Below are positions 1 to 52,616 of a stretch of DNA of 52,616 bases, in pieces. Both the position numbers and the translations under genes were made by a program. A model generated the notes under the pieces. That model was not told where the DNA came from. It worked only from the letters and a program-made list of their open reading frames with translations, and ran no database searches. The first letter of the stretch is position 1, and the number at the start of each line of letters is the position of its first letter. Location of the stretch: the NCBI GenBank assembly GCA_913051775.1, contig CAJXCL010000009.1:1-52616 (forward strand). The letters run 5' to 3'. This DNA comes from an uncultured Nitrospirota bacterium (GTDB lineage: Bacteria > Nitrospinota > Nitrospinia > CAJXCL01).

Positions 1-15
1 GCTGTATTTTTTTAA

Positions 16-117
16 AAGTATGCCCTAGTGGGACATTATCTCACCGCCGTTCTCACAGCAGCAGCGGAGAAAGGGTTATTGGATACAAATAGTGCTTGGT
101 ATTTAACCAGAAGATAG
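16..117 (+). pseudogene. Possible C-terminal fragment of a broken gene
   Basis: An open frame ending at TAG (115-117) encodes about 33 plausible residues that end in WYLTRR. It is closed upstream at 13-15 by a TAA next to a run of seven T, and it has no start codon. It could be the tail of a gene frameshifted in that homopolymer, or chance. I do not recognise the family. It lies in the same decayed region as the tRNA-Leu-associated relics. Confidence 0.2.
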
Positions 118-200
118 GGGTATAATTGGTTGCTTACATAGCTCTGCATCTCACAGATATCATTCACATTTATTAAATCAGGAGCATTAAGCAGAAAGAA

Positions 201-479
201 ATGCTTTCAGAGCTTATTAAAGGAATATCATCGTGGTTTGAACTTGAAGCAAGAATTGCAAGCTTACCTACTCAACTCGATAGGGGAAATGCGTTTAAAG
301 AGTTTTGTCATGGGTTCTTCATTTTAGACCCTGTGTTTCAGTTCAAAAAAGTCTACTGCCAAAAAGAAATCCCTCCTTCTATTCTTGAACGTCTTGGTTA
401 CCCTGAAAGAAAATATATCGGAATTGATGGAATAGCTTTATCTAACAATGGGAAGATAACAGCATATCAAGCGACTTAA
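201..479 (+). pseudogene. Truncated restriction-type endonuclease/helicase, N-terminal piece
   Basis: The 92 residues resemble the N-terminal nuclease-like region of large restriction or helicase proteins. The frame runs ERGN-AFKEF (KGxxFE-like), then a conserved stretch ending in GIDGIAL, then GKITAYQA, where such proteins continue with a catalytic-type QxK and hundreds more residues. Here the frame stops directly after AYQAT. The break coincides with a sequence (CAAGCGAC at 468) that recurs at 1858, just outside the second att-like repeat, so truncation by element-associated recombination is likely. The family assignment rests on motif resemblance only. There is no good ribosome binding site close to the ATG, so the piece is probably not functional. 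Confidence 0.4.
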
Positions 480-525
480 ATATCAAGATGCTGATAAGGT
501 AGGGGTTCTAAAACCCTTTCAAATA

Positions 526-581
526 AAATGCCGAGGGCCAGAATCGAACCGGCACAGTGCTAAGCACCGAGGGATTTTAAG
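526..581 (-). repeat. att-like duplicate of the tRNA-Leu 3' end
   Basis: This 56-bp stretch matches 1915-1970 with one mismatch (540 versus 1929). It covers the 3' half of the tRNA-Leu gene, from the anticodon loop through the variable arm and T arm to the discriminator base. The 5' half of the tRNA is absent, so it is not a tRNA gene. It lies in the same orientation as the intact gene, as expected for the distal attachment-site copy left by a tyrosine-integrase element that inserted into the tRNA 3' end. Confidence 0.75.
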
Positions 582-836
582 ACGTTTTCCCTACCTTTTA
601 TAAACATTTCTAAACCCCTAATTTACCTATCATTTCCTTATCAGTCAAGTATTTAATTGTTCTGTGTAAGTTGCTGGAGTTGGGTAGAGTTGGCAGGAAT
701 TTAGACATCGTGGGTACAATTTAGGCACAGTAAAGGGGTGGAATCTTTCAGGGGTGCTGCCTCTTTTTTTGTCTTACCTAATCAACCATATGATCTTTAG
801 CAAAAGTCTATTTGTATTTGTCATTAGTAATAAATC

Positions 837-1025
837 TCATACTGTGCTACTGCAATCTTCAAAATTAGTTTCATTTAATATGGTTTTAGCATGCTCTTTG
901 TAGAGACCACAGCAGGAGGTAACAGATAAATCTTTTGCTAAATCAGGTAGAGATTTTGCGCCATTATTTACAGAACTACGTATCTGCTCTTCTGTGACAG
1001 CTTTACATATACATACATGAGCCAT
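837..1025 (-). CDS. Bfd-like [2Fe-2S] protein
   Basis: This 62-residue protein begins MAHVCICKAVTEEQIRSSV, the CxC-x(n) start typical of bacterioferritin-associated ferredoxin (BFD-like [2Fe-2S] domain). Such proteins bind one [2Fe-2S] cluster through CxC and a later CxxC. Here the second site reads TSCCGLYKEHAKTIL. The usual last Cys of CGxC is Tyr, but an extra Cys precedes the motif, so the ligand set is altered. I chose the start at 1025 because AAGGAG lies just upstream; a longer in-frame start would add a hydrophobic 18-residue lead with no ribosome binding site. The gene lies alone inside the tRNA-Leu relic, behind a strong promoter with a Fur-box-like site. In enterobacteria Bfd releases iron from bacterioferritin. 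Whether that holds here is inference, as no bacterioferritin gene is in view. Confidence 0.7.
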   Translation of the reverse strand: MAHVCICKAVTEEQIRSSVNNGAKSLPDLAKDLSVTSCCGLYKEHAKTILNETNFEDCSSTV

Positions 1026-1175
1026 AACTCCTTTTAAAAGGTATATTTTAATAATGACTAAAATGATTAGCGATAACAATTATGTGAGTATTTTTTTAGT
1101 TCGAGTGGATTAATAAAATTACATAACACACCAATTCATGGTGGACTCCAAGTTTATCTAAACATACATAGTATT

Positions 1176-1194
1176 GAATATGAATATCATTATT
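1176..1194 (-). promoter_or_regulatory. Fur-box-like operator upstream of the Bfd-like gene
   Basis: Read on the minus strand, this 19-bp site matches the E. coli Fur consensus GATAATGATAATCATTATC at 15 positions. It begins directly after the TATAAT of the promoter, so a bound repressor would cover the start site. Iron control of Bfd genes by Fur is established in E. coli. The surrounding DNA is AT-rich, which raises the chance of accidental matches. Confidence 0.5.
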
Positions 1195-1224
1195 ATTATA
1201 ACTTAAGTTGTTGGATTTTGTCAA
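1195..1224 (-). promoter_or_regulatory. Consensus sigma-70 promoter for the Bfd-like gene
   Basis: On the minus strand, TTGACA (1219-1224) and TATAAT (1195-1200) are both perfect hexamers separated by 18 bp. Transcription would start near 1188 and leave a leader of about 160 nt before the ATG at 1025. The leader contains a 6-codon frame (1119-1139) preceded by GGAG. Confidence 0.7.
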
Positions 1225-1629
1225 GCTTATTTAAAAAAAAGGGTTAACGGGGTACATTTGCATAAACACACTAAAATGTAAAAATGGATTAGAAAATCTT
1301 TTTGATGAAAAATGAACTAGAGACTAACACACTATGTGGTACATTAACTGGGGGCAGGCTAACTACAAAGGATATCACATGTACGCCATGACATATATAA
1401 AGCATTTCCGGTTGCTTGCTCTATATTCAGTAGGGATGTTGATTATGCGGCACAGCAATATATTGAAGATGATGGCTTGAAAATTACGCTTTGCCATAAT
1501 TAGTTGTTATTTTTTTTTGATATTTCTCCAGAATAGGCTTGGAACTATCCTTCCTCCGAGAACCAATCCTGCCCAACCTAACCCCTCAATTAGTGCTATT
1601 TCAATATAATGGCATAAAATTAATAAGTT
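1225..1629. other. Stretch with no supported gene inside the tRNA-Leu relic
   Basis: I see no start-plus-ribosome-site combination and no frame longer than about 50 codons. One short frame on the plus strand (ending at the TAG near 1500, reading YAAQQYIEDDG) and one on the minus strand with a hydrophobic stretch may be gene debris, but neither has a start or a recognisable family. Confidence 0.4.
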
Positions 1630-1829
1630 GTAGTTGCTTTTCTTGAAGGAGTTAAAGCAAAAGATATTACAACAGATCGAATGTGAATGAAGAAGACCTA
1701 AAGAATGCTTCCAAACAGGTTACAGAGTATCATCAAGAAAAGGTTGGTAGCAAAGATGGGCACAATTTTGGGCACAGTCTGGGGACAGAACAAAAAATTA
1801 AAAAAATTGATAGTGCTTATGTTCAGTAG
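1630..1829 (+). pseudogene. Tyrosine integrase relic, internally deleted
   Basis: One frame (1630-1683) encodes AFLEGVKAKDITTDRM, like the SAM-like core-binding region of phage-type integrases. A second frame (from about 1686 to TAG 1827-1829) encodes NEEDLKNASKQVTEYHQEK and then GHNFGHSLGTEQ, like an integrase C-terminus just after the catalytic Tyr. The catalytic domain between them is missing and the two parts are out of frame. Its place beside the tRNA and its orientation fit an integrase next to its attachment site. The assignment rests on motif resemblance. Confidence 0.5.
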
Positions 1830-1917
1830 TGGAAAGGATTTGTGAAATGGTAGGGCTCAAGCGACCTTAATGACAAGGTGTAGAGAGGGAAGAGGATTTA
1901 AAACCTTTACATATAAA

Positions 1918-2002
1918 TGCCGAGGGCCGGAATCGAACCGGCACAGTGCTAAGCACCGAGGGATTTTAAGTCCCTTGCGTCTACCAATTCCGCCACCCCG
2001 GC
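1918..2002 (-). tRNA. tRNA-Leu (anticodon UAA)
   Basis: The transcript starts GCCGGGG and ends CCCTCGGCA, giving a full 7-bp acceptor stem with one G-U pair and discriminator A. The anticodon stem-loop AGGGA-CTTAAAA-TCCCT exposes UAA. A long variable arm (class II) follows, then a T loop GGTTCGATTCC. CCA is not encoded. Length is 85 nt. The 3' half is duplicated at 526-581, so this gene has served as an integration site and was regenerated by the incoming element. Confidence 0.96.
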
Positions 2003-2036
2003 AGTGCTTGAAGTGTCGAAAAAAATATAGGTAAAA

Positions 2037-2065
2037 ATCATATTGAGATTCATCCTTGAAATCAA
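2037..2065 (-). promoter_or_regulatory. Promoter of tRNA-Leu
   Basis: On the minus strand, TTGATT (2060-2065) and TATGAT (2037-2042) are separated by exactly 17 bp. The predicted start lies near 2030, about 28 nt before the mature tRNA 5' end, a normal leader length for RNase P processing. Confidence 0.6.
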
Positions 2066-2135
2066 GGACAAAATAGTTGCCTTCCCTTAATGTTTATGAT
2101 AAAAAATTTCATCACACTCTAAAAAAGATAACGCA

Positions 2136-3458
2136 ATGGCTGAAATTACCCCTTTCAAAGGAATATTATATTCACAGGGAAAAATCGAAAACTTCGAATC
2201 AGTAGTAGCTCCCCCTTATGACGTAATTTCTCAAAGCTACCAGGAAGAACTTTACCAGAAAAGCTATTATAACATTGTCCGGTTAATTTTAGGTAAAACC
2301 TTTGAGTCTGACAATGATCAGAATAACCGGTATACTCGCGCGTATAAAGATTTAAATAACTGGTTGGAAGAAGGAATTCTTCATCAGAATGAACGCGAAT
2401 GCGTATACTACTATTCTCAGGATTACCTTTTTAATGGAGAAAAGAAAAAACGTGTTGGCTTCGTGGCAAGGGTTAAATTAGAAGAATATAGTAAAGGTAT
2501 CATATTTCCCCATGAATTTACCCTCTCGAAACCAAAAGAAGATAGACTAAAGTTAACCAGGGCATGCCGTGCCAACTTCAGTCCGGTCTTTGGCCTTTTT
2601 TCAGACCAGCAAAACTCAATAGGTAGTTTAATTGATAATGAAGATGAAAGGGAAAGCTTATCAAAGGTAAAGGATTCTGAAGGTGTTGTTCATACCTTTG
2701 GAAGCATTTCGAATAAAGATACTATTCAACAAGTAGCTTATTGCATGAAGGATAAAAAGGTATATATTGCGGACGGACATCATCGTTACGAAACCGCACT
2801 GGCATACCGGGATGAAATGCGAAAACAGAGTGGTAATTCAGTGAGCGAAAAACCTTATGACTATGTCATGATGTATTTGACCAATATGGATTTGGAGGGA
2901 ACGTCGATATTTCCCATCCACAGACTTTTATTTAGTTTAGATAATTTCCATTCGGAACAATTGTTGGAATCGTTAAAAGCTAATTTTAATATCCAGGTTT
3001 TTCCTTTCGAAAACTCAGAAGAGAAAAACAAAATGCGCGACTACTTGTTTCAACAGATGAAATTGAAGGAAAAGGATCAGTTTTCTTTTGGTCTTTATTT
3101 AGGAACAGGGTCTTTTTATCTGCTGAAGTTAAAAGCTAATCCTTTTGTAGATGATAGCACAACTCCAAAAGAGTTTTCCAAGATGGAAGCCTTTATTCTG
3201 CATTCTCTTATCATTGAAAAGATTATGGGGATAAAAAAGGAATCGATAAAAAATCAGAGTTGTATTTGCTACAAAAAAAATGAGAAAGAAGCTATAGAAA
3301 TGGTTGACTCAGGTAAGTATCAAATAGCTTTTTTCCTTAACCCAACTCGAATGGAGCAAGTAAAAAAGGCAGCAGGCGCCGGACTGCGCATGCCGCAAAA
3401 ATCTACATTTTTTTATCCAAAGCTTCTTTCCGGACTGGTTATTAATCCTCTTACCTGA
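2136..3458 (+). CDS. DUF1015 family protein
   Basis: This 440-residue protein shows the DUF1015 (COG4198) hallmarks. They are APPYDVIS near residue 25, the PHE...KEDRL region near 125-137, ANFSPVFGLF near 146-155 and the strongly conserved IADGHHRYET at 211-220. The HHR motif looks catalytic or metal-binding, but the biochemical role of the family is not settled; a link to serine or phosphoserine metabolism has been proposed in some lineages. The length matches the family norm. It is the first gene after the tRNA-Leu region and is followed, after a small hairpin array, by engB on the same strand. The ATG start follows a weak AAAGAT. Confidence 0.88.
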   Translation: MAEITPFKGILYSQGKIENFESVVAPPYDVISQSYQEELYQKSYYNIVRLILGKTFESDNDQNNRYTRAYKDLNNWLEEGILHQNERECVYYYSQDYLFNGEKKKRVGFVARVKLEEYSKGIIFPHEFTLSKPKEDRLKLTRACRANFSPVFGLFSDQQNSIGSLIDNEDERESLSKVKDSEGVVHTFGSISNKDTIQQVAYCMKDKKVYIADGHHRYETALAYRDEMRKQSGNSVSEKPYDYVMMYLTNMDLEGTSIFPIHRLLFSLDNFHSEQLLESLKANFNIQVFPFENSEEKNKMRDYLFQQMKLKEKDQFSFGLYLGTGSFYLLKLKANPFVDDSTTPKEFSKMEAFILHSLIIEKIMGIKKESIKNQSCICYKKNEKEAIEMVDSGKYQIAFFLNPTRMEQVKKAAGAGLRMPQKSTFFYPKLLSGLVINPLT

Positions 3459-3459
3459 A

Positions 3460-3495
3460 CCGGCTATTGGCCGGGGCAAAAAAGGGCTTCCGCCC
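3460..3495. repeat. Pair of small GC-rich hairpins
   Basis: CCGGC-TATTG-GCCGG (3460-3474) and GGGC-TTCC-GCCC (3484-3495) follow the DUF1015 stop directly. No T-run follows, so they are not standard terminators. They resemble other small palindromes in this window (12805-12888, 52204-52217). Confidence 0.5.
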
Positions 3496-3560
3496 TGTAG
3501 AGCATTTAGAAATTTTCTGCCATAAAAAAACAAGAAATTTATTGATTAGGTACTAATAAC

Positions 3561-4142
3561 ATGAAAATCATTTCTGCGGAATTTATTAAAAGCGCAGTTG
3601 ATCCCGCTCATTGTCCAAAAGAAGGTATCCCTGAAATCGCTTTTGCAGGACGTTCAAATGTCGGGAAATCTTCTCTAATAAATTCTCTTCTTAATAGAAA
3701 AAATCTGGTTAAGACCAGCTCTACCCCGGGCAAAACTCAATTGATCAATTTTTTTAAAATTAACAACCAGTTTTTCTTTGTAGATCTGCCAGGTTATGGT
3801 TTTGCCAGAGTTCCAGTTGCTATAAAAAAAAATTGGGGGAAAATGATAGAGACCTATTTAGAAAAAAGAAAGAATTTAAAGATGGTAGTGCTGATCCTTG
3901 ATATAAGACATAAACCGACTGATGATGACCGGTTAATGGCAGCGTGGCTTGATTTTCACAAAATCCACACTGTCTTTGTAGCAAACAAATCGGATAAAGT
4001 TAAAAAAAGCGAGAAAAACAAGAAGATTCGGTCGATTTTGGAATTTTTAGAAAAAAAGGAAAAAAAGGTTATTATTTTTTCTTCTAAAGATAGGGAGGGG
4101 AAAAAGGATTTATGGAGAGTTATCGAAAACTTTATCAGATGA
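3561..4142 (+). CDS. engB: Ribosome biogenesis GTPase YsxC/EngB
   Basis: This is a small TRAFAC-class GTPase needed for large-subunit assembly in other bacteria. The 193 residues contain G1 GRSNVGKS (30-37), the switch-region TPGKT, G3 DLPGYG (75-80), G4 NKSD (142-145) and G5 SSKD (174-177). The length is the family norm. The start ATG follows AGGT ten bases upstream. The C-terminus is unusually Lys-rich, in keeping with rRNA contact. It is a single gene between DUF1015 and DUF502, each separated by more than 100 bp, so probably separately transcribed. Confidence 0.95.
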   Translation: MKIISAEFIKSAVDPAHCPKEGIPEIAFAGRSNVGKSSLINSLLNRKNLVKTSSTPGKTQLINFFKINNQFFFVDLPGYGFARVPVAIKKNWGKMIETYLEKRKNLKMVVLILDIRHKPTDDDRLMAAWLDFHKIHTVFVANKSDKVKKSEKNKKIRSILEFLEKKEKKVIIFSSKDREGKKDLWRVIENFIR

Positions 4143-4305
4143 ACTAACGTAAAAAAATAAAATCATTGAGTTACATTTAGTGATAAGATGTTAACTCTTT
4201 TACTGCAATGATAAATTATAAAATATTATTCTTAAAGAATGAATGGTTATGTATAATGCAAGATATTAAATTTATAATTATGATGTAAATAAGAAATGGT
4301 GCGCG

Positions 4306-4968
4306 TTGATTAAAAAAATACGAATCAAATTGCAGAATCTATTCATTGCGGGACTCCTTGTTCTCCTCCCTATTTCCATTACTGTTTTTATTCTGACATT
4401 TATTTTTCAAAAACTGGACAATCTCCTTTCACCTGCTTTTGTAAAATTATTAATTTTATTAGGACTTCCGTTTCGAGAGGGTCAATTTATCCCTGGATTA
4501 GGTTTTGTTGCCACAACTATCATTATTATTTTTACAGGACTTATTACCAAAAACATCCTTGGTAGAAAGCTTTTTAGTCTAGGGGAAATTATGGTCGAAA
4601 GAATACCTGTGGCTCGAAGCATTTATTCGGGTGCTAAACAAATAATCGATACTGTTTCAAAATCACAGCTCGATGCTTTCAATAAAGTTGTAATGGTTGA
4701 ATATCCGAGAAGAGGCCTTTTTTCTCTTGGATTTGTTACCTGTGAAGCCAGAGGAGAAATACAGGAAAATACAGAAGAAAATGTCGTTAATGTTTTTATC
4801 CCCACCACACCAAACCCAACCTCGGGACTGCTGATTTTTGTTCCGAAAGAAGACCTTATTCCGCTTTCTATGACAGTAGAAGAAGGCATTAAACTGGTGG
4901 TTTCCGGCGGTATTGTCACTCCGACTGAAAACAATAATCTCCAACATAAAAAAGAGCTGAAGTCCTGA
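4306..4968 (+). CDS. DUF502 membrane protein
   Basis: This 220-residue inner-membrane protein has two strong hydrophobic segments (about 11-33 and 64-82). The conserved DUF502 core follows: the VERIPVARSIYSGAKQI stretch near 98-114, then VVMVEYPRRG and a TTPNPTSG motif. The family is widespread in diderm bacteria and has no established function. The start is TTG (4306), as no ATG or GTG is in frame upstream; a TATAAT lies about 50 bp upstream without a good -35. The next gene begins soon after the stop. Confidence 0.85.
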   Translation: MIKKIRIKLQNLFIAGLLVLLPISITVFILTFIFQKLDNLLSPAFVKLLILLGLPFREGQFIPGLGFVATTIIIIFTGLITKNILGRKLFSLGEIMVERIPVARSIYSGAKQIIDTVSKSQLDAFNKVVMVEYPRRGLFSLGFVTCEARGEIQENTEENVVNVFIPTTPNPTSGLLIFVPKEDLIPLSMTVEEGIKLVVSGGIVTPTENNNLQHKKELKS

Positions 4969-5074
4969 TAACAAAACCGGGGTCAAATCTTTGATATTTG
5001 ATTTTCATAAATACATTTCCACGTTTTTAAAGTTTATTATTGTTAAATATCAAAGGTGTGATCCCAGATATCTT

Positions 5075-6613
5075 TTGAGGATATTTTTATATTTTTTTTT
5101 ACCTGCCGCTGTCTTTATTCATCTTGGTTGCTCAAAGAACGAACTGAAAAATAAAAATATTTTAATCATTGGGATGGAAAATAGTCCTACGAATCTGGAC
5201 CCACGCTTTGCTTTAGATCTTGCTTCATCTCAAGTAATCCAGTTAATTTTCAATTCGCTTTTAACATACGATATTAATGGTAACTTGATACCAGATCTGG
5301 CCGAGAAATGGGAGATTTTCAATAATACTGAATATATATTTTATTTAAAAAAAGAGGTCAGGTTTCATGATGGATTGGAAATGACCTCTGTAGATATAAA
5401 GTTTACTTATGACTTTGTGCTAAGCACCAAAAATCAATCTCCCAAAATTGGTGGTCTTGAAAAACTCAAAAGAATAGAAATAATAGATAAATATACTATC
5501 AAGTTTATTCTGTCAGAAGCTTTTGGCCCGTTTTTATCAAATCTTACTTTACCTATTATTCCAAGACATGTTGTGGAAAAGATGGGAGATGATTTTGTAA
5601 AACACCCTGTTGGAACCGGTCCGTTTAAATTCAGTTCATTTGATATTAATGATAAAATTGTACTTAAAGCTAATAAAAATTACTTCAATAACCCTCCAAG
5701 ATTGAATGGAATAATTTTCAAGATTTTACCTGACGAAACTGTCAGACTCCTTGAATTGGAAAAAGGGAATGTACAACTTTTACAAAACGCTATTTCACCC
5801 GATATTCTTCCCAGATTGAAAAAAAATAACAGGTTAAAAATCATAAAACGACCAGGGACAAACTATTCTTACATTGGATTTAACTTAAAAGACCCTATTT
5901 TAAAGAATCAAATGGTTCGGGAAGCAATTGCCACGGGGATAGATAGAGACAGTATAATAGAGCATATACTAAAGAATCTGGCAACCAAGGCTTCTTTTAT
6001 GCTATCACCCTTTAATTGGGCTTATGAGGCAATGGTTAAAACATATCAATATGATCCCAAAATAGCCAAAAAACTGCTTGATAAAGCTGGTTACCCTGAT
6101 CCCGATGGAGATGGGCCAGAGCCGCGCTTTACTCTTTCTTACAAAACTTCTCAAAATGAGTTAAGAAAACTGATTGCCGAGGTTTTTCAAGAACAGTTGC
6201 GGGAGATAGGCATTAAGATTATTATTAAAAGTTATGAGTGGGGAACTTTTTTCTCTGACATTAAGTCTGGAAATTTTCAGATATATTCTTTAACCTGGGT
6301 AGGAATTAATGATCCGGATATTTTTCACTATACTTTTCATTCCGAAAGCTATCCCCCAAAAGGGGCTAACCGCGGAAAATATTCTAATAAAGATATTGAT
6401 GAATTAATTGATAAAGGGAGAAAAGAAATTAATATCGAGGACCGAAAAAAGACATACAGTCTAATTCAGAAAAAATTGGCAAAGGAAATTCCCTATGTCA
6501 GCCTCTGGTTTGCCACAAATATAGCAGTGATGCTAAAAGAAGTTCAAGGGTTCCAGCTTTATCCAGATGAATCTCTAAATTCAATTAAAAATGTCTATTT
6601 TAAATTAAGATAA
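5075..6613 (+). CDS. Peptide/oligopeptide ABC transporter substrate-binding lipoprotein (SBP family 5)
   Basis: This extracellular solute-binding protein resembles DppA and OppA. The body shows the family 5 layout: LDPRFALDLASSQVIQLIF near the start, then AEKWEI, VRFHDGLEMTSVDIKFTYDFV and GTGPFKF, and a second lobe with IGFNLKDP, REAIATGIDR and LLDKAGYPDPDGDGPEP. A lipoprotein signal ends at IHLGC, so it is probably lipid-anchored in the periplasm. I placed the start at TTG 5075, which gives an 18-residue signal. An upstream TTG at 4991 would add 28 residues, and no ATG precedes the lipobox. No permease or ATPase genes are adjacent, so it must work with components encoded elsewhere. Confidence 0.87.
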   Translation: MRIFLYFFLPAAVFIHLGCSKNELKNKNILIIGMENSPTNLDPRFALDLASSQVIQLIFNSLLTYDINGNLIPDLAEKWEIFNNTEYIFYLKKEVRFHDGLEMTSVDIKFTYDFVLSTKNQSPKIGGLEKLKRIEIIDKYTIKFILSEAFGPFLSNLTLPIIPRHVVEKMGDDFVKHPVGTGPFKFSSFDINDKIVLKANKNYFNNPPRLNGIIFKILPDETVRLLELEKGNVQLLQNAISPDILPRLKKNNRLKIIKRPGTNYSYIGFNLKDPILKNQMVREAIATGIDRDSIIEHILKNLATKASFMLSPFNWAYEAMVKTYQYDPKIAKKLLDKAGYPDPDGDGPEPRFTLSYKTSQNELRKLIAEVFQEQLREIGIKIIIKSYEWGTFFSDIKSGNFQIYSLTWVGINDPDIFHYTFHSESYPPKGANRGKYSNKDIDELIDKGRKEINIEDRKKTYSLIQKKLAKEIPYVSLWFATNIAVMLKEVQGFQLYPDESLNSIKNVYFKLR

Positions 6614-6723
6614 TTTATGCTAGAATTAACAGCTTATTAGGCAGCATTAAAATAACTATCGTATTTTTATGCTCAAAGTTTTGAACATGTAATGATGATC
6701 TTTTTTTATTGGGGGAAAAAGTT

Positions 6724-7050
6724 ATGGAAAATAACACTTTGGTTTTTACCGACAGCAATTTTAATGAAGAAGTGGTTTCATCTGAATTACCTTCATTGGT
6801 AGATTTTTGGGCCGAATGGTGTGCTCCATGTAAATCGATTGCACCTACCGTAGAAGAATTAGCTAAAGAGTATCAAAGCAAGGTAAAAATTGGGAAATTA
6901 AATGTTGACGAAAATCCTAAAACTGCAACCCAGTATGGTATTCGTGGAATTCCGACTTTGTTGTTGTTTAAAGAGGGGAAGGTAGTTCAGCAGGTGGTAG
7001 GCATTAAATCAAAAACTGAAATACAAAAAGCCTTGGACAGCATTATTTAA
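6724..7050 (+). CDS. trxA: Thioredoxin
   Basis: This 108-residue thioredoxin has active site WCAPCK (32-37), where Ala replaces the usual Gly of WCGPC. It also has FWAEWC, the buried Asp of VDFWA and the cis-Pro loop GIPT (75-78). It should reduce cytosolic disulfides; no signal peptide is present. The ATG at 6724 follows GGGGGAAAAA; an in-frame TTG at 6709 lacks a ribosome site. It is a single gene downstream of the peptide-binding lipoprotein. WCAPC variants are common in thioredoxins of deep-branching bacteria. Confidence 0.94.
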   Translation: MENNTLVFTDSNFNEEVVSSELPSLVDFWAEWCAPCKSIAPTVEELAKEYQSKVKIGKLNVDENPKTATQYGIRGIPTLLLFKEGKVVQQVVGIKSKTEIQKALDSII

Positions 7051-7078
7051 GCTGCTGTGCTGTAATTAATTTCTGGTG

Positions 7079-7216
7079 TTATATACTGAATGGAAATTGC
7101 AATGCTATAAAAAAGCCTAAAGATTCCGTTGATTGTACTTTAATAATCCCCCTATGATTTTCTATGATTCTGTAAACAGACGCCAGACCTAACCCCGTCC
7201 CATTCTTTTTAGTGGT
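7079..7216 (-). pseudogene. Histidine kinase relic (C-terminal ATP-binding end)
   Basis: The minus strand reads TTKKNGTGLGLASVYRIIEN, the G2-box and following helix of a HATPase_c domain, and continues in frame to a stop at 7079-7081. Upstream of TTKK the expected FEPFF is not present and the frame loses resemblance. No H-box or N-box is seen. It is therefore a tail fragment of a two-component sensor kinase. It lies between trxA and the glycosyltransferase in a gap of about 310 bp that holds nothing else I can recognise. Confidence 0.7.
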
Positions 7217-7363
7217 CCCTGTCCATCTTCCTTGTCCTGCGACAAAATCAAGCATTTAGTTTCGAGTCCAGAATGAAAAGAAACAACATCTGAGTTCTAA
7301 AGAGCCAGCCTATCTTTCAAAAATTCTTTTCAATCCAATTGATTTCCCATTATATTAAGAAAT

Positions 7364-8776
7364 ATGTTATCGGCATGCTTCATAAGAATGAAGGAATTAA
7401 AAAGAAACCGTTTGTTCCAAATAGGGCTAATATCTTTTTTGCTCTATTCCTGGATATCTTATTTAAGTAAATATTTCATTTATGGTGTTGGCTATGAAAA
7501 CCGACCCATTATTTTATTTCTCCTACTATACCTGATACTGTTTCTTTTTTATTTTTTAGCAATCCACTTGGTCTTAAGATCAAATGAGCAGGATAAAGAT
7601 TTAAAAATTGTTTTGTTATTTGCTGTTTTATTTCGTCTTGTTTTGCTTCCGTCTAACCCTATTCAGGAAGATGATCACTATCGTTATCTCTGGGATGGCA
7701 AAGTCACACGAAACGGAATTAATCCGTATAAATATTCGCCGGATGAAATTAGAGAATTCGAGGAGAACAGGGAAAAGGTTGAATATACTTATGAAAAAAT
7801 CAAAGAACTTGAATCATTGAATCTGATCCGTTTTGAGAATTATCAGTCGGAAATTTTGTTTGATAGAGTTAACCATCCGGATGTACCTACAATTTACCCC
7901 CCATTTTCTCAGATAGTTTTTTCGTTTGCAGATGTTTTTTTTGGTGGCGGAATAACAGGTCTGAGAATAATTTTGTTTGTATTTGATTTAGCTGTTCTTT
8001 GGATGGTTTTATTGCTTCTGAAATCGCAAAAAATTAACACACTTTATTCCGTTATATATGCCTGGTCACCTCTGGTTATTAAAGAAATTGTCAACAGCCT
8101 TCATATGGAATCCATCCCCCTCTTATTTCTTACCTTGTCAACTTATCTTTTGATAAAATCCTGCCCTCGCATGTCAATATTTACTTATTCATTAAGTATT
8201 TTAAGTAAATATTACTCTTTAATGCTTCTTCCCATATTTTTTGCTGTGATACGAAAAGATGGATGGTTAAAACTTTTTACGACAGCAATCATTTTACTTT
8301 TTACACTCCTTATTTTTTGTTTTCCATTTATTAATAACGGGTGGTCTATGTTTGAAGGGCTAATAATTTATGGGAGTCGGTGGGAGAGAAATGATTCTAT
8401 ATTTGCTGTGATTAAATATTTAACCGGAAACCATCAAATGACAATTATAATAGTCTTCGGTGTATTCACAGTAATATTGGGTTATATTACCTTAACCGAT
8501 AAAAATATCGTAAAAAAAATATTGATTCTTTTAACCGCATTTTTTTTATTAAGTCCGACTCAATACCCATGGTATTTCATCTCTTTCCTGCCTTTTTTGA
8601 CTTTTTATCCAAATCGTGCGTTGCTTCTGCTGAGTGGTTTATTATCATTATATTATTTAGAATTTTATTTTATATATCATCAATTTAATCAAGCAATTTT
8701 ATTGATCCCATGGTTTGAATATTTGCCGTTTTACATTCTATTAATGTATGATATGTTTATAAAATGCGAAAAATAA
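7364..8776 (+). CDS. Polytopic GT-C type glycosyltransferase (mannosyltransferase-like)
   Basis: This 470-residue membrane protein has about ten hydrophobic helices. After the first helices comes the acidic loop [20 protein letters not shown] (near 100-120), followed by [13 protein letters not shown], as in GT87/PIG-M-like polyprenyl-phosphate-sugar-dependent glycosyltransferases. The DD/ED pair in the first periplasmic loop is the expected catalytic feature of GT-C enzymes. It probably adds a sugar to an envelope glycan or lipid. The start could be 7364 or the ATG at 7388; neither has a clear ribosome site. The end overlaps cimA by 13 bp, implying cotranscription although no functional link is obvious. 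Confidence 0.75.
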
Positions 8777-10338
8777 AGATTTATGACACTACCTTAAGAG
8801 ATGGTGCCCAGGCGGAAGATATCTACTTCAGCCTTGAAGATAAGCTGAGGATAGCCCACAAACTGGATGATCTGGGAATCCACTATATTGAGGGGGGATG
8901 GCCCAGTTCTAACCCTAGAGATCAGGCTTTTTTTCAGAAAATCAGGCATGAAAAATTTAATAATTCCAAAATAGCAGCTTTTGGAAGCACTCGAAAAGCC
9001 GGGAACAAAGTAGAAAGAGACCCTAACATCAAATTATTGCTTCAATCTAAAACTCAGGTGGTGACTATTTTTGGGAAGATCTGGGATCTTCATGTTACTG
9101 ATGCTCTTAAAATCAGTCTGCAAGAAAACCTCGATTTAATACACGATTCGATCTCTTTTTTAAAAAATAATTTTGAAGAAGTCATTTTTGACGCCGAACA
9201 TTTCTTCGACGGTTTTAAAAATAATTCGGATTATGCTCTCAAAGCTATCCTGACAGCAGCGGAAGCAAAGGCCGACTGGATTATTTTGTGTGATACCAAT
9301 GGTGGAAGCATGCCATACGAACTAGAGCCGATAATGAAAGAAGTTTCAAAGAAAATTCAAATTCCGATTGGCATCCACGCGCATAATGACAGTGAAACAG
9401 CTGTAGCCAACTCCATCACCGCTATTAAATTAGGCGCCGATCAGGTACACGCAACCATTAACGGTTATGGAGAAAGATGTGGAAATGCCAATCTCTGCTC
9501 AATAATCCCTAATATTAAATTAAAATTAAAAATGGACTGTGTTTCAGACGAACAAATGAAAAAACTCTGGGAAATTTCTCGTTTTATAAATGAGTTGGTT
9601 AATATGAAACATTGGATTCACCAACCATATGTGGGTAAAAGCGCTTTTGCCCATAAAGGTGGTATCCATGTAGACGCTATCCAGAAAAACAGACAGGCTT
9701 ATGAGCACATTGTGCCAGAAATGGTAGGAAATCACCAGAGGGTATTAGTTTCAGATCTTTCGGGGAAGAGCAACATCTTGTATAAAGCTGAGGAATATGG
9801 AATTGATCTTGATAGTAAAGATCCTATTGTGGAGCAAATCCTAAAAGAATTAAAAGAGCTTGAAAACAATGGATTTCAATTTGAAGGAGCAGAAGGATCA
9901 TTTGAATTATTAATGAAAAACGCCAAGGGAGACAGAAAAAAGTTTTTTGATTTAAAAGGCTTTAGAGTCATTATCGAAAAGAGGAGGCAAGATGAGGAGC
10001 CTATTTCAGAGGCTACTATTAAAATTGTAGTGGATGGACAGATGGAAATTATGGCTGCCGAGGGAAATGGCCCTGTTAACGCTCTGGATAAGGCATTGAG
10101 AAAAGCGCTGATTCGTTTTTATCCCGAACTTAAGAATTTGAATTTATATGACTTTAAAGTTCGCATCTTAGATGAAAAAGAAGGAACAGAGGCAAATACC
10201 AGAGTTTTAATTGAATCGGGAGATCATGATTCTAAATGGGGTACTGTAGGGGTTTCTTCAAATATTATTGAAGCCAGTTGGCAAGCTCTTGTTGATAGTG
10301 TTGACTATATACTTCACAAAAACAGAATTACAAAATAA
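8764..10338 (+). CDS. cimA: (R)-citramalate synthase
   Basis: This enzyme condenses acetyl-CoA with pyruvate to citramalate, the first step of the threonine-independent isoleucine route. Its 524 residues match the long CimA type. They comprise an HMGL-like TIM barrel with YDTTLRDG (7-14), the metal-binding HAHND (205-209), GERCGNA (236-242) and HKGGIHVDA (297-305), then a C-terminal LeuA-type allosteric domain from about 400. The latter usually binds isoleucine. The start ATG lies inside the end of the preceding glycosyltransferase gene. An AT-rich hairpin and T-runs follow. LeuA (2-isopropylmalate synthase) is the nearest alternative; the [10 protein letters not shown] start and overall length favour CimA. 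Confidence 0.92.
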
Positions 10339-10413
10339 AAATTTATAAAATTTTGCTTTTTTTATTAAAGTTATCGTGTTTTTTGCCGATACACTTATAC
10401 GGATATTTTTTTT
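10338..10413 (+). terminator. Possible terminator(s) after cimA
   Basis: Two hairpins follow the cimA stop. AAAATTT-ATA-AAATTTT (10338-10354) is followed by a C and seven T. An imperfect CCG(A)TA/TACGG stem (10386-10402) is followed by eight T. The first stem is AT-only and weak; the second is short. Together they plausibly end the upstream transcript. Confidence 0.35.
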
Positions 10414-10433
10414 AATAGCGAGGGGACTATTTA

Positions 10434-10628
10434 ATGGTTGCCATAATTAACGGAGCGCGTGTTACTCCGCCAAAGCTTGATATTGACATAGTGAATGTTG
10501 ATTCAAACGCCAGACTAACTGTACTTAATGCTCCAAAGTTAATATCTGAAGAAGATAAACGTGAGACAGAGGCTAATAAACAAATAACCGTTTTTACTTC
10601 GGATAAACTTAAAAATCAACAGCTTTAG
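10434..10628 (+). CDS. Small hypothetical protein, possibly frameshifted
   Basis: This 64-residue frame begins with ATG after GAGGGGACTATTTA, a good ribosome site. I do not recognise it. The N-terminus is beta-like and hydrophobic (MVAIINGARVTPPKLDIDI) and the C-terminal half is charged. Directly after the stop, another frame (codons from 10612 to TGA 10784-10786) encodes about 55 residues including RLRLIIVKQWEGDLKEV, with no start codon of its own. One frameshift near 10610 would fuse the two into a protein of roughly 115 residues, so the gene may be broken or a base may be miscalled. Confidence 0.45.
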   Translation: MVAIINGARVTPPKLDIDIVNVDSNARLTVLNAPKLISEEDKRETEANKQITVFTSDKLKNQQL

Positions 10629-10852
10629 CGCGACTGCGGCTGATAATTGTAAAGCAGTGGGAAGGAGATCTTAAAGAAGTGACGCTTAGAATTAGAAAAC
10701 AGGTCACCGCGTTTAAACAACAACTTAAGAGCTCACGATTTGCTGGAGAAATAGGAAAAGGCAGTATCTTTGGCCTATTTGCCTGAACCATTTTAACACT
10801 TCTTTAAACCTGAGAAATACAACTCAAATTTTTGCAGATAGCCGCGGATTTT

Positions 10853-10888
10853 TCAATTGACAATTTATAATTGACAATTGACAATTGA
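10853..10888. repeat. Tandem AATTGAC-type words with inverted symmetry
   Basis: TCAATTGA is followed by repeated units of the 7-nt word ATTGACA. The first copy and the later ones can pair around CAATT. It lies directly before the DUF6599 start codon. The same word family recurs near 14481, 18806, 42775 and 52328. Confidence 0.6.
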
Positions 10889-10891
10889 AAA

Positions 10892-11809
10892 ATGGTTTAT
10901 CGTTATCTTCTCCTTTCTTTACTCCCAATAATAGCTATAATTATTTATTTAAACGGTCAGAATTATGATCCGGGATTGTTAAACTTTCAAACCGACATCC
11001 CCTCCAATTCATTAGTTACTTCCTATCTTCCCCAAAAAAATCACACCTATCAGCGGGTAGGTCAAATCCGTCAATATACGGGGGAGAACCTTTATGAATA
11101 TATCAATGGTCATGCGGAATATTTCTTAGCGTTAGGATTTGTAAAACTTGCTGTGGCGGATTATTCATCGGAATCTTCTGAACAGAATAATTCTGAATTC
11201 GTGGTCGATATATATGATATGGGAAAAAGTAAAAATGCCTTTGGTATCTTAATGGATGAATCTGGAGAAAATGCGACTCCTGTCGAAGTGGGTTTTAGAG
11301 GCTTTCTTACTCAAAAAACATTAAACTTTATTAAAGGGCAGTACTATATAAAAATTAGCGCGTTCCATGATAATGCTCCACTTGTTAAATTTGCCGGGGG
11401 AATTGAAAAAAAGTTCGGTGATCTTCAAAACTCATTGCCGCAATTTCAGAAATTTCCCCGTAATGGAAGAATAGTAAATTCTATTAAATTTATTAAGGAA
11501 AATTATCACGGGCTTAGTTTTGTTAACAATGTATATGAACAAGGATATGAAATTAATGGAGAAAGGTTCTCGGCATTTTTGATTGAAGGCAATAATGATG
11601 AAATCAAGAAACTTTCAAAACAATATACTGAATTTTTTAAAGAAGACGGTATTGAATATCACATGATACAATATAAACAGCGAAATTATTACAAAGTTAT
11701 GGATCCCTTTGAAGGGGACTGGTTCTTAATTCCATTAAATAAAGAGCTCTTTGGTATTTATGGCTCTTTAAGCGACAAAGTTTTGAGAAAGTTTATAGAT
11801 GACCTCTAA
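10892..11809 (+). CDS. DUF6599 family exported protein
   Basis: This 305-residue protein has an N-terminal hydrophobic helix (about 5-20), so it is membrane-anchored or secreted with its body in the periplasm. The motif ENLYEYINGHAEYFLALGF (65-83) and the following VDIYDMGKSKNAFGI match DUF6599, whose function is unknown. No Cys-rich or catalytic motif is obvious. It overlaps the next gene (DUF362) by 11 bp and heads a three-gene cluster with a NapGH-type Fe-S membrane protein. This points to a periplasmic redox or maturation role, which is inference. The start lacks a clear ribosome site; the region before it is the ATTGACA repeat. Confidence 0.7.
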   Translation: MVYRYLLLSLLPIIAIIIYLNGQNYDPGLLNFQTDIPSNSLVTSYLPQKNHTYQRVGQIRQYTGENLYEYINGHAEYFLALGFVKLAVADYSSESSEQNNSEFVVDIYDMGKSKNAFGILMDESGENATPVEVGFRGFLTQKTLNFIKGQYYIKISAFHDNAPLVKFAGGIEKKFGDLQNSLPQFQKFPRNGRIVNSIKFIKENYHGLSFVNNVYEQGYEINGERFSAFLIEGNNDEIKKLSKQYTEFFKEDGIEYHMIQYKQRNYYKVMDPFEGDWFLIPLNKELFGIYGSLSDKVLRKFIDDL

Positions 11810-12791
11810 CTACAACAAAAAAGAACCGGCATTAGATCGGAGACAATTTATAAAAAAATCGGCTATAACCTGCGGAGTTGCGCTAAGTGCCGGCGCATGG
11901 GGTTATCTCTTTTATAGTAAAGAACCCGTCAGGAAAACCAAAAGCAAAGTTTACACATTTAAAGATTTTCGAGTTCCTGTTTCCAACGTATATGCAAAAA
12001 TGACTGTTGCGAGTGGAACAGATATGGGAAAGATGCTGCGGGCGTCAGTTGAAAAACTTGGAGGAATCACAAAGTTTATTCACCCGGGAGATAAAGTCCT
12101 GATAAAGCCAAATGTTGGCTGGGACCGTCAGCCGGAACAGGCGGCAAACACCAACCCTGAGCTGGTATCCGCTGTCGTTAAATTATGCAGAGAAGCAAAA
12201 GCCTCTGAAATCCTGGTTACAGATGTGTCAGTTAATGACTCGTACCGGTGCTTTGCCAGATCAGGTATTGAAAATGCGGTGCTGCAATCAGGGGGAAAAA
12301 TTCTTTTTACCAGTGAAAGCGATTTTGTGCATACTGATATGAAAGGAGAATTACTCAAAATATGGCCTGTCTCAAAATTTTATCACGAAGCCGATAAAGT
12401 GATTAATGTTCCCATAGTCAAAAACCATTCATTAAGCAAATGTACCCTTGCAATGAAAAACTGGTACGGAGTATTAGGGGGACCACGCAACCAATTGCAC
12501 CAGGACATTAATACTTCTATTGTGGACCTTGCCCAGGCAGTTCGTCCTACTTTGACTATTATGGATGCCACTAGAGTTTTGAAGAAAAACGGACCAACAG
12601 GGGGGAACCTCTCTGACGTCTCTATAGAAAATACAATCATAGCAGGACTCGATGAAGTAGCTATTGATTCATACTCTTTGCAATTTCTTGATTTAAAAAA
12701 GGAAGATGTCCCATATATCAAGCTTGCTGAAAAGCGTGGCCTGGGAACGTCCGACTGGCGCTCAATTAATACGAAAAAGATTAAAGTTTAA
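11799..12791 (+). CDS. DUF362 protein with Tat signal
   Basis: A twin-arginine signal DRRQFIKKSAITCGVALSAG (13-32) shows export in folded form. The body is DUF362: LIKPNVGW (101-108), the NTNPELVSAVVKLC stretch, VPIVKNH (204-210), MKNWYGVLGG (219-228). DUF362 proteins are uncharacterised and often neighbour ferredoxins. This one has no CxxC-type cluster motif of its own, so any electrons would come from a partner. The Tat signal implies that a cofactor or complex assembles before export. It overlaps the DUF6599 gene and lies 169 bp before the NapGH fusion. Confidence 0.82.
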   Translation: MTSNYNKKEPALDRRQFIKKSAITCGVALSAGAWGYLFYSKEPVRKTKSKVYTFKDFRVPVSNVYAKMTVASGTDMGKMLRASVEKLGGITKFIHPGDKVLIKPNVGWDRQPEQAANTNPELVSAVVKLCREAKASEILVTDVSVNDSYRCFARSGIENAVLQSGGKILFTSESDFVHTDMKGELLKIWPVSKFYHEADKVINVPIVKNHSLSKCTLAMKNWYGVLGGPRNQLHQDINTSIVDLAQAVRPTLTIMDATRVLKKNGPTGGNLSDVSIENTIIAGLDEVAIDSYSLQFLDLKKEDVPYIKLAEKRGLGTSDWRSINTKKIKV

Positions 12792-12804
12792 TAACTACAA
12801 ATGA

Positions 12805-12888
12805 GAGCCTCGTAGAGGCGAAAGATGATAACTGGGGCGTAAGCCCCTGGTAAAAGGAAGTAAAAAAGTCAGCCCTGTAGGGGCGAAA
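12805..12888. repeat. Three small palindromes of the GCCCTGTAGGGGC type
   Basis: GCCTC-GTA-GAGGC (12807-12819), GGGGC-GTAA-GCCCC (12834-12847) and GCCCT-GTA-GGGGC (12872-12884). The first and third share the frame AGCC(C/T)(C/T)GTAGxGGCGAAAGA. They lie between DUF362 and the NapGH fusion and are not followed by T-runs. Short palindromes of this form are dispersed in many bacterial genomes. Confidence 0.65.
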
Positions 12889-12960
12889 GAAAAACGGTTG
12901 GCATGGATAAACTCGTTTGTTCATGCAATAGAAATTTGGAACTAAATCAGGGAAGAAATA

Positions 12961-14469
12961 GTGACATTACAGAATTTAAGAAGAATTTACTCGGTTTTCT
13001 TTTTCGCGCTTTTTGTATATTTGCTGGTCATTACCGACTTCAGAAACTTAAAGGGGTATGAAGTTTCTTTATTTCTTGAAATCAATCCACTTGTTTCTAT
13101 CTTTTCGTTCTTTACCAGTGGGACTATTTATAAAGGGCTGATCCTTTCTTTATTAATAATTATCCCAACCTTATTTCTCGGCCGTTTTTTCTGTTCCTGG
13201 ATCTGTCCTCTCGGGATTCTAAATCAATGGATCAGCTTCTTTTTAAATAAGAAAGAAACATCGGAAAATCAGGAAAAAAACGAATATCGTAAAATGTTTC
13301 GTTTCAAATATTATATCCTTGTAATTTTTGCCGTTCTTGCTGTCTCCGGGACACTGCAAATCGGTCTCCTTGATCCGATTGCGTTTATATCAAGGGCTTT
13401 CATTGTTTCCGGTTTTCCAGCTCTGTATAACTGGGGGGAACTTATTTACTTGAAACAACCTGTTTTTCAGGGTGGGATACTTATTACGCTGCTGTTTTTA
13501 ACTGTTCTCTTTGCAAACCGCTTTATAACCCGATTCTGGTGTAGAGTACTATGTCCTCTTGGCGCTTTGTTAGGGATTATGTCTTTTGGTTCCATCATGC
13601 GGATCAGGCGCAATATAGAGAAATGTACAGACTGTAAAAAATGCCTGCTACATTGCCAGGGTGGGTGCGACCCCCATTCCAATCTCAGAGTTAATGAATG
13701 CCATGTTTGCATGAACTGCATTGCATCTTGTCCTGAGGATGCCCTCCATTATGGCTTCGCTGAGACACGGAGTTCCATCCATCAGTCTTTTGATATCAGC
13801 CGCCGCCGTCTTCTCGAAACTGGTGTTGCCGCGTTTGTATTATTTCCTATGATGAAGTCTTCTCTAACTGGAGAAAATCAAGCGTTAGCCGATGTTATAC
13901 GGCCACCTGGAGCCCTCACGGAAAAAGATTTTCTTCGACGTTGTATTAAATGTTCCGAGTGCATGCGAGTTTGTCCGACCAATGTATTACAACCCGCTCT
14001 GCTTGAAGGTGGTTTTGAAGGAATCTGGGACCCACTCTTGATAAACAAAATCGGATACTGTGAATACAACTGTGTTTTATGTGGTCAGGTATGTCCCACA
14101 GGGGCTATTCGTAATATATCAGTTGAGGAAAAGATAGGAAAAAAACCTTACAAAAACCCGATAAAGATTGGAACGGCTTTTTTTAACAGAGGACGTTGTC
14201 TGCCGTGGGCTATGAACAGAACATGTATTGTATGCGAAGAAGTATGCCCAACGTCTCCAAAAGCTATCTGGTTTCGGAAAGAAGAAGTCGTAACAAGAGA
14301 AGGGAAAGTAAAAAAAGTTAAACGGCCTTACCTGGATCCGGACCTATGCATAGGTTGTGGAATATGTGAAAACAAATGCCCTGTCCTTGATAAACCCGCT
14401 ATCCGCGTCTCTTCAGTCGGCGAAACCCGCTCAAAAACCAATCAAATGGTACTAACTGCAAATAAATAA
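12961..14469 (+). CDS. NapH-NapG-like fused ferredoxin membrane protein with internal Tat motif
   Basis: This is a 502-residue fusion. The N-terminal half is NapH-like, with four hydrophobic segments (about 9-24, 57-73, 116-133, 172-187) and the two CxxxCP motifs CSWICP (78-83) and CRVLCP (194-199). Two 4Fe-4S clusters follow (Cys 222-257). Then comes SRRRLLETGVAAFVLFP (280-296), a twin-arginine motif plus hydrophobic stretch, followed by NapG-like Fe-S motifs near 328-339, 371-378, 422-429 and 463-473. NapH and NapG are normally separate proteins that pass electrons from quinol to periplasmic reductases. The GTG start follows AGGGAAG. Its neighbours are DUF362 and DUF6599 and no reductase is present, so the electron acceptor is unknown. 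Confidence 0.88.
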   Translation: MTLQNLRRIYSVFFFALFVYLLVITDFRNLKGYEVSLFLEINPLVSIFSFFTSGTIYKGLILSLLIIIPTLFLGRFFCSWICPLGILNQWISFFLNKKETSENQEKNEYRKMFRFKYYILVIFAVLAVSGTLQIGLLDPIAFISRAFIVSGFPALYNWGELIYLKQPVFQGGILITLLFLTVLFANRFITRFWCRVLCPLGALLGIMSFGSIMRIRRNIEKCTDCKKCLLHCQGGCDPHSNLRVNECHVCMNCIASCPEDALHYGFAETRSSIHQSFDISRRRLLETGVAAFVLFPMMKSSLTGENQALADVIRPPGALTEKDFLRRCIKCSECMRVCPTNVLQPALLEGGFEGIWDPLLINKIGYCEYNCVLCGQVCPTGAIRNISVEEKIGKKPYKNPIKIGTAFFNRGRCLPWAMNRTCIVCEEVCPTSPKAIWFRKEEVVTREGKVKKVKRPYLDPDLCIGCGICENKCPVLDKPAIRVSSVGETRSKTNQMVLTANK

Positions 14470-14498
14470 CGAGCAAAATGGCTAATGACTATTGATTA

Positions 14499-15455
14499 TC
14501 AGGGCTCAATAAAACTGCCAATGTTCTGAAATTTTTCGTGGCGATCTTTAATGAGTTCTTCCGGCGTTTTTTGTTCCAACTCTTTTAAATGTCGACGTAA
14601 AACACGTCTTAAAATAGACGCCATGTGCTTATGATTTCGATGGGCACCGCCAGGAGGTTCTTTTACAATTTCATCAATGACTTTTAATTTAAGTAAATCA
14701 TCGGAGGTTAAATTCAAAGCGTGAGCAGCATCTTGTACTTTTTCAGGATTGTTCCACAGAATCGCGGCACACCCTTCTGGTGAAATAACAGAGTAAATAG
14801 AATGTTCCAACATCAATACCCTGTTGCCAATTCCCAGGGCCAAAGCGCCTCCACTGCCCCCTTCGCCTGTTATTACAGCAATAATCGGAACAGAGAGATC
14901 ACTCATATCCTTTAGATTTCTAGCAATGGCTTCTGCCTGGCCTCTTTCCTCCGCTTCGATGCCTGGATAAGCGCCCGGAGTATCAAGAAGAGTTATAATA
15001 GGAAGGTTAAATTTATCCGCTGCTTTCATTAACCTCAGCGCCTTTCGATATCCTTCAGGTTGTGACATGCCGAAATTACGAAAAACTTTTTCTTTAGTAT
15101 CCCGTCCTTTTTGATGGCCGATAATCATTACAGGCTTTTCTTCGAATTTTGCCGGGCCACCAACCACCGAGTGGCCGTCGGCGAAATACCGGTCGCCATG
15201 AAGTTCGGTAAAATCGGTGATCATATGTTTTATGTAATCAAGCGTATAGGGTCGATATGGATGGCGCGCTAATAGCGTTTTCTGCCAAGGGGTGAGCCGG
15301 GAAAAGACGTCTTTTTGCATCCTGAAGACTTTTCTTTTCAGATGCCGAATCTCATCTGTTATGTTAACCTGTCCCCCTTTGGACATGCCGGTTATTTTAT
15401 CAATTTTTCGTTCTAAATTAAAAATAGGTTCTTCAAAATCAAGAATTTGAACCAT
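14499..15455 (-). CDS. accA: Acetyl-CoA carboxylase carboxyltransferase subunit alpha
   Basis: AccA pairs with AccD to transfer carboxyl from biotin to acetyl-CoA, giving malonyl-CoA for fatty acid synthesis. The 318 residues show the family order: a helical N-terminus, ELHGDRYFADGHSVVGG near 99-115, QKGRDTKE, the oxyanion-region GEGGSGGALALG and VISPEGCAAILW. The length is normal. The ATG at 15455 follows AAGGTGA. A TTGCAA-17-TATTAT promoter lies about 100 bp upstream. It converges with the NapGH gene, and accD is not in the window, so the two subunits are unlinked here. Confidence 0.96.
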   Translation of the reverse strand: MVQILDFEEPIFNLERKIDKITGMSKGGQVNITDEIRHLKRKVFRMQKDVFSRLTPWQKTLLARHPYRPYTLDYIKHMITDFTELHGDRYFADGHSVVGGPAKFEEKPVMIIGHQKGRDTKEKVFRNFGMSQPEGYRKALRLMKAADKFNLPIITLLDTPGAYPGIEAEERGQAEAIARNLKDMSDLSVPIIAVITGEGGSGGALALGIGNRVLMLEHSIYSVISPEGCAAILWNNPEKVQDAAHALNLTSDDLLKLKVIDEIVKEPPGGAHRNHKHMASILRRVLRRHLKELEQKTPEELIKDRHEKFQNIGSFIEP

Positions 15456-15558
15456 AAAAAGTCACCTTAAAATTAAGAATTCAGGGGGTCGGCTGTCAAG
15501 GATTAGAAAAAAACTGACTCCCGACACCTCATCCCTGATCCCTGCAAATATTTTTGTT

Positions 15559-15587
15559 ATAATACAAAGGAACTGTTTGAATTGCAA
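15559..15587 (-). promoter_or_regulatory. Promoter-like site for accA
   Basis: On the minus strand, TTGCAA (15582-15587) and TATTAT (15559-15564) are separated by 17 bp and point at accA. The plus-strand TATAAT at 15558-15563 overlaps it and may serve the divergent helicase gene, but it has no good -35. Confidence 0.5.
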
Positions 15588-15606
15588 ACACATTAAAATA
15601 CTTTAA

Positions 15607-18600
15607 ATGTCTAACTCTGTTCTTGAAAAAGATAAAGATATTCGTTTCCCTCATTTTGTTGTCTTAAAAGCATCCGCAGGTTCCGGCAAGACCCATACTC
15701 TCACAAAGAGATATGTTCAATTTCTATTATCGCACAAAATCCCCTACAGCAGACTTCGGAATATCCTTGCCGTCACCTTCTCCAATAACGCAGCTAAGGA
15801 AATGAAAGAAAGGATACTCCAGTGGCTTAAAGGGATTTATCTGGAGGAGCCGGATAAAACGGATGAACTTGCGGCAATAATATCTCTAAACCGAAACGAA
15901 CTAAAAGAAAAATCAGGCCGCATAATTGACTCCATACTCGATAACTACTCGGATTTTCAGGTCAAAACCCTGGACAGTTTTATGGCAACGGTCTTTAAAT
16001 CTTCCGCTATTGATTTTGGTTATAATCCTGACTTCGATATTATTTTGGATAACGATAGAGTTATGAAATACGCGTTTAACATTTTTCTTAGAATGGCAAA
16101 GGATAACTCTCAAGAAAGTAAATTGATGAAAGATATTGTCAGGCTTGTGATGGAAAGTAAAAGTAAAAACTCCACATATATATGGGATCCCACAAAAACC
16201 GTAACGAATGAAGTAAAAAATATTTACAAGAAACTCTCTTCTGCCGGAAGCAACATAAATATTGTGGATTATTCAAAGAACATGAAAGAAGCAAAAAACT
16301 CAATTACTGGGCAAGTTGAAAGGATAGAAAGTTTGATTAATGAGTCTCATCTTGAAAGGAGCAAGAGCAGCAGTTACAACACTATTTTAGAAAGTGTGAA
16401 AAAGAAGCAATTCCCGGATTTAGTAGGAAAAGGATTCAAAATCCTGCCTGTTAAAAAACCGGGCAAAAAAGATATTAGCGGCATTAAGTCACATGAGGGG
16501 ATTAACCTTGAATGGCAAAAACTTAAAGAGATGATATCTCTCTACACCAAGTATTATGCCCTTTCTTATTGTAACCCGTACTTAAAATTTTACTTCGCTT
16601 TCAAAAAAACGCTGGAAAATATAAAAATACAGGAAGGAAAAATATTTATAGAAGATATAAACAAAATGCTGTCCGATTATATGGGCTCTCAAATAGTTCC
16701 GGATGTTTATTTTAGAATTGGAGAAACAGTTTTCCATTATTTAATTGATGAGTTTCAGGACACCTCTCCTATCCAATGGGTAAACCTTTATCCTCTTATA
16801 GATAATTCTTTGTCAGAAGGGGGAAGTCTCTTTGTAGTTGGCGATACCAAGCAGTCCATTTACGGGTTCAGAGAGGCGGATTACAGAATTATGAAGGAAT
16901 TTGAAACAAAATCTCCTTTCCTTTCATCCGGTCATTCGGTGAAAGAACTTACACGCAATTTCAGAAGTCGTATAAAAATACTCGATTTTAATGAAAATGT
17001 TTTTAAAGAGAAATTATTGAAATCCGAATACTTGGATGCAGCCGAAAAAAGCGGCCTTACCAACTATAACCAGGAAGTAAAAGATAGGGGTACAGACACC
17101 GGGTATATGGAAGTCTGCATGATTGATAAAAGCGATAATTATAATGAAAAAGAAAAAATAAGGACGATTATTCGTGAAGCAGTAAAAAGGGGCTACAGTT
17201 ATGGAGATATAGCTATTTTAACTTCAAAGAATGAGAATGTAATTCGGGTCTCTGCCTGGCTGAATGAAATGGATATACCATTTGTTCCCTATAGCAGCCT
17301 TGACGTTAGGATAAGAAAAATTACAAATGAAATCGTATCTTTGTTGAATTTTCTAAGTTCCCCTTTAGACGATTTGGCCTTCGCGACTTTCTGTCTCGGA
17401 GAGATACTTTTAAAAGCCATTAAAAAATACGATAAGGCTGATATTGATTCCAGCAAAATCCACTCCTTTTTCTTTAACAGCAGGAATAATTCTCCTTTAT
17501 ATAAATCCTTTCAAGCCGAATACCCCGAAATATGGGAATGTTTTTTTAAAAGTCTTTTCAAATCCTCCGGTTATTTGCCCCTTTATGATCTCGTTAATGA
17601 GGTATTAAGGATATTTATGGTCTTTGAAACTTTTAAAGATGAAGAAGCCTCACTCATAAAAATACTTGAGGTAATAAAAGATTTTGAAGACAAGGAAAAC
17701 AACAATATAAAAGATTTTCTTGATTATGCCGGAGAGCCGGGACAGGAAAGCGAATGGGATATTGATGTACCGGAAGGACTTAATGCTGTAAAGGTAATGA
17801 CGATACACAAAGCCAAGGGACTCGGTTTTCCAGTTGTTATTAATTTGCTGTATGGTGAAAAGCTTGACAGGCCTGCAGGCTATAATGTTATTAGAGAAAG
17901 AGATAAAAATGCGAAACTTCTGAAACTTACCAGAAAGATTGTTGAAAACAATCCTGATTTAGCGCTCGCCTACGATGAAAACAAAATCAAGGAAAGAATA
18001 AACAGGCTCAACAGTCTGTACGTGGGCTTTACCCGCGCAAAAAATGAGATGTATGTAATAGGTGTAAAAGGGGCTAAAGACAAGTTTCCTTTTGAACTTC
18101 TACCTGTTGACGAATTTAAACCCTCATCCAAACCCGGTCTGGTATTGCAAAAACCGAAAAAATCGGAAAGCCGGTTTTTCACATACCACCACCGCAAAAT
18201 GCCAAAATACCATATTCATACCGGAGATATAATTCATATTGAAGAGAAAAAAAGAGGAGAGTTTATTCACAGGGTTTTGTCTTATATAGAATGTCCATTT
18301 TATGAGAACGAAAAAGAACTTGAAAAAGAAATCAAAGGGACAGTTGAAAAAGTGATACATGAGATGGGAGAGAGCCATTCTTCCGAAGAAATAATAGAAA
18401 TAATTGTAAAATTCCTTTTCAACATAGAAGTAAAAAAATATTTTTTACCGACTATTAGTAGAACAATAAAAAATGAGCAGGAATTTACGGACGCTATGGG
18501 AAACCTATTGAGAATGGACAGGGTAATTATTGATAAAGACTCTGTAACAGTAATGGATTTCAAAACCGGCAAAAGAGAAGCAGAAGAGAATAATTACAAA

Positions 18601-18711
18601 AGACAATTGCAAAAATATATGAAAATTCTCAAGGAAATTTACCCTGACAAATCTATAAACGGTGTTATTGCGTATGTTGATCTTGTTGAAGTAAGTTTTG
18701 TATCACTCTAA
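15607..18711 (+). CDS. AddA/RecB-like UvrD-family helicase-exonuclease
   Basis: This 1034-residue SF1 helicase has Walker A ASAGSGKT (22-29), motif II DEFQDTSP (381-388), motif III VGDTKQSIYGF (near 411-421), motif IV LTRNFRS, motif V MTIHKAKG (731-738) and motif VI YVGFTRAK (805-812). A C-terminal PD-(D/E)XK nuclease follows, with LRMDRVI near 968-974 and VMDFKTG near 982-988. This is the AddA architecture used for end resection and recombination or DNA degradation. No AddB/RexB partner is adjacent, whereas addA and addB are usually neighbours. The partner may lie elsewhere or the protein may act alone. The region between Walker A and motif II is Lys-rich and divergent. Confidence 0.85.
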   Translation: MSNSVLEKDKDIRFPHFVVLKASAGSGKTHTLTKRYVQFLLSHKIPYSRLRNILAVTFSNNAAKEMKERILQWLKGIYLEEPDKTDELAAIISLNRNELKEKSGRIIDSILDNYSDFQVKTLDSFMATVFKSSAIDFGYNPDFDIILDNDRVMKYAFNIFLRMAKDNSQESKLMKDIVRLVMESKSKNSTYIWDPTKTVTNEVKNIYKKLSSAGSNINIVDYSKNMKEAKNSITGQVERIESLINESHLERSKSSSYNTILESVKKKQFPDLVGKGFKILPVKKPGKKDISGIKSHEGINLEWQKLKEMISLYTKYYALSYCNPYLKFYFAFKKTLENIKIQEGKIFIEDINKMLSDYMGSQIVPDVYFRIGETVFHYLIDEFQDTSPIQWVNLYPLIDNSLSEGGSLFVVGDTKQSIYGFREADYRIMKEFETKSPFLSSGHSVKELTRNFRSRIKILDFNENVFKEKLLKSEYLDAAEKSGLTNYNQEVKDRGTDTGYMEVCMIDKSDNYNEKEKIRTIIREAVKRGYSYGDIAILTSKNENVIRVSAWLNEMDIPFVPYSSLDVRIRKITNEIVSLLNFLSSPLDDLAFATFCLGEILLKAIKKYDKADIDSSKIHSFFFNSRNNSPLYKSFQAEYPEIWECFFKSLFKSSGYLPLYDLVNEVLRIFMVFETFKDEEASLIKILEVIKDFEDKENNNIKDFLDYAGEPGQESEWDIDVPEGLNAVKVMTIHKAKGLGFPVVINLLYGEKLDRPAGYNVIRERDKNAKLLKLTRKIVENNPDLALAYDENKIKERINRLNSLYVGFTRAKNEMYVIGVKGAKDKFPFELLPVDEFKPSSKPGLVLQKPKKSESRFFTYHHRKMPKYHIHTGDIIHIEEKKRGEFIHRVLSYIECPFYENEKELEKEIKGTVEKVIHEMGESHSSEEIIEIIVKFLFNIEVKKYFLPTISRTIKNEQEFTDAMGNLLRMDRVIIDKDSVTVMDFKTGKREAEENNYKRQLQKYMKILKEIYPDKSINGVIAYVDLVEVSFVSL

Positions 18712-18769
18712 GTGGCTAGAAACATTGTGGATTCACAGGACTAACGCCACTATAGATCCACTAAATTAA

Positions 18770-18816
18770 TGTCCTTGCGTTCTTTGCGTCTTTGTGGTTC
18801 GTAATCGACAATTGAC
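18770..18816. repeat. Degenerate tandem words before lolC/E
   Basis: GTCCTTGCGTTCTTTGCGTC repeats the unit CTTTGCGT and is followed by GACAATTGAC. The first part is related, on the other strand, to GCAGAGAGCG at 33972. The second part belongs to the ATTGACA word family. Confidence 0.5.
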
Positions 18817-18883
18817 TTTTTTTTGATCTTCCTTAATTTATGATTTATACTTCAACATCTCTTCTTGAGAGGGTTTTCTCCAA

Positions 18884-20173
18884 ATGTCTTTTGAATTTTT
18901 TGTCGGGCTCCGGTATTTAAAAGCAAAAAGAAAGCAAACTTTTATCTCTCTTATCACGTTTATATCCATTGGCGGGATTACTTTAGGGGTGATGGCTCTT
19001 ATTATTGTCCTCGCAGTGATGAGCGGGTTTGGGGAGAATCTCAGGGATAAGATATTAGGAACTTATTCTCATGTTTTAGTAAACATTTACGGTAAGGACG
19101 GCATCCGGGATTACCCTGCTCTGATTGAGGAAATTAAAAAAGAGGAGCATGTTTTGGGAGCCGCGCCATTCATAATTAGCCAGGTTATGTTGTCTCACAA
19201 AGGACATGTCTCAGGCGTTGTAATCAGAGGTATTGATCCAAAGCTGGAACAAACGGTCACGGATCTTGAAAAAAATCTCATAGATGGAAAGGTAGAGTTC
19301 CTGGAATCAACAGATTCTGTTGTTACAAAAAAAGCGTCGGAAGCAGGGCAAAGCAAACGGGATGGAATTATTGTGGGCAGGGAATTGGCCGAACATCTGC
19401 GCGCGTCCCTTGACAGTGTGATTGATGTTATATCCCCTCTGGGGAAAATGACGCCTGTTGGCATGACGCCACGGGTAAAAAAATTTCGCGTGGTAGGGAT
19501 TTTCGATTCAGGCATGTATGAGTATGATTCTAGTCTTGCTTTCATCTCCATTAAACCCGGGCAGAAATTTTTTAAAATGGGGGACAGTGTAACAGGTATA
19601 GAAGTAAAGGTTAATGATATTTATTTAGCCAGGGAAACAGCTGAGAAACTTCAGGAGAGGTTGGGGCTTCCCTATTATACGAGAGATTGGATGCAGATGA
19701 ATAAAAATCTTTTTTCCGCTCTTAAAATGGAAAAAATAGCAATGTTTATAATTCTTACGTTGATTATTTTAGTCGCGGCCTTTAATATAATAAGTACTTT
19801 GATTATGGTTGTGATGGAAAAAAGCCGGGATATCGCGATTTTGAAATCCATGGGATCAACCAACTGGAGTATTTTGAAAATATTCAGTATAGAGGGATTA
19901 ATTATTGGACTCTCCGGCACGGTTTTAGGAGTGATAGGCGGTTTTACGGTTGTACCTTATATTAATGAGATTGTGGAATTCGTTGAAAAATTGCTATCAA
20001 TAGATATCTTTCCAAGTGATGTCTATTTTCTGGACAAACTTCCCGCTAAAATTAATTATTTTGATACAATTATGATTGCCGGTGCGTCGATTCTTATTAG
20101 TTTTTTAGCGACTATATATCCCGCGTGGCGGGCGTCTCAATTAGACCCTGTAGAGGCTTTGAGATATGAGTAA
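18884..20173 (+). CDS. Lipoprotein-releasing ABC transporter permease (LolC/LolE type)
   Basis: The 429 residues have one N-terminal helix (about 24-48, with ISIGGITLGVMALIIVLAVM), a large periplasmic domain and three C-terminal helices. This is the MacB-PCD/FtsX layout of Lol permeases. FFVGLRYLKAKRKQTFISLI at the start and the C-terminal [18 protein letters not shown] are diagnostic. It extracts lipoproteins from the inner membrane for transfer to LolA. Only one permease is present, so it may act as a homodimer, as in many non-gammaproteobacteria. Its stop overlaps the lolD start by 8 bp. Confidence 0.92.
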   Translation: MSFEFFVGLRYLKAKRKQTFISLITFISIGGITLGVMALIIVLAVMSGFGENLRDKILGTYSHVLVNIYGKDGIRDYPALIEEIKKEEHVLGAAPFIISQVMLSHKGHVSGVVIRGIDPKLEQTVTDLEKNLIDGKVEFLESTDSVVTKKASEAGQSKRDGIIVGRELAEHLRASLDSVIDVISPLGKMTPVGMTPRVKKFRVVGIFDSGMYEYDSSLAFISIKPGQKFFKMGDSVTGIEVKVNDIYLARETAEKLQERLGLPYYTRDWMQMNKNLFSALKMEKIAMFIILTLIILVAAFNIISTLIMVVMEKSRDIAILKSMGSTNWSILKIFSIEGLIIGLSGTVLGVIGGFTVVPYINEIVEFVEKLLSIDIFPSDVYFLDKLPAKINYFDTIMIAGASILISFLATIYPAWRASQLDPVEALRYE

Positions 20174-20843
20174 TGAGGTTCTGATCTCAGTTCAGAACCT
20201 TGAGAAATCTTTTAAAACCGGTAAAAAAACTTTAAAGGTTTTAAAAAATTTAAATTTTGGTATAATGAAGGGGGAGATGGTCGCGATCATGGGACCATCA
20301 GGAGTTGGGAAAAGTACGCTTCTCCATTTAATGGGTACTTTAGATCGCCCTTCCACCGGTAAGATATTATTTAATCAAACTAATCTCTTCGAAATGAATG
20401 ATCGCCGGCTTGCTGATTTTAGAAATAAAAATATTGGTTTTGTCTTTCAGTTTCATCATTTATTGCCTGAATTTACTGCACGGGAAAATGTGATGATGCC
20501 GTTATTGATTCAGGGCATTAAAAGGAAAGACGCCTCGGAAAGAGCAAATACGATTTTGGGCGATTTGGAATTGGGTGACAGGATAAGTCATAAAACCGGA
20601 GAACTATCAGGTGGAGAACAACAGAGAGTCGCAATTGCGCGCGCCTTAGCGAATGATCCGGAGGTTATATTAGCTGATGAGCCCACTGGTAATCTGGACC
20701 AAAAGACAGGAGAGAAGGTGCATCATCTGCTAAAAGAGCTAAAACAAGCTAAAAATAAAACTCTGGTTGTTGTTACGCATAATAATAAGTTATCTGATTA
20801 CATGGACAGGGTATTAATCATGGAAGACGGGAAAATTTTATGA
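20166..20843 (+). CDS. lolD: Lipoprotein-releasing ABC transporter ATPase
   Basis: This 225-residue ABC ATPase has Walker [10 protein letters not shown] (43-51), Q-loop FQFHHLL, signature LSGGEQQR (147-154), Walker [13 protein letters not shown] (167-178) and an H-loop His in VVTHNN. It is of the LolD/MacB class. Its ATG lies inside the ATGAGTAA that ends the permease gene, so the two are translationally coupled. It powers release of lipoproteins to the periplasmic carrier LolA, which is not encoded in this window. clpC follows after 30 bp and may be cotranscribed. Confidence 0.95.
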
Positions 20844-20873
20844 CTATTTTTATTTAGGGGGTGAATGGAATAA

Positions 20874-23312
20874 ATGTTTAAGAGATTTACAGAACGAGCT
20901 CGACGAATCATTATTTTAGCGCGCGAGGAAGCAGAGCATTACCGGCATGAATATCTTGGAACCGAGCATATACTCCTTGGTGTTTTAAAAGACGGTGGCG
21001 GAGTTGCTATTGAAGTGCTTCATAAAATGGGAGTTGATATAAAAAACGCGAGAGAAAAAGTTGAAAAAAGTCTTCCTCAAAGTTCGTCCGTTGTAAATAT
21101 CGGCGACATTCCTTTTACCTCAAGAGCAAAAAAGGTTTTAGAATATTCTGTGGAAGAAGCTCGCGCCGTGGGGCACAATTATATTGGGTCTGAACATATC
21201 CTTTTGGGATTAGTAAAAGAGAAAGAGGGTCAGGCATCAAAAATATTAACAGGATTCGGAATTTATTACACGGAGACAAGGAAAAATATTTTAAATATGT
21301 TGAAAGAACCGGTAGTTACAATACCGGAAGAAGAGAAAACACCTGTTCTGGATGAGTTCAGCAGAGATTTGACTGCTTTGGCTTTGAAAGGAAAACTGGA
21401 TCCCGTTATAGGGAGAAATTTAGAAATTGAAAGGGTTATTCAGATATTGAGCCGGAGAACTAAAAACAACCCTGTGCTCATTGGTGAAGCGGGGGTAGGC
21501 AAGACTGCCATTGTTGAAGGTTTGGCCCAAAGAATTGTAGAAATAGAGGTTCCTGAGACACTATATAATAAAAGAGTTATTTCCCTTGACCTGGGAGCGT
21601 TAGTTGCCGGTACCAAATATCGTGGTCAGTTTGAAGCCCGCCTAAAAGGAATCATGAAAGAAATCAGTATAAATAATAATAAAATAATTCTTTTTATTGA
21701 TGAGCTTCATACTCTTGTAGGCGCCGGGGCAGCTGAAGGGTCAGTGGACGCGTCTAACATGTTAAAACCTGCTCTCTCTCGTGGAGAAATACAATGCGTG
21801 GGAGCGACAACTTTGGAGGAATACAGAAAATATATTGAGAAAAACGGTGCTTTGGAAAGAAGGTTTCAACCTATTATGGTTAATCCGCCGTCGGTGAAAG
21901 AGACTATAGAGATTATTAAAGGTCTGAAGACTGAATATGAACTTCACCATCATACTAAAATAACAGATTATGCCATCAAAAAGACTGTTATGTTTGCAGA
22001 TCGTTATATTAATGATCGATTCCTTCCAGACAAAGCAATTGATGTTATTGATGAAGCCTGCTCCAGAGCACGACTTAAAAAGGTCATGTACCCCCCTGAA
22101 ATTCGTGAAATACAGAGGAAAATGGATGAAATCGCTCGAAATAAGAAAGCTAAAATCGAGAGCCAGGATTTTGAAGAAGCTGTTGAACTTCGAGATGAAG
22201 AAGAGAAATTAAAGAGTTCACTTGAAGTGGCAAAAAAGAAATGGAAGGCTAAGAATAAATTAGTAGAACAGGTTATTACGGAAGATGATATATCTTACGT
22301 GGTATCCAGCATGACAGGGATTCCTCTTTCTAAAATTGAAAAAAAGGAATCTCAACGTCTTAAAGAAATGGAAAAGGAATTGTCTCAAAAAGTGGTTGGT
22401 CAGGAAGAGGCGATTCAAGCCATTACTAAAGCAATTCGTCGGTCACGTGCAGGGTTATCGGATTTTAAAAGACCTATCGGTTCCTTCCTGTTTTTAGGAC
22501 CTACCGGTGTGGGAAAAACTGAATTAGCAACGGCTCTTGCGGAATTTATGTTTGGTGAAAGAGATGCATTGATTCGGTTGGACATGTCCGAATATGGCGA
22601 AAAATTTAATATCTCACGTCTCACAGGAGCACCTCCCGGATATATTGGGCACGATGAAGGGGGGCAGCTTACAGAAAAAGTAAGAAGAAGACCTTATTCA
22701 GTTGTACTTTTTGATGAACTTGAAAAAGCCCACCCTGATATCTATAACCTGTTACTTCAAATTTTGGACGATGGTAGACTAACAGACAGTTATGGTCGAG
22801 CAGTTAATTTTAAAAATGTTATTATAATTATGACGTCCAACCTTAGTTCTCGAGTTGTTGGGAAAGGAACGAAGCTTGGATTTCAGAAACAGGACATTGC
22901 CACATCTTACGAAAAAATGAAAGAAACTATTTCTGGAGAATTGAGGAAAAGTTTTAGCCCTGAATTTTTAAGCAGGATAACACAGACAATTGTTTTTAAA
23001 CATTTGGAAAAAAAGCATATCATGAGTATCGTAGATATTCACTTAACTGAGCTGAACAAACAACTGATAGAAAAAGGATTAACCATTGAAATAACACGTG
23101 AGGCTAAAGATTGGCTGGCTCTAAAAGGTTATAATATTTCATTCGGCGCAAGACCTCTGAGGCAAACCATCCAAAAGTTTCTTGAAGACCCTCTCTCTGA
23201 TGAAATGCTGAAGGGAAAATACCAGGAGGGCGGTGTTGTAGAAGTTGGTCTTCAGGATAACCACTTAATATTTATCGAGAAGCCTGGATTAATAAAGAGT
23301 CTCTCTGGTTAA
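20874..23312 (+). CDS. clpC: ClpC-type AAA+ unfoldase
   Basis: This 812-residue Hsp100 has two N-domain repeats ([14 protein letters not shown] near 24-37 and [14 protein letters not shown] near 99-112), then the D1 ATPase with Walker A GEAGVGKT (204-211) and [11 protein letters not shown]/middle domain (about 417-452) follows, with [12 protein letters not shown], then the D2 ATPase with GPTGVGKT (542-549) and a C-terminal small domain. The UVR region separates ClpC from ClpA and ClpB. It feeds unfolded proteins to ClpP, which is not in the window. A strong ribosome site GGGGGTGA precedes the ATG. Confidence 0.95.
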
Positions 23313-23637
23313 TGGTTCATTCAGACTTTATGCATGCGTTTACTGCACAGTTGAGTAAATGTTGAGAATGCTCTAGTGCACACTTCCATAAATTATTTTC
23401 GTTTTATCTTAACCCCAAAACTTGTCTTCTTAAGATATTTTTTTGCAGTCCTCCAAAAATTCAGGTAACATACATCTCCTTATTTTAAAAGGTAAAACTC
23501 ATTTAGTTTTTTTAAATAATGACGATATTAAATAAAGTTCCAAATTATTTGCTTTCAAAATGCTTAATAAGCGAGCATAAAAAAAGTATTTCCCTTCAGC
23601 AAGACTGCAGGGGGGCAATTTAGAAAGATGATAAATA
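23313..23637. other. Gene-free stretch between clpC and bamA
   Basis: About 325 bp, very AT-rich. I see no gene, no clear terminator hairpin with a T-run and no well-spaced promoter. GCTTAATAAGC (about 23560-23571) is a small palindrome of unknown meaning. The bamA promoter must be in here or further upstream. Confidence 0.5.
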
Positions 23638-25932
23638 ATGCGATTTAATCCTTGCTTATTAGTCCTTATCATTATTGCGCACTTATGTTTCCTGTGGGTC
23701 GTACCGGAAGCATATGGCCAAACTGAAGGAAAAATAGTGAAAAGCATAGGGATTCGTGGAAACAAGCGGGTAGATAAAGATACCATTATGTTTTATATAA
23801 AATTGAAAAAGGGAGATAAGTACTCCTCATCTAAAGTCAATGAAGACATCAAAGCTATATATGGTCTTGGACAATTTGAGGACATTAAGGTAGAAGCTAC
23901 AAACTTTAAAAATGGGATTAAATTAATTTATATAGTTAAAGAAATTCCTTCTATTAGAGAGGTTTCTTTTGTCGGTAATAAAAAGATGTCTACAGAAAAA
24001 CTGGGAAAAAAGCTGATTGCATCTAAAGGCCTTAAAAAAGGATCTCTTTATAATAAAACTCTAGTGAAAAAAACAGAAAAATTGATTAAAAAATCTTATG
24101 AGGAAAAAGGGTTTTTCTTGGTCACTGTCCAGACAATTGCTAAAAGAGTTAACAGAGATCAATTGGATATTATAATTAAAATTTCTGAAAATAAGAAGGT
24201 AGGGATAAAGAAAATTTATTTTATCGGAAATAAGGCATTCACGGATAAGGAATTAAAAAAGCAATTGGGCACGAAAGAAAAAAACATCTTTTCATTTATT
24301 ACTGACGCAGGCATTTATCAAAAAGAGATGATCAAGGCAGATCAGCTAAAGGTGGAATTATTTTACAGGGAGAATGGCTATATCAATGCAAAAGTTCTTG
24401 ATCCAATGATTAACGTCGATAAAAATGAAAAGGCTATTTTTATTAAAATTCCTGTAGAAGAAGGAGATCAATATAAAACAGGCAAAATTGGATTTATTGG
24501 TGATGATACTTTTCCCGAAAAAAAACTAAGGGAAAAAATTGACCTAAAAAAAGGAGATGTATACAATCTGAGAAAAATACGAGAAGGGGTTTTTAATATA
24601 GCCGAGCTCTATTCGCAACAGGGACATGCTTATGCGGATGTTAGACCAGAGCGTGTAGTTAATGCCCCAAAAAGGATAGTCGATACGGTCTTGCAAATTG
24701 ATAAAGGCAGAAAAGTATATATTGGGAAGATAACAATTTCAGGAAACCTTAAAACTAAAGATAAAGTTATTCGGCGAGAGTTTAGGTTTGCTGAGGGAAG
24801 CCTGTTTGATAGTGAAAAATTAAGGAGAAGTAGAGAAAGAATTATAAATACGCGTTTTTTTGAAGACGTTCAGATACAAACCAGCAGAGGGGAAAAGGAT
24901 GACACAATCGACATAACTACATCAGTGGTTGAAAGACCTACCGGAACCGTTGGAGCAGGCATAGGTTACAGCTCCATTGATAATGCTATTGTTACTGCTC
25001 AACTTTCGCAGGACAATCTGCTTGGAAATGGCCATAAACTTGAGTTTTCAACAGAGCTTTCATCCAGGAGATTAGATTTCTCTTTGGGCTTTACCGAGCC
25101 ATGGCTGTTTGATAGAGAAATAAGCGCGGGAATAGATTTGTTTAATACAAAGGCGGACTTTACTACTTTTGAATCCAAAAGACAGGGGGGTGGGTTGCGT
25201 TTAGGAAAGGCTTTTACAGAATATACCTGGGGTAATATTGGTTATCGTTTTGAAAATATCACGATATCTGATGTCGCTCCGGAAAATGAAACTAATTTTT
25301 TAAATAATGAAACTCGTATTACAAGCCGGATTTCTCCAAAAATTACACGAGACACACAAGACAATCGTCTCAATCCTACTGAGGGTACAACGGAGAATCT
25401 TAGCGCTCAATATGCAGGAGGGATTCTCGGCGGTGTAAATTTTTACAAATTATCAGCTGAAAAAAGTTACTATCATCCTTTGTTCCTGGGACTCGTAGGA
25501 ATGCTTCATGGTAAAATTGCTTACGCAAAAGGATACAGTGGAGACGTGCTTCCTGTATATGAAAGATACTTTATGGGAGGTCCTTTAGATCTGCGGGGTT
25601 TTACTTTTGAGGATGTTGGCCCTCAAGATAGTGATGGAAATCCGTTAGGAGGAGAAAAACTTCTTCTGTTTAACGCGGAAATACAATACCCATTTAACAA
25701 CTCTTTAAGGGGTATTATTTTTTATGACCGTGGAAATGTTTATGGTAACGGAGGTGACATTTCTTTAACAAGTGAAAATTTTAGTTTATCAAATATGAGG
25801 CATAGCCTTGGGGTTGCCTTACAGCTTCATACAGCTTTTGGTCCTGTAGGGTTAGCATATGGATACAAACTTGATCAAGCTGATGGCGAAGAACCGGCGG
25901 AATTTCATTTTATTTTTGGCAGAACTTTTTAA
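23638..25932 (+). CDS. bamA: Outer membrane protein assembly factor BamA
   Basis: This Omp85 protein inserts beta-barrels into the outer membrane. Its 764 residues comprise a signal peptide (cut after about residue 27, ...PEAYGQ), five POTRA domains (beginning IVKSIGIRGNKRVDKDT, then ReVSFVGNKKM, IKKIYFIGNKAF, TGKIGFIGDDTF and IGKITISGN), and a C-terminal 16-strand barrel. The barrel contains the conserved GPLDLRGF (VRGF-like loop motif) and ends in the C-terminal Phe of FIFGRTF. The length is typical. It heads the skp-fabZ-lpxA lipid A block, the usual genomic neighbourhood. Confidence 0.96.
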   Translation: MRFNPCLLVLIIIAHLCFLWVVPEAYGQTEGKIVKSIGIRGNKRVDKDTIMFYIKLKKGDKYSSSKVNEDIKAIYGLGQFEDIKVEATNFKNGIKLIYIVKEIPSIREVSFVGNKKMSTEKLGKKLIASKGLKKGSLYNKTLVKKTEKLIKKSYEEKGFFLVTVQTIAKRVNRDQLDIIIKISENKKVGIKKIYFIGNKAFTDKELKKQLGTKEKNIFSFITDAGIYQKEMIKADQLKVELFYRENGYINAKVLDPMINVDKNEKAIFIKIPVEEGDQYKTGKIGFIGDDTFPEKKLREKIDLKKGDVYNLRKIREGVFNIAELYSQQGHAYADVRPERVVNAPKRIVDTVLQIDKGRKVYIGKITISGNLKTKDKVIRREFRFAEGSLFDSEKLRRSRERIINTRFFEDVQIQTSRGEKDDTIDITTSVVERPTGTVGAGIGYSSIDNAIVTAQLSQDNLLGNGHKLEFSTELSSRRLDFSLGFTEPWLFDREISAGIDLFNTKADFTTFESKRQGGGLRLGKAFTEYTWGNIGYRFENITISDVAPENETNFLNNETRITSRISPKITRDTQDNRLNPTEGTTENLSAQYAGGILGGVNFYKLSAEKSYYHPLFLGLVGMLHGKIAYAKGYSGDVLPVYERYFMGGPLDLRGFTFEDVGPQDSDGNPLGGEKLLLFNAEIQYPFNNSLRGIIFYDRGNVYGNGGDISLTSENFSLSNMRHSLGVALQLHTAFGPVGLAYGYKLDQADGEEPAEFHFIFGRTF

Positions 25933-25975
25933 AATATATCAACTTATAATAAAATAATTTTTCGAGAGGAGTCAG

Positions 25976-26527
25976 ATGATTAATTCTAAAATGAGCAAAT
26001 TTAATTTTTTAATTTTTCTGCTGTTGTTATTTGCTTATATTCCAGCTCAGGTAATGGCCGCAGATAAAGTTAAAATAGGTATTGTTAATCTGGATAGAGC
26101 GGGACGAGAATCAAAAAGAGGTAAGGAAATTGTCGAGTCCATGAAACATAGAGTAAAAAAAGAGCAGGAAATGATAACAAAAAAGCAATCGAGAGTGAAA
26201 GAGCTAAGAAAAGAGTTGGAAAAGCAGGGCCTTATTATGAGTAAAGAACTTAAACGAAAAAAAGAGGCTGACTTTAGAGCGGAATCCAGGAAACTGCAAA
26301 GACATGTTAAAGACGCAGAAGAAGAAATAAGAATTACTCAGCGGGAAGCCACAAATAAAATTCTGAAAGAACTTATTGAAATTGTCAAAGAAATTGGGGA
26401 AAAAGATGGTTATACATATGTAACATCCAGCGAATTTACTGTGTATAGTGATGAAGCTATCGATATTACTGATAAAGTTATTAGAGCATATAATAAGAAA
26501 TATCGGAAAAGGAAGTTTTCAAAGTAG
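25976..26527 (+). CDS. skp: OmpH/Skp-family periplasmic chaperone
   Basis: This 183-residue protein has a signal peptide ending VMAADK near 28, a short beta start (KVKIGIVNLDRAGRESKRG) and a long charged coiled-coil rich in Lys and Glu, as in Skp. It holds unfolded outer membrane proteins on their way to BamA. The ribosome site GAGAGGAGTC precedes the ATG at 25976. It lies 43 bp after bamA. lpxD, which normally follows skp, is missing; a 113-bp spacer with an inverted repeat (GAAGCT/AGCTTC) occupies its place. Confidence 0.88.
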   Translation: MINSKMSKFNFLIFLLLLFAYIPAQVMAADKVKIGIVNLDRAGRESKRGKEIVESMKHRVKKEQEMITKKQSRVKELRKELEKQGLIMSKELKRKKEADFRAESRKLQRHVKDAEEEIRITQREATNKILKELIEIVKEIGEKDGYTYVTSSEFTVYSDEAIDITDKVIRAYNKKYRKRKFSK

Positions 26528-26640
26528 AAGAAGTATGCATAAGCTTGAAAGTAGATCCTCTGTTCTGAAGCTTCCCGGCGGTTTGCTCTGAACCGTACTG
26601 GTACATGGCTTGCGGAGAGCTTCAATAGGATAACAGAAAT

Positions 26641-27072
26641 ATGATAGACATCAATGAAATCAAAAAATACATTCCACATCGTTATCCTTTTTTGCTGGTA
26701 GATAAAATTATAGAGATGAAGAAGGGAAAGCGGGTTGTAGGGATAAAAAATGTTACGACTAATGAACCATTTTTCCAGGGTCATTTCCCCGAATTCCCGG
26801 TCATGCCCGGAGTTTTAATTATTGAAGGCATGGCTCAAACCGCCTGCGTATTGGCATCAATTGAGTTAGGAAAAAGTTCCGAGTCAATTGCCTATTTTAT
26901 GGGGATTGATAAAGCAAAATTTAGAAAACCCGTTGTGCCGGGAGATCAACTGCGTTTTGAATTAGATGTTATTAAACGACGCGGTGTGATATATCGATTT
27001 CGGGGCAATGCTTTTGTCGAAGGGAAAGTAGTCGCAGAAGCTGAAGTTATGGCCATGCTTGAGTCTAAATAG
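26641..27072 (+). CDS. fabZ: 3-hydroxyacyl-ACP dehydratase FabZ
   Basis: This 143-residue hot-dog fold dehydratase acts in fatty acid elongation. IPHRYPFLLVD (11-21) and the catalytic pair His48 (QGHFPEFPVMPG) and Glu62 (IIEGMAQ) are present. It removes water from 3-hydroxyacyl-ACP and so competes with LpxA for the same substrate, which explains its usual place beside lpxA. Only 3 bp separate it from lpxA, so the genes are almost certainly cotranscribed. Confidence 0.96.
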   Translation: MIDINEIKKYIPHRYPFLLVDKIIEMKKGKRVVGIKNVTTNEPFFQGHFPEFPVMPGVLIIEGMAQTACVLASIELGKSSESIAYFMGIDKAKFRKPVVPGDQLRFELDVIKRRGVIYRFRGNAFVEGKVVAEAEVMAMLESK

Positions 27073-27075
27073 TTC

Positions 27076-27846
27076 ATGCCAGTTCACAAAACCTCTATTG
27101 TACAAAGGGATACCCAAATAGGTAAAAATGTAACGATTGGACCTCATTGCTACATTGGACAGAAAGTTTGTATAGATAATGGTACTGTTCTGGGTGCAAA
27201 CGTGGTTATAGAAGGGTGGACAAAAATAGGAAAAAATTGTAGGATTTCTTCTGGAGCTGTCATGGGTGGTGCTCCGCAAATTGTTGGCTTCAAAGATATA
27301 CCTTCTTGGGTGCAAATTGGGAATAACACAGAAATTCGAGAATTTGTTACTATTCATCGTTCTAGCAGGGAAAATGAAAGCACTTACATAGGTAGCGGTG
27401 TTTATTTGATGGCTTATGTTCATGTTGCCCATGACTGCCAGATAGGGGATAATGTGATTGCGACTAATTCCGTGGGTATTTCCGGCCATGTTTTAATTGA
27501 GGAAAAGGCGGTAATTGGTGGTTATGCCGGCATACATCAATTTATTCGTGTTGGGAAGCTGGCGATGGTGGGTGGTATGACTCGGCTAACAAAAGATGTT
27601 CCACCCTATTCTCTGATTGAAGGGAACCCCCCAAAGCTTTACGGGAGAAATGCAGTCGGTTTGCAAAGAAACGAAATTAGCCCCTCTGTTCGTGGCGATT
27701 TGAAAAAAGCATTTAAGTTTATTTCGAGATCTAATTTAAATACAAGCCAGGCTTTAGACAAAATAAAAAATGAGATTCCTGAAAGTGAAGAAATAAAATA
27801 CTTGCTCAAATTTATTGAAACTTCCAAAAGAGGAATCCATAAGTAA
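27076..27846 (+). CDS. lpxA: UDP-GlcNAc (or GlcNAc3N) acyltransferase LpxA
   Basis: This first enzyme of lipid A synthesis is a left-handed beta-helix of hexapeptide repeats and 256 residues. The catalytic His is His119 in VHVAHDC, with REFVTIHRSS before it and GGYAGIHQF (148-156) after it. GNPP near 183-186 aligns with the acyl-chain ruler region of E. coli (Gly173), and Gly is kept, which hints at a long 3-hydroxyacyl chain. The following gene is a Gfo/Idh/MocA dehydrogenase. In Acidithiobacillus and Leptospira that pairing goes with LpxA enzymes that prefer UDP-GlcNAc3N, so the acceptor sugar here is uncertain. Confidence 0.94.
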   Translation: MPVHKTSIVQRDTQIGKNVTIGPHCYIGQKVCIDNGTVLGANVVIEGWTKIGKNCRISSGAVMGGAPQIVGFKDIPSWVQIGNNTEIREFVTIHRSSRENESTYIGSGVYLMAYVHVAHDCQIGDNVIATNSVGISGHVLIEEKAVIGGYAGIHQFIRVGKLAMVGGMTRLTKDVPPYSLIEGNPPKLYGRNAVGLQRNEISPSVRGDLKKAFKFISRSNLNTSQALDKIKNEIPESEEIKYLLKFIETSKRGIHK

Positions 27847-27879
27847 ATTAACTCAATTTTCTTATGGAGAAAAAATTGT

Positions 27880-28848
27880 ATGAAAAAAATTAGAGCTGGA
27901 GTCATTGGTACCGGAAGAATGGGTGAATACCACACTGCTATTTATTCGGAGCTATTTTTTATTGATCTCGTGGGAATTGTTGATATTAAGGAGGAGAGAG
28001 GAAAAACCATATCTAAACAATTTAACACTGCTTATTTTTATGACTTTCATGAGATTCTTGACAAGGTTGATGCTGTAAGCATTGCTGTCCCAACTGGTCT
28101 GCATTACACAATTGCGAAAGAGTTTTTAAGCGCCGGGGTAGATGTGCTTTTAGAAAAGCCAATTACGAATAATTTTAATCAAGCTGTTGAATTATTTAAA
28201 TTGGCGAAAAAAAATAATTGTACTCTTCATATAGGCCATGTAGAAAGATTTAACGGGGCGGTGCAGGAATTGAAAAAGATTGTTCATCAACCGCTATTAA
28301 TAGAGAGCAGGCGATTGGGCCCCTTTCAGAAAAGAATTGAAGATGATGGCGTGGTTATGGACCTCATGATACATGATATTGATATAATATTAAACTTGGT
28401 TGAATCAGAAATCCTCGACATTAATGTTATGGGACGATCTTATTTTACTGGAAAGGATGATTTGGCAAGCGTTCAAATGCAGTTTAAAAATAATTGTATT
28501 GCTAATATCATTGCCAGCCGTGCAACTCAAGATAAAATCAGAACTATGGCCATTTCACAAAAAGACGCCTATATTTATCTGGATTTTACTGATCAGGAAA
28601 TTCACATTCATCGTGGGGCTTCCTCTGAACACCGTTTAGAAAAGCATGAACTTCATTACAAACAGGAATCATTCACAGAGAGACTGTTTGTTCACCGTGA
28701 GAACCCTTTAAAACTCGAAATAAAACATTTTATTGACTGTTCTGCAAATGGTGCCGCCTCATCTATTTCAGTTGACAAAGAATTGAGATCTTTAAAAGTT
28801 GCTCTGGAAATTGGCGACAAGTTCAAAAAAAGCCAGACAAATCTCTAA
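27880..28848 (+). CDS. Gfo/Idh/MocA oxidoreductase, possible UDP-GlcNAc 3-dehydrogenase (GnnA-like)
   Basis: This 322-residue NAD(P)-dependent dehydrogenase has Rossmann motif VIGTGRMG (8-15), EKPI (92-95) with the catalytic-type Lys, GHVERFN near 119-125 and a MIHDIDI segment. It lies inside the lipid A block between lpxA and lpxI. GnnA, which with the aminotransferase GnnB makes UDP-GlcNAc3N for amide-linked lipid A, belongs to this family and is found beside lpxA in Acidithiobacillus. No gnnB-like aminotransferase is in the window, so this is an inference from context; another sugar dehydrogenase is possible. Confidence 0.85.
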   Translation: MKKIRAGVIGTGRMGEYHTAIYSELFFIDLVGIVDIKEERGKTISKQFNTAYFYDFHEILDKVDAVSIAVPTGLHYTIAKEFLSAGVDVLLEKPITNNFNQAVELFKLAKKNNCTLHIGHVERFNGAVQELKKIVHQPLLIESRRLGPFQKRIEDDGVVMDLMIHDIDIILNLVESEILDINVMGRSYFTGKDDLASVQMQFKNNCIANIIASRATQDKIRTMAISQKDAYIYLDFTDQEIHIHRGASSEHRLEKHELHYKQESFTERLFVHRENPLKLEIKHFIDCSANGAASSISVDKELRSLKVALEIGDKFKKSQTNL

Positions 28849-28878
28849 AAATCCTCTCATTTTCTCTTATAACTAATT

Positions 28879-29706
28879 TTGAACAATAAAATAGATATAA
28901 CGAAGTTAGATAGAGTAGGTCTCATAGCAGGAACAGGGGAATTGCCCAGAATAGTGGCAAAACAGGCTGCCGAAGATAACTTAAAAGTTTTTGCCATCGC
29001 CCTCTCCAAAGACTCCATTTCTTCTCTCCAGCCGGTATGTAACAAGGTTATTCATCTCGGTATAGGACAAACCAATAAAATCTTAAAAACTTTAAAAAAT
29101 GAAAAAATTAAAAATGTCCTCATGATAGGAAAAGTTGATAAAAAAGTTATTTTCCAAACAAAGATATTTGATTTTCGGTCTCTTAAAATTTTGAAAAACA
29201 TGAAACTAAAAGATGATAAATCTTTGATGATGGTTGTAATTGATGAGTTGAAATTAGAGGGAATAAGCTGTTTGGATCAATCCATTTTTTTAAAAAAGTT
29301 GTTTCCATCTAAAGGCGTATTGACAAAGAGAAAATCGACCAAATCCGAATGGGAAGACATTCAATATGGATTTTCTATTGCTAAAAAAATGGCGCAAATG
29401 GAAATTGGGCAAACTGTTGTGGTAAAGGATAAATCAATCGTTGCGGTCGAGGCTATGGAAGGAACAGACCAAACAATAATGCGGGGTCTAAAAATAGCTG
29501 GAAAAGGAGCGGTTGTTGTTAAAGTCAGCAGACCTAAACAGGACTTTCGTTATGACATCCCTGTAGTTGGAGAAACTACCTTCTCCATGATGATTAAAGG
29601 AAAAGCTGCTGTTCTTGCTCTGGAAGCGGAAAGAACCCTTATGGTAAATAAAGAGAAAATGGTAGAACTTGCGAATAAATATCAGATTTCCATTGTGGCA
29701 GTTTAA
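28879..29706 (+). CDS. lpxI: UDP-2,3-diacylglucosamine pyrophosphatase LpxI
   Basis: This 275-residue protein (formerly DUF1009) hydrolyses UDP-2,3-diacylglucosamine to lipid X, replacing LpxH of E. coli. LIAGTGELPRIVAKQA (15-30), the mid-protein DQSIFLKKLFPSKG and the C-terminal AVEAMEGTDQTI are characteristic. The start is TTG (28879); no ATG is available upstream of the conserved GTGELP and no strong ribosome site is visible. It lies 30 bp after the oxidoreductase and 3 bp before lpxB, the usual LpxI-LpxB order. Confidence 0.93.
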   Translation: MNNKIDITKLDRVGLIAGTGELPRIVAKQAAEDNLKVFAIALSKDSISSLQPVCNKVIHLGIGQTNKILKTLKNEKIKNVLMIGKVDKKVIFQTKIFDFRSLKILKNMKLKDDKSLMMVVIDELKLEGISCLDQSIFLKKLFPSKGVLTKRKSTKSEWEDIQYGFSIAKKMAQMEIGQTVVVKDKSIVAVEAMEGTDQTIMRGLKIAGKGAVVVKVSRPKQDFRYDIPVVGETTFSMMIKGKAAVLALEAERTLMVNKEKMVELANKYQISIVAV

Positions 29707-29709
29707 ATA

Positions 29710-30858
29710 ATGAAAAAAAAAATACTCATAATAACCGGAGAATCGTCCGGAGATATTCACGGCGCAGCCCTCTCCCGTTATTTAACCTCATTTAAACCAG
29801 GTTTACAAATTTTTGGCGTTGGCGGTACTGAAATGAAAAAATCCGGCGTCCATATCCTTCAGGATAATAAAGAAATGGCTGTAGTAGGTGTTTTGGAAAT
29901 TTTTGGAAAAATCAGGTTATTGTATAAAATTTTCAAAAAAATAGAATATGAAATTGTTTCTGGAAAATACTCGGCTCTTGTCCTCATAGACTATCCGACC
30001 TTTAACATGATGTTGGCATGGTTGGCTTCAAAGCACAGGCTTCCTGTTTTTTATTATATTGCACCTCAAATATGGGTCTGGGGAAAAAGCCGTCTCAAGC
30101 TGCTTTCCCGGATGGTTAATAAAATGTTTGTTATTCTCCCTTTTGAAAAAGAAATATATGAGAATGCAGGAATGGATGTGGAGTTTGTGGGGCATCCATT
30201 TATTGGCGAGGTCAAAACAGCCTTAGAAAAGGATAAAGCATATAAAAAATTTGGTCTTGATAAAAGTCAGAAAATCATTGGTATTTTACCCGGTAGCCGC
30301 AACCAGGAAATAAAAACACTCTTGCCGGTGATGCTGGATTCTGCTCGAAAAATAAAGAAGAAAATCCCAGGATCTCAGTTTGTTTTACCACTTGCAAAAA
30401 CTGTTAAGAATGATGAGGTTTCCGGCCCAATTAAGCAAAGCGGTCTTGAAATTAAAGTTATTGATGGTTTTACCTATGATGTCATATCTATATCGGATTT
30501 GTTAATGGTTGCATCTGGCTCTGTTACCCTCGAAGCTGCAATATTGAAAAAACCGATGATTATCGTTTATAAACTTCATTTCATATCCTATATTCTTGCC
30601 CGCTTAGCATGTCATATTTCAACTATTGGGTTGGTCAATATCATTGCTGGAAAAGAAGTGGTTCCTGAATTGCAGCAGAGGAATGCGACTTCGGAAAATA
30701 TTACCTCTTGGGTGCTTAAGGTTCTTGCTGATGAAGAATATTATGAGCGGATAAAACAGGAATTGGTTGAAATAGAACCATTGATGGGAAAAAAAGGAGC
30801 TGCACAAACTACAGCAAAGAGCATCATCAATTACCTTTATGAAGAAAAATCTTTATAA
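29710..30858 (+). CDS. lpxB: Lipid-A-disaccharide synthase LpxB
   Basis: This GT19 glycosyltransferase joins lipid X to UDP-diacylglucosamine. Its 382 residues begin with IITGESSGDIHGAALS (6-21), followed by IAPQIWVWGKSR near 116-127, GILPGSRNQEI near 193-203 and VASGSVTLEAA near 273-283. The length is standard. It overlaps the next acyltransferase gene by 20 bp. Its place directly after LpxI, whose product it uses, is the common arrangement. Confidence 0.96.
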   Translation: MKKKILIITGESSGDIHGAALSRYLTSFKPGLQIFGVGGTEMKKSGVHILQDNKEMAVVGVLEIFGKIRLLYKIFKKIEYEIVSGKYSALVLIDYPTFNMMLAWLASKHRLPVFYYIAPQIWVWGKSRLKLLSRMVNKMFVILPFEKEIYENAGMDVEFVGHPFIGEVKTALEKDKAYKKFGLDKSQKIIGILPGSRNQEIKTLLPVMLDSARKIKKKIPGSQFVLPLAKTVKNDEVSGPIKQSGLEIKVIDGFTYDVISISDLLMVASGSVTLEAAILKKPMIIVYKLHFISYILARLACHISTIGLVNIIAGKEVVPELQQRNATSENITSWVLKVLADEEYYERIKQELVEIEPLMGKKGAAQTTAKSIINYLYEEKSL

Positions 30859-31486
30859 ACAGGTACTTCCTTATATCTTTTTTGTAATTTTGTATTTGAT
30901 CGGAAAAACATTGCGCATTCAAATTATAAATCGTGATGTTGAGTCCCGGCTGGAAAAACAAGGCAAAGCGATTATCTATACTTTCTGGCATGGCAGGATG
31001 CTCTACTTCCCATACCTTTACAGGTTTTCAAATAAATCTACAATTTTGACAAGTCCAAGTGAAGACGGTGAAATTGTTGCAAGAACCGCTAAAATATTTG
31101 GATTTTCAAGCATTCGCGGGTCATCTTTTAAAAGAGGCGGGCCCGCGCTTCTGAAAATGACAAGAAGTATTAAGGAAGGAAAGGCGGTTACTATGGTTGC
31201 CGATGGCTCCAGGGGACCACTCTATAAGGTCCAAGAAGGTATAATAAACCTTGCTTATTTGACGGGAGCTCCGATACTGCCTGTGGTATACGGAGTTAAA
31301 AATAAAATTCAACTGAAGACTTGGGACCGGTTTATTATTCCGCTTCCTTTTTCCAAAATAAAGGTAATGTATGGAGACCCTGTATATGTTGACAAAAAAA
31401 CAGAAGAAATAAAATCTAAAAGTAAACTTGAAGAACTTGAAAAAAAATTAAAAGAAATTACTCAAGTAGTAGACAGCTGGGATTAA
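30839..31486 (+). CDS. DUF374 lysophospholipid acyltransferase-family protein
   Basis: This 215-residue membrane-associated protein has an N-terminal helix (about 9-22). FWHGRML (49-55) takes the place of the HX4D-type acyltransferase motif. TSPSEDGEIV, GSSFKRGGPALLKM and ADGSRGP follow, all typical of DUF374. Family members in lipid A clusters are suspected to act as late acyltransferases of lipid A; no member is proven in this lineage. The 20-bp overlap with lpxB supports a lipid A role. Confidence 0.85.
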   Translation: MKKNLYKQVLPYIFFVILYLIGKTLRIQIINRDVESRLEKQGKAIIYTFWHGRMLYFPYLYRFSNKSTILTSPSEDGEIVARTAKIFGFSSIRGSSFKRGGPALLKMTRSIKEGKAVTMVADGSRGPLYKVQEGIINLAYLTGAPILPVVYGVKNKIQLKTWDRFIIPLPFSKIKVMYGDPVYVDKKTEEIKSKSKLEELEKKLKEITQVVDSWD

Positions 31487-31619
31487 GACATTGAATATAA
31501 TTCATACTAATGCGTGTCTTTTAGTTAATCTTTAATTAATTGTATTTTTATCCTTTTAATTCCGAAAAGAAAAAAATATATTACAAAATGTCGTAGAATG
31601 TAAATAACATCGGAAAAAT

Positions 31620-32324
31620 ATGAAATTATCCATTATTATACCCGTATTTAATGAAGAAAATACTATTGCTAGCATTATTCAAAAAGTACAAAGTGCGGAT
31701 TATGATAAAGAAATTATTGTAGTGGACGATGCTTCTACAGATGGTACAAAAGATATTCTGCAAAAACTGAGTCAACAGCCGAAACTTAAAATTTTTTATC
31801 ATGAAAGAAACCGCGGGAAAGGAGCGGCAATACGAACAGCTATAAAAAATATTACAGGCAACATAACTATCATTCAGGATGCTGACCTAGAATATGATCC
31901 TGTCGATTATACTATTTTGCTTAAACCGATCCTTGATGGCAGGGCTGATGTTGTTTACGGTTCAAGATTTCAGGGAGGATCGCACAGGGTTTTATTTTTC
32001 TGGCATTATCTTGGAAACAAGTTATTAACCCTGTTTTCCAACGTGATGACAAATTTGAATCTCACTGACATGGAAACTGGTTATAAAGCATTTAAATCAA
32101 ATGTGATTAAAAATATTTCTTTGTCATCTGACCGGTTTGGTTTTGAGCCGGAGGTTACAGCTAAAATTGCGCATAACAACAATTATAAAATATATGAAGT
32201 GCCAATTTCATACAGCGGCAGAGATTACAGTGAAGGAAAAAAAATAGGCTGGAAAGATGGGGTAGCCGCGATATATTTTATTTTAAAATATAATATACAG
32301 GCCAAATTAAAAATAGGTTCGTAA
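31620..32324 (+). CDS. Family 2 glycosyltransferase (dolichyl-phosphate-mannose synthase-like)
   Basis: This 234-residue GT-A enzyme has IIIPVFNEENTI (5-16), VVDDASTDGT (34-43), the DXD-like QDADLEYDP and METGYKAF. It lacks C-terminal membrane helices, so it resembles bacterial DPM1/polyprenyl-phosphate glycosyltransferases of the short type. It could load a sugar on undecaprenyl phosphate, a donor that the GT-C enzyme at 7364-8776 would need; that link is inference. Confidence 0.85.
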   Translation: MKLSIIIPVFNEENTIASIIQKVQSADYDKEIIVVDDASTDGTKDILQKLSQQPKLKIFYHERNRGKGAAIRTAIKNITGNITIIQDADLEYDPVDYTILLKPILDGRADVVYGSRFQGGSHRVLFFWHYLGNKLLTLFSNVMTNLNLTDMETGYKAFKSNVIKNISLSSDRFGFEPEVTAKIAHNNNYKIYEVPISYSGRDYSEGKKIGWKDGVAAIYFILKYNIQAKLKIGS

Positions 32325-32352
32325 TGCGGTAAAATCTGTGGTAAATTTAATT

Positions 32353-32586
32353 ATGCCTATTTATGAATATGTATGTAAAGCATGTTCCGAAAAATTTGAA
32401 GTGCTGACTTTTGGCAATGGAAAAGAAGTTTCATGTCCTAAATGTGAAAGCAAAAATATGAAAAAAAGTTTTTCCACTTTTGCGGCTATTAGTCCATCTT
32501 CCAATACTTCAGATCCCTCCTGTGTTACACCTGCCTGTGGATATAATACCGGTGCATGCGGCTCTGGAATGTGTGGAATAAAATAA
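32353..32586 (+). CDS. FmdB-family zinc ribbon protein
   Basis: This 77-residue protein begins MPIYEYVCKACSEKFE and has a CxxC...CxxC zinc ribbon (VCKAC and SCPKC). A Ser/Thr-rich linker follows, then a second Cys-rich tail (CVTPACGY, CGSGMCGIK). FmdB proteins are putative regulators of uncertain function. I take the ATG at 32353 rather than an in-frame GTG at 32338 because the family starts MPIYEY. The Cys-rich tail could bind a second metal ion. Confidence 0.85.
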   Translation: MPIYEYVCKACSEKFEVLTFGNGKEVSCPKCESKNMKKSFSTFAAISPSSNTSDPSCVTPACGYNTGACGSGMCGIK

Positions 32587-32623
32587 ACTGGGATCAGCAA
32601 TTGAATGTATTTATATGTCCCTG

Positions 32624-32656
32624 TAGCCGATAGCTGATAGCTGAAAGCTGTAAGCA
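32624..32656. repeat. Tandem AGCTGAT/AGCTGAA words
   Basis: TAGCTGATAGCTGAAAGCTG is a run of about four 7-nt units just before the radical-SAM gene. The same words appear at about 40253 and 42718. Confidence 0.6.
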
Positions 32657-32663
32657 GATAATT

Positions 32664-33959
32664 ATGGCCTTTGAAACTTACGTTATATCCTGGAATCTTA
32701 CAAAGAGATGCAACTTACGTTGCTCCCACTGCTATCTGGATGCTTCTTTTTTAACTGGTGATGTTGTAGATGAACTCTCATCTGCCGAATGCCGGAAACT
32801 AATTGACCAGATGGCGGAAGTCAACCCTCATGCCTGCCTCATCCTGACTGGCGGAGAACCTCTTCTCAGGGAAGATATCTATGAAATTGCCTCTTATGCC
32901 AATGACAAAGGGTTTATGGTAGTTATGGGAACGAATGGCCTTTTGCTCAATGATGCTACTGTCCCTAAAATGCTCGATGCCGGAATAAAAGGAATTGGAG
33001 TCAGTCTGGATTCTATTCATCCCGAAACACATGATCGTCTTCGCGGCCTTTCGGGTTCCTGGGAAAAAGCAATAAAAGGAATTGAAGCCGCTAAGAAATA
33101 TGACCTTGACTATCAGATTCAAACCACAGTTACTAAAGATAATTATGATGAAATACCAAAGATGATAGATTTTGCGCATAAACTGCGCGCAACCGGATTT
33201 TATCTTTTTTTCCTTGTGTGCACAGGCAGGGGAGAAAAGATGACCGATATTACACCAGAACAATATGAAGAAGTCCTGTCCTACGTATATAAAGTTCATG
33301 GGAACTATAATGGGATGATGGTCAGGGCAAAATGCGCCCCACATTTTAAAAGAATCGCTTATCAGATGGATAAAAATTCTCCTTTATTGAAAGGGTATGT
33401 GGGAGGGTGCCGTGCGGGAACAAATTATTGCCGGATTACCCCTGGAGGAGATATTACTCCGTGTCCCTACATGCCTAATAGTGTCGGTAATGTGAAGGCC
33501 ACAAACTTCAAAGAAATTTGGCATGATGCTGGACTTTTTCAACAATTCCGCTATCCAAAATATGAAGGGAAATGTGAGCATTGTGAGTTTAAACTTTTAT
33601 GTGGAGGATGCAGGGCAAGGGCTTTAGCAATTAACAACAACACGTTCGGTGAAGATCCATGGTGTAATTATGAACCGGTTAAGGGAAATACTCACGTTAT
33701 TAATATTGCAACAGCCATTCAGTTTGGTCTTGAAAACAAATCATCAAAAGAGGATAAAGATAATAATAAAGGGTTCTCCTGGACGCCGGAGGCTCAAGAA
33801 CGATTAAAAAAAATACCTTTTTTTGCCAGAGGAATAGCTAAACAGGGATTGGAAAAGCATGCATTGGAGAATAGTATAAAATTGATAACGCCTGAGTTAA
33901 TGGATGAACTCCGCTCTAAATTTGCAGATAGTTTTGGAGGACGGTTTACTAAAAAGTAA
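32664..33959 (+). CDS. Radical SAM/SPASM protein with C-terminal PCP_red-like domain (heme d1/AhbC-AhbD-NirJ related)
   Basis: This 431-residue enzyme has the radical-SAM cluster motif CNLRCSHC (16-23), ILTGGEPLLR, and a SPASM region with many Cys. The latter includes GGCRAGTNYC, ITPCPYMPN, CEHCEFKLLCGGCRAR and a final DPWC, enough for two auxiliary 4Fe-4S clusters. The last 55 residues (WTPEAQERLKKIPFFARGIA, then LEKHALENSIKLITPELMDE) resemble the PCP_red domain found at the C-terminus of protochlorophyllide reductase BchB and of some SPASM proteins. The nearest characterised relatives act in heme d1 or alternative heme synthesis. No other tetrapyrrole gene is nearby, so the substrate is unknown. 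Confidence 0.8.
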   Translation: MAFETYVISWNLTKRCNLRCSHCYLDASFLTGDVVDELSSAECRKLIDQMAEVNPHACLILTGGEPLLREDIYEIASYANDKGFMVVMGTNGLLLNDATVPKMLDAGIKGIGVSLDSIHPETHDRLRGLSGSWEKAIKGIEAAKKYDLDYQIQTTVTKDNYDEIPKMIDFAHKLRATGFYLFFLVCTGRGEKMTDITPEQYEEVLSYVYKVHGNYNGMMVRAKCAPHFKRIAYQMDKNSPLLKGYVGGCRAGTNYCRITPGGDITPCPYMPNSVGNVKATNFKEIWHDAGLFQQFRYPKYEGKCEHCEFKLLCGGCRARALAINNNTFGEDPWCNYEPVKGNTHVINIATAIQFGLENKSSKEDKDNNKGFSWTPEAQERLKKIPFFARGIAKQGLEKHALENSIKLITPELMDELRSKFADSFGGRFTKK

Positions 33960-34048
33960 ATAGGATCACTGCAGAGAGCGTTGAAATCGCAGAGAAAAAT
34001 TATATTTTTTGTAAGGCGTTCAGCAGACCATAAAATATTTTATCTTAT

Positions 34049-35179
34049 TCACACTCTGTCTAATGTCCTGTGCAAGACTTTCCGAGGTTCGCTGGAAGAT
34101 AATTCATTGGATTCACGTTGTTTCATTGCTTCGGCTTGAAAATGGATTTGTAGTTTTTCAAGAAGCTCGTCCAGGTTTCCATCCATCACGCTGGATAATT
34201 TATAAATGGTCAAACCGAGTCGGTGATCAGTTATTCTTTCCTGTGGAAAATTATAAGTACGTATTCGTTCGCTTCTATCGCCGCTGCCAACCTGGGCTTT
34301 TCTTTCAGAAGACCTTTCTTCACGACTCTTTCTTTCCTCAGCGTCCAATAACCTTGCCCTTAAAACTTTTAAAGCCTTTGCTTTATTTTTATGCTGGGAT
34401 TTTTCATCTTGGCAGGATACAGTGATTCCTGTTGAAATATGAGTCATTCTAACTGCAGAATCGGTGGTATTGACACTTTGTCCCCCTGGTCCTGAGGATC
34501 TGAAGATATCAACTTTAATATCATTAGAATCTATTTCTATGTCTATTTCCTCTGCTTCAGGGAGTATGGCCACTGTAACCGCCGAAGTATGGATTCTTCC
34601 GGAAGCCTCTGTTTCTGGAACTCTTTGAACCCGGTGTGTTCCGCTTTCATATTTCAAAAAACTGAAGACATTTTTTCCTTCAAACGAAGAGATAATTTCT
34701 TTAAAACCTCCTTTGCCGGTAACATTCCTGCTCATAGTTTCTGCGCGCCATCCTTGCTGTTCTGCGTACTTACTATACATGCGAAAAAGGTTGGCAGCAA
34801 AAAGGGCGGCTTCTTCGCCTCCTGTCCCTGCTCTAATTTCAAGAATAATGTTTTTTTCGTCCCGGGGGTCTTTAGGAATAAGAAGAGTTTTTAGATCAAA
34901 TTCTATTTTTCCCAGTTTTGCCTGAATCTCTTTACGTTCGTCTTCAGCAAGCTTTAGTAACTCTTTGTCTTGTGTTTCGTTCTTCAGAAGGGCCTCATTT
35001 TCGCTAAGCGCTTCAATATTTTTTCTATAAATCTGGAAGGTATCAACGATTTTTTTTAAACTGGCGTGTTCTTTGGCGAGTTTCTGAAATTTTGCCTGGT
35101 TTGCAATTACATCCGGTTGGCTCAAAAGGTTATTTAGTTCGTCAAACCTCATCTCTAAAGCATGTAATTTTTCAAACAT
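34049..35179 (-). CDS. prfA: Peptide chain release factor 1
   Basis: RF1 reads UAA and UAG. In this 376-residue protein the stop-codon recognition loop VPETEASGRIHTSA (PxT type) and catalytic GGQ (232-234, SGPGGQSVN) are present, followed by the RSERIRTYNFPQERITDHR stretch. I chose the ATG at 35179; an in-frame TTG three codons upstream is possible. It is the last gene of the rho-rpmE-prfA operon, 22 bp after rpmE. prmC, which often follows, is absent. Confidence 0.96.
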   Translation of the reverse strand: MFEKLHALEMRFDELNNLLSQPDVIANQAKFQKLAKEHASLKKIVDTFQIYRKNIEALSENEALLKNETQDKELLKLAEDERKEIQAKLGKIEFDLKTLLIPKDPRDEKNIILEIRAGTGGEEAALFAANLFRMYSKYAEQQGWRAETMSRNVTGKGGFKEIISSFEGKNVFSFLKYESGTHRVQRVPETEASGRIHTSAVTVAILPEAEEIDIEIDSNDIKVDIFRSSGPGGQSVNTTDSAVRMTHISTGITVSCQDEKSQHKNKAKALKVLRARLLDAEERKSREERSSERKAQVGSGDRSERIRTYNFPQERITDHRLGLTIYKLSSVMDGNLDELLEKLQIHFQAEAMKQRESNELSSSEPRKVLHRTLDRV

Positions 35180-35201
35180 AATGTTCAAATTGTAGCTTCA
35201 T

Positions 35202-35441
35202 TTATGTTTTCTTTTGCTCCCCTGTGTTTGAACTTTTCACGCTTTTTTTAGAGTATTTTTTCTTAAACCTTTCCACCCTTCCTTCTGAATCAACTAATTT
35301 TTGTTTTCCTGTAAAAAACGGGTGACACTTTGAGCAAATTTCCACATGAATATCTTTAGCAGTTGACCTGGTTTGAAATGTTTCTCCGCATGCACATGTA
35401 ACTGTTGTTTCAGAATACTCAGGATGAATTTTGGGTTTCAT
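35202..35441 (-). CDS. rpmE: 50S ribosomal protein bL31
   Basis: This 79-residue bL31 keeps the zinc-binding Cys residues CAC near 16-18 and CSKCHPF near 36-42, so it is the C+ (zinc) form. [18 protein letters not shown] is diagnostic. The C-terminus is Lys-rich. It lies between rho and prfA, an order common in diderm bacteria. Confidence 0.96.
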
Positions 35442-35462
35442 TATTTTTATCCTCTATGTTTA

Positions 35463-36716
35463 TTAAGATTGGTTCATTGAATCAAGAAAATCCTTATTGC
35501 TTTTAGTTTGCCTCATTTTATCAAGAAGAAGTTCCATGCTTTCAACTATGCTAAGCGGCTGCAGAACTTTTCTTAAAATCCATATTCGGTTCAGATCTTC
35601 CGGGCCAATCAATAACTCCTCTTTTCGTGTTCCTGATCGATTAATATCTATAGCCGGAAAAACTCTTTTATCAACCAGCTTCCGATCCAGATGAATTTCC
35701 ATATTGCCGGTTCCCTTAAATTCTTCAAAAATCACATCGTCCATGCGGCTGCCGGTATCAACCAGCGCGGTGGCTATTATAGTAAGCGCTCCTCCTTCTT
35801 CTATATTTCTGGCAGCTCCGAAAAACCTTTTCGGTTTTTGCAAGGCATTAGAATCCACTCCACCGGAAAGGATTTTTCCGCTAGGGGGCACAATGGAATT
35901 GTAAGCCCTGGCTAATCGTGTAATGCTGTCTAAAAGAATTACCACATCCCGTTTATGTTCCACTAACCTTTTTGCTTTTTCTATAACCATTTCAGCCACC
36001 TGAACGTGTCTCTGAGCTGGTTCGTCAAAAGTAGAACTAATGACCTCGCCCTTAACCGTGCGAATCATATCTGTAACTTCTTCCGGCCGTTCATCAATGA
36101 GAAGAACAATAAGAAAGATTTCTGGATGATTCTTTTCTATGCTCTTGGCTATGGATTGGAGCAGCATAGTTTTTCCGGTTCGTGGCGGAGAAACAATAAG
36201 CCCTCTCTGTCCTTTTCCAATAGGAGTCAATAGATCCATTGTACGCGCAGAATAATCCGCTCCGTTTAAAGCTTCTAGGTTAATCCTTTCCTGCGGGTAC
36301 AAAGGGGTTAAATTGTCAAAAAATACTTTATCTTTAGATGACTCAGGATTTTCATGGTTGACACATTCAACCTTTAGCAATGCAAAATAACGCTCACTGT
36401 CTTTTGGAGGCCTAATTTGTCCGGAGATTGTGTCTCCAGTTCGCATATCAAAGCGACGAATTTGTGACGGCGACACGTAAATGTCATCCGGCCCTGGCAG
36501 GTAGTTATAACTTGTAGCGCGCAAAAAACCAAAACCATCCGGCAAAATTTCTAATATCCCTTCGCCATATATCTGACCATTCTGTTTCGTTTGCGTCTCC
36601 AATATTTTGTAGATCAATTCTTGTTTTCTTAAGCCACTGTAGCTATTGACCTTAAGATCTTTGGCTATGTTGGTTAACTGCGAAACGTTTTTTTCTTTTA
36701 GTTCAACAAGATTCAT
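35463..36716 (-). CDS. rho: Transcription termination factor Rho
   Basis: This 417-residue hexameric RNA helicase has an N-terminal Rho_N helix domain (1-45), a cold-shock RNA-binding domain with PDGFGFLR and [14 protein letters not shown], and an ATPase with P-loop [20 protein letters not shown] and a Q/R-loop with [18 protein letters not shown] follow. The length is typical. Translation starts at ATG 36716 after GGAGAGA. The long leader (to about 36950) carries two promoter-like sites and a hairpin with a T-run. Confidence 0.97.
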
Positions 36717-36804
36717 AATATCTCTCCGTAGATTGCATAATGAGAAAAGGCCAGTTTTGCTTTAGATGGGAATTATGGCTATAAAACCTCTGGAAGTTTT
36801 TTGA

Positions 36805-36834
36805 TTGATATGATTTTCAAGACAGTTTTGTCAA
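36805..36834 (-). promoter_or_regulatory. Second promoter-like site for rho
   Basis: On the minus strand, TTGACA (36829-36834) and TATCAA (36805-36810) are separated by 18 bp, about 90 bp before the rho ATG. The -10 is a 4/6 match. It would bypass the upstream hairpin. Confidence 0.35.
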
Positions 36835-36890
36835 TTTAATGATCTTTTTTCGAGGGATCTTCCTTGATTTGTTGCTAAATTGCGAATAAT

Positions 36891-36915
36891 AAAAAAACTA
36901 TCCTCATGCAGGATA
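36891..36915 (-). terminator. Attenuator-like hairpin in the rho leader
   Basis: Read on the minus strand, TATCCT-GCATG-AGGATA is followed within two bases by a run of T. It lies between the distal promoter (36958-36986) and the rho start. E. coli rho is controlled by attenuation in its leader; this hairpin could serve a similar end. The stem is only 6 bp. Confidence 0.4.
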
Positions 36916-36957
36916 CTTGTTTGAGGTTAGATTTTAACAGAAGTGCTGATGTAATTT

Positions 36958-36986
36958 AATATCACATATTCTAAAACCTTTGTCAA
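36958..36986 (-). promoter_or_regulatory. Promoter for rho-rpmE-prfA
   Basis: On the minus strand, TTGACA (36981-36986) and GATATT (36958-36963) are separated by exactly 17 bp. A start near 36951 would leave a leader of about 235 nt. Confidence 0.55.
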
Positions 36987-37170
36987 CAACTTTTTAACAG
37001 TATAAGGGGGTGATAAATAAAAGTGGCAATTTTTGTGGCAATACAAAGGTTGTGCTCTATTTCAAAAAAAAAGTTTTTTTGGCAGCCATCCGATTTTACT
37101 GGAATGGCAATATTGTTAAGATTTTCTGCAAGCTTGTCATAGGGAGCTTCAAACACCCGTATACAACTGC
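36987..37170. other. Gene-free stretch upstream of the rho promoter
   Basis: AT-rich DNA between DUF465 and the rho promoter. A minus-strand frame with a GTG codon encodes about 50 residues but has no ribosome site or recognisable motif. I see no terminator with a clear stem for the DUF465 gene. Confidence 0.4.
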
Positions 37171-37398
37171 CTATACCTGTTTTGAACGATATTCACTCAC
37201 CATCTGCATAATGAGGTCTTTTTCTTTCAGTTTTATCTTTTTAAGTTTTTTCCTTTCTAATTCTTCCTCGGGGGTAAGGTATTTCATTCTTTCAAATTCC
37301 TGAATTTTTTCTTTTAACTCATAATGATTCTCCCAGAGTTTTTTAAACTCTTTATTCTCTCTACAAATTTTCTCCACTAAGTCCTCTTCTACAACCAT
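37171..37398 (-). CDS. DUF465 (YdcH-like) small coiled-coil protein
   Basis: This 75-residue, highly charged helical protein contains LTPEEELERKKLKKIKLKEK, the signature of DUF465/YdcH, and ends with KDLIMQMVSEYRSKQ. Function is unknown. The ATG at 37398 follows GGGAGGGG; an in-frame TTG two codons upstream is less likely. It is a single gene, with tsaB upstream on the same strand after a gap of about 130 bp. Confidence 0.8.
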   Translation of the reverse strand: MVVEEDLVEKICRENKEFKKLWENHYELKEKIQEFERMKYLTPEEELERKKLKKIKLKEKDLIMQMVSEYRSKQV

Positions 37399-37525
37399 AA
37401 GCAACCCCTCCCTTTAAAAAAAATGGAAAATTTAATTATATAATAGTTAGCGTCAGTAAAATATGTAGTTAAATTGTTTAAAAGCGTTTAGCGAGCGAAT
37501 TCCCAGTGGCTTGTCACGGGGAACA

Positions 37526-38206
37526 TCAATTCAAATTCATTTCAGCTTCGGATAGGCGAACATATTTTGGCTTCAATAGAGCTAAATCTGTTTTCTCTCC
37601 ATTTTGAGTTTTTTCAAAAGCCAACTTTGCCACGCTTGCGGCTGTAGTATTTGAAGAACCACTATCAAAAACAGCCAGGTTTCCAAGTTTCTGGCTTAAA
37701 ACTTTACCGTAAGTTTCGACCCCGCTTCCAAAAAAAAGAGTGGTTTTTTTAATTTCATTAACCAGCAATTCAGGTTTTACGGTTCGGTCTTCTTCAAGCC
37801 TGCAAATTTGACCGTTTGCATCGTATTGGAAAAAAGAAGCATAGAGTTCTCCCTTTCTGGCATCAATAACAGGACAAATTATATTTTCAGTAAAAGGGAT
37901 AGTATGCGCCATGGCTAAAAGTGTTTCGACCGAAACAACAGGTTTTTTTTGAGCTAATGAGAAACCGAGAACACTGCTCAACCCGACTCGCAAGCCGGTA
38001 AATGAGCCCGGACCTATAGAGACAGCAAAGGCGTCAACTTGAGATATGTTAAGATTAGTATCCTGAAGAATAGAATCAATTATAAAAAAGAGGTTTTTTG
38101 AATAAGAAGTGTGGCCTGAAATGGCTTTTTCAGAAATTGTTTTATTTCTTAGCGTAATGGCAATACTCCCTTTTGGCGAAGAAGTATCAATCCCTAAAAT
38201 TCTCAT
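37526..38206 (-). CDS. tsaB: tRNA t6A synthesis factor TsaB
   Basis: This 226-residue member of the ASKHA fold helps TsaD attach threonylcarbamoyl to A37 of ANN-decoding tRNAs. MRILGIDTSSPKGSIAI at the start, HTSYSKNLF, IGPGSFTGLRVGLS (near 69-82) and CPVIDARKGELYAS are diagnostic. The length is slightly shorter than E. coli TsaB (231). The rest of the t6A pathway is not in the window. Confidence 0.94.
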   Translation of the reverse strand: MRILGIDTSSPKGSIAITLRNKTISEKAISGHTSYSKNLFFIIDSILQDTNLNISQVDAFAVSIGPGSFTGLRVGLSSVLGFSLAQKKPVVSVETLLAMAHTIPFTENIICPVIDARKGELYASFFQYDANGQICRLEEDRTVKPELLVNEIKKTTLFFGSGVETYGKVLSQKLGNLAVFDSGSSNTTAASVAKLAFEKTQNGEKTDLALLKPKYVRLSEAEMNLN

Positions 38207-38603
38207 TTTTTTTCATAATAGCATCAGTACGATTTTAGGTCAACACAATACTGATGCCAAAATAAAATTTTTTTTTGAAGCTTTCTGCAGAAAGACCACA
38301 GGAAATCTTCAAATACAGAGAATTCACATCCCCCTTGATTCCCCTTAACAAGGAGGGGCTTAGGGGGTGTATCGCTTGCTAACCCCGCAGCAAGTAATCG
38401 AAAAATCAAAATCAGCGGAAGCAAAAAATGAAGAAGAAGCTACCTAGCATATTAGCAGAAAACCACTGGTAGCACCAGGTAGTATTGAAGAAAAAGACCA
38501 GCATATAAGCGGCGTACCGACATCTAAAAAAAGTTCCACAGCAGGTCAAGGCGCACACATAAGCGGACAATAGTTTAATTGAAATATTCTTAATAAAGAA
38601 ACA
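38207..38603. other. Intergenic region with repeats
   Basis: About 400 bp between tsaB and the aminoacylase, both read on the minus strand. Apart from the palindrome at 38330-38367 and a small hairpin (CTGGT-AGC-ACCAG near 38465), I see no gene, RNA or clear promoter. Confidence 0.45.
38330..38367. repeat. Palindromic CCCCCT...AGGGGG repeat
   Basis: Outer arms CCCCCT (38330-38335) and AGGGGG (38362-38367) enclose inner arms CCCCTT (38341-38346) and AAGGAGGGG. The whole can fold into a long hairpin with internal bulges. Similar CCCCCTT-rich palindromes are dispersed in many bacterial genomes. No transposase is nearby, so it may be a non-autonomous or extragenic palindromic element. Confidence 0.6.
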
Positions 38604-40187
38604 CTAATTTTTTCTCAAACCTCTGCCACCCAAAATACCTGTAGGCTTTCCTTTTTTTACAGCCATTTCACCGTTTATAAACACGTATTCTATTCCTTCC
38701 GGATATTGCTTTGGATTTTCGTATGTAGAAGTATCTCTTATTTTTTTTGGATCAAACAATACAAGGTCAGCGTAATTTTCTTCTTTAATTATTCCGCGGT
38801 CTGTTATTTTCAATCGACTGCATGGATCTGAAGTCATCTTCTTAATTGCAACAGGAAGGTCTAATATATTTTCATCCCTTACATATTTCCCCAGCACTCT
38901 CGGGAAACTTCCAAATCCTCTTGGATGAGGCGTACCGTCTCCAAGAGGCCCGTTTATGCTCTTTGCTCCGCTGTCGCTTCCTATCATTACGTAATCCTTT
39001 TTGATAATCTCTTGAAAGTTATCTTCACACATGCAGAAATATATAGCTTCCACCTGACTCTGCTCTTCCATTAACAGATCAAAAATAAAATCGAAAATCT
39101 CTTTTTTTTGTAGCTCCGCGCCTTCAGAAACTTTTTTCCCTTCAAGGTCTTTGTTTTTATCTGTCACCACTTGGGAAATCATCACTGTTTGCCAGTGTTC
39201 CGGTTCCGGGTGGTATTTTAAAATTTCTTTTTTTATCAACTCCCTTGTTGATTTATCATGGAGTCGTTCCATCTGTTTTTGAATTCCCCCTTCAAACACC
39301 CAATCTGGCAAAAGGGCTGAAAGACCGGTATTAGATGCCGTGTAAGGGTACCTGTCGCACGCGATATCCGTGCCATTTTCTAACGCGGTTTCTATTAATG
39401 CCAGCGCCGGTTGAATTTTATTCCAGTTTTTTTCCCCGGCAGTTTTTAAATGGGATATTTGTGCTCTCACACCGGTTTCCCGGCTAATTTGTATTGTTTC
39501 TTCTATTGCTTCCAGTAATTTTTTTCCTTCGCTTCTCATGTGGCATGTGAAAAGACTATCGCATTCTTCCACAACCTTAAAAAGATGGATCAATTCTTCT
39601 GTTTTTGCGTAACAAGAAGGAGGATATATAAGGCCAACAGACATCCCGAAAGCCCCCTGTTTTAATCCATCCAGAACGATCAGTTCCATTTTTTTTATTT
39701 CATTCGGCTCTGGAACTCTGTCTTCATACCCCATAACCGATGCGCGTATAGTATTTTGTCCTAGTAAAGGCGCGAAATTTACTGCGGTTCCTTTTTCTTC
39801 GAGTTTTTCATAATAGCCGCTCAGATTAGTCCAGTTAAGATGGATATCAAATTGTTTTAGATAAGTTCTTCGCCTTTCTTTGAGCAGATCTCCAAAAATC
39901 GGTGCCGCCGCATAACCGCAGTTCCCCCCCACCTCGGTGGTAACTCCTTGCAAAATCTTGGATTCTGCCCGCGGATCAATCAAAAGATAATAATCCGAAT
40001 GAGAATGAATATCTACAAACCCTGGAGCAACTACCAGGCCGGATGCATCCAGAACACTATCCGCATCTTTTGCTTCTATCTTGCCTATAGATGTTATTTT
40101 ATCCTTTTCTAAAGCAATATCGGCTTTATACCTGGGTTTCCCGGTACCGTCAATTATTTCTCCTTTTTTTATAATTATGTTAGCCAT
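38604..40187 (-). CDS. N-acyl-D-amino-acid deacylase (D-aminoacylase) family amidohydrolase
   Basis: This 527-residue amidohydrolase starts IIIKKGEIIDGTGKPRYKAD, has the metal-binding HSHSD (near 61-65) and GNCGYA (near 88-93), a later His in ISHLK, and DSGAKSINGPLGDGTPHPRGF. These define the D-aminoacylase/N-acyl-D-glutamate deacylase group, which frees D-amino acids from N-acyl forms. A dihydroorotase-like role is less likely. It lies beside a lytic transglycosylase, so a part in cell-wall or D-amino acid salvage is possible but unproven. Confidence 0.85.
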   Translation of the reverse strand: MANIIIKKGEIIDGTGKPRYKADIALEKDKITSIGKIEAKDADSVLDASGLVVAPGFVDIHSHSDYYLLIDPRAESKILQGVTTEVGGNCGYAAAPIFGDLLKERRRTYLKQFDIHLNWTNLSGYYEKLEEKGTAVNFAPLLGQNTIRASVMGYEDRVPEPNEIKKMELIVLDGLKQGAFGMSVGLIYPPSCYAKTEELIHLFKVVEECDSLFTCHMRSEGKKLLEAIEETIQISRETGVRAQISHLKTAGEKNWNKIQPALALIETALENGTDIACDRYPYTASNTGLSALLPDWVFEGGIQKQMERLHDKSTRELIKKEILKYHPEPEHWQTVMISQVVTDKNKDLEGKKVSEGAELQKKEIFDFIFDLLMEEQSQVEAIYFCMCEDNFQEIIKKDYVMIGSDSGAKSINGPLGDGTPHPRGFGSFPRVLGKYVRDENILDLPVAIKKMTSDPCSRLKITDRGIIKEENYADLVLFDPKKIRDTSTYENPKQYPEGIEYVFINGEMAVKKGKPTGILGGRGLRKN

Positions 40188-40306
40188 TTTTTTGGACGCA
40201 GGATTCCTACAAGCAGTTAGCGGTCAGTAATGAGCAAGATTCTCTTTGATTTAGCTGAAAGCTGATATCTTAACGCTTTAAAATCTTCTCCGCGGTCAAA
40301 TGAAAT

Positions 40307-42550
40307 TTACAAATCTTTTGTATTTAAAGCCAATACTTTATCTTTTCCCTCCCCATCGCCATAAAGAGTTATGTAATTGAAATAATTGCGCATAACTTTT
40401 TTAACATACGCTTTTGTTTCACGAAAAGGAATCATCTCAATGAAAAGATCAGGGTCTGGAGTTATTATTGTTTTCTTCCATTTCAAGGCACGGCTTAATC
40501 CCGCGTTATAACCTGCAAGAGCTATAACCGGATCACCCTTAGTCTTTTTGAGCAAGTAAGCCATATGCTGGGAACCTAGGGAAATATTTACTCTAGGAAT
40601 GTAAAGAATTTCTTCGTGCCAGTCCTTTTCCGAAAACGCGCTTTTATATCTCTTTTTAAATTCATTTTTGCCCGTTTTCGGCATTAATTGCATCAGCCCT
40701 ATGGCGCCGCTCCTCGAAAGAGAATCAGGATTAAAAGAACTCTCCTGACGCATTAAGCCCACGATCAAAAACGGATCGAGCTTATAGCCTTTGGCGTTTT
40801 TATTGACAAGCTCACTGTAAGCAATTGGAAAATACAGTTTCCAGTATTCCAATGACAGTTCTAAATGTTTTTCTGTTGGAAGCTCCTTTAAAAAACCTTC
40901 GATGATTCTTTGTGCCTTCACGAATCCTCTTGCCTGAAGATAGAGATTTCCAGTCCACAAAATTTTTTCCGGGGTGTTAATGGAAACTTTTCTTGCTATC
41001 AACCGAATCTCCCCTAAAGCATCTTCATAATAACCAAGAGCAATGAGTTCTTTAATTCTAATAAAATGAAAACGGTCTTCAGATCTCATTTTAGTCTTTA
41101 ACTCTTTATAGACCTGAGCAGAATTTAATTTCCTCTGCAAAAAAGGATTGATCATTTTTAATTTATTTCCCGATTTTTTACTTAGCTTAACTTTTCCCCG
41201 GTAGCCGTAATAGTTGTAAGGATACTCTTTTGCCGCCATCTTGTAAAAACTGCGTGCAGCCTCGGTTTCTCCAGATTTTTCATTTGATTTTCCTGCCCAA
41301 TAGAGAATCTGGCCTCGAAGCCGTGAATCATGAAACAGGGAAGCAGTCGTCTTAAATTTTTTAGCCGCTGTCCGGTAGTTCCCGGATATATAATTTATCA
41401 AACCGATATTCCAGTGCGCGCTGACTGCAAGAGACCCCTGTGGAAATGTTTTAGTCATTTTCTGAAACTGGGAAATTGCCTTCCGATATTTTTTATTTTG
41501 TGCAAAGATTTTTCCTGTAGTATAAAAAGCTTTTTCAGCATAGTGGCTATGGGGAAAGTTATTAATGATTTTTTTTGAATATGCTATGGCGTCCCTGTGT
41601 TTGCCCAGGTTCCAGTATAAGTTGGCAATCTTATATTGCGCTTCAGGAACACGCGAACCAGTAGGATTTTTTGCAATAAAAGATTTGTAAATTTGAAGCG
41701 CTTCTTTTCTCTTCCTCATTAAAGTATAAGCTTTGGCGAGTTTAAAAGTTAAATCTTGAAATAAATTTCCTTTCGTGTAAGTTTTGAGATATTTTTTGCA
41801 TTCCCTGGAAGCAATGGAATATTCCCCCTCCTTCATTAACAATTTAATTCTCCTGGCAATGAATTTGGGAGGAAATTTAGGAAGTTTGATTTTAGCCTTT
41901 CTCATTTCTCTAATTTTTTCTTCTGCTTCTATTGAAAATTCATTTAAAGGGAAAAAGTGAAAAAGTTTGCTAAAAGTTTCATAGGCGTTAATTATCTTTC
42001 CCTGTTTTTTCAGAATAACTCCGGTAAAAAGCATCGACTCCGGCACCAGGTCTTTTTTAGGATATTTTTCAATAATATCTGTGAAAAACTTATACGCTTT
42101 TTCTAAATCATCCCTACTAAAATGAAGTTTTCCAAGAAAGAATTTTGTGTAAGGGTGCAGGCGGCTCCGAGGAAACTCCTTTAAAATGCTATTTAACAAT
42201 TCAATTGATTCGTTCTCCTCTCCCAGTTCCAGGCGAACTCCAGCCAGTTTTAACATGGTATAGTCTTTTAACTGCGGGTATTTGGAAAGAAGCTTCAAAT
42301 AAATATCAACAGAATTATTAAGCTTGGAGAGTTTACTACTGATGTGCGCTTTTAAATAAAGGGCCCTGAAATGCCAGATGTCTTCTGGACGCTCTTTTAA
42401 GAACTGGTTAACCAGTTCTCCCGCGGTAGCATAATCATCATTAGCCATCACCTTGACGATTTGGGCAATAGATTTTTCAGGCAGAGTATCGGCATGTAAA
42501 GGATGACTGAGTAACAAAAAAATAAAGAAAAAAAGTATTCTTTTATTCAT
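40307..42550 (-). CDS. Soluble lytic murein transglycosylase with TPR repeats
   Basis: This 747-residue periplasmic enzyme has a signal peptide (cut after about residue 20, ...HPLHADT) and a long TPR solenoid (about 30-560) with repeated LGKLHF, AYTLM and IGLINY units. The C-terminal Slt domain has catalytic Glu in MRQESSF, RSGAIGLMQLMP and LAGYNAGLSRAL. It cleaves peptidoglycan glycan strands to 1,6-anhydro ends. The layout resembles E. coli Slt70, but the TPR part is longer and of the outer-membrane-lipoprotein type. Confidence 0.92.
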   Translation of the reverse strand: MNKRILFFFIFLLLSHPLHADTLPEKSIAQIVKVMANDDYATAGELVNQFLKERPEDIWHFRALYLKAHISSKLSKLNNSVDIYLKLLSKYPQLKDYTMLKLAGVRLELGEENESIELLNSILKEFPRSRLHPYTKFFLGKLHFSRDDLEKAYKFFTDIIEKYPKKDLVPESMLFTGVILKKQGKIINAYETFSKLFHFFPLNEFSIEAEEKIREMRKAKIKLPKFPPKFIARRIKLLMKEGEYSIASRECKKYLKTYTKGNLFQDLTFKLAKAYTLMRKRKEALQIYKSFIAKNPTGSRVPEAQYKIANLYWNLGKHRDAIAYSKKIINNFPHSHYAEKAFYTTGKIFAQNKKYRKAISQFQKMTKTFPQGSLAVSAHWNIGLINYISGNYRTAAKKFKTTASLFHDSRLRGQILYWAGKSNEKSGETEAARSFYKMAAKEYPYNYYGYRGKVKLSKKSGNKLKMINPFLQRKLNSAQVYKELKTKMRSEDRFHFIRIKELIALGYYEDALGEIRLIARKVSINTPEKILWTGNLYLQARGFVKAQRIIEGFLKELPTEKHLELSLEYWKLYFPIAYSELVNKNAKGYKLDPFLIVGLMRQESSFNPDSLSRSGAIGLMQLMPKTGKNEFKKRYKSAFSEKDWHEEILYIPRVNISLGSQHMAYLLKKTKGDPVIALAGYNAGLSRALKWKKTIITPDPDLFIEMIPFRETKAYVKKVMRNYFNYITLYGDGEGKDKVLALNTKDL

Positions 42551-42999
42551 TAAAATCTCACGGTAAAGAATTGAAAGTTGAAATCAACTGTGAACAAACA
42601 ATATCCTATCACGCTAAATAGTATGATCAAAAACAAAAAAGGAGAGTAGTGTATAATGCTGACCACTGGTTGCCAACCGCTTTCTCGATAAGGAGTGCGT
42701 AATGCTGACATCTGACTGCTGATAGCTGTGCCTCAGAGACGGAGTGTGAAATATTGATCGTTGTTTTTAATCCCCGACCCCTGTCAACTGACAACTAAAT
42801 AGAGGGGTGGCTCAGTGCTTAAAAACGTTTTAGGTATTTGTTGGAAGCCTATATGGACAAATATGGTGTCTACTTTTAGCCCTAAAAAATTGAATATTAT
42901 TTAAAATAATGCAAGATAGACTTTTGGAATTACACGAATATATCAGCTTATTAAATTTTGGCACCTATACCTAAGTATCGTAATAAATTTAACGCATAT
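42551..42999. other. Intergenic region with short repeated words
   Basis: About 450 bp upstream of the transglycosylase. It holds three degenerate copies of a GGAGTG...AATGCTGA motif at 42641, 42692 and 42741 (spacing 51 and 49 bp), then CTGCTGATAGCTG and TGTCAACTGACAAC. Two of the three copies create 6- to 11-codon frames starting MLT. The remaining 200 bp are AT-rich with nothing I can name. Confidence 0.45.
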
Positions 43000-43266
43000 C
43001 TATTGTCGGTACTTAAATACATAAACCGCAACAGCGGTAAACAGTATAAAGTTAATTATACCGAACACTTTAAAAACAATATCTCGAGAAATAAGTACCG
43101 CTGGAATCATAAGTAAAAGACAGAACCACACTCCCACTACCCACGTCAGAGAAAAATCCTTTGAGGAGCCTCTTTTTTTTATTTTTAAAATCAGCGGGAT
43201 GTTAAATAAGGGAAGCGCAACACTGGCAATAACTCCTATTGTTTTAATTACGTTAACAGCAGTCAT
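43000..43266 (-). CDS. SemiSWEET/PQ-loop-like small membrane protein
   Basis: This 88-residue protein has three hydrophobic helices (about 6-27, 41-59, 64-84). PLFNIPLILKIKKRGSSKDF after the first helix resembles the PQ-loop segment of SemiSWEET sugar transporters, which form homodimers of three-helix units. The Gln of PQ is replaced (PLI). The size fits the family. It stands alone, divergent from rel, and its substrate cannot be told. Confidence 0.6.
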   Translation of the reverse strand: MTAVNVIKTIGVIASVALPLFNIPLILKIKKRGSSKDFSLTWVVGVWFCLLLMIPAVLISRDIVFKVFGIINFILFTAVAVYVFKYRQ

Positions 43267-43354
43267 AAAGGTATTATATAACAGAAATGCAAGAGGATTG
43301 CGAATTTAGCATAGCTTTAGTAGCCGGCAATTGACCCTTCTGTAAACCATTTGG

Positions 43355-43373
43355 AATGCCTCAATCAGGCATT
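43355..43373 (+). terminator. Hairpin upstream of rel
   Basis: AATGCCT-CAATC-AGGCATT is a perfect 7-bp stem with a 5-nt loop, followed by TTC. It sits 70 bp before the rel start with no gene on the plus strand upstream, so it may act in the rel leader rather than end a transcript. The T-run is short. Confidence 0.3.
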
Positions 43374-43442
43374 TTCATATAGAATTTCGTACACTATCGG
43401 GGTAAACTGAACTTAAACGTACGAATACTAAGGATCGTTAAT

Positions 43443-45617
43443 ATGAGGCGAATTGAAGATATAACAGAGGCCATTCGGCAATATGATCCAGAGGCGGATA
43501 TAGATATTCTTTCCAAAGCGTATGTCTTTTCAGCCAAGGTTCATAGGGGACAAACACGTCTTTCAGGTGAGCCTTACCTGTCCCACCCTTTAGAAGTAGC
43601 CTATATTCTTACCCAGATGCACATGGACTCCATTAGTGTAGCGGTTGGGCTACTGCATGATACGGTAGAAGATACTTTTACAACCCCGGAAGAAATTAGA
43701 AAAATTTTTGGCGAAGAGATAATGCTATTAGTTGACGGTGTAACTAAAATCAGCAAAATCAATTTTGCGTCTCATGAAGAACAGCAGGCAGAGAATTTTA
43801 GAAAAATGATTCTGGCCATGTCTAAAGATCTTAGGGTTATATTAATTAAATTGGCTGATCGTTCTCATAACGTGAGGACTTTGAACTTTATGCCGCAGGA
43901 CAAGCAAAAAGTGATTGCGCGCGAAACACTGGATATCTATGCCCCTCTTGCTAACCGACTTGGAATCGGGTGGCTCAAGCAGAATCTGGAGGATTACTCT
44001 TTTCGATACCTTTATCCAAAAGAGTATAAATTTATTGAAGAGAACGTTGCTAAAGGGGCTGAAGAGCGGAAAAAAATCATTGAATCAACCATTGAAATTG
44101 TAGAAGAGAGGTTATCAAGTTTAGGCATTTCTGTAAAAGTTATGGGTCGTTCAAAACATTATTACAGTGTCTTTAACAAAATGCGACAGCAGACTATCAA
44201 TTTTGAAGAAATCTATGACCTCAGGGGAATAAGACTTATTACAGACACTGTACAAAATTGCTATTCCCTCTTGGGGACTGTCCACTCTTTCTGGAAACCT
44301 ATACCAGGAAAAATAAAAGATTATATAGCCTTGCCCAAAGCAAATATGTATCAATCCCTTCATACCACGGTTATAGGACCGCAGGGGGAACGGGTGGAAT
44401 TTCAAATACGAACTGAAGAGATGCATCGCATTGCTGAAGAAGGCATTGCTGCTCATTGGAGATATAAAGGCATTGTCAAGAACAAAAAAAATGACAATGA
44501 ACATGACAAGCAATTCCTATGGCTCCGCTATTTGCTGGATTCTCATAATGAAGTAAAAAACCCGAGAGAATTTCTGGAAATGGTAAAAATAGATCTTTTT
44601 TCAGATGAGGTCTACGTTTTTACACCAAAAGGAGAAGTCAGAAGTTTTCCCCGGGATGCCACTCCAATTGATTTTGCATATCAAATACATACTGATGTTG
44701 GGCATAGATGTTGTGGCGCAAAAGTAAATGGTAAAATGGTTCCTTTACACTATCAGTTAATGAACGGCGATATTGTGGAAATTATGACCTCTCCTCACCA
44801 TGAGCCAAGCAGGGATTGGTTGAAAATAGTTGTTACAGCACGCGGGAAATCAAAAATTAAAGCGTGGATGAAAGTTCAGCAGCGAGAAAGGAGCACGGCT
44901 CTTGGGCGGGAAATTTGTGAAAAGGAAGTCATGAAATACGATATTTCTCCTTTGGAAGCCATGAGACCGAAACAACTTGAAAAGGCGGCAAGACATTTTG
45001 GATTTTTAGACGTCAACCGGCTTATGGAGGGAATCTGCTATGGAAAAGTACCTTTAAAAAAATTGATGCTTCAAATCATCCCGGATCAAATTTTTAAAGA
45101 GGTAGAAAGGAAAAAAGAATCTACTTTCCACCGGTTAGTTAAAAGAGTTGTTCATAAACCGGTCAAAGGAGTGCTTGTAAAGGGATTAGACGATATCATG
45201 TTTCGATTTGGAAAGTGCTGCAACCCCATTCCGGGTGATGAAATAGTCGGTTTCATAACAAGAGGCCGAGGCGTTTCTGTTCATCAAAAAGATTGTCCGA
45301 GCATTAGCGACATAGAATATGATTCAGAGCGCAGGATTCAGATCGAGTGGGATACAGAAGCGAATATTAAACGTCTGGTACAATTATCTATTGCTACTAA
45401 GGATAAGCCAGGTCTTCTGGCTCAAGTATCCAATGTTATAGCGTCAATGGCGGTCAATATATCTGCTGTGCAAACGATTAAAGTTGAAGGTGATGGAGCT
45501 ATTATAAATTTATCCGTTGAAATTGATGGTTTAAAACAACTTAATAGGATTATGAAAGATATCCAGAAAGTCAAAGGAGTGAAAGACGTAGAGAGGGTAA
45601 AAGAATTAAAACATTAA
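43443..45617 (+). CDS. Bifunctional (p)ppGpp synthetase/hydrolase
   Basis: This 724-residue Rel/SpoT enzyme has an HD hydrolase domain with VHRGQ, HPLEVAYIL and LLHDTVEDT (71-79), and a synthetase domain with YDLRGIRLI and GKIKDYIALPK. Basic residues at the RxKD site suit a bifunctional enzyme rather than RelA-only. A TGS domain (VYVFTPKGEVRSFP), a zinc-finger/helical part with GKCCNPIPGDEIVG, and a C-terminal ACT domain follow. It probably makes and degrades the alarmone for starvation responses. It is the only such gene in the window. Confidence 0.95.
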   Translation: MRRIEDITEAIRQYDPEADIDILSKAYVFSAKVHRGQTRLSGEPYLSHPLEVAYILTQMHMDSISVAVGLLHDTVEDTFTTPEEIRKIFGEEIMLLVDGVTKISKINFASHEEQQAENFRKMILAMSKDLRVILIKLADRSHNVRTLNFMPQDKQKVIARETLDIYAPLANRLGIGWLKQNLEDYSFRYLYPKEYKFIEENVAKGAEERKKIIESTIEIVEERLSSLGISVKVMGRSKHYYSVFNKMRQQTINFEEIYDLRGIRLITDTVQNCYSLLGTVHSFWKPIPGKIKDYIALPKANMYQSLHTTVIGPQGERVEFQIRTEEMHRIAEEGIAAHWRYKGIVKNKKNDNEHDKQFLWLRYLLDSHNEVKNPREFLEMVKIDLFSDEVYVFTPKGEVRSFPRDATPIDFAYQIHTDVGHRCCGAKVNGKMVPLHYQLMNGDIVEIMTSPHHEPSRDWLKIVVTARGKSKIKAWMKVQQRERSTALGREICEKEVMKYDISPLEAMRPKQLEKAARHFGFLDVNRLMEGICYGKVPLKKLMLQIIPDQIFKEVERKKESTFHRLVKRVVHKPVKGVLVKGLDDIMFRFGKCCNPIPGDEIVGFITRGRGVSVHQKDCPSISDIEYDSERRIQIEWDTEANIKRLVQLSIATKDKPGLLAQVSNVIASMAVNISAVQTIKVEGDGAIINLSVEIDGLKQLNRIMKDIQKVKGVKDVERVKELKH

Positions 45618-45741
45618 GTCAAAAAAATCTTTTTAAATGGAAGCTTCCCGTAGAAAGCCCTTTACCAATATAGTTGAGGATAAGTTGCAAGGAATGGTCC
45701 ACTAAACGATTTAAAAAAATTATTTGAGAAGTCTGAACTGT

Positions 45742-46389
45742 ATGGAGATTAATCAATCAATACAAACGTTTTCATTGTTGGCGTTGCCACTGCTCCTTGC
45801 ACTCACTCTTCATGAATTGGCACATGGGTGGGTTGCTGAAAAGCTGGGAGACGGAACCGCGAGAGATGCGGGCAGGCTAACCATGAATCCATTAAAACAT
45901 CTTGATCTTATGGGCACTTTAGTTTTTGTTGTAACTCAGTTGGTTGGATGGGCAAAGCCTGTTCCCGTTGATCCGAGAAACTTCCGTAACCCAAAAAAGG
46001 ATATGGCAATTGTGGCAGCAGCCGGGCCATTAGTAAATATCATTATTGCTATTGTCAGCGCTATTCTTTTCCGTTTGCAGGAACCCGTGGTAGAATTGAT
46101 TTTGAATTATCAACTTAATGATTTGCTGAACGTCGTTTTACCCGTTTTTTATATGATAAATATTAGTGCGAGAATTAATATTGCACTGGCGATTTTTAAC
46201 ATCATCCCGATTCCACCTTTAGATGGAGGAAGAATGTTGGCAGGCGTTTTAAGTCATGAACAGGTTATCAAGTTTTCTAAAATTGAACCTTACGGGTTTA
46301 TTATTATAGTGGTTCTATTAATGAGCGGAATTATAGGCAAGGCTATATTTCCAATTATTATGACAATCACAAAATTGTTATTAGGGTAG
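45742..46389 (+). CDS. M50 family site-2-type membrane metalloprotease
   Basis: This 215-residue membrane protein has zinc motif HELAH (24-28) in the first helix, GRLTMNPLKHLD (45-56) and the distal Asp motif IPPLDGGRML. This is the compact S2P/SREBP-type M50 form without a PDZ domain, common near trpS or scpA in other bacteria. It would cut substrates within the membrane. I chose ATG 45742; an in-frame TTG at 45724 would add MRSLNC. The substrate is unknown. Confidence 0.88.
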   Translation: MEINQSIQTFSLLALPLLLALTLHELAHGWVAEKLGDGTARDAGRLTMNPLKHLDLMGTLVFVVTQLVGWAKPVPVDPRNFRNPKKDMAIVAAAGPLVNIIIAIVSAILFRLQEPVVELILNYQLNDLLNVVLPVFYMINISARINIALAIFNIIPIPPLDGGRMLAGVLSHEQVIKFSKIEPYGFIIIVVLLMSGIIGKAIFPIIMTITKLLLG

Positions 46390-46510
46390 GATATTTTTGT
46401 CCAGGCTAAATAATTTTCTACCGATTGACGAGCAATTGCATTATTGGATGGCCTGTGATACGTTTTTAGAATCTCTTTAACTGGAGTTTTCCAAACAAGG
46501 AGACACAGCA

Positions 46511-46780
46511 TTGAAAACGATCCTGGTCGTAGATGATGAAAAAAGTATGAGAGATTTTCTGAGTATTTTTTTAAAGCAAGTAAGTTATCGTGTGAGGTGC
46601 GTGTCTTCTGGCAAAGAGGCTCTTCAACTTTTAGAGAGAGAGCTGATAGTTAAGGCATTAAACAGAACCAATGGAGTTTTAAATAAAGCGGCATCCTTGT
46701 TGAATTTAAGTTTCAGGTTTTTTAGATACCGCCTTGAAAAGCATAAAATTAAAAACTTTAGACAAGAATTGCGTTCTTGA
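46511..46780 (+). pseudogene. NtrC-family response regulator with its centre deleted
   Basis: This 89-residue frame joins the start of a receiver domain (MKTILVVDDEKSMRDFLS, acidic residues DDE at 8-10, to about residue 43) directly to a Fis-type helix-turn-helix (from ELIVKALNRTNGVLNKAASL). The DNA-binding tail reads FRFFRYRLEKHKI, as in PilR/NtrC proteins. The phospho-acceptor Asp, the rest of the receiver and the whole AAA+ sigma-54 ATPase (about 1 kb) are missing, yet the join is in frame. A good AAGGAG precedes the TTG start, so a small DNA-binding protein could still be made. It is more likely a decaying gene. It overlaps the next gene's possible TTG start. Confidence 0.75.
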
Positions 46781-46782
46781 TT

Positions 46783-48975
46783 TTGAAAACTATTAAGATA
46801 TTTTCTACCTTTTTTATCCTTTTTCTGATTTCGACCTCCCTAGTTTGTCCTGTAAGGGCTGAGACCACCAGCAAAGGTATTATCCAGCATCGTAATTTGG
46901 AAAAAGAATCTTTTGCAGTTGCTGAAAGTTTGTTTAAAAAATCTGAATATGAAGAGGCTGTTATTCAATATCAAAATCACATTAAGAATTTTCCAGGCGG
47001 AGATTTTTTAGATGACGCGATCTTTCAGTTGGGTGAAATTTACAGGTTAAGAAAAAACTATTTTATGGCCATCCGGCACTATCAATTACTGAACAAAATA
47101 GACGTTAAAACAGATTTATATAATGAATCTGAGTATAAAGTTGCGCTTTGCTATTATCATTCAGGGCACTATAAAAATGCGTTGCTGAAACTTAAATCGA
47201 ACTATTCCAAACCTCATGATAAAAAGCGTGAATGGGATATTGTTTTTTTGATGGGCAGGGCTTTAGAGAAAGCGCAAGACAGCCGAGCTGCATTCAAAAA
47301 TTACCTGCTAAGTAAGCAAATCGCTCCAGACACTAAACTTAAGGAAAAATCTGAATTTAAAATCATGGAAATGGTACAGAACAACCTGAGTTTAGATGAT
47401 TTAAATTTATTGGCAAAAACACTGCCGGTAAAATATCCACTTGGTTTGGTTCTTTTCCGTTTGGCTGAAATGTATGAGAAACAGAGAGGTTATGCACAAT
47501 ATCAAAAGCACCTAACACGCTTTTTAAATGATTTTCCAAACCATGGACTTTATGAAAAGGGAAAAGACAGACTAGAAAGTTTTTTATCAAAAAACGAAAC
47601 TACCAAAACCAAAATCGGTTGCATTCTCCCGCTTTCTGGAGAGGCAGCTGCAAGCGGACAGAAGATTTTACAAGGTATCCAGTTGGCATTTAATTTACTT
47701 CCGGACAACAAGAGAAAAAACATTGAATTGATTGTTAAAGATTCAAAAGTGGAGGTGGAAACAGTTGCTGCTATTGTGGAAGATTTAGGAGCAGATAATG
47801 ATGTCGTTTGTGTAATTGGGCCGATGTTCAGCAAAACTGCTCAATTAGCAATCGAAAAAGCAGGGATATATCAACTTCCAATGATTTCTCCGGCTGCTTC
47901 TGTTAAAGGATTGCCCGACACAAGTCAATATTTTTTTCGAAACTCCCTCACACACGAATTACAAGGTAAAGCTATTGCCGAATATGCCATTAATAATCTT
48001 GAACTGAATAAATTTGTTGTATTTTATTCATCTGACCTGTATGGAACGAGATTAAAAGATGTTTTTTTAGATCAGATAAATGTTTTAGGTGGAGAGGTTC
48101 TTGCCGGGAAAAGCTATGATCAAGCACAAAATGATTTCAAAGATCAGATTTTAGATATTGGCGGACTGAACGATAGGGAGCTGAAAAAGAAAACCCTGGA
48201 GTCGATTTCAGAAGAAAGCAATGACCCTTTGACAGAAAATAAAAAAATAATTAAGTACGGTGCAGACGAAAATAAAGATGAGCTGATGTCAACAGTTTTG
48301 GTAGAGGTAATCAAACAAAAAAGCCAGGATAGGAAAATTCCATCGGAGTTGTCAGAAGAAGGTTACGAAGAAGCGCTGGAAGAAAATGAAATCATTGATG
48401 AAGAAGAATTGATAGAAATTCAGAACGAGGATATGCTGGACCAAATTCAGGAAAGTGAACCTTCCGATATTTTTGAGGAAGAATTACTCTTTAAACCTTT
48501 TTTGAAAGTTCATTACGACGCTATTTTTATCCCTGGATATCCAGACCAGGTTGGATTAATTGCTCCGCAATTAGCATTTTATAATATTGATAATATTAAA
48601 CTTTTAGGAGGAAATACCTGGAATTCGGATGAAATTATAAAATTGGGTGGAAAATATGTTGACGGAGCAATTTTTGTGGATAGTTTTTTCATCGGTTCTT
48701 ATTTAAGGAAGGTGCGGGAATTTAATGAACTCTACGAAGATTTTTTTGGTGAAGCGCCGGATGTGCTGTCTGCCCAAGCATTTGATGCTGCTAAAATGGT
48801 TTTTGACATTGTTTTGAAAGAAAGGGTAGATAGACAGATAATGAAGAAAAAGCTGTTAAAAATTAAAAATTATAGGGGAGTTTCTGGGAAAACTACAATT
48901 CTCCCAAATGGAGATTCGGAAAAATCACTTTATTTCATATCTATAAAAAATAACAAAAGGGTGCAAATAAATTGA
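46783..48975 (+). CDS. TPR plus type 1 periplasmic-binding-protein fusion (LppC/LpoA-like or ABC receptor)
   Basis: This protein of about 730 residues has a signal peptide (MKTIKIFSTFFILFLISTSL, cut near PVRAE) and a TPR/YbgF-like solenoid (about 35-265). The rest (from TKIGCILPLSGEAAASGQKI) is a branched-chain-amino-acid-receptor-type domain with VIGPMFSKTAQLA and PMISPAAS. It resembles LpoA/YraM, the activator of PBP1A, which also combines TPR with this fold. A strongly acidic insert (about 485-570, rich in Glu and Asp) interrupts the binding domain. No transport genes are adjacent. The role as a peptidoglycan synthase activator is inference. Confidence 0.75.
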   Translation: MKTIKIFSTFFILFLISTSLVCPVRAETTSKGIIQHRNLEKESFAVAESLFKKSEYEEAVIQYQNHIKNFPGGDFLDDAIFQLGEIYRLRKNYFMAIRHYQLLNKIDVKTDLYNESEYKVALCYYHSGHYKNALLKLKSNYSKPHDKKREWDIVFLMGRALEKAQDSRAAFKNYLLSKQIAPDTKLKEKSEFKIMEMVQNNLSLDDLNLLAKTLPVKYPLGLVLFRLAEMYEKQRGYAQYQKHLTRFLNDFPNHGLYEKGKDRLESFLSKNETTKTKIGCILPLSGEAAASGQKILQGIQLAFNLLPDNKRKNIELIVKDSKVEVETVAAIVEDLGADNDVVCVIGPMFSKTAQLAIEKAGIYQLPMISPAASVKGLPDTSQYFFRNSLTHELQGKAIAEYAINNLELNKFVVFYSSDLYGTRLKDVFLDQINVLGGEVLAGKSYDQAQNDFKDQILDIGGLNDRELKKKTLESISEESNDPLTENKKIIKYGADENKDELMSTVLVEVIKQKSQDRKIPSELSEEGYEEALEENEIIDEEELIEIQNEDMLDQIQESEPSDIFEEELLFKPFLKVHYDAIFIPGYPDQVGLIAPQLAFYNIDNIKLLGGNTWNSDEIIKLGGKYVDGAIFVDSFFIGSYLRKVREFNELYEDFFGEAPDVLSAQAFDAAKMVFDIVLKERVDRQIMKKKLLKIKNYRGVSGKTTILPNGDSEKSLYFISIKNNKRVQIN

Positions 48976-49082
48976 GGAAGTTGAAAGATATAAATTTTAT
49001 AAGAAAAAAATTATAGACTGTACAAGAAAATATTTACTTGATATTATAGAATTTCCCCAAATTGTGCGTGGATAACAACAGC

Positions 49083-49108
49083 CGCAACCTTTTAGGTTGC
49101 GTATTTTA
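49083..49108 (+). terminator. Intrinsic terminator after the TPR/binding-protein gene
   Basis: CGCAACC-TTTTA-GGTTGCG (49083-49101) is a perfect 7-bp stem with a 5-nt loop followed by TATTTTA. It lies between the previous stop and aroF on the plus strand. Confidence 0.55.
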
Positions 49109-49197
49109 TGTGAAAATTAATTTGTAGCAGTTAAAAATTGCGAGTACTGAAAACTGTATAACTAGAACAATTAAAGCATCAGAAAAGGAATGAGAAA

Positions 49198-50217
49198 ATG
49201 ATAATAGTTATGGAAGCAAACACAGACCAGAAACACATAGATGAAGTGATAAAAAAAATAAAAAGTTTAGGATATTCACCTCATATTATCAAGGGGATAG
49301 AAAGAACTATAATAGGAGCAGTAGGAGATGAGCGTGAAAAAACGCGGCTTCAATCATTGGAATCAATGTCTGGTGTGGAAAGTGTTGTTCCTATTCTCAA
49401 ACCCCACAAATTAGCCAGCCGACAGGTAAGAACAGAGGGGAGCACTATATCAGTTAATAAAAATGTTAAAGTTGGTGCAAAAGAATTTATCGTTATGGCT
49501 GGACCCTGTTCTGTAGAAAGTGAAAAACAAATTGTTGAAACAGCTAAAGCTGTAAAGGCATCAGGTGCCAAGGTCTTAAGAGGAGGGGCGTTTAAACCCA
49601 GAACATCTCCGTACAGCTTTCAGGGGTTGGAAGAAGAGGGCTTGAAACTTCTGGCTCTGGCCAGAGAGGAGACAGGACTCCCTTTTGTTACAGAAGTAAT
49701 GAACCCCAGAGAAGTTGACCTGGTTGCAAAATATACTGATGTTATTCAAATAGGCGCGAGAAATGTTCAAAACTTCTCTTTACTGAAAGAAATTGGGCGA
49801 CTTAAAAAGCCGATCCTTCTTAAACGTGGTATGATGACAACTATCCAGGAGTTTTTAATGTCCGCAGAATATGTTATGTCAGAGGGAAACCACCAGGTAA
49901 TTTTGTGTGAACGGGGAATAAGGACCTTTGAGACAGCGACCCGAAATACGCTCGACATTAGTTGCATCCCGGTTCTCAAAAATGAAACTCACTTGCCAAT
50001 TATTATTGACCCAAGCCACGCGACCGGCCATTGGCAATTTATCAATCCAATGAGTAAGGCGAGTGCGGCCGCAGGGGCTGATGGTCTTATGATAGAAGTA
50101 CACATCAAGCCGGAAGAATCATTTTCTGACGGGGCTCAAACCCTTAAACCGTCTAAATTTGATAGATTAATGAAAGAACTTCGTCCATTTGTAGAAGCTG
50201 CCGGCAAAGCTTTATAG
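49198..50217 (+). CDS. aroF: 3-deoxy-7-phosphoheptulonate (DAHP) synthase, AroAI-beta type
   Basis: This first enzyme of the shikimate pathway condenses PEP and erythrose 4-phosphate. An N-terminal ferredoxin-like regulatory domain (1-75) precedes the TIM barrel, as in Thermotoga. The barrel contains MAGPCSVES (near 100-108), GGAFKPRTSPYSFQG (near 125-139), the metal/PEP-site LKRGMM and DPSHATGH. The 339 residues are standard for this type. AAAGGAATG precedes the ATG. Regulation by an aromatic amino acid through the N-domain is known for relatives. Confidence 0.93.
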   Translation: MIIVMEANTDQKHIDEVIKKIKSLGYSPHIIKGIERTIIGAVGDEREKTRLQSLESMSGVESVVPILKPHKLASRQVRTEGSTISVNKNVKVGAKEFIVMAGPCSVESEKQIVETAKAVKASGAKVLRGGAFKPRTSPYSFQGLEEEGLKLLALAREETGLPFVTEVMNPREVDLVAKYTDVIQIGARNVQNFSLLKEIGRLKKPILLKRGMMTTIQEFLMSAEYVMSEGNHQVILCERGIRTFETATRNTLDISCIPVLKNETHLPIIIDPSHATGHWQFINPMSKASAAAGADGLMIEVHIKPEESFSDGAQTLKPSKFDRLMKELRPFVEAAGKAL

Positions 50218-50242
50218 AGACAATATGTAAGATCGATTAAAC

Positions 50243-50271
50243 TTGACAATAAGCTGCTTATATCTTATTTT
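50243..50271 (+). promoter_or_regulatory. Promoter for rplM-rpsI
   Basis: TTGACA (50243-50248) and TATTTT (50266-50271) are separated by 17 bp, about 55 bp before the rplM start. Confidence 0.5.
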
Positions 50272-50325
50272 AAAAACTGAGTTTAATTTTTTTTTGAAAA
50301 AAAATTTTAAGCGATGTGAGTTATA

Positions 50326-50757
50326 ATGAAAACATTTTCCGCTAAAGAAGAACAAATAAAATCAAAATGGTATATGATTGACGCGAACGGGGAAATTCTC
50401 GGCCGGCTTGCCGTTAAGGTTGCAACAATAATTCGTGGCAAACATAAACCTACTTTTACCCCACACGTCGATACTGGTGATTATGTTGTCATCGTGAATG
50501 CCGCAAAAGTAAGGCTGACTGGAAATAAACTAAAAGATAAGATTTATCAACATCATACCGGACATCCAGGGGGCATCCGTAAAATTTCCGCTGAAAAATT
50601 ACTTCAAAAGAAACCGGAAGAAATCTTGAAGAAAGCAATTAAAGGAATGCTGCCAAAAAACTCGCTGGGCAGAAAAATGTTTAAAAAAGCGAAAATATAT
50701 GCTTCTACTGATCATCCCCATGAGGCTCAACAACCAGAAGTTCTGGCATTAAATTAG
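50326..50757 (+). CDS. rplM: 50S ribosomal protein uL13
   Basis: 143 residues begin [20 protein letters not shown] and contain GEILGRLA, the [18 protein letters not shown] stretch, HTGHPGGI and [16 protein letters not shown], all uL13 hallmarks. It forms the conserved rplM-rpsI pair with the next gene, 51 bp away. E. coli L13 can act as an autogenous repressor of this pair; no specific site is evident here. Confidence 0.98.
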
Positions 50758-50810
50758 TTATAAGTTAAACGAGAATTGTGATTTGTAGCTAATAAAACAA
50801 AAGGAGTGTG

Positions 50811-51200
50811 ATGGAAGAAAAATATTACGCAACAGGGAAAAGAAAAACCTCAGTAGCTCGTGTCTGGCTCCAGCAGGGAGACGGCCATATTTCTGTCAAC
50901 AAAAAAGCCCTATCAGATTACTTTGCGAGGGATTCCCATATGTGCATAGCTAAAGAACCATTAACAATTACTAATGTTATTAAGCGTTATGATGTTTTTG
51001 CCACGGTAAAAGGCGGTGGGCATTCTGGACAGGCAGGCGCACTGATGCAAGCTATTACTAAAGCGTTGGTTCATTCCGATCCAAGTTTACGTCTTACCTT
51101 AAAGCGAGCTGGTTTGCTCACCCGAGATTCCAGAATCAAGGAAAGAAAAAAATACGGCCAAAAAGGGGCAAGGAAAAGATTCCAGTTCTCCAAGAGATAG
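50811..51200 (+). CDS. rpsI: 30S ribosomal protein uS9
   Basis: 129 residues start [20 protein letters not shown], contain [15 protein letters not shown] and the [20 protein letters not shown] stretch, and end in Lys-Arg, the tail that reaches the P-site tRNA. AAAGGAG precedes the start; I prefer ATG 50811 to the GTG one codon earlier. Confidence 0.97.
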
Positions 51201-51301
51201 TTTTTTAATTTTTTTTCCGCCACAACCACTAATTTTGCAGCCAAATTTGTCTTCGCACCAAACAAGGGTTTCCTGATTGTTTTTCCAAAAAGGTCAATTC
51301 A

Positions 51302-52159
51302 ATGAAAAATAATATTTTGGATGGGAAAGCTATTTCCACAGCTATAAAAAAAGAAATCGCAGGGGAAATAAAATCTCTGAATATTAAATCGGTTATCCAG
51401 CCAGGTCTTGCGGTTATCCAGGTTGGAGATAATCCCGCTTCCACTATCTATGTACGCAACAAAAAAAAGGCCTGCGATGAAGCTGGTATCAAGTCCTTTG
51501 AACATCATCTGAATGACGACATCTCAGAAGAAGAACTTTTAAAATTAATCAAACAGTTAAATGAGAGCACGAGCATACACGGTATATTAGTCCAGCTCCC
51601 TCTTCCTTCCCATATACCAGAGCAGATTGTTTTGGAAGCAATTTCCCCTGATAAGGATGTAGATGGTTTTCATCCTTATAATGTCGGGAAGCTTATGGTT
51701 GGTAAAGGATCACTTCTCCCCTGTACTCCAGCGGGTATCATCGAACTTTTAGAGAGGAGCAAAGTAAAAATTGAGGGAAAGAAAGCAGTTATTTTGGGAC
51801 GGAGTAATATTGTAGGGAAACCTCTTGCCATCATGCTTCTTCAGAAAAACGCGACTGTCACCATATGCCATTCAAAAACGAAAAACCTCCAGGATATTAC
51901 AAAACGGGCTGACATTTTGGTGGCTGCTATTGGATCACCGTGGTTTGTTAAAGAAGATATGGTTAAAGAAGGGGCTATTGTTATTGATGTTGGCATTAAC
52001 CGTGTGGAAAAGAAGCTTGTTGGCGATGTCGATTTTGATAAAGTTTCACAAAAAGCCTCTCAAATAACACCCGTTCCAGGAGGGATAGGCCCTATGACAA
52101 TAGCTTTGCTTATGAAAAATAGTCTGACAGCATTTAAGAATCAGATGAAAATAAAATAA
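51302..52159 (+). CDS. folD: Bifunctional methylene-THF dehydrogenase/cyclohydrolase
   Basis: FolD interconverts 5,10-methylene- and 10-formyl-tetrahydrofolate. The 285 residues include YVRNKKKACDEAGI (catalytic Tyr and Lys), LVQLPLP, DKDVDGFHPYNVGKL, PCTPAGIIELL, the NADP-binding GRSNIVGKPLA and the C-terminal TPVPGGIGPMTIALLM. It is followed by xseA in the same direction, a frequent neighbour pair in Desulfobacterota-like genomes. Confidence 0.96.
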   Translation: MKNNILDGKAISTAIKKEIAGEIKSLNIKSVIQPGLAVIQVGDNPASTIYVRNKKKACDEAGIKSFEHHLNDDISEEELLKLIKQLNESTSIHGILVQLPLPSHIPEQIVLEAISPDKDVDGFHPYNVGKLMVGKGSLLPCTPAGIIELLERSKVKIEGKKAVILGRSNIVGKPLAIMLLQKNATVTICHSKTKNLQDITKRADILVAAIGSPWFVKEDMVKEGAIVIDVGINRVEKKLVGDVDFDKVSQKASQITPVPGGIGPMTIALLMKNSLTAFKNQMKIK

Positions 52160-52393
52160 TTTGGACGCAGATTTTTCAGCGTGATAAAGGGGCTACAACC
52201 AAATGGGCTACCGCCCAGTTTACTAAACAAAATTTGTGCTCAAAAAACACAATTATACAGAGTTGCAGTGCAGATTGTCTTCTCCATTGTCACTACTCAT
52301 TAAGCCTTAACTTCAGTATTCTGCAACAAATGACTATTGACTAATAACCAATCTGTATCCAAAATGGAAATTTTTATACGATAAAACGTAGTT
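52160..52393. repeat. Intergenic region with a small palindrome and tandem words
   Basis: TGGGC-TACC-GCCCA (52204-52217) is a hairpin of the type seen after DUF1015. ATGACTATTGACTAATAACC near 52329 belongs to the ATTGACT word family. GGACGCAGATTTTTCAGCG at the start resembles 40194 and 10834. No gene is seen. Confidence 0.5.
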
Positions 52394-52616
52394 ATGAATA
52401 ATTATAGCATCCCTCATATCGAAGAGATTTCTGATAATCCCGAACGGCAAGTCTACACTGTTACAGAAATAACCCGCGCCATCAAGTTTTCTTTTGAGAC
52501 TGAATTCCCCCAGGTTTGGATTGAAGGAGAAATTTCCAACCTTAGAATTCCATCATCAGGGCACATGTACCTGACAATTAAAGACGAGAAAAGCCAGATA
52601 AAAGTAGTGATGTTTA
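52394..52616 (+). CDS. xseA: Exodeoxyribonuclease VII large subunit, N-terminal part
   Basis: The gene runs off the window end. 74 residues from ATG 52394 include YTVTEITRAIKFSFETEF, VWIEGEISNLR, then SSGHMYLTIKDEKSQIKVVMF, the OB-fold domain of XseA that binds single-stranded DNA. The frame is open to the edge. XseA joins several XseB subunits to form the nuclease. Confidence 0.92.
   Translation, partial: MNNYSIPHIEEISDNPERQVYTVTEITRAIKFSFETEFPQVWIEGEISNLRIPSSGHMYLTIKDEKSQIKVVMF

Follow-up and report, generated by a model that had tools for sequence, protein, structure and literature searches.

The window, meaning the whole analysed stretch of 52,616 nucleotides, contains a gene of 502 codons with a GTG start (positions 12961–14469, forward strand, as are all other window features given below). 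It encodes a fusion of NapH-like and NapG-like parts, that is, a polytopic polyferredoxin (PFD). The opposite strand of the same interval is full of stop codons, and the 502-codon frame is the sole long one. Just upstream lies a gene for a DUF362 protein of 330 amino acids with a LarA-like predicted fold (11799–12791), which carries an N-terminal Tat signal (DRRQFIKK, with R14-R15 at 11838–11843; twin arginine in 137/137 of the DUF362 partners compared). The same cassette holds a gene for a DUF6599 protein of 305 amino acids with one hydrophobic N-terminal segment (10892–11809). The intergenic region between the DUF362 gene and the fusion (12792–12960) includes a pair of G-rich sequences that resemble each other, ggggcgtaagcccc and gccctgtaggggc, and are possible hairpins.

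Pfam searches placed Fer4_5 in the NapH part of the fusion and Fer4 families across the rest. The top NCBIfam matches were to NapG (94 bits over residues 277–485) and NapH/MauN (79 bits over residues 6–264), both far under the curated cut-offs of 269 and 213 bits, respectively. As a single fused chain that scores 94 of 269 bits for NapG and 71 of 234 bits for NapH, the protein falls outside both equivalogs. A PDB sequence search with the fusion returned generic ferredoxin domains only.

Four transmembrane helices are predicted in the NapH part, with approximate dG values that were calculated without the prediction server and lie within the published range of the family: TM1 (residues 6–28, 12976–13044, dG −2.2), TM2 (residues 56–78, 13126–13194, −2.1), TM3 (residues 115–137, 13303–13371, −1.8) and TM4 (residues 171–193, 13471–13539, −1.3). 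All four values are clearly negative and confirm the NapH-type helices proposed in the first-pass annotation. The motif RRRLLE behind S280 and the hydrophobic stretch that had been noted after it are likewise both present; the segment itself, the putative TM5 and Tat-recognised segment (residues 281–299, 13801–13857), is weak, with a predicted dG of +1.9. Lys plus Arg counts amount to 6/36 and 12/90 in the cytoplasmic loops and 0/23 and 2/33 in the periplasmic loops, and a predicted topology with the N-terminus inside, five helices and the C-terminus outside agrees with the positive-inside rule. Residues 281–300 form a helix in the AlphaFold2 model of the fusion. The model was dropped as a topology argument, its C-terminal half being poor (pLDDT mostly 26–65); a Foldseek search with it returned nothing below E 0.001.

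The cluster-binding residues are conserved throughout the fusion, with 28 cysteines each kept in at least 71 of 72–73 homologues, 12 of them before TM5 and 16 after. Two cytoplasmic-side [4Fe-4S] motifs (Cys 222–257, 13624–13731) are recognised by Pfam Fer4 families. A third site would be assembled from C78-x3-C82-P (13192–13206; Cys in 72/72) and C194-x3-C198-P (13540–13554; Cys in 73/73), and the invariance of both pairs points to three cytoplasmic-side clusters, where two had been counted on first reading. Behind TM5, the C-terminal domain starts with I-R-P-P-G (residues 313–317, 13897–13911), of which RPPG is invariant (168/168). The NapG-like domain that follows is predicted to be periplasmic and has 16 conserved cysteines (residues 328–473, 13942–14379), corresponding to four [4Fe-4S] sites.

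The twin arginine R281-R282 (13801–13806) was compared across two sets of fusions. The close set comprises 80 loci at 44–69% identity from one genome-collection scan, 74 of them complete with the window's own counted, and its record titles name Nitrospirae, Nitrospinota, Magnetococcales, Gammaproteobacteria, Myxococcales, Deltaproteobacteria and Acidobacteria. The distant set adds 94 more, mostly more distant fusions, from profile searches of sampled phyla centred on one Acidobacteria, one Myxococcales and one Nitrospiraceae genome (44/149, 22/141 and 40/148 matching genomes, respectively); a few of these matches span just half of the protein. The twin arginine is present in 73/74 close fusions, with Lys-Arg in the remaining one, and in 90/94 distant fusions, with Lys-Arg in three and a twin arginine shifted by one residue in one. 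The first-pass annotation had named loss of this motif among homologues as the observation that would speak against its reading; over several phyla the pair is kept in 163/168 fusions, and the second arginine is never missing (168/168). When the comparison was limited to 34 representatives with less than 60% identity, the twin arginine was found in 31 and Lys-Arg in the others. Lys-Arg can function in Tat signals. The four Lys-Arg fusions (L026, L103, L117 and L128) keep the second arginine, and TatC is found in all four genomes.

The features around the motif are similarly constant. The predicted dG of TM5 has a median of +2.1 among homologues and is above zero in 69/70, versus a median of −2.8 for TM1, and every homologue has at least two Lys or Arg residues within the segment equivalent to 297–317. 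Of the 35 open reading frames of the window (14,274 residues), only two contain a Tat-like motif with an uncharged run behind it, namely the fusion and, at its N-terminus, the DUF362 protein; when the linker of the fusion (residues 258–327) was shuffled, the combination arose in 0.6% of trials. TatC is encoded in the genome from which the window derives and in 25/25 and 49/50 other fusion-bearing genomes, giving a total of 75/76; the one genome with no TatC match is possibly incomplete.

These features are those of a family already described. Tooke et al. 2017 found the polytopic polyferredoxins by TATFIND plus TMHMM and described them as NapH-NapG fusions with five helices, 3+4 clusters and a twin arginine before TM5 (PMC5449189). 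For the member from MLMS-1 (Q1NSB0), reporter export requires Tat and the twin arginine, the protein integrates into the membrane even when Tat is absent, and weak hydrophobicity together with positive charges makes Sec release TM5 (PMC5449189). Every feature of the family that can be checked by sequence was found here: an even number of helices before the twin arginine and one helix directly after it, a conserved twin arginine, seven [4Fe-4S] sites (three before TM5 and four after), and a TM5 whose predicted dG is above zero and which is followed by positive charges. Dual targeting is settled knowledge for the polyferredoxin family, published in 2017, and the suggestion in the first-pass annotation of a dual Sec/Tat substrate is thus supported by conservation of the twin arginine and the published MLMS-1 results. 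For the present protein we infer both Tat dependence and Tat-independent insertion by transfer from the MLMS-1 member. What is new here is the conservation test over 168 fusions in several phyla, plus one natural split described below.

Very probably, then, the fusion is a five-helix polyferredoxin targeted by both Sec and Tat, a wire of seven clusters. TM1–4 would be inserted by Sec during translation, and helix 5 would be released by Sec because it is weakly hydrophobic with positive charges behind. The clusters would be loaded in the cytoplasm, after which R281-R282 would be recognised by Tat and the folded C-terminal domain moved to the periplasm, with helix 5 staying as its anchor. The result would be seven clusters in series, leading from the quinone-linked NapH part to the periplasm, where the main partner would be the product of the neighbouring upstream gene, the DUF362 protein, which is also a predicted Tat substrate. 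The invariant twin arginine of that partner lends independent support to a periplasmic C-terminal domain of the fusion.

A twin arginine in this position also fits the positive-inside rule on the loop counts given above, and might be a mere topology signal, with helix 5 and the C-terminal domain inserted by Sec and the clusters added later in the periplasm. Such a signal needs charge and not an exact position, whereas the second arginine is invariant and the first is replaced by Lys only, bar the single motif shifted by one residue. As helix 5 is also predicted to insert poorly and the MLMS-1 member requires Tat and the twin arginine, we regard this route as very unlikely. Dual targeting could alternatively be followed by a signal peptidase cut after helix 5 (ALA at 308–310), which would free a NapG-like carrier. 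The fusion does have Q-A-L-A-D at 307–311, but A-x-A after helix 5 occurs in only 14/74 homologues, the window's own among them, and the RPPG right behind it is invariant; we consider cleavage highly improbable. That the C-terminal domain stays cytoplasmic, with residues 281–299 in or on the inner membrane face, would suit the low hydrophobicity of this segment and the most common location of [4Fe-4S] ferredoxin domains, but is scarcely credible given the DUF362 partner's own Tat signal, the N-terminal Tat signal of a split relative and the co-occurrence with TatC.

The split relative (genome G145, locus L092, 954–2655) has the module as two overlapping genes. Its NapH-like reading frame stops shortly past the last cytoplasmic cluster, and the second, NapG-like frame has its own ATG at 1912 and begins MKRLLDNALMRWLSNFIRPPQDKRLDLRRRSLITAGLAG, so that the segment equivalent to residues 278–300 of the fusion is the putative N-terminal Tat signal of the NapG-like half. 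In the tree (midpoint root, quick search, long branch) L092 nests beside fusions with SH-aLRT values of 91 and 88, and by this nesting the arrangement reads as a fission after fusion, in one event. A sequencing or assembly frameshift is possible, but the second frame starts with an N-terminal extension of its own, about 34 residues long. A second split was sought in the family of G145, where the sequence of G489 is N-masked at this place. The case bears on a question left open by Tooke et al., namely whether the fused or the separate genes came first (PMC5449189).

Neighbouring genes were counted in 96 distant loci and in those 61 close loci whose upstream sequence was long enough. A gene for a Tat-signalled DUF362 protein lies just upstream of the fusion in 56/61 of the close loci and 90/96 of the distant ones, and the DUF362-fusion pair is a stable unit. 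In the close group two further genes bring the cassette to four: the DUF6599 gene (50/61) and one for a Tat-signalled aldo/keto reductase whose C-terminus bears an Fe-S motif (40/61). Within about 2 kb of the fusion, only 5/96 of the distant loci have the reductase. In the genome from which the window derives, the reductase is encoded away from the cassette in two Tat-signalled copies (G000:C39, L085 1492–2685, and G000:C76, L086 1013–2260, both on the reverse strand). For enzymes with an NAD(P)H-type fold, such as these Fe-S aldo/keto reductases, export to the periplasm is odd. The literature collection searched has no paper naming DUF362 together with polyferredoxin, twin-arginine or keto reductase, and none naming DUF6599; the text of Tooke et al. 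2017 has zero occurrences of DUF362 (PMC5449189). The near-constant Tat-exported DUF362 partner of the fusion and its link to nickel-pincer genes, described below, appear to be unreported.

The model of the DUF362 partner has a pLDDT of 94.9 and was used to search for structural homologues. Below E 0.001 there were 19 PDB matches. One of them (4nar) is a Thermotoga protein without a name, and the other 18 are LarA-like enzymes or nickel-pincer racemases of the LarA type; matches to other folds all lay above E 0.003. The Foldseek matches to LarA have E values of 1e-6 to 5e-5 and a probability of 1.00, with TM-scores of only 0.38–0.49. DUF362 and DUF2088/LarA belong to a common Pfam clan, CL0471 (PMC11770544). 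Pfam returned DUF362 only for the partner, which falls outside Lar_N (PF09861), and conserved cysteines were not found in it. A candidate nickel-pincer site is H210-x9-K220-x13-H234 (12426–12500), each residue of which is conserved in 143/143 or 143/144 sequences. In LarA Sp (185/195/211), a catalytic His precedes the cofactor-binding Lys by ten residues, and the His that serves as nickel ligand follows this Lys by sixteen (PMC12611868), and the LarA of the window's own genome has the same His/Lys/His spacing. An hhalign comparison of DUF362 with LarA places H210 and K220 on the LarA His and Lys, in an alignment that is not significant (E 0.056, probability about 1%).

The genes for the nickel-pincer nucleotide (NPN) cofactor are found with the fusion in several relatives. 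Four Magnetococcales loci have larC-larB-larE directly behind it (L050, 5875–8775; L052, 7524–10301; L061, 7524–10394; L066, 7521–10356), giving the order reductase, DUF6599, DUF362, fusion, LarC, LarB and LarE on one strand. In L050, L061 and L066 the stop codon of the fusion and the start codon of LarC appear to overlap, and the identity of LarE and LarB was confirmed by NCBIfam equivalogs. Of three gammaproteobacterial loci, L047 and L039 have LarC directly after the fusion, and L038, from Chromatiaceae, has LarE there. LarA is absent from every fetched fusion locus, and the genomes of L052 and L061 gave no Lar_N match. Among 32 fusion-bearing genomes, LarC is present in 30 and LarA scores above cut-off in 10, the window's own genome being included in both counts. 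In the literature, about 9% of genomes have LarA plus the pathway and about 15% have larB/E/C and no larA (PMC11796402). Set against the resulting 24%, the excess of LarC (30/32) is large, with P about 1e-16, uncorrected for kinship. The genome of the window has LarA, with its lar genes located away from the fusion gene, so the nickel-pincer case rests on relatives.

Chances appear evenly balanced that the DUF362 partner is one of the non-LarA NPN proteins being sought, a Tat-exported periplasmic redox enzyme wired via the fusion to the quinone pool; we place them there because of the LarC excess, the larCBE operons without larA, the LarA-type fold and the invariant His-x9-Lys-x13-His. The enzyme would take hydride from, or give hydride to, a hydroxy acid-like substrate, and its electrons would be exchanged with the quinone pool through the fusion, making it a respiratory nickel-pincer dehydrogenase or reductase. 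We infer both the direction and the purpose of electron flow along the fusion. It is also quite conceivable, at somewhat less than an even chance, that the fusion acts as a quinol dehydrogenase and supplies electrons to an ordinary reductase in the periplasm, for example the cassette's Fe-S aldo/keto reductase, with the DUF362 protein as a nickel-free assembly or structural factor. The reductase gene in 40/61 close loci, its two Tat-signalled copies elsewhere in the window's own genome and the precedent of NapGH favour this arrangement, which is compatible with dual targeting. However, the constant partner is the DUF362 protein and not the reductase, rare as it is in distant loci, and the LarA-type fold matches together with the larCBE operon point to catalysis. 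For the genomes that make the cofactor without LarA (about 15%; PMC11796402), the DUF362-PFD module is a concrete candidate user. If the nickel-pincer assignment is true, the use of this cofactor, known in racemases and epimerases, would extend to net redox reactions coupled to respiration.

The closest comparison is with the MLMS-1 protein Q1NSB0, which is likewise a NapH-NapG fusion with five helices and 3+4 clusters, a twin arginine immediately ahead of a TM5 of low hydrophobicity, and positive charges after that helix. Kinship was judged by these features alone, and TM5 comes earlier here (about residues 281–299 versus 338–359). NapH and NapG, the quinol dehydrogenase subunits, have the same domain content as a gene pair, but the present protein is one chain rather than two and no nap genes were found adjoining it. 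The actinobacterial Rieske protein Sco2149 resembles it in having Sec-inserted first helices and a folded last domain moved by Tat, and differs in being non-homologous, with three helices and a Rieske cluster; the likeness drawn in the first-pass annotation is correct and matches the published comparison, in which the polyferredoxin family is treated together with Rieske (PMC5449189). LarA shares with the DUF362 partner a His-x9-Lys in the same register. The partner differs from LarA in a Lys-to-His spacing of 14 versus 16, which puts H234 two residues off, in having no visible counterpart of the first catalytic His, in showing no significant sequence similarity, and in being a predicted Tat export paired with an Fe-S wire. 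In some loci the cofactor genes share an operon with the DUF362 partner.
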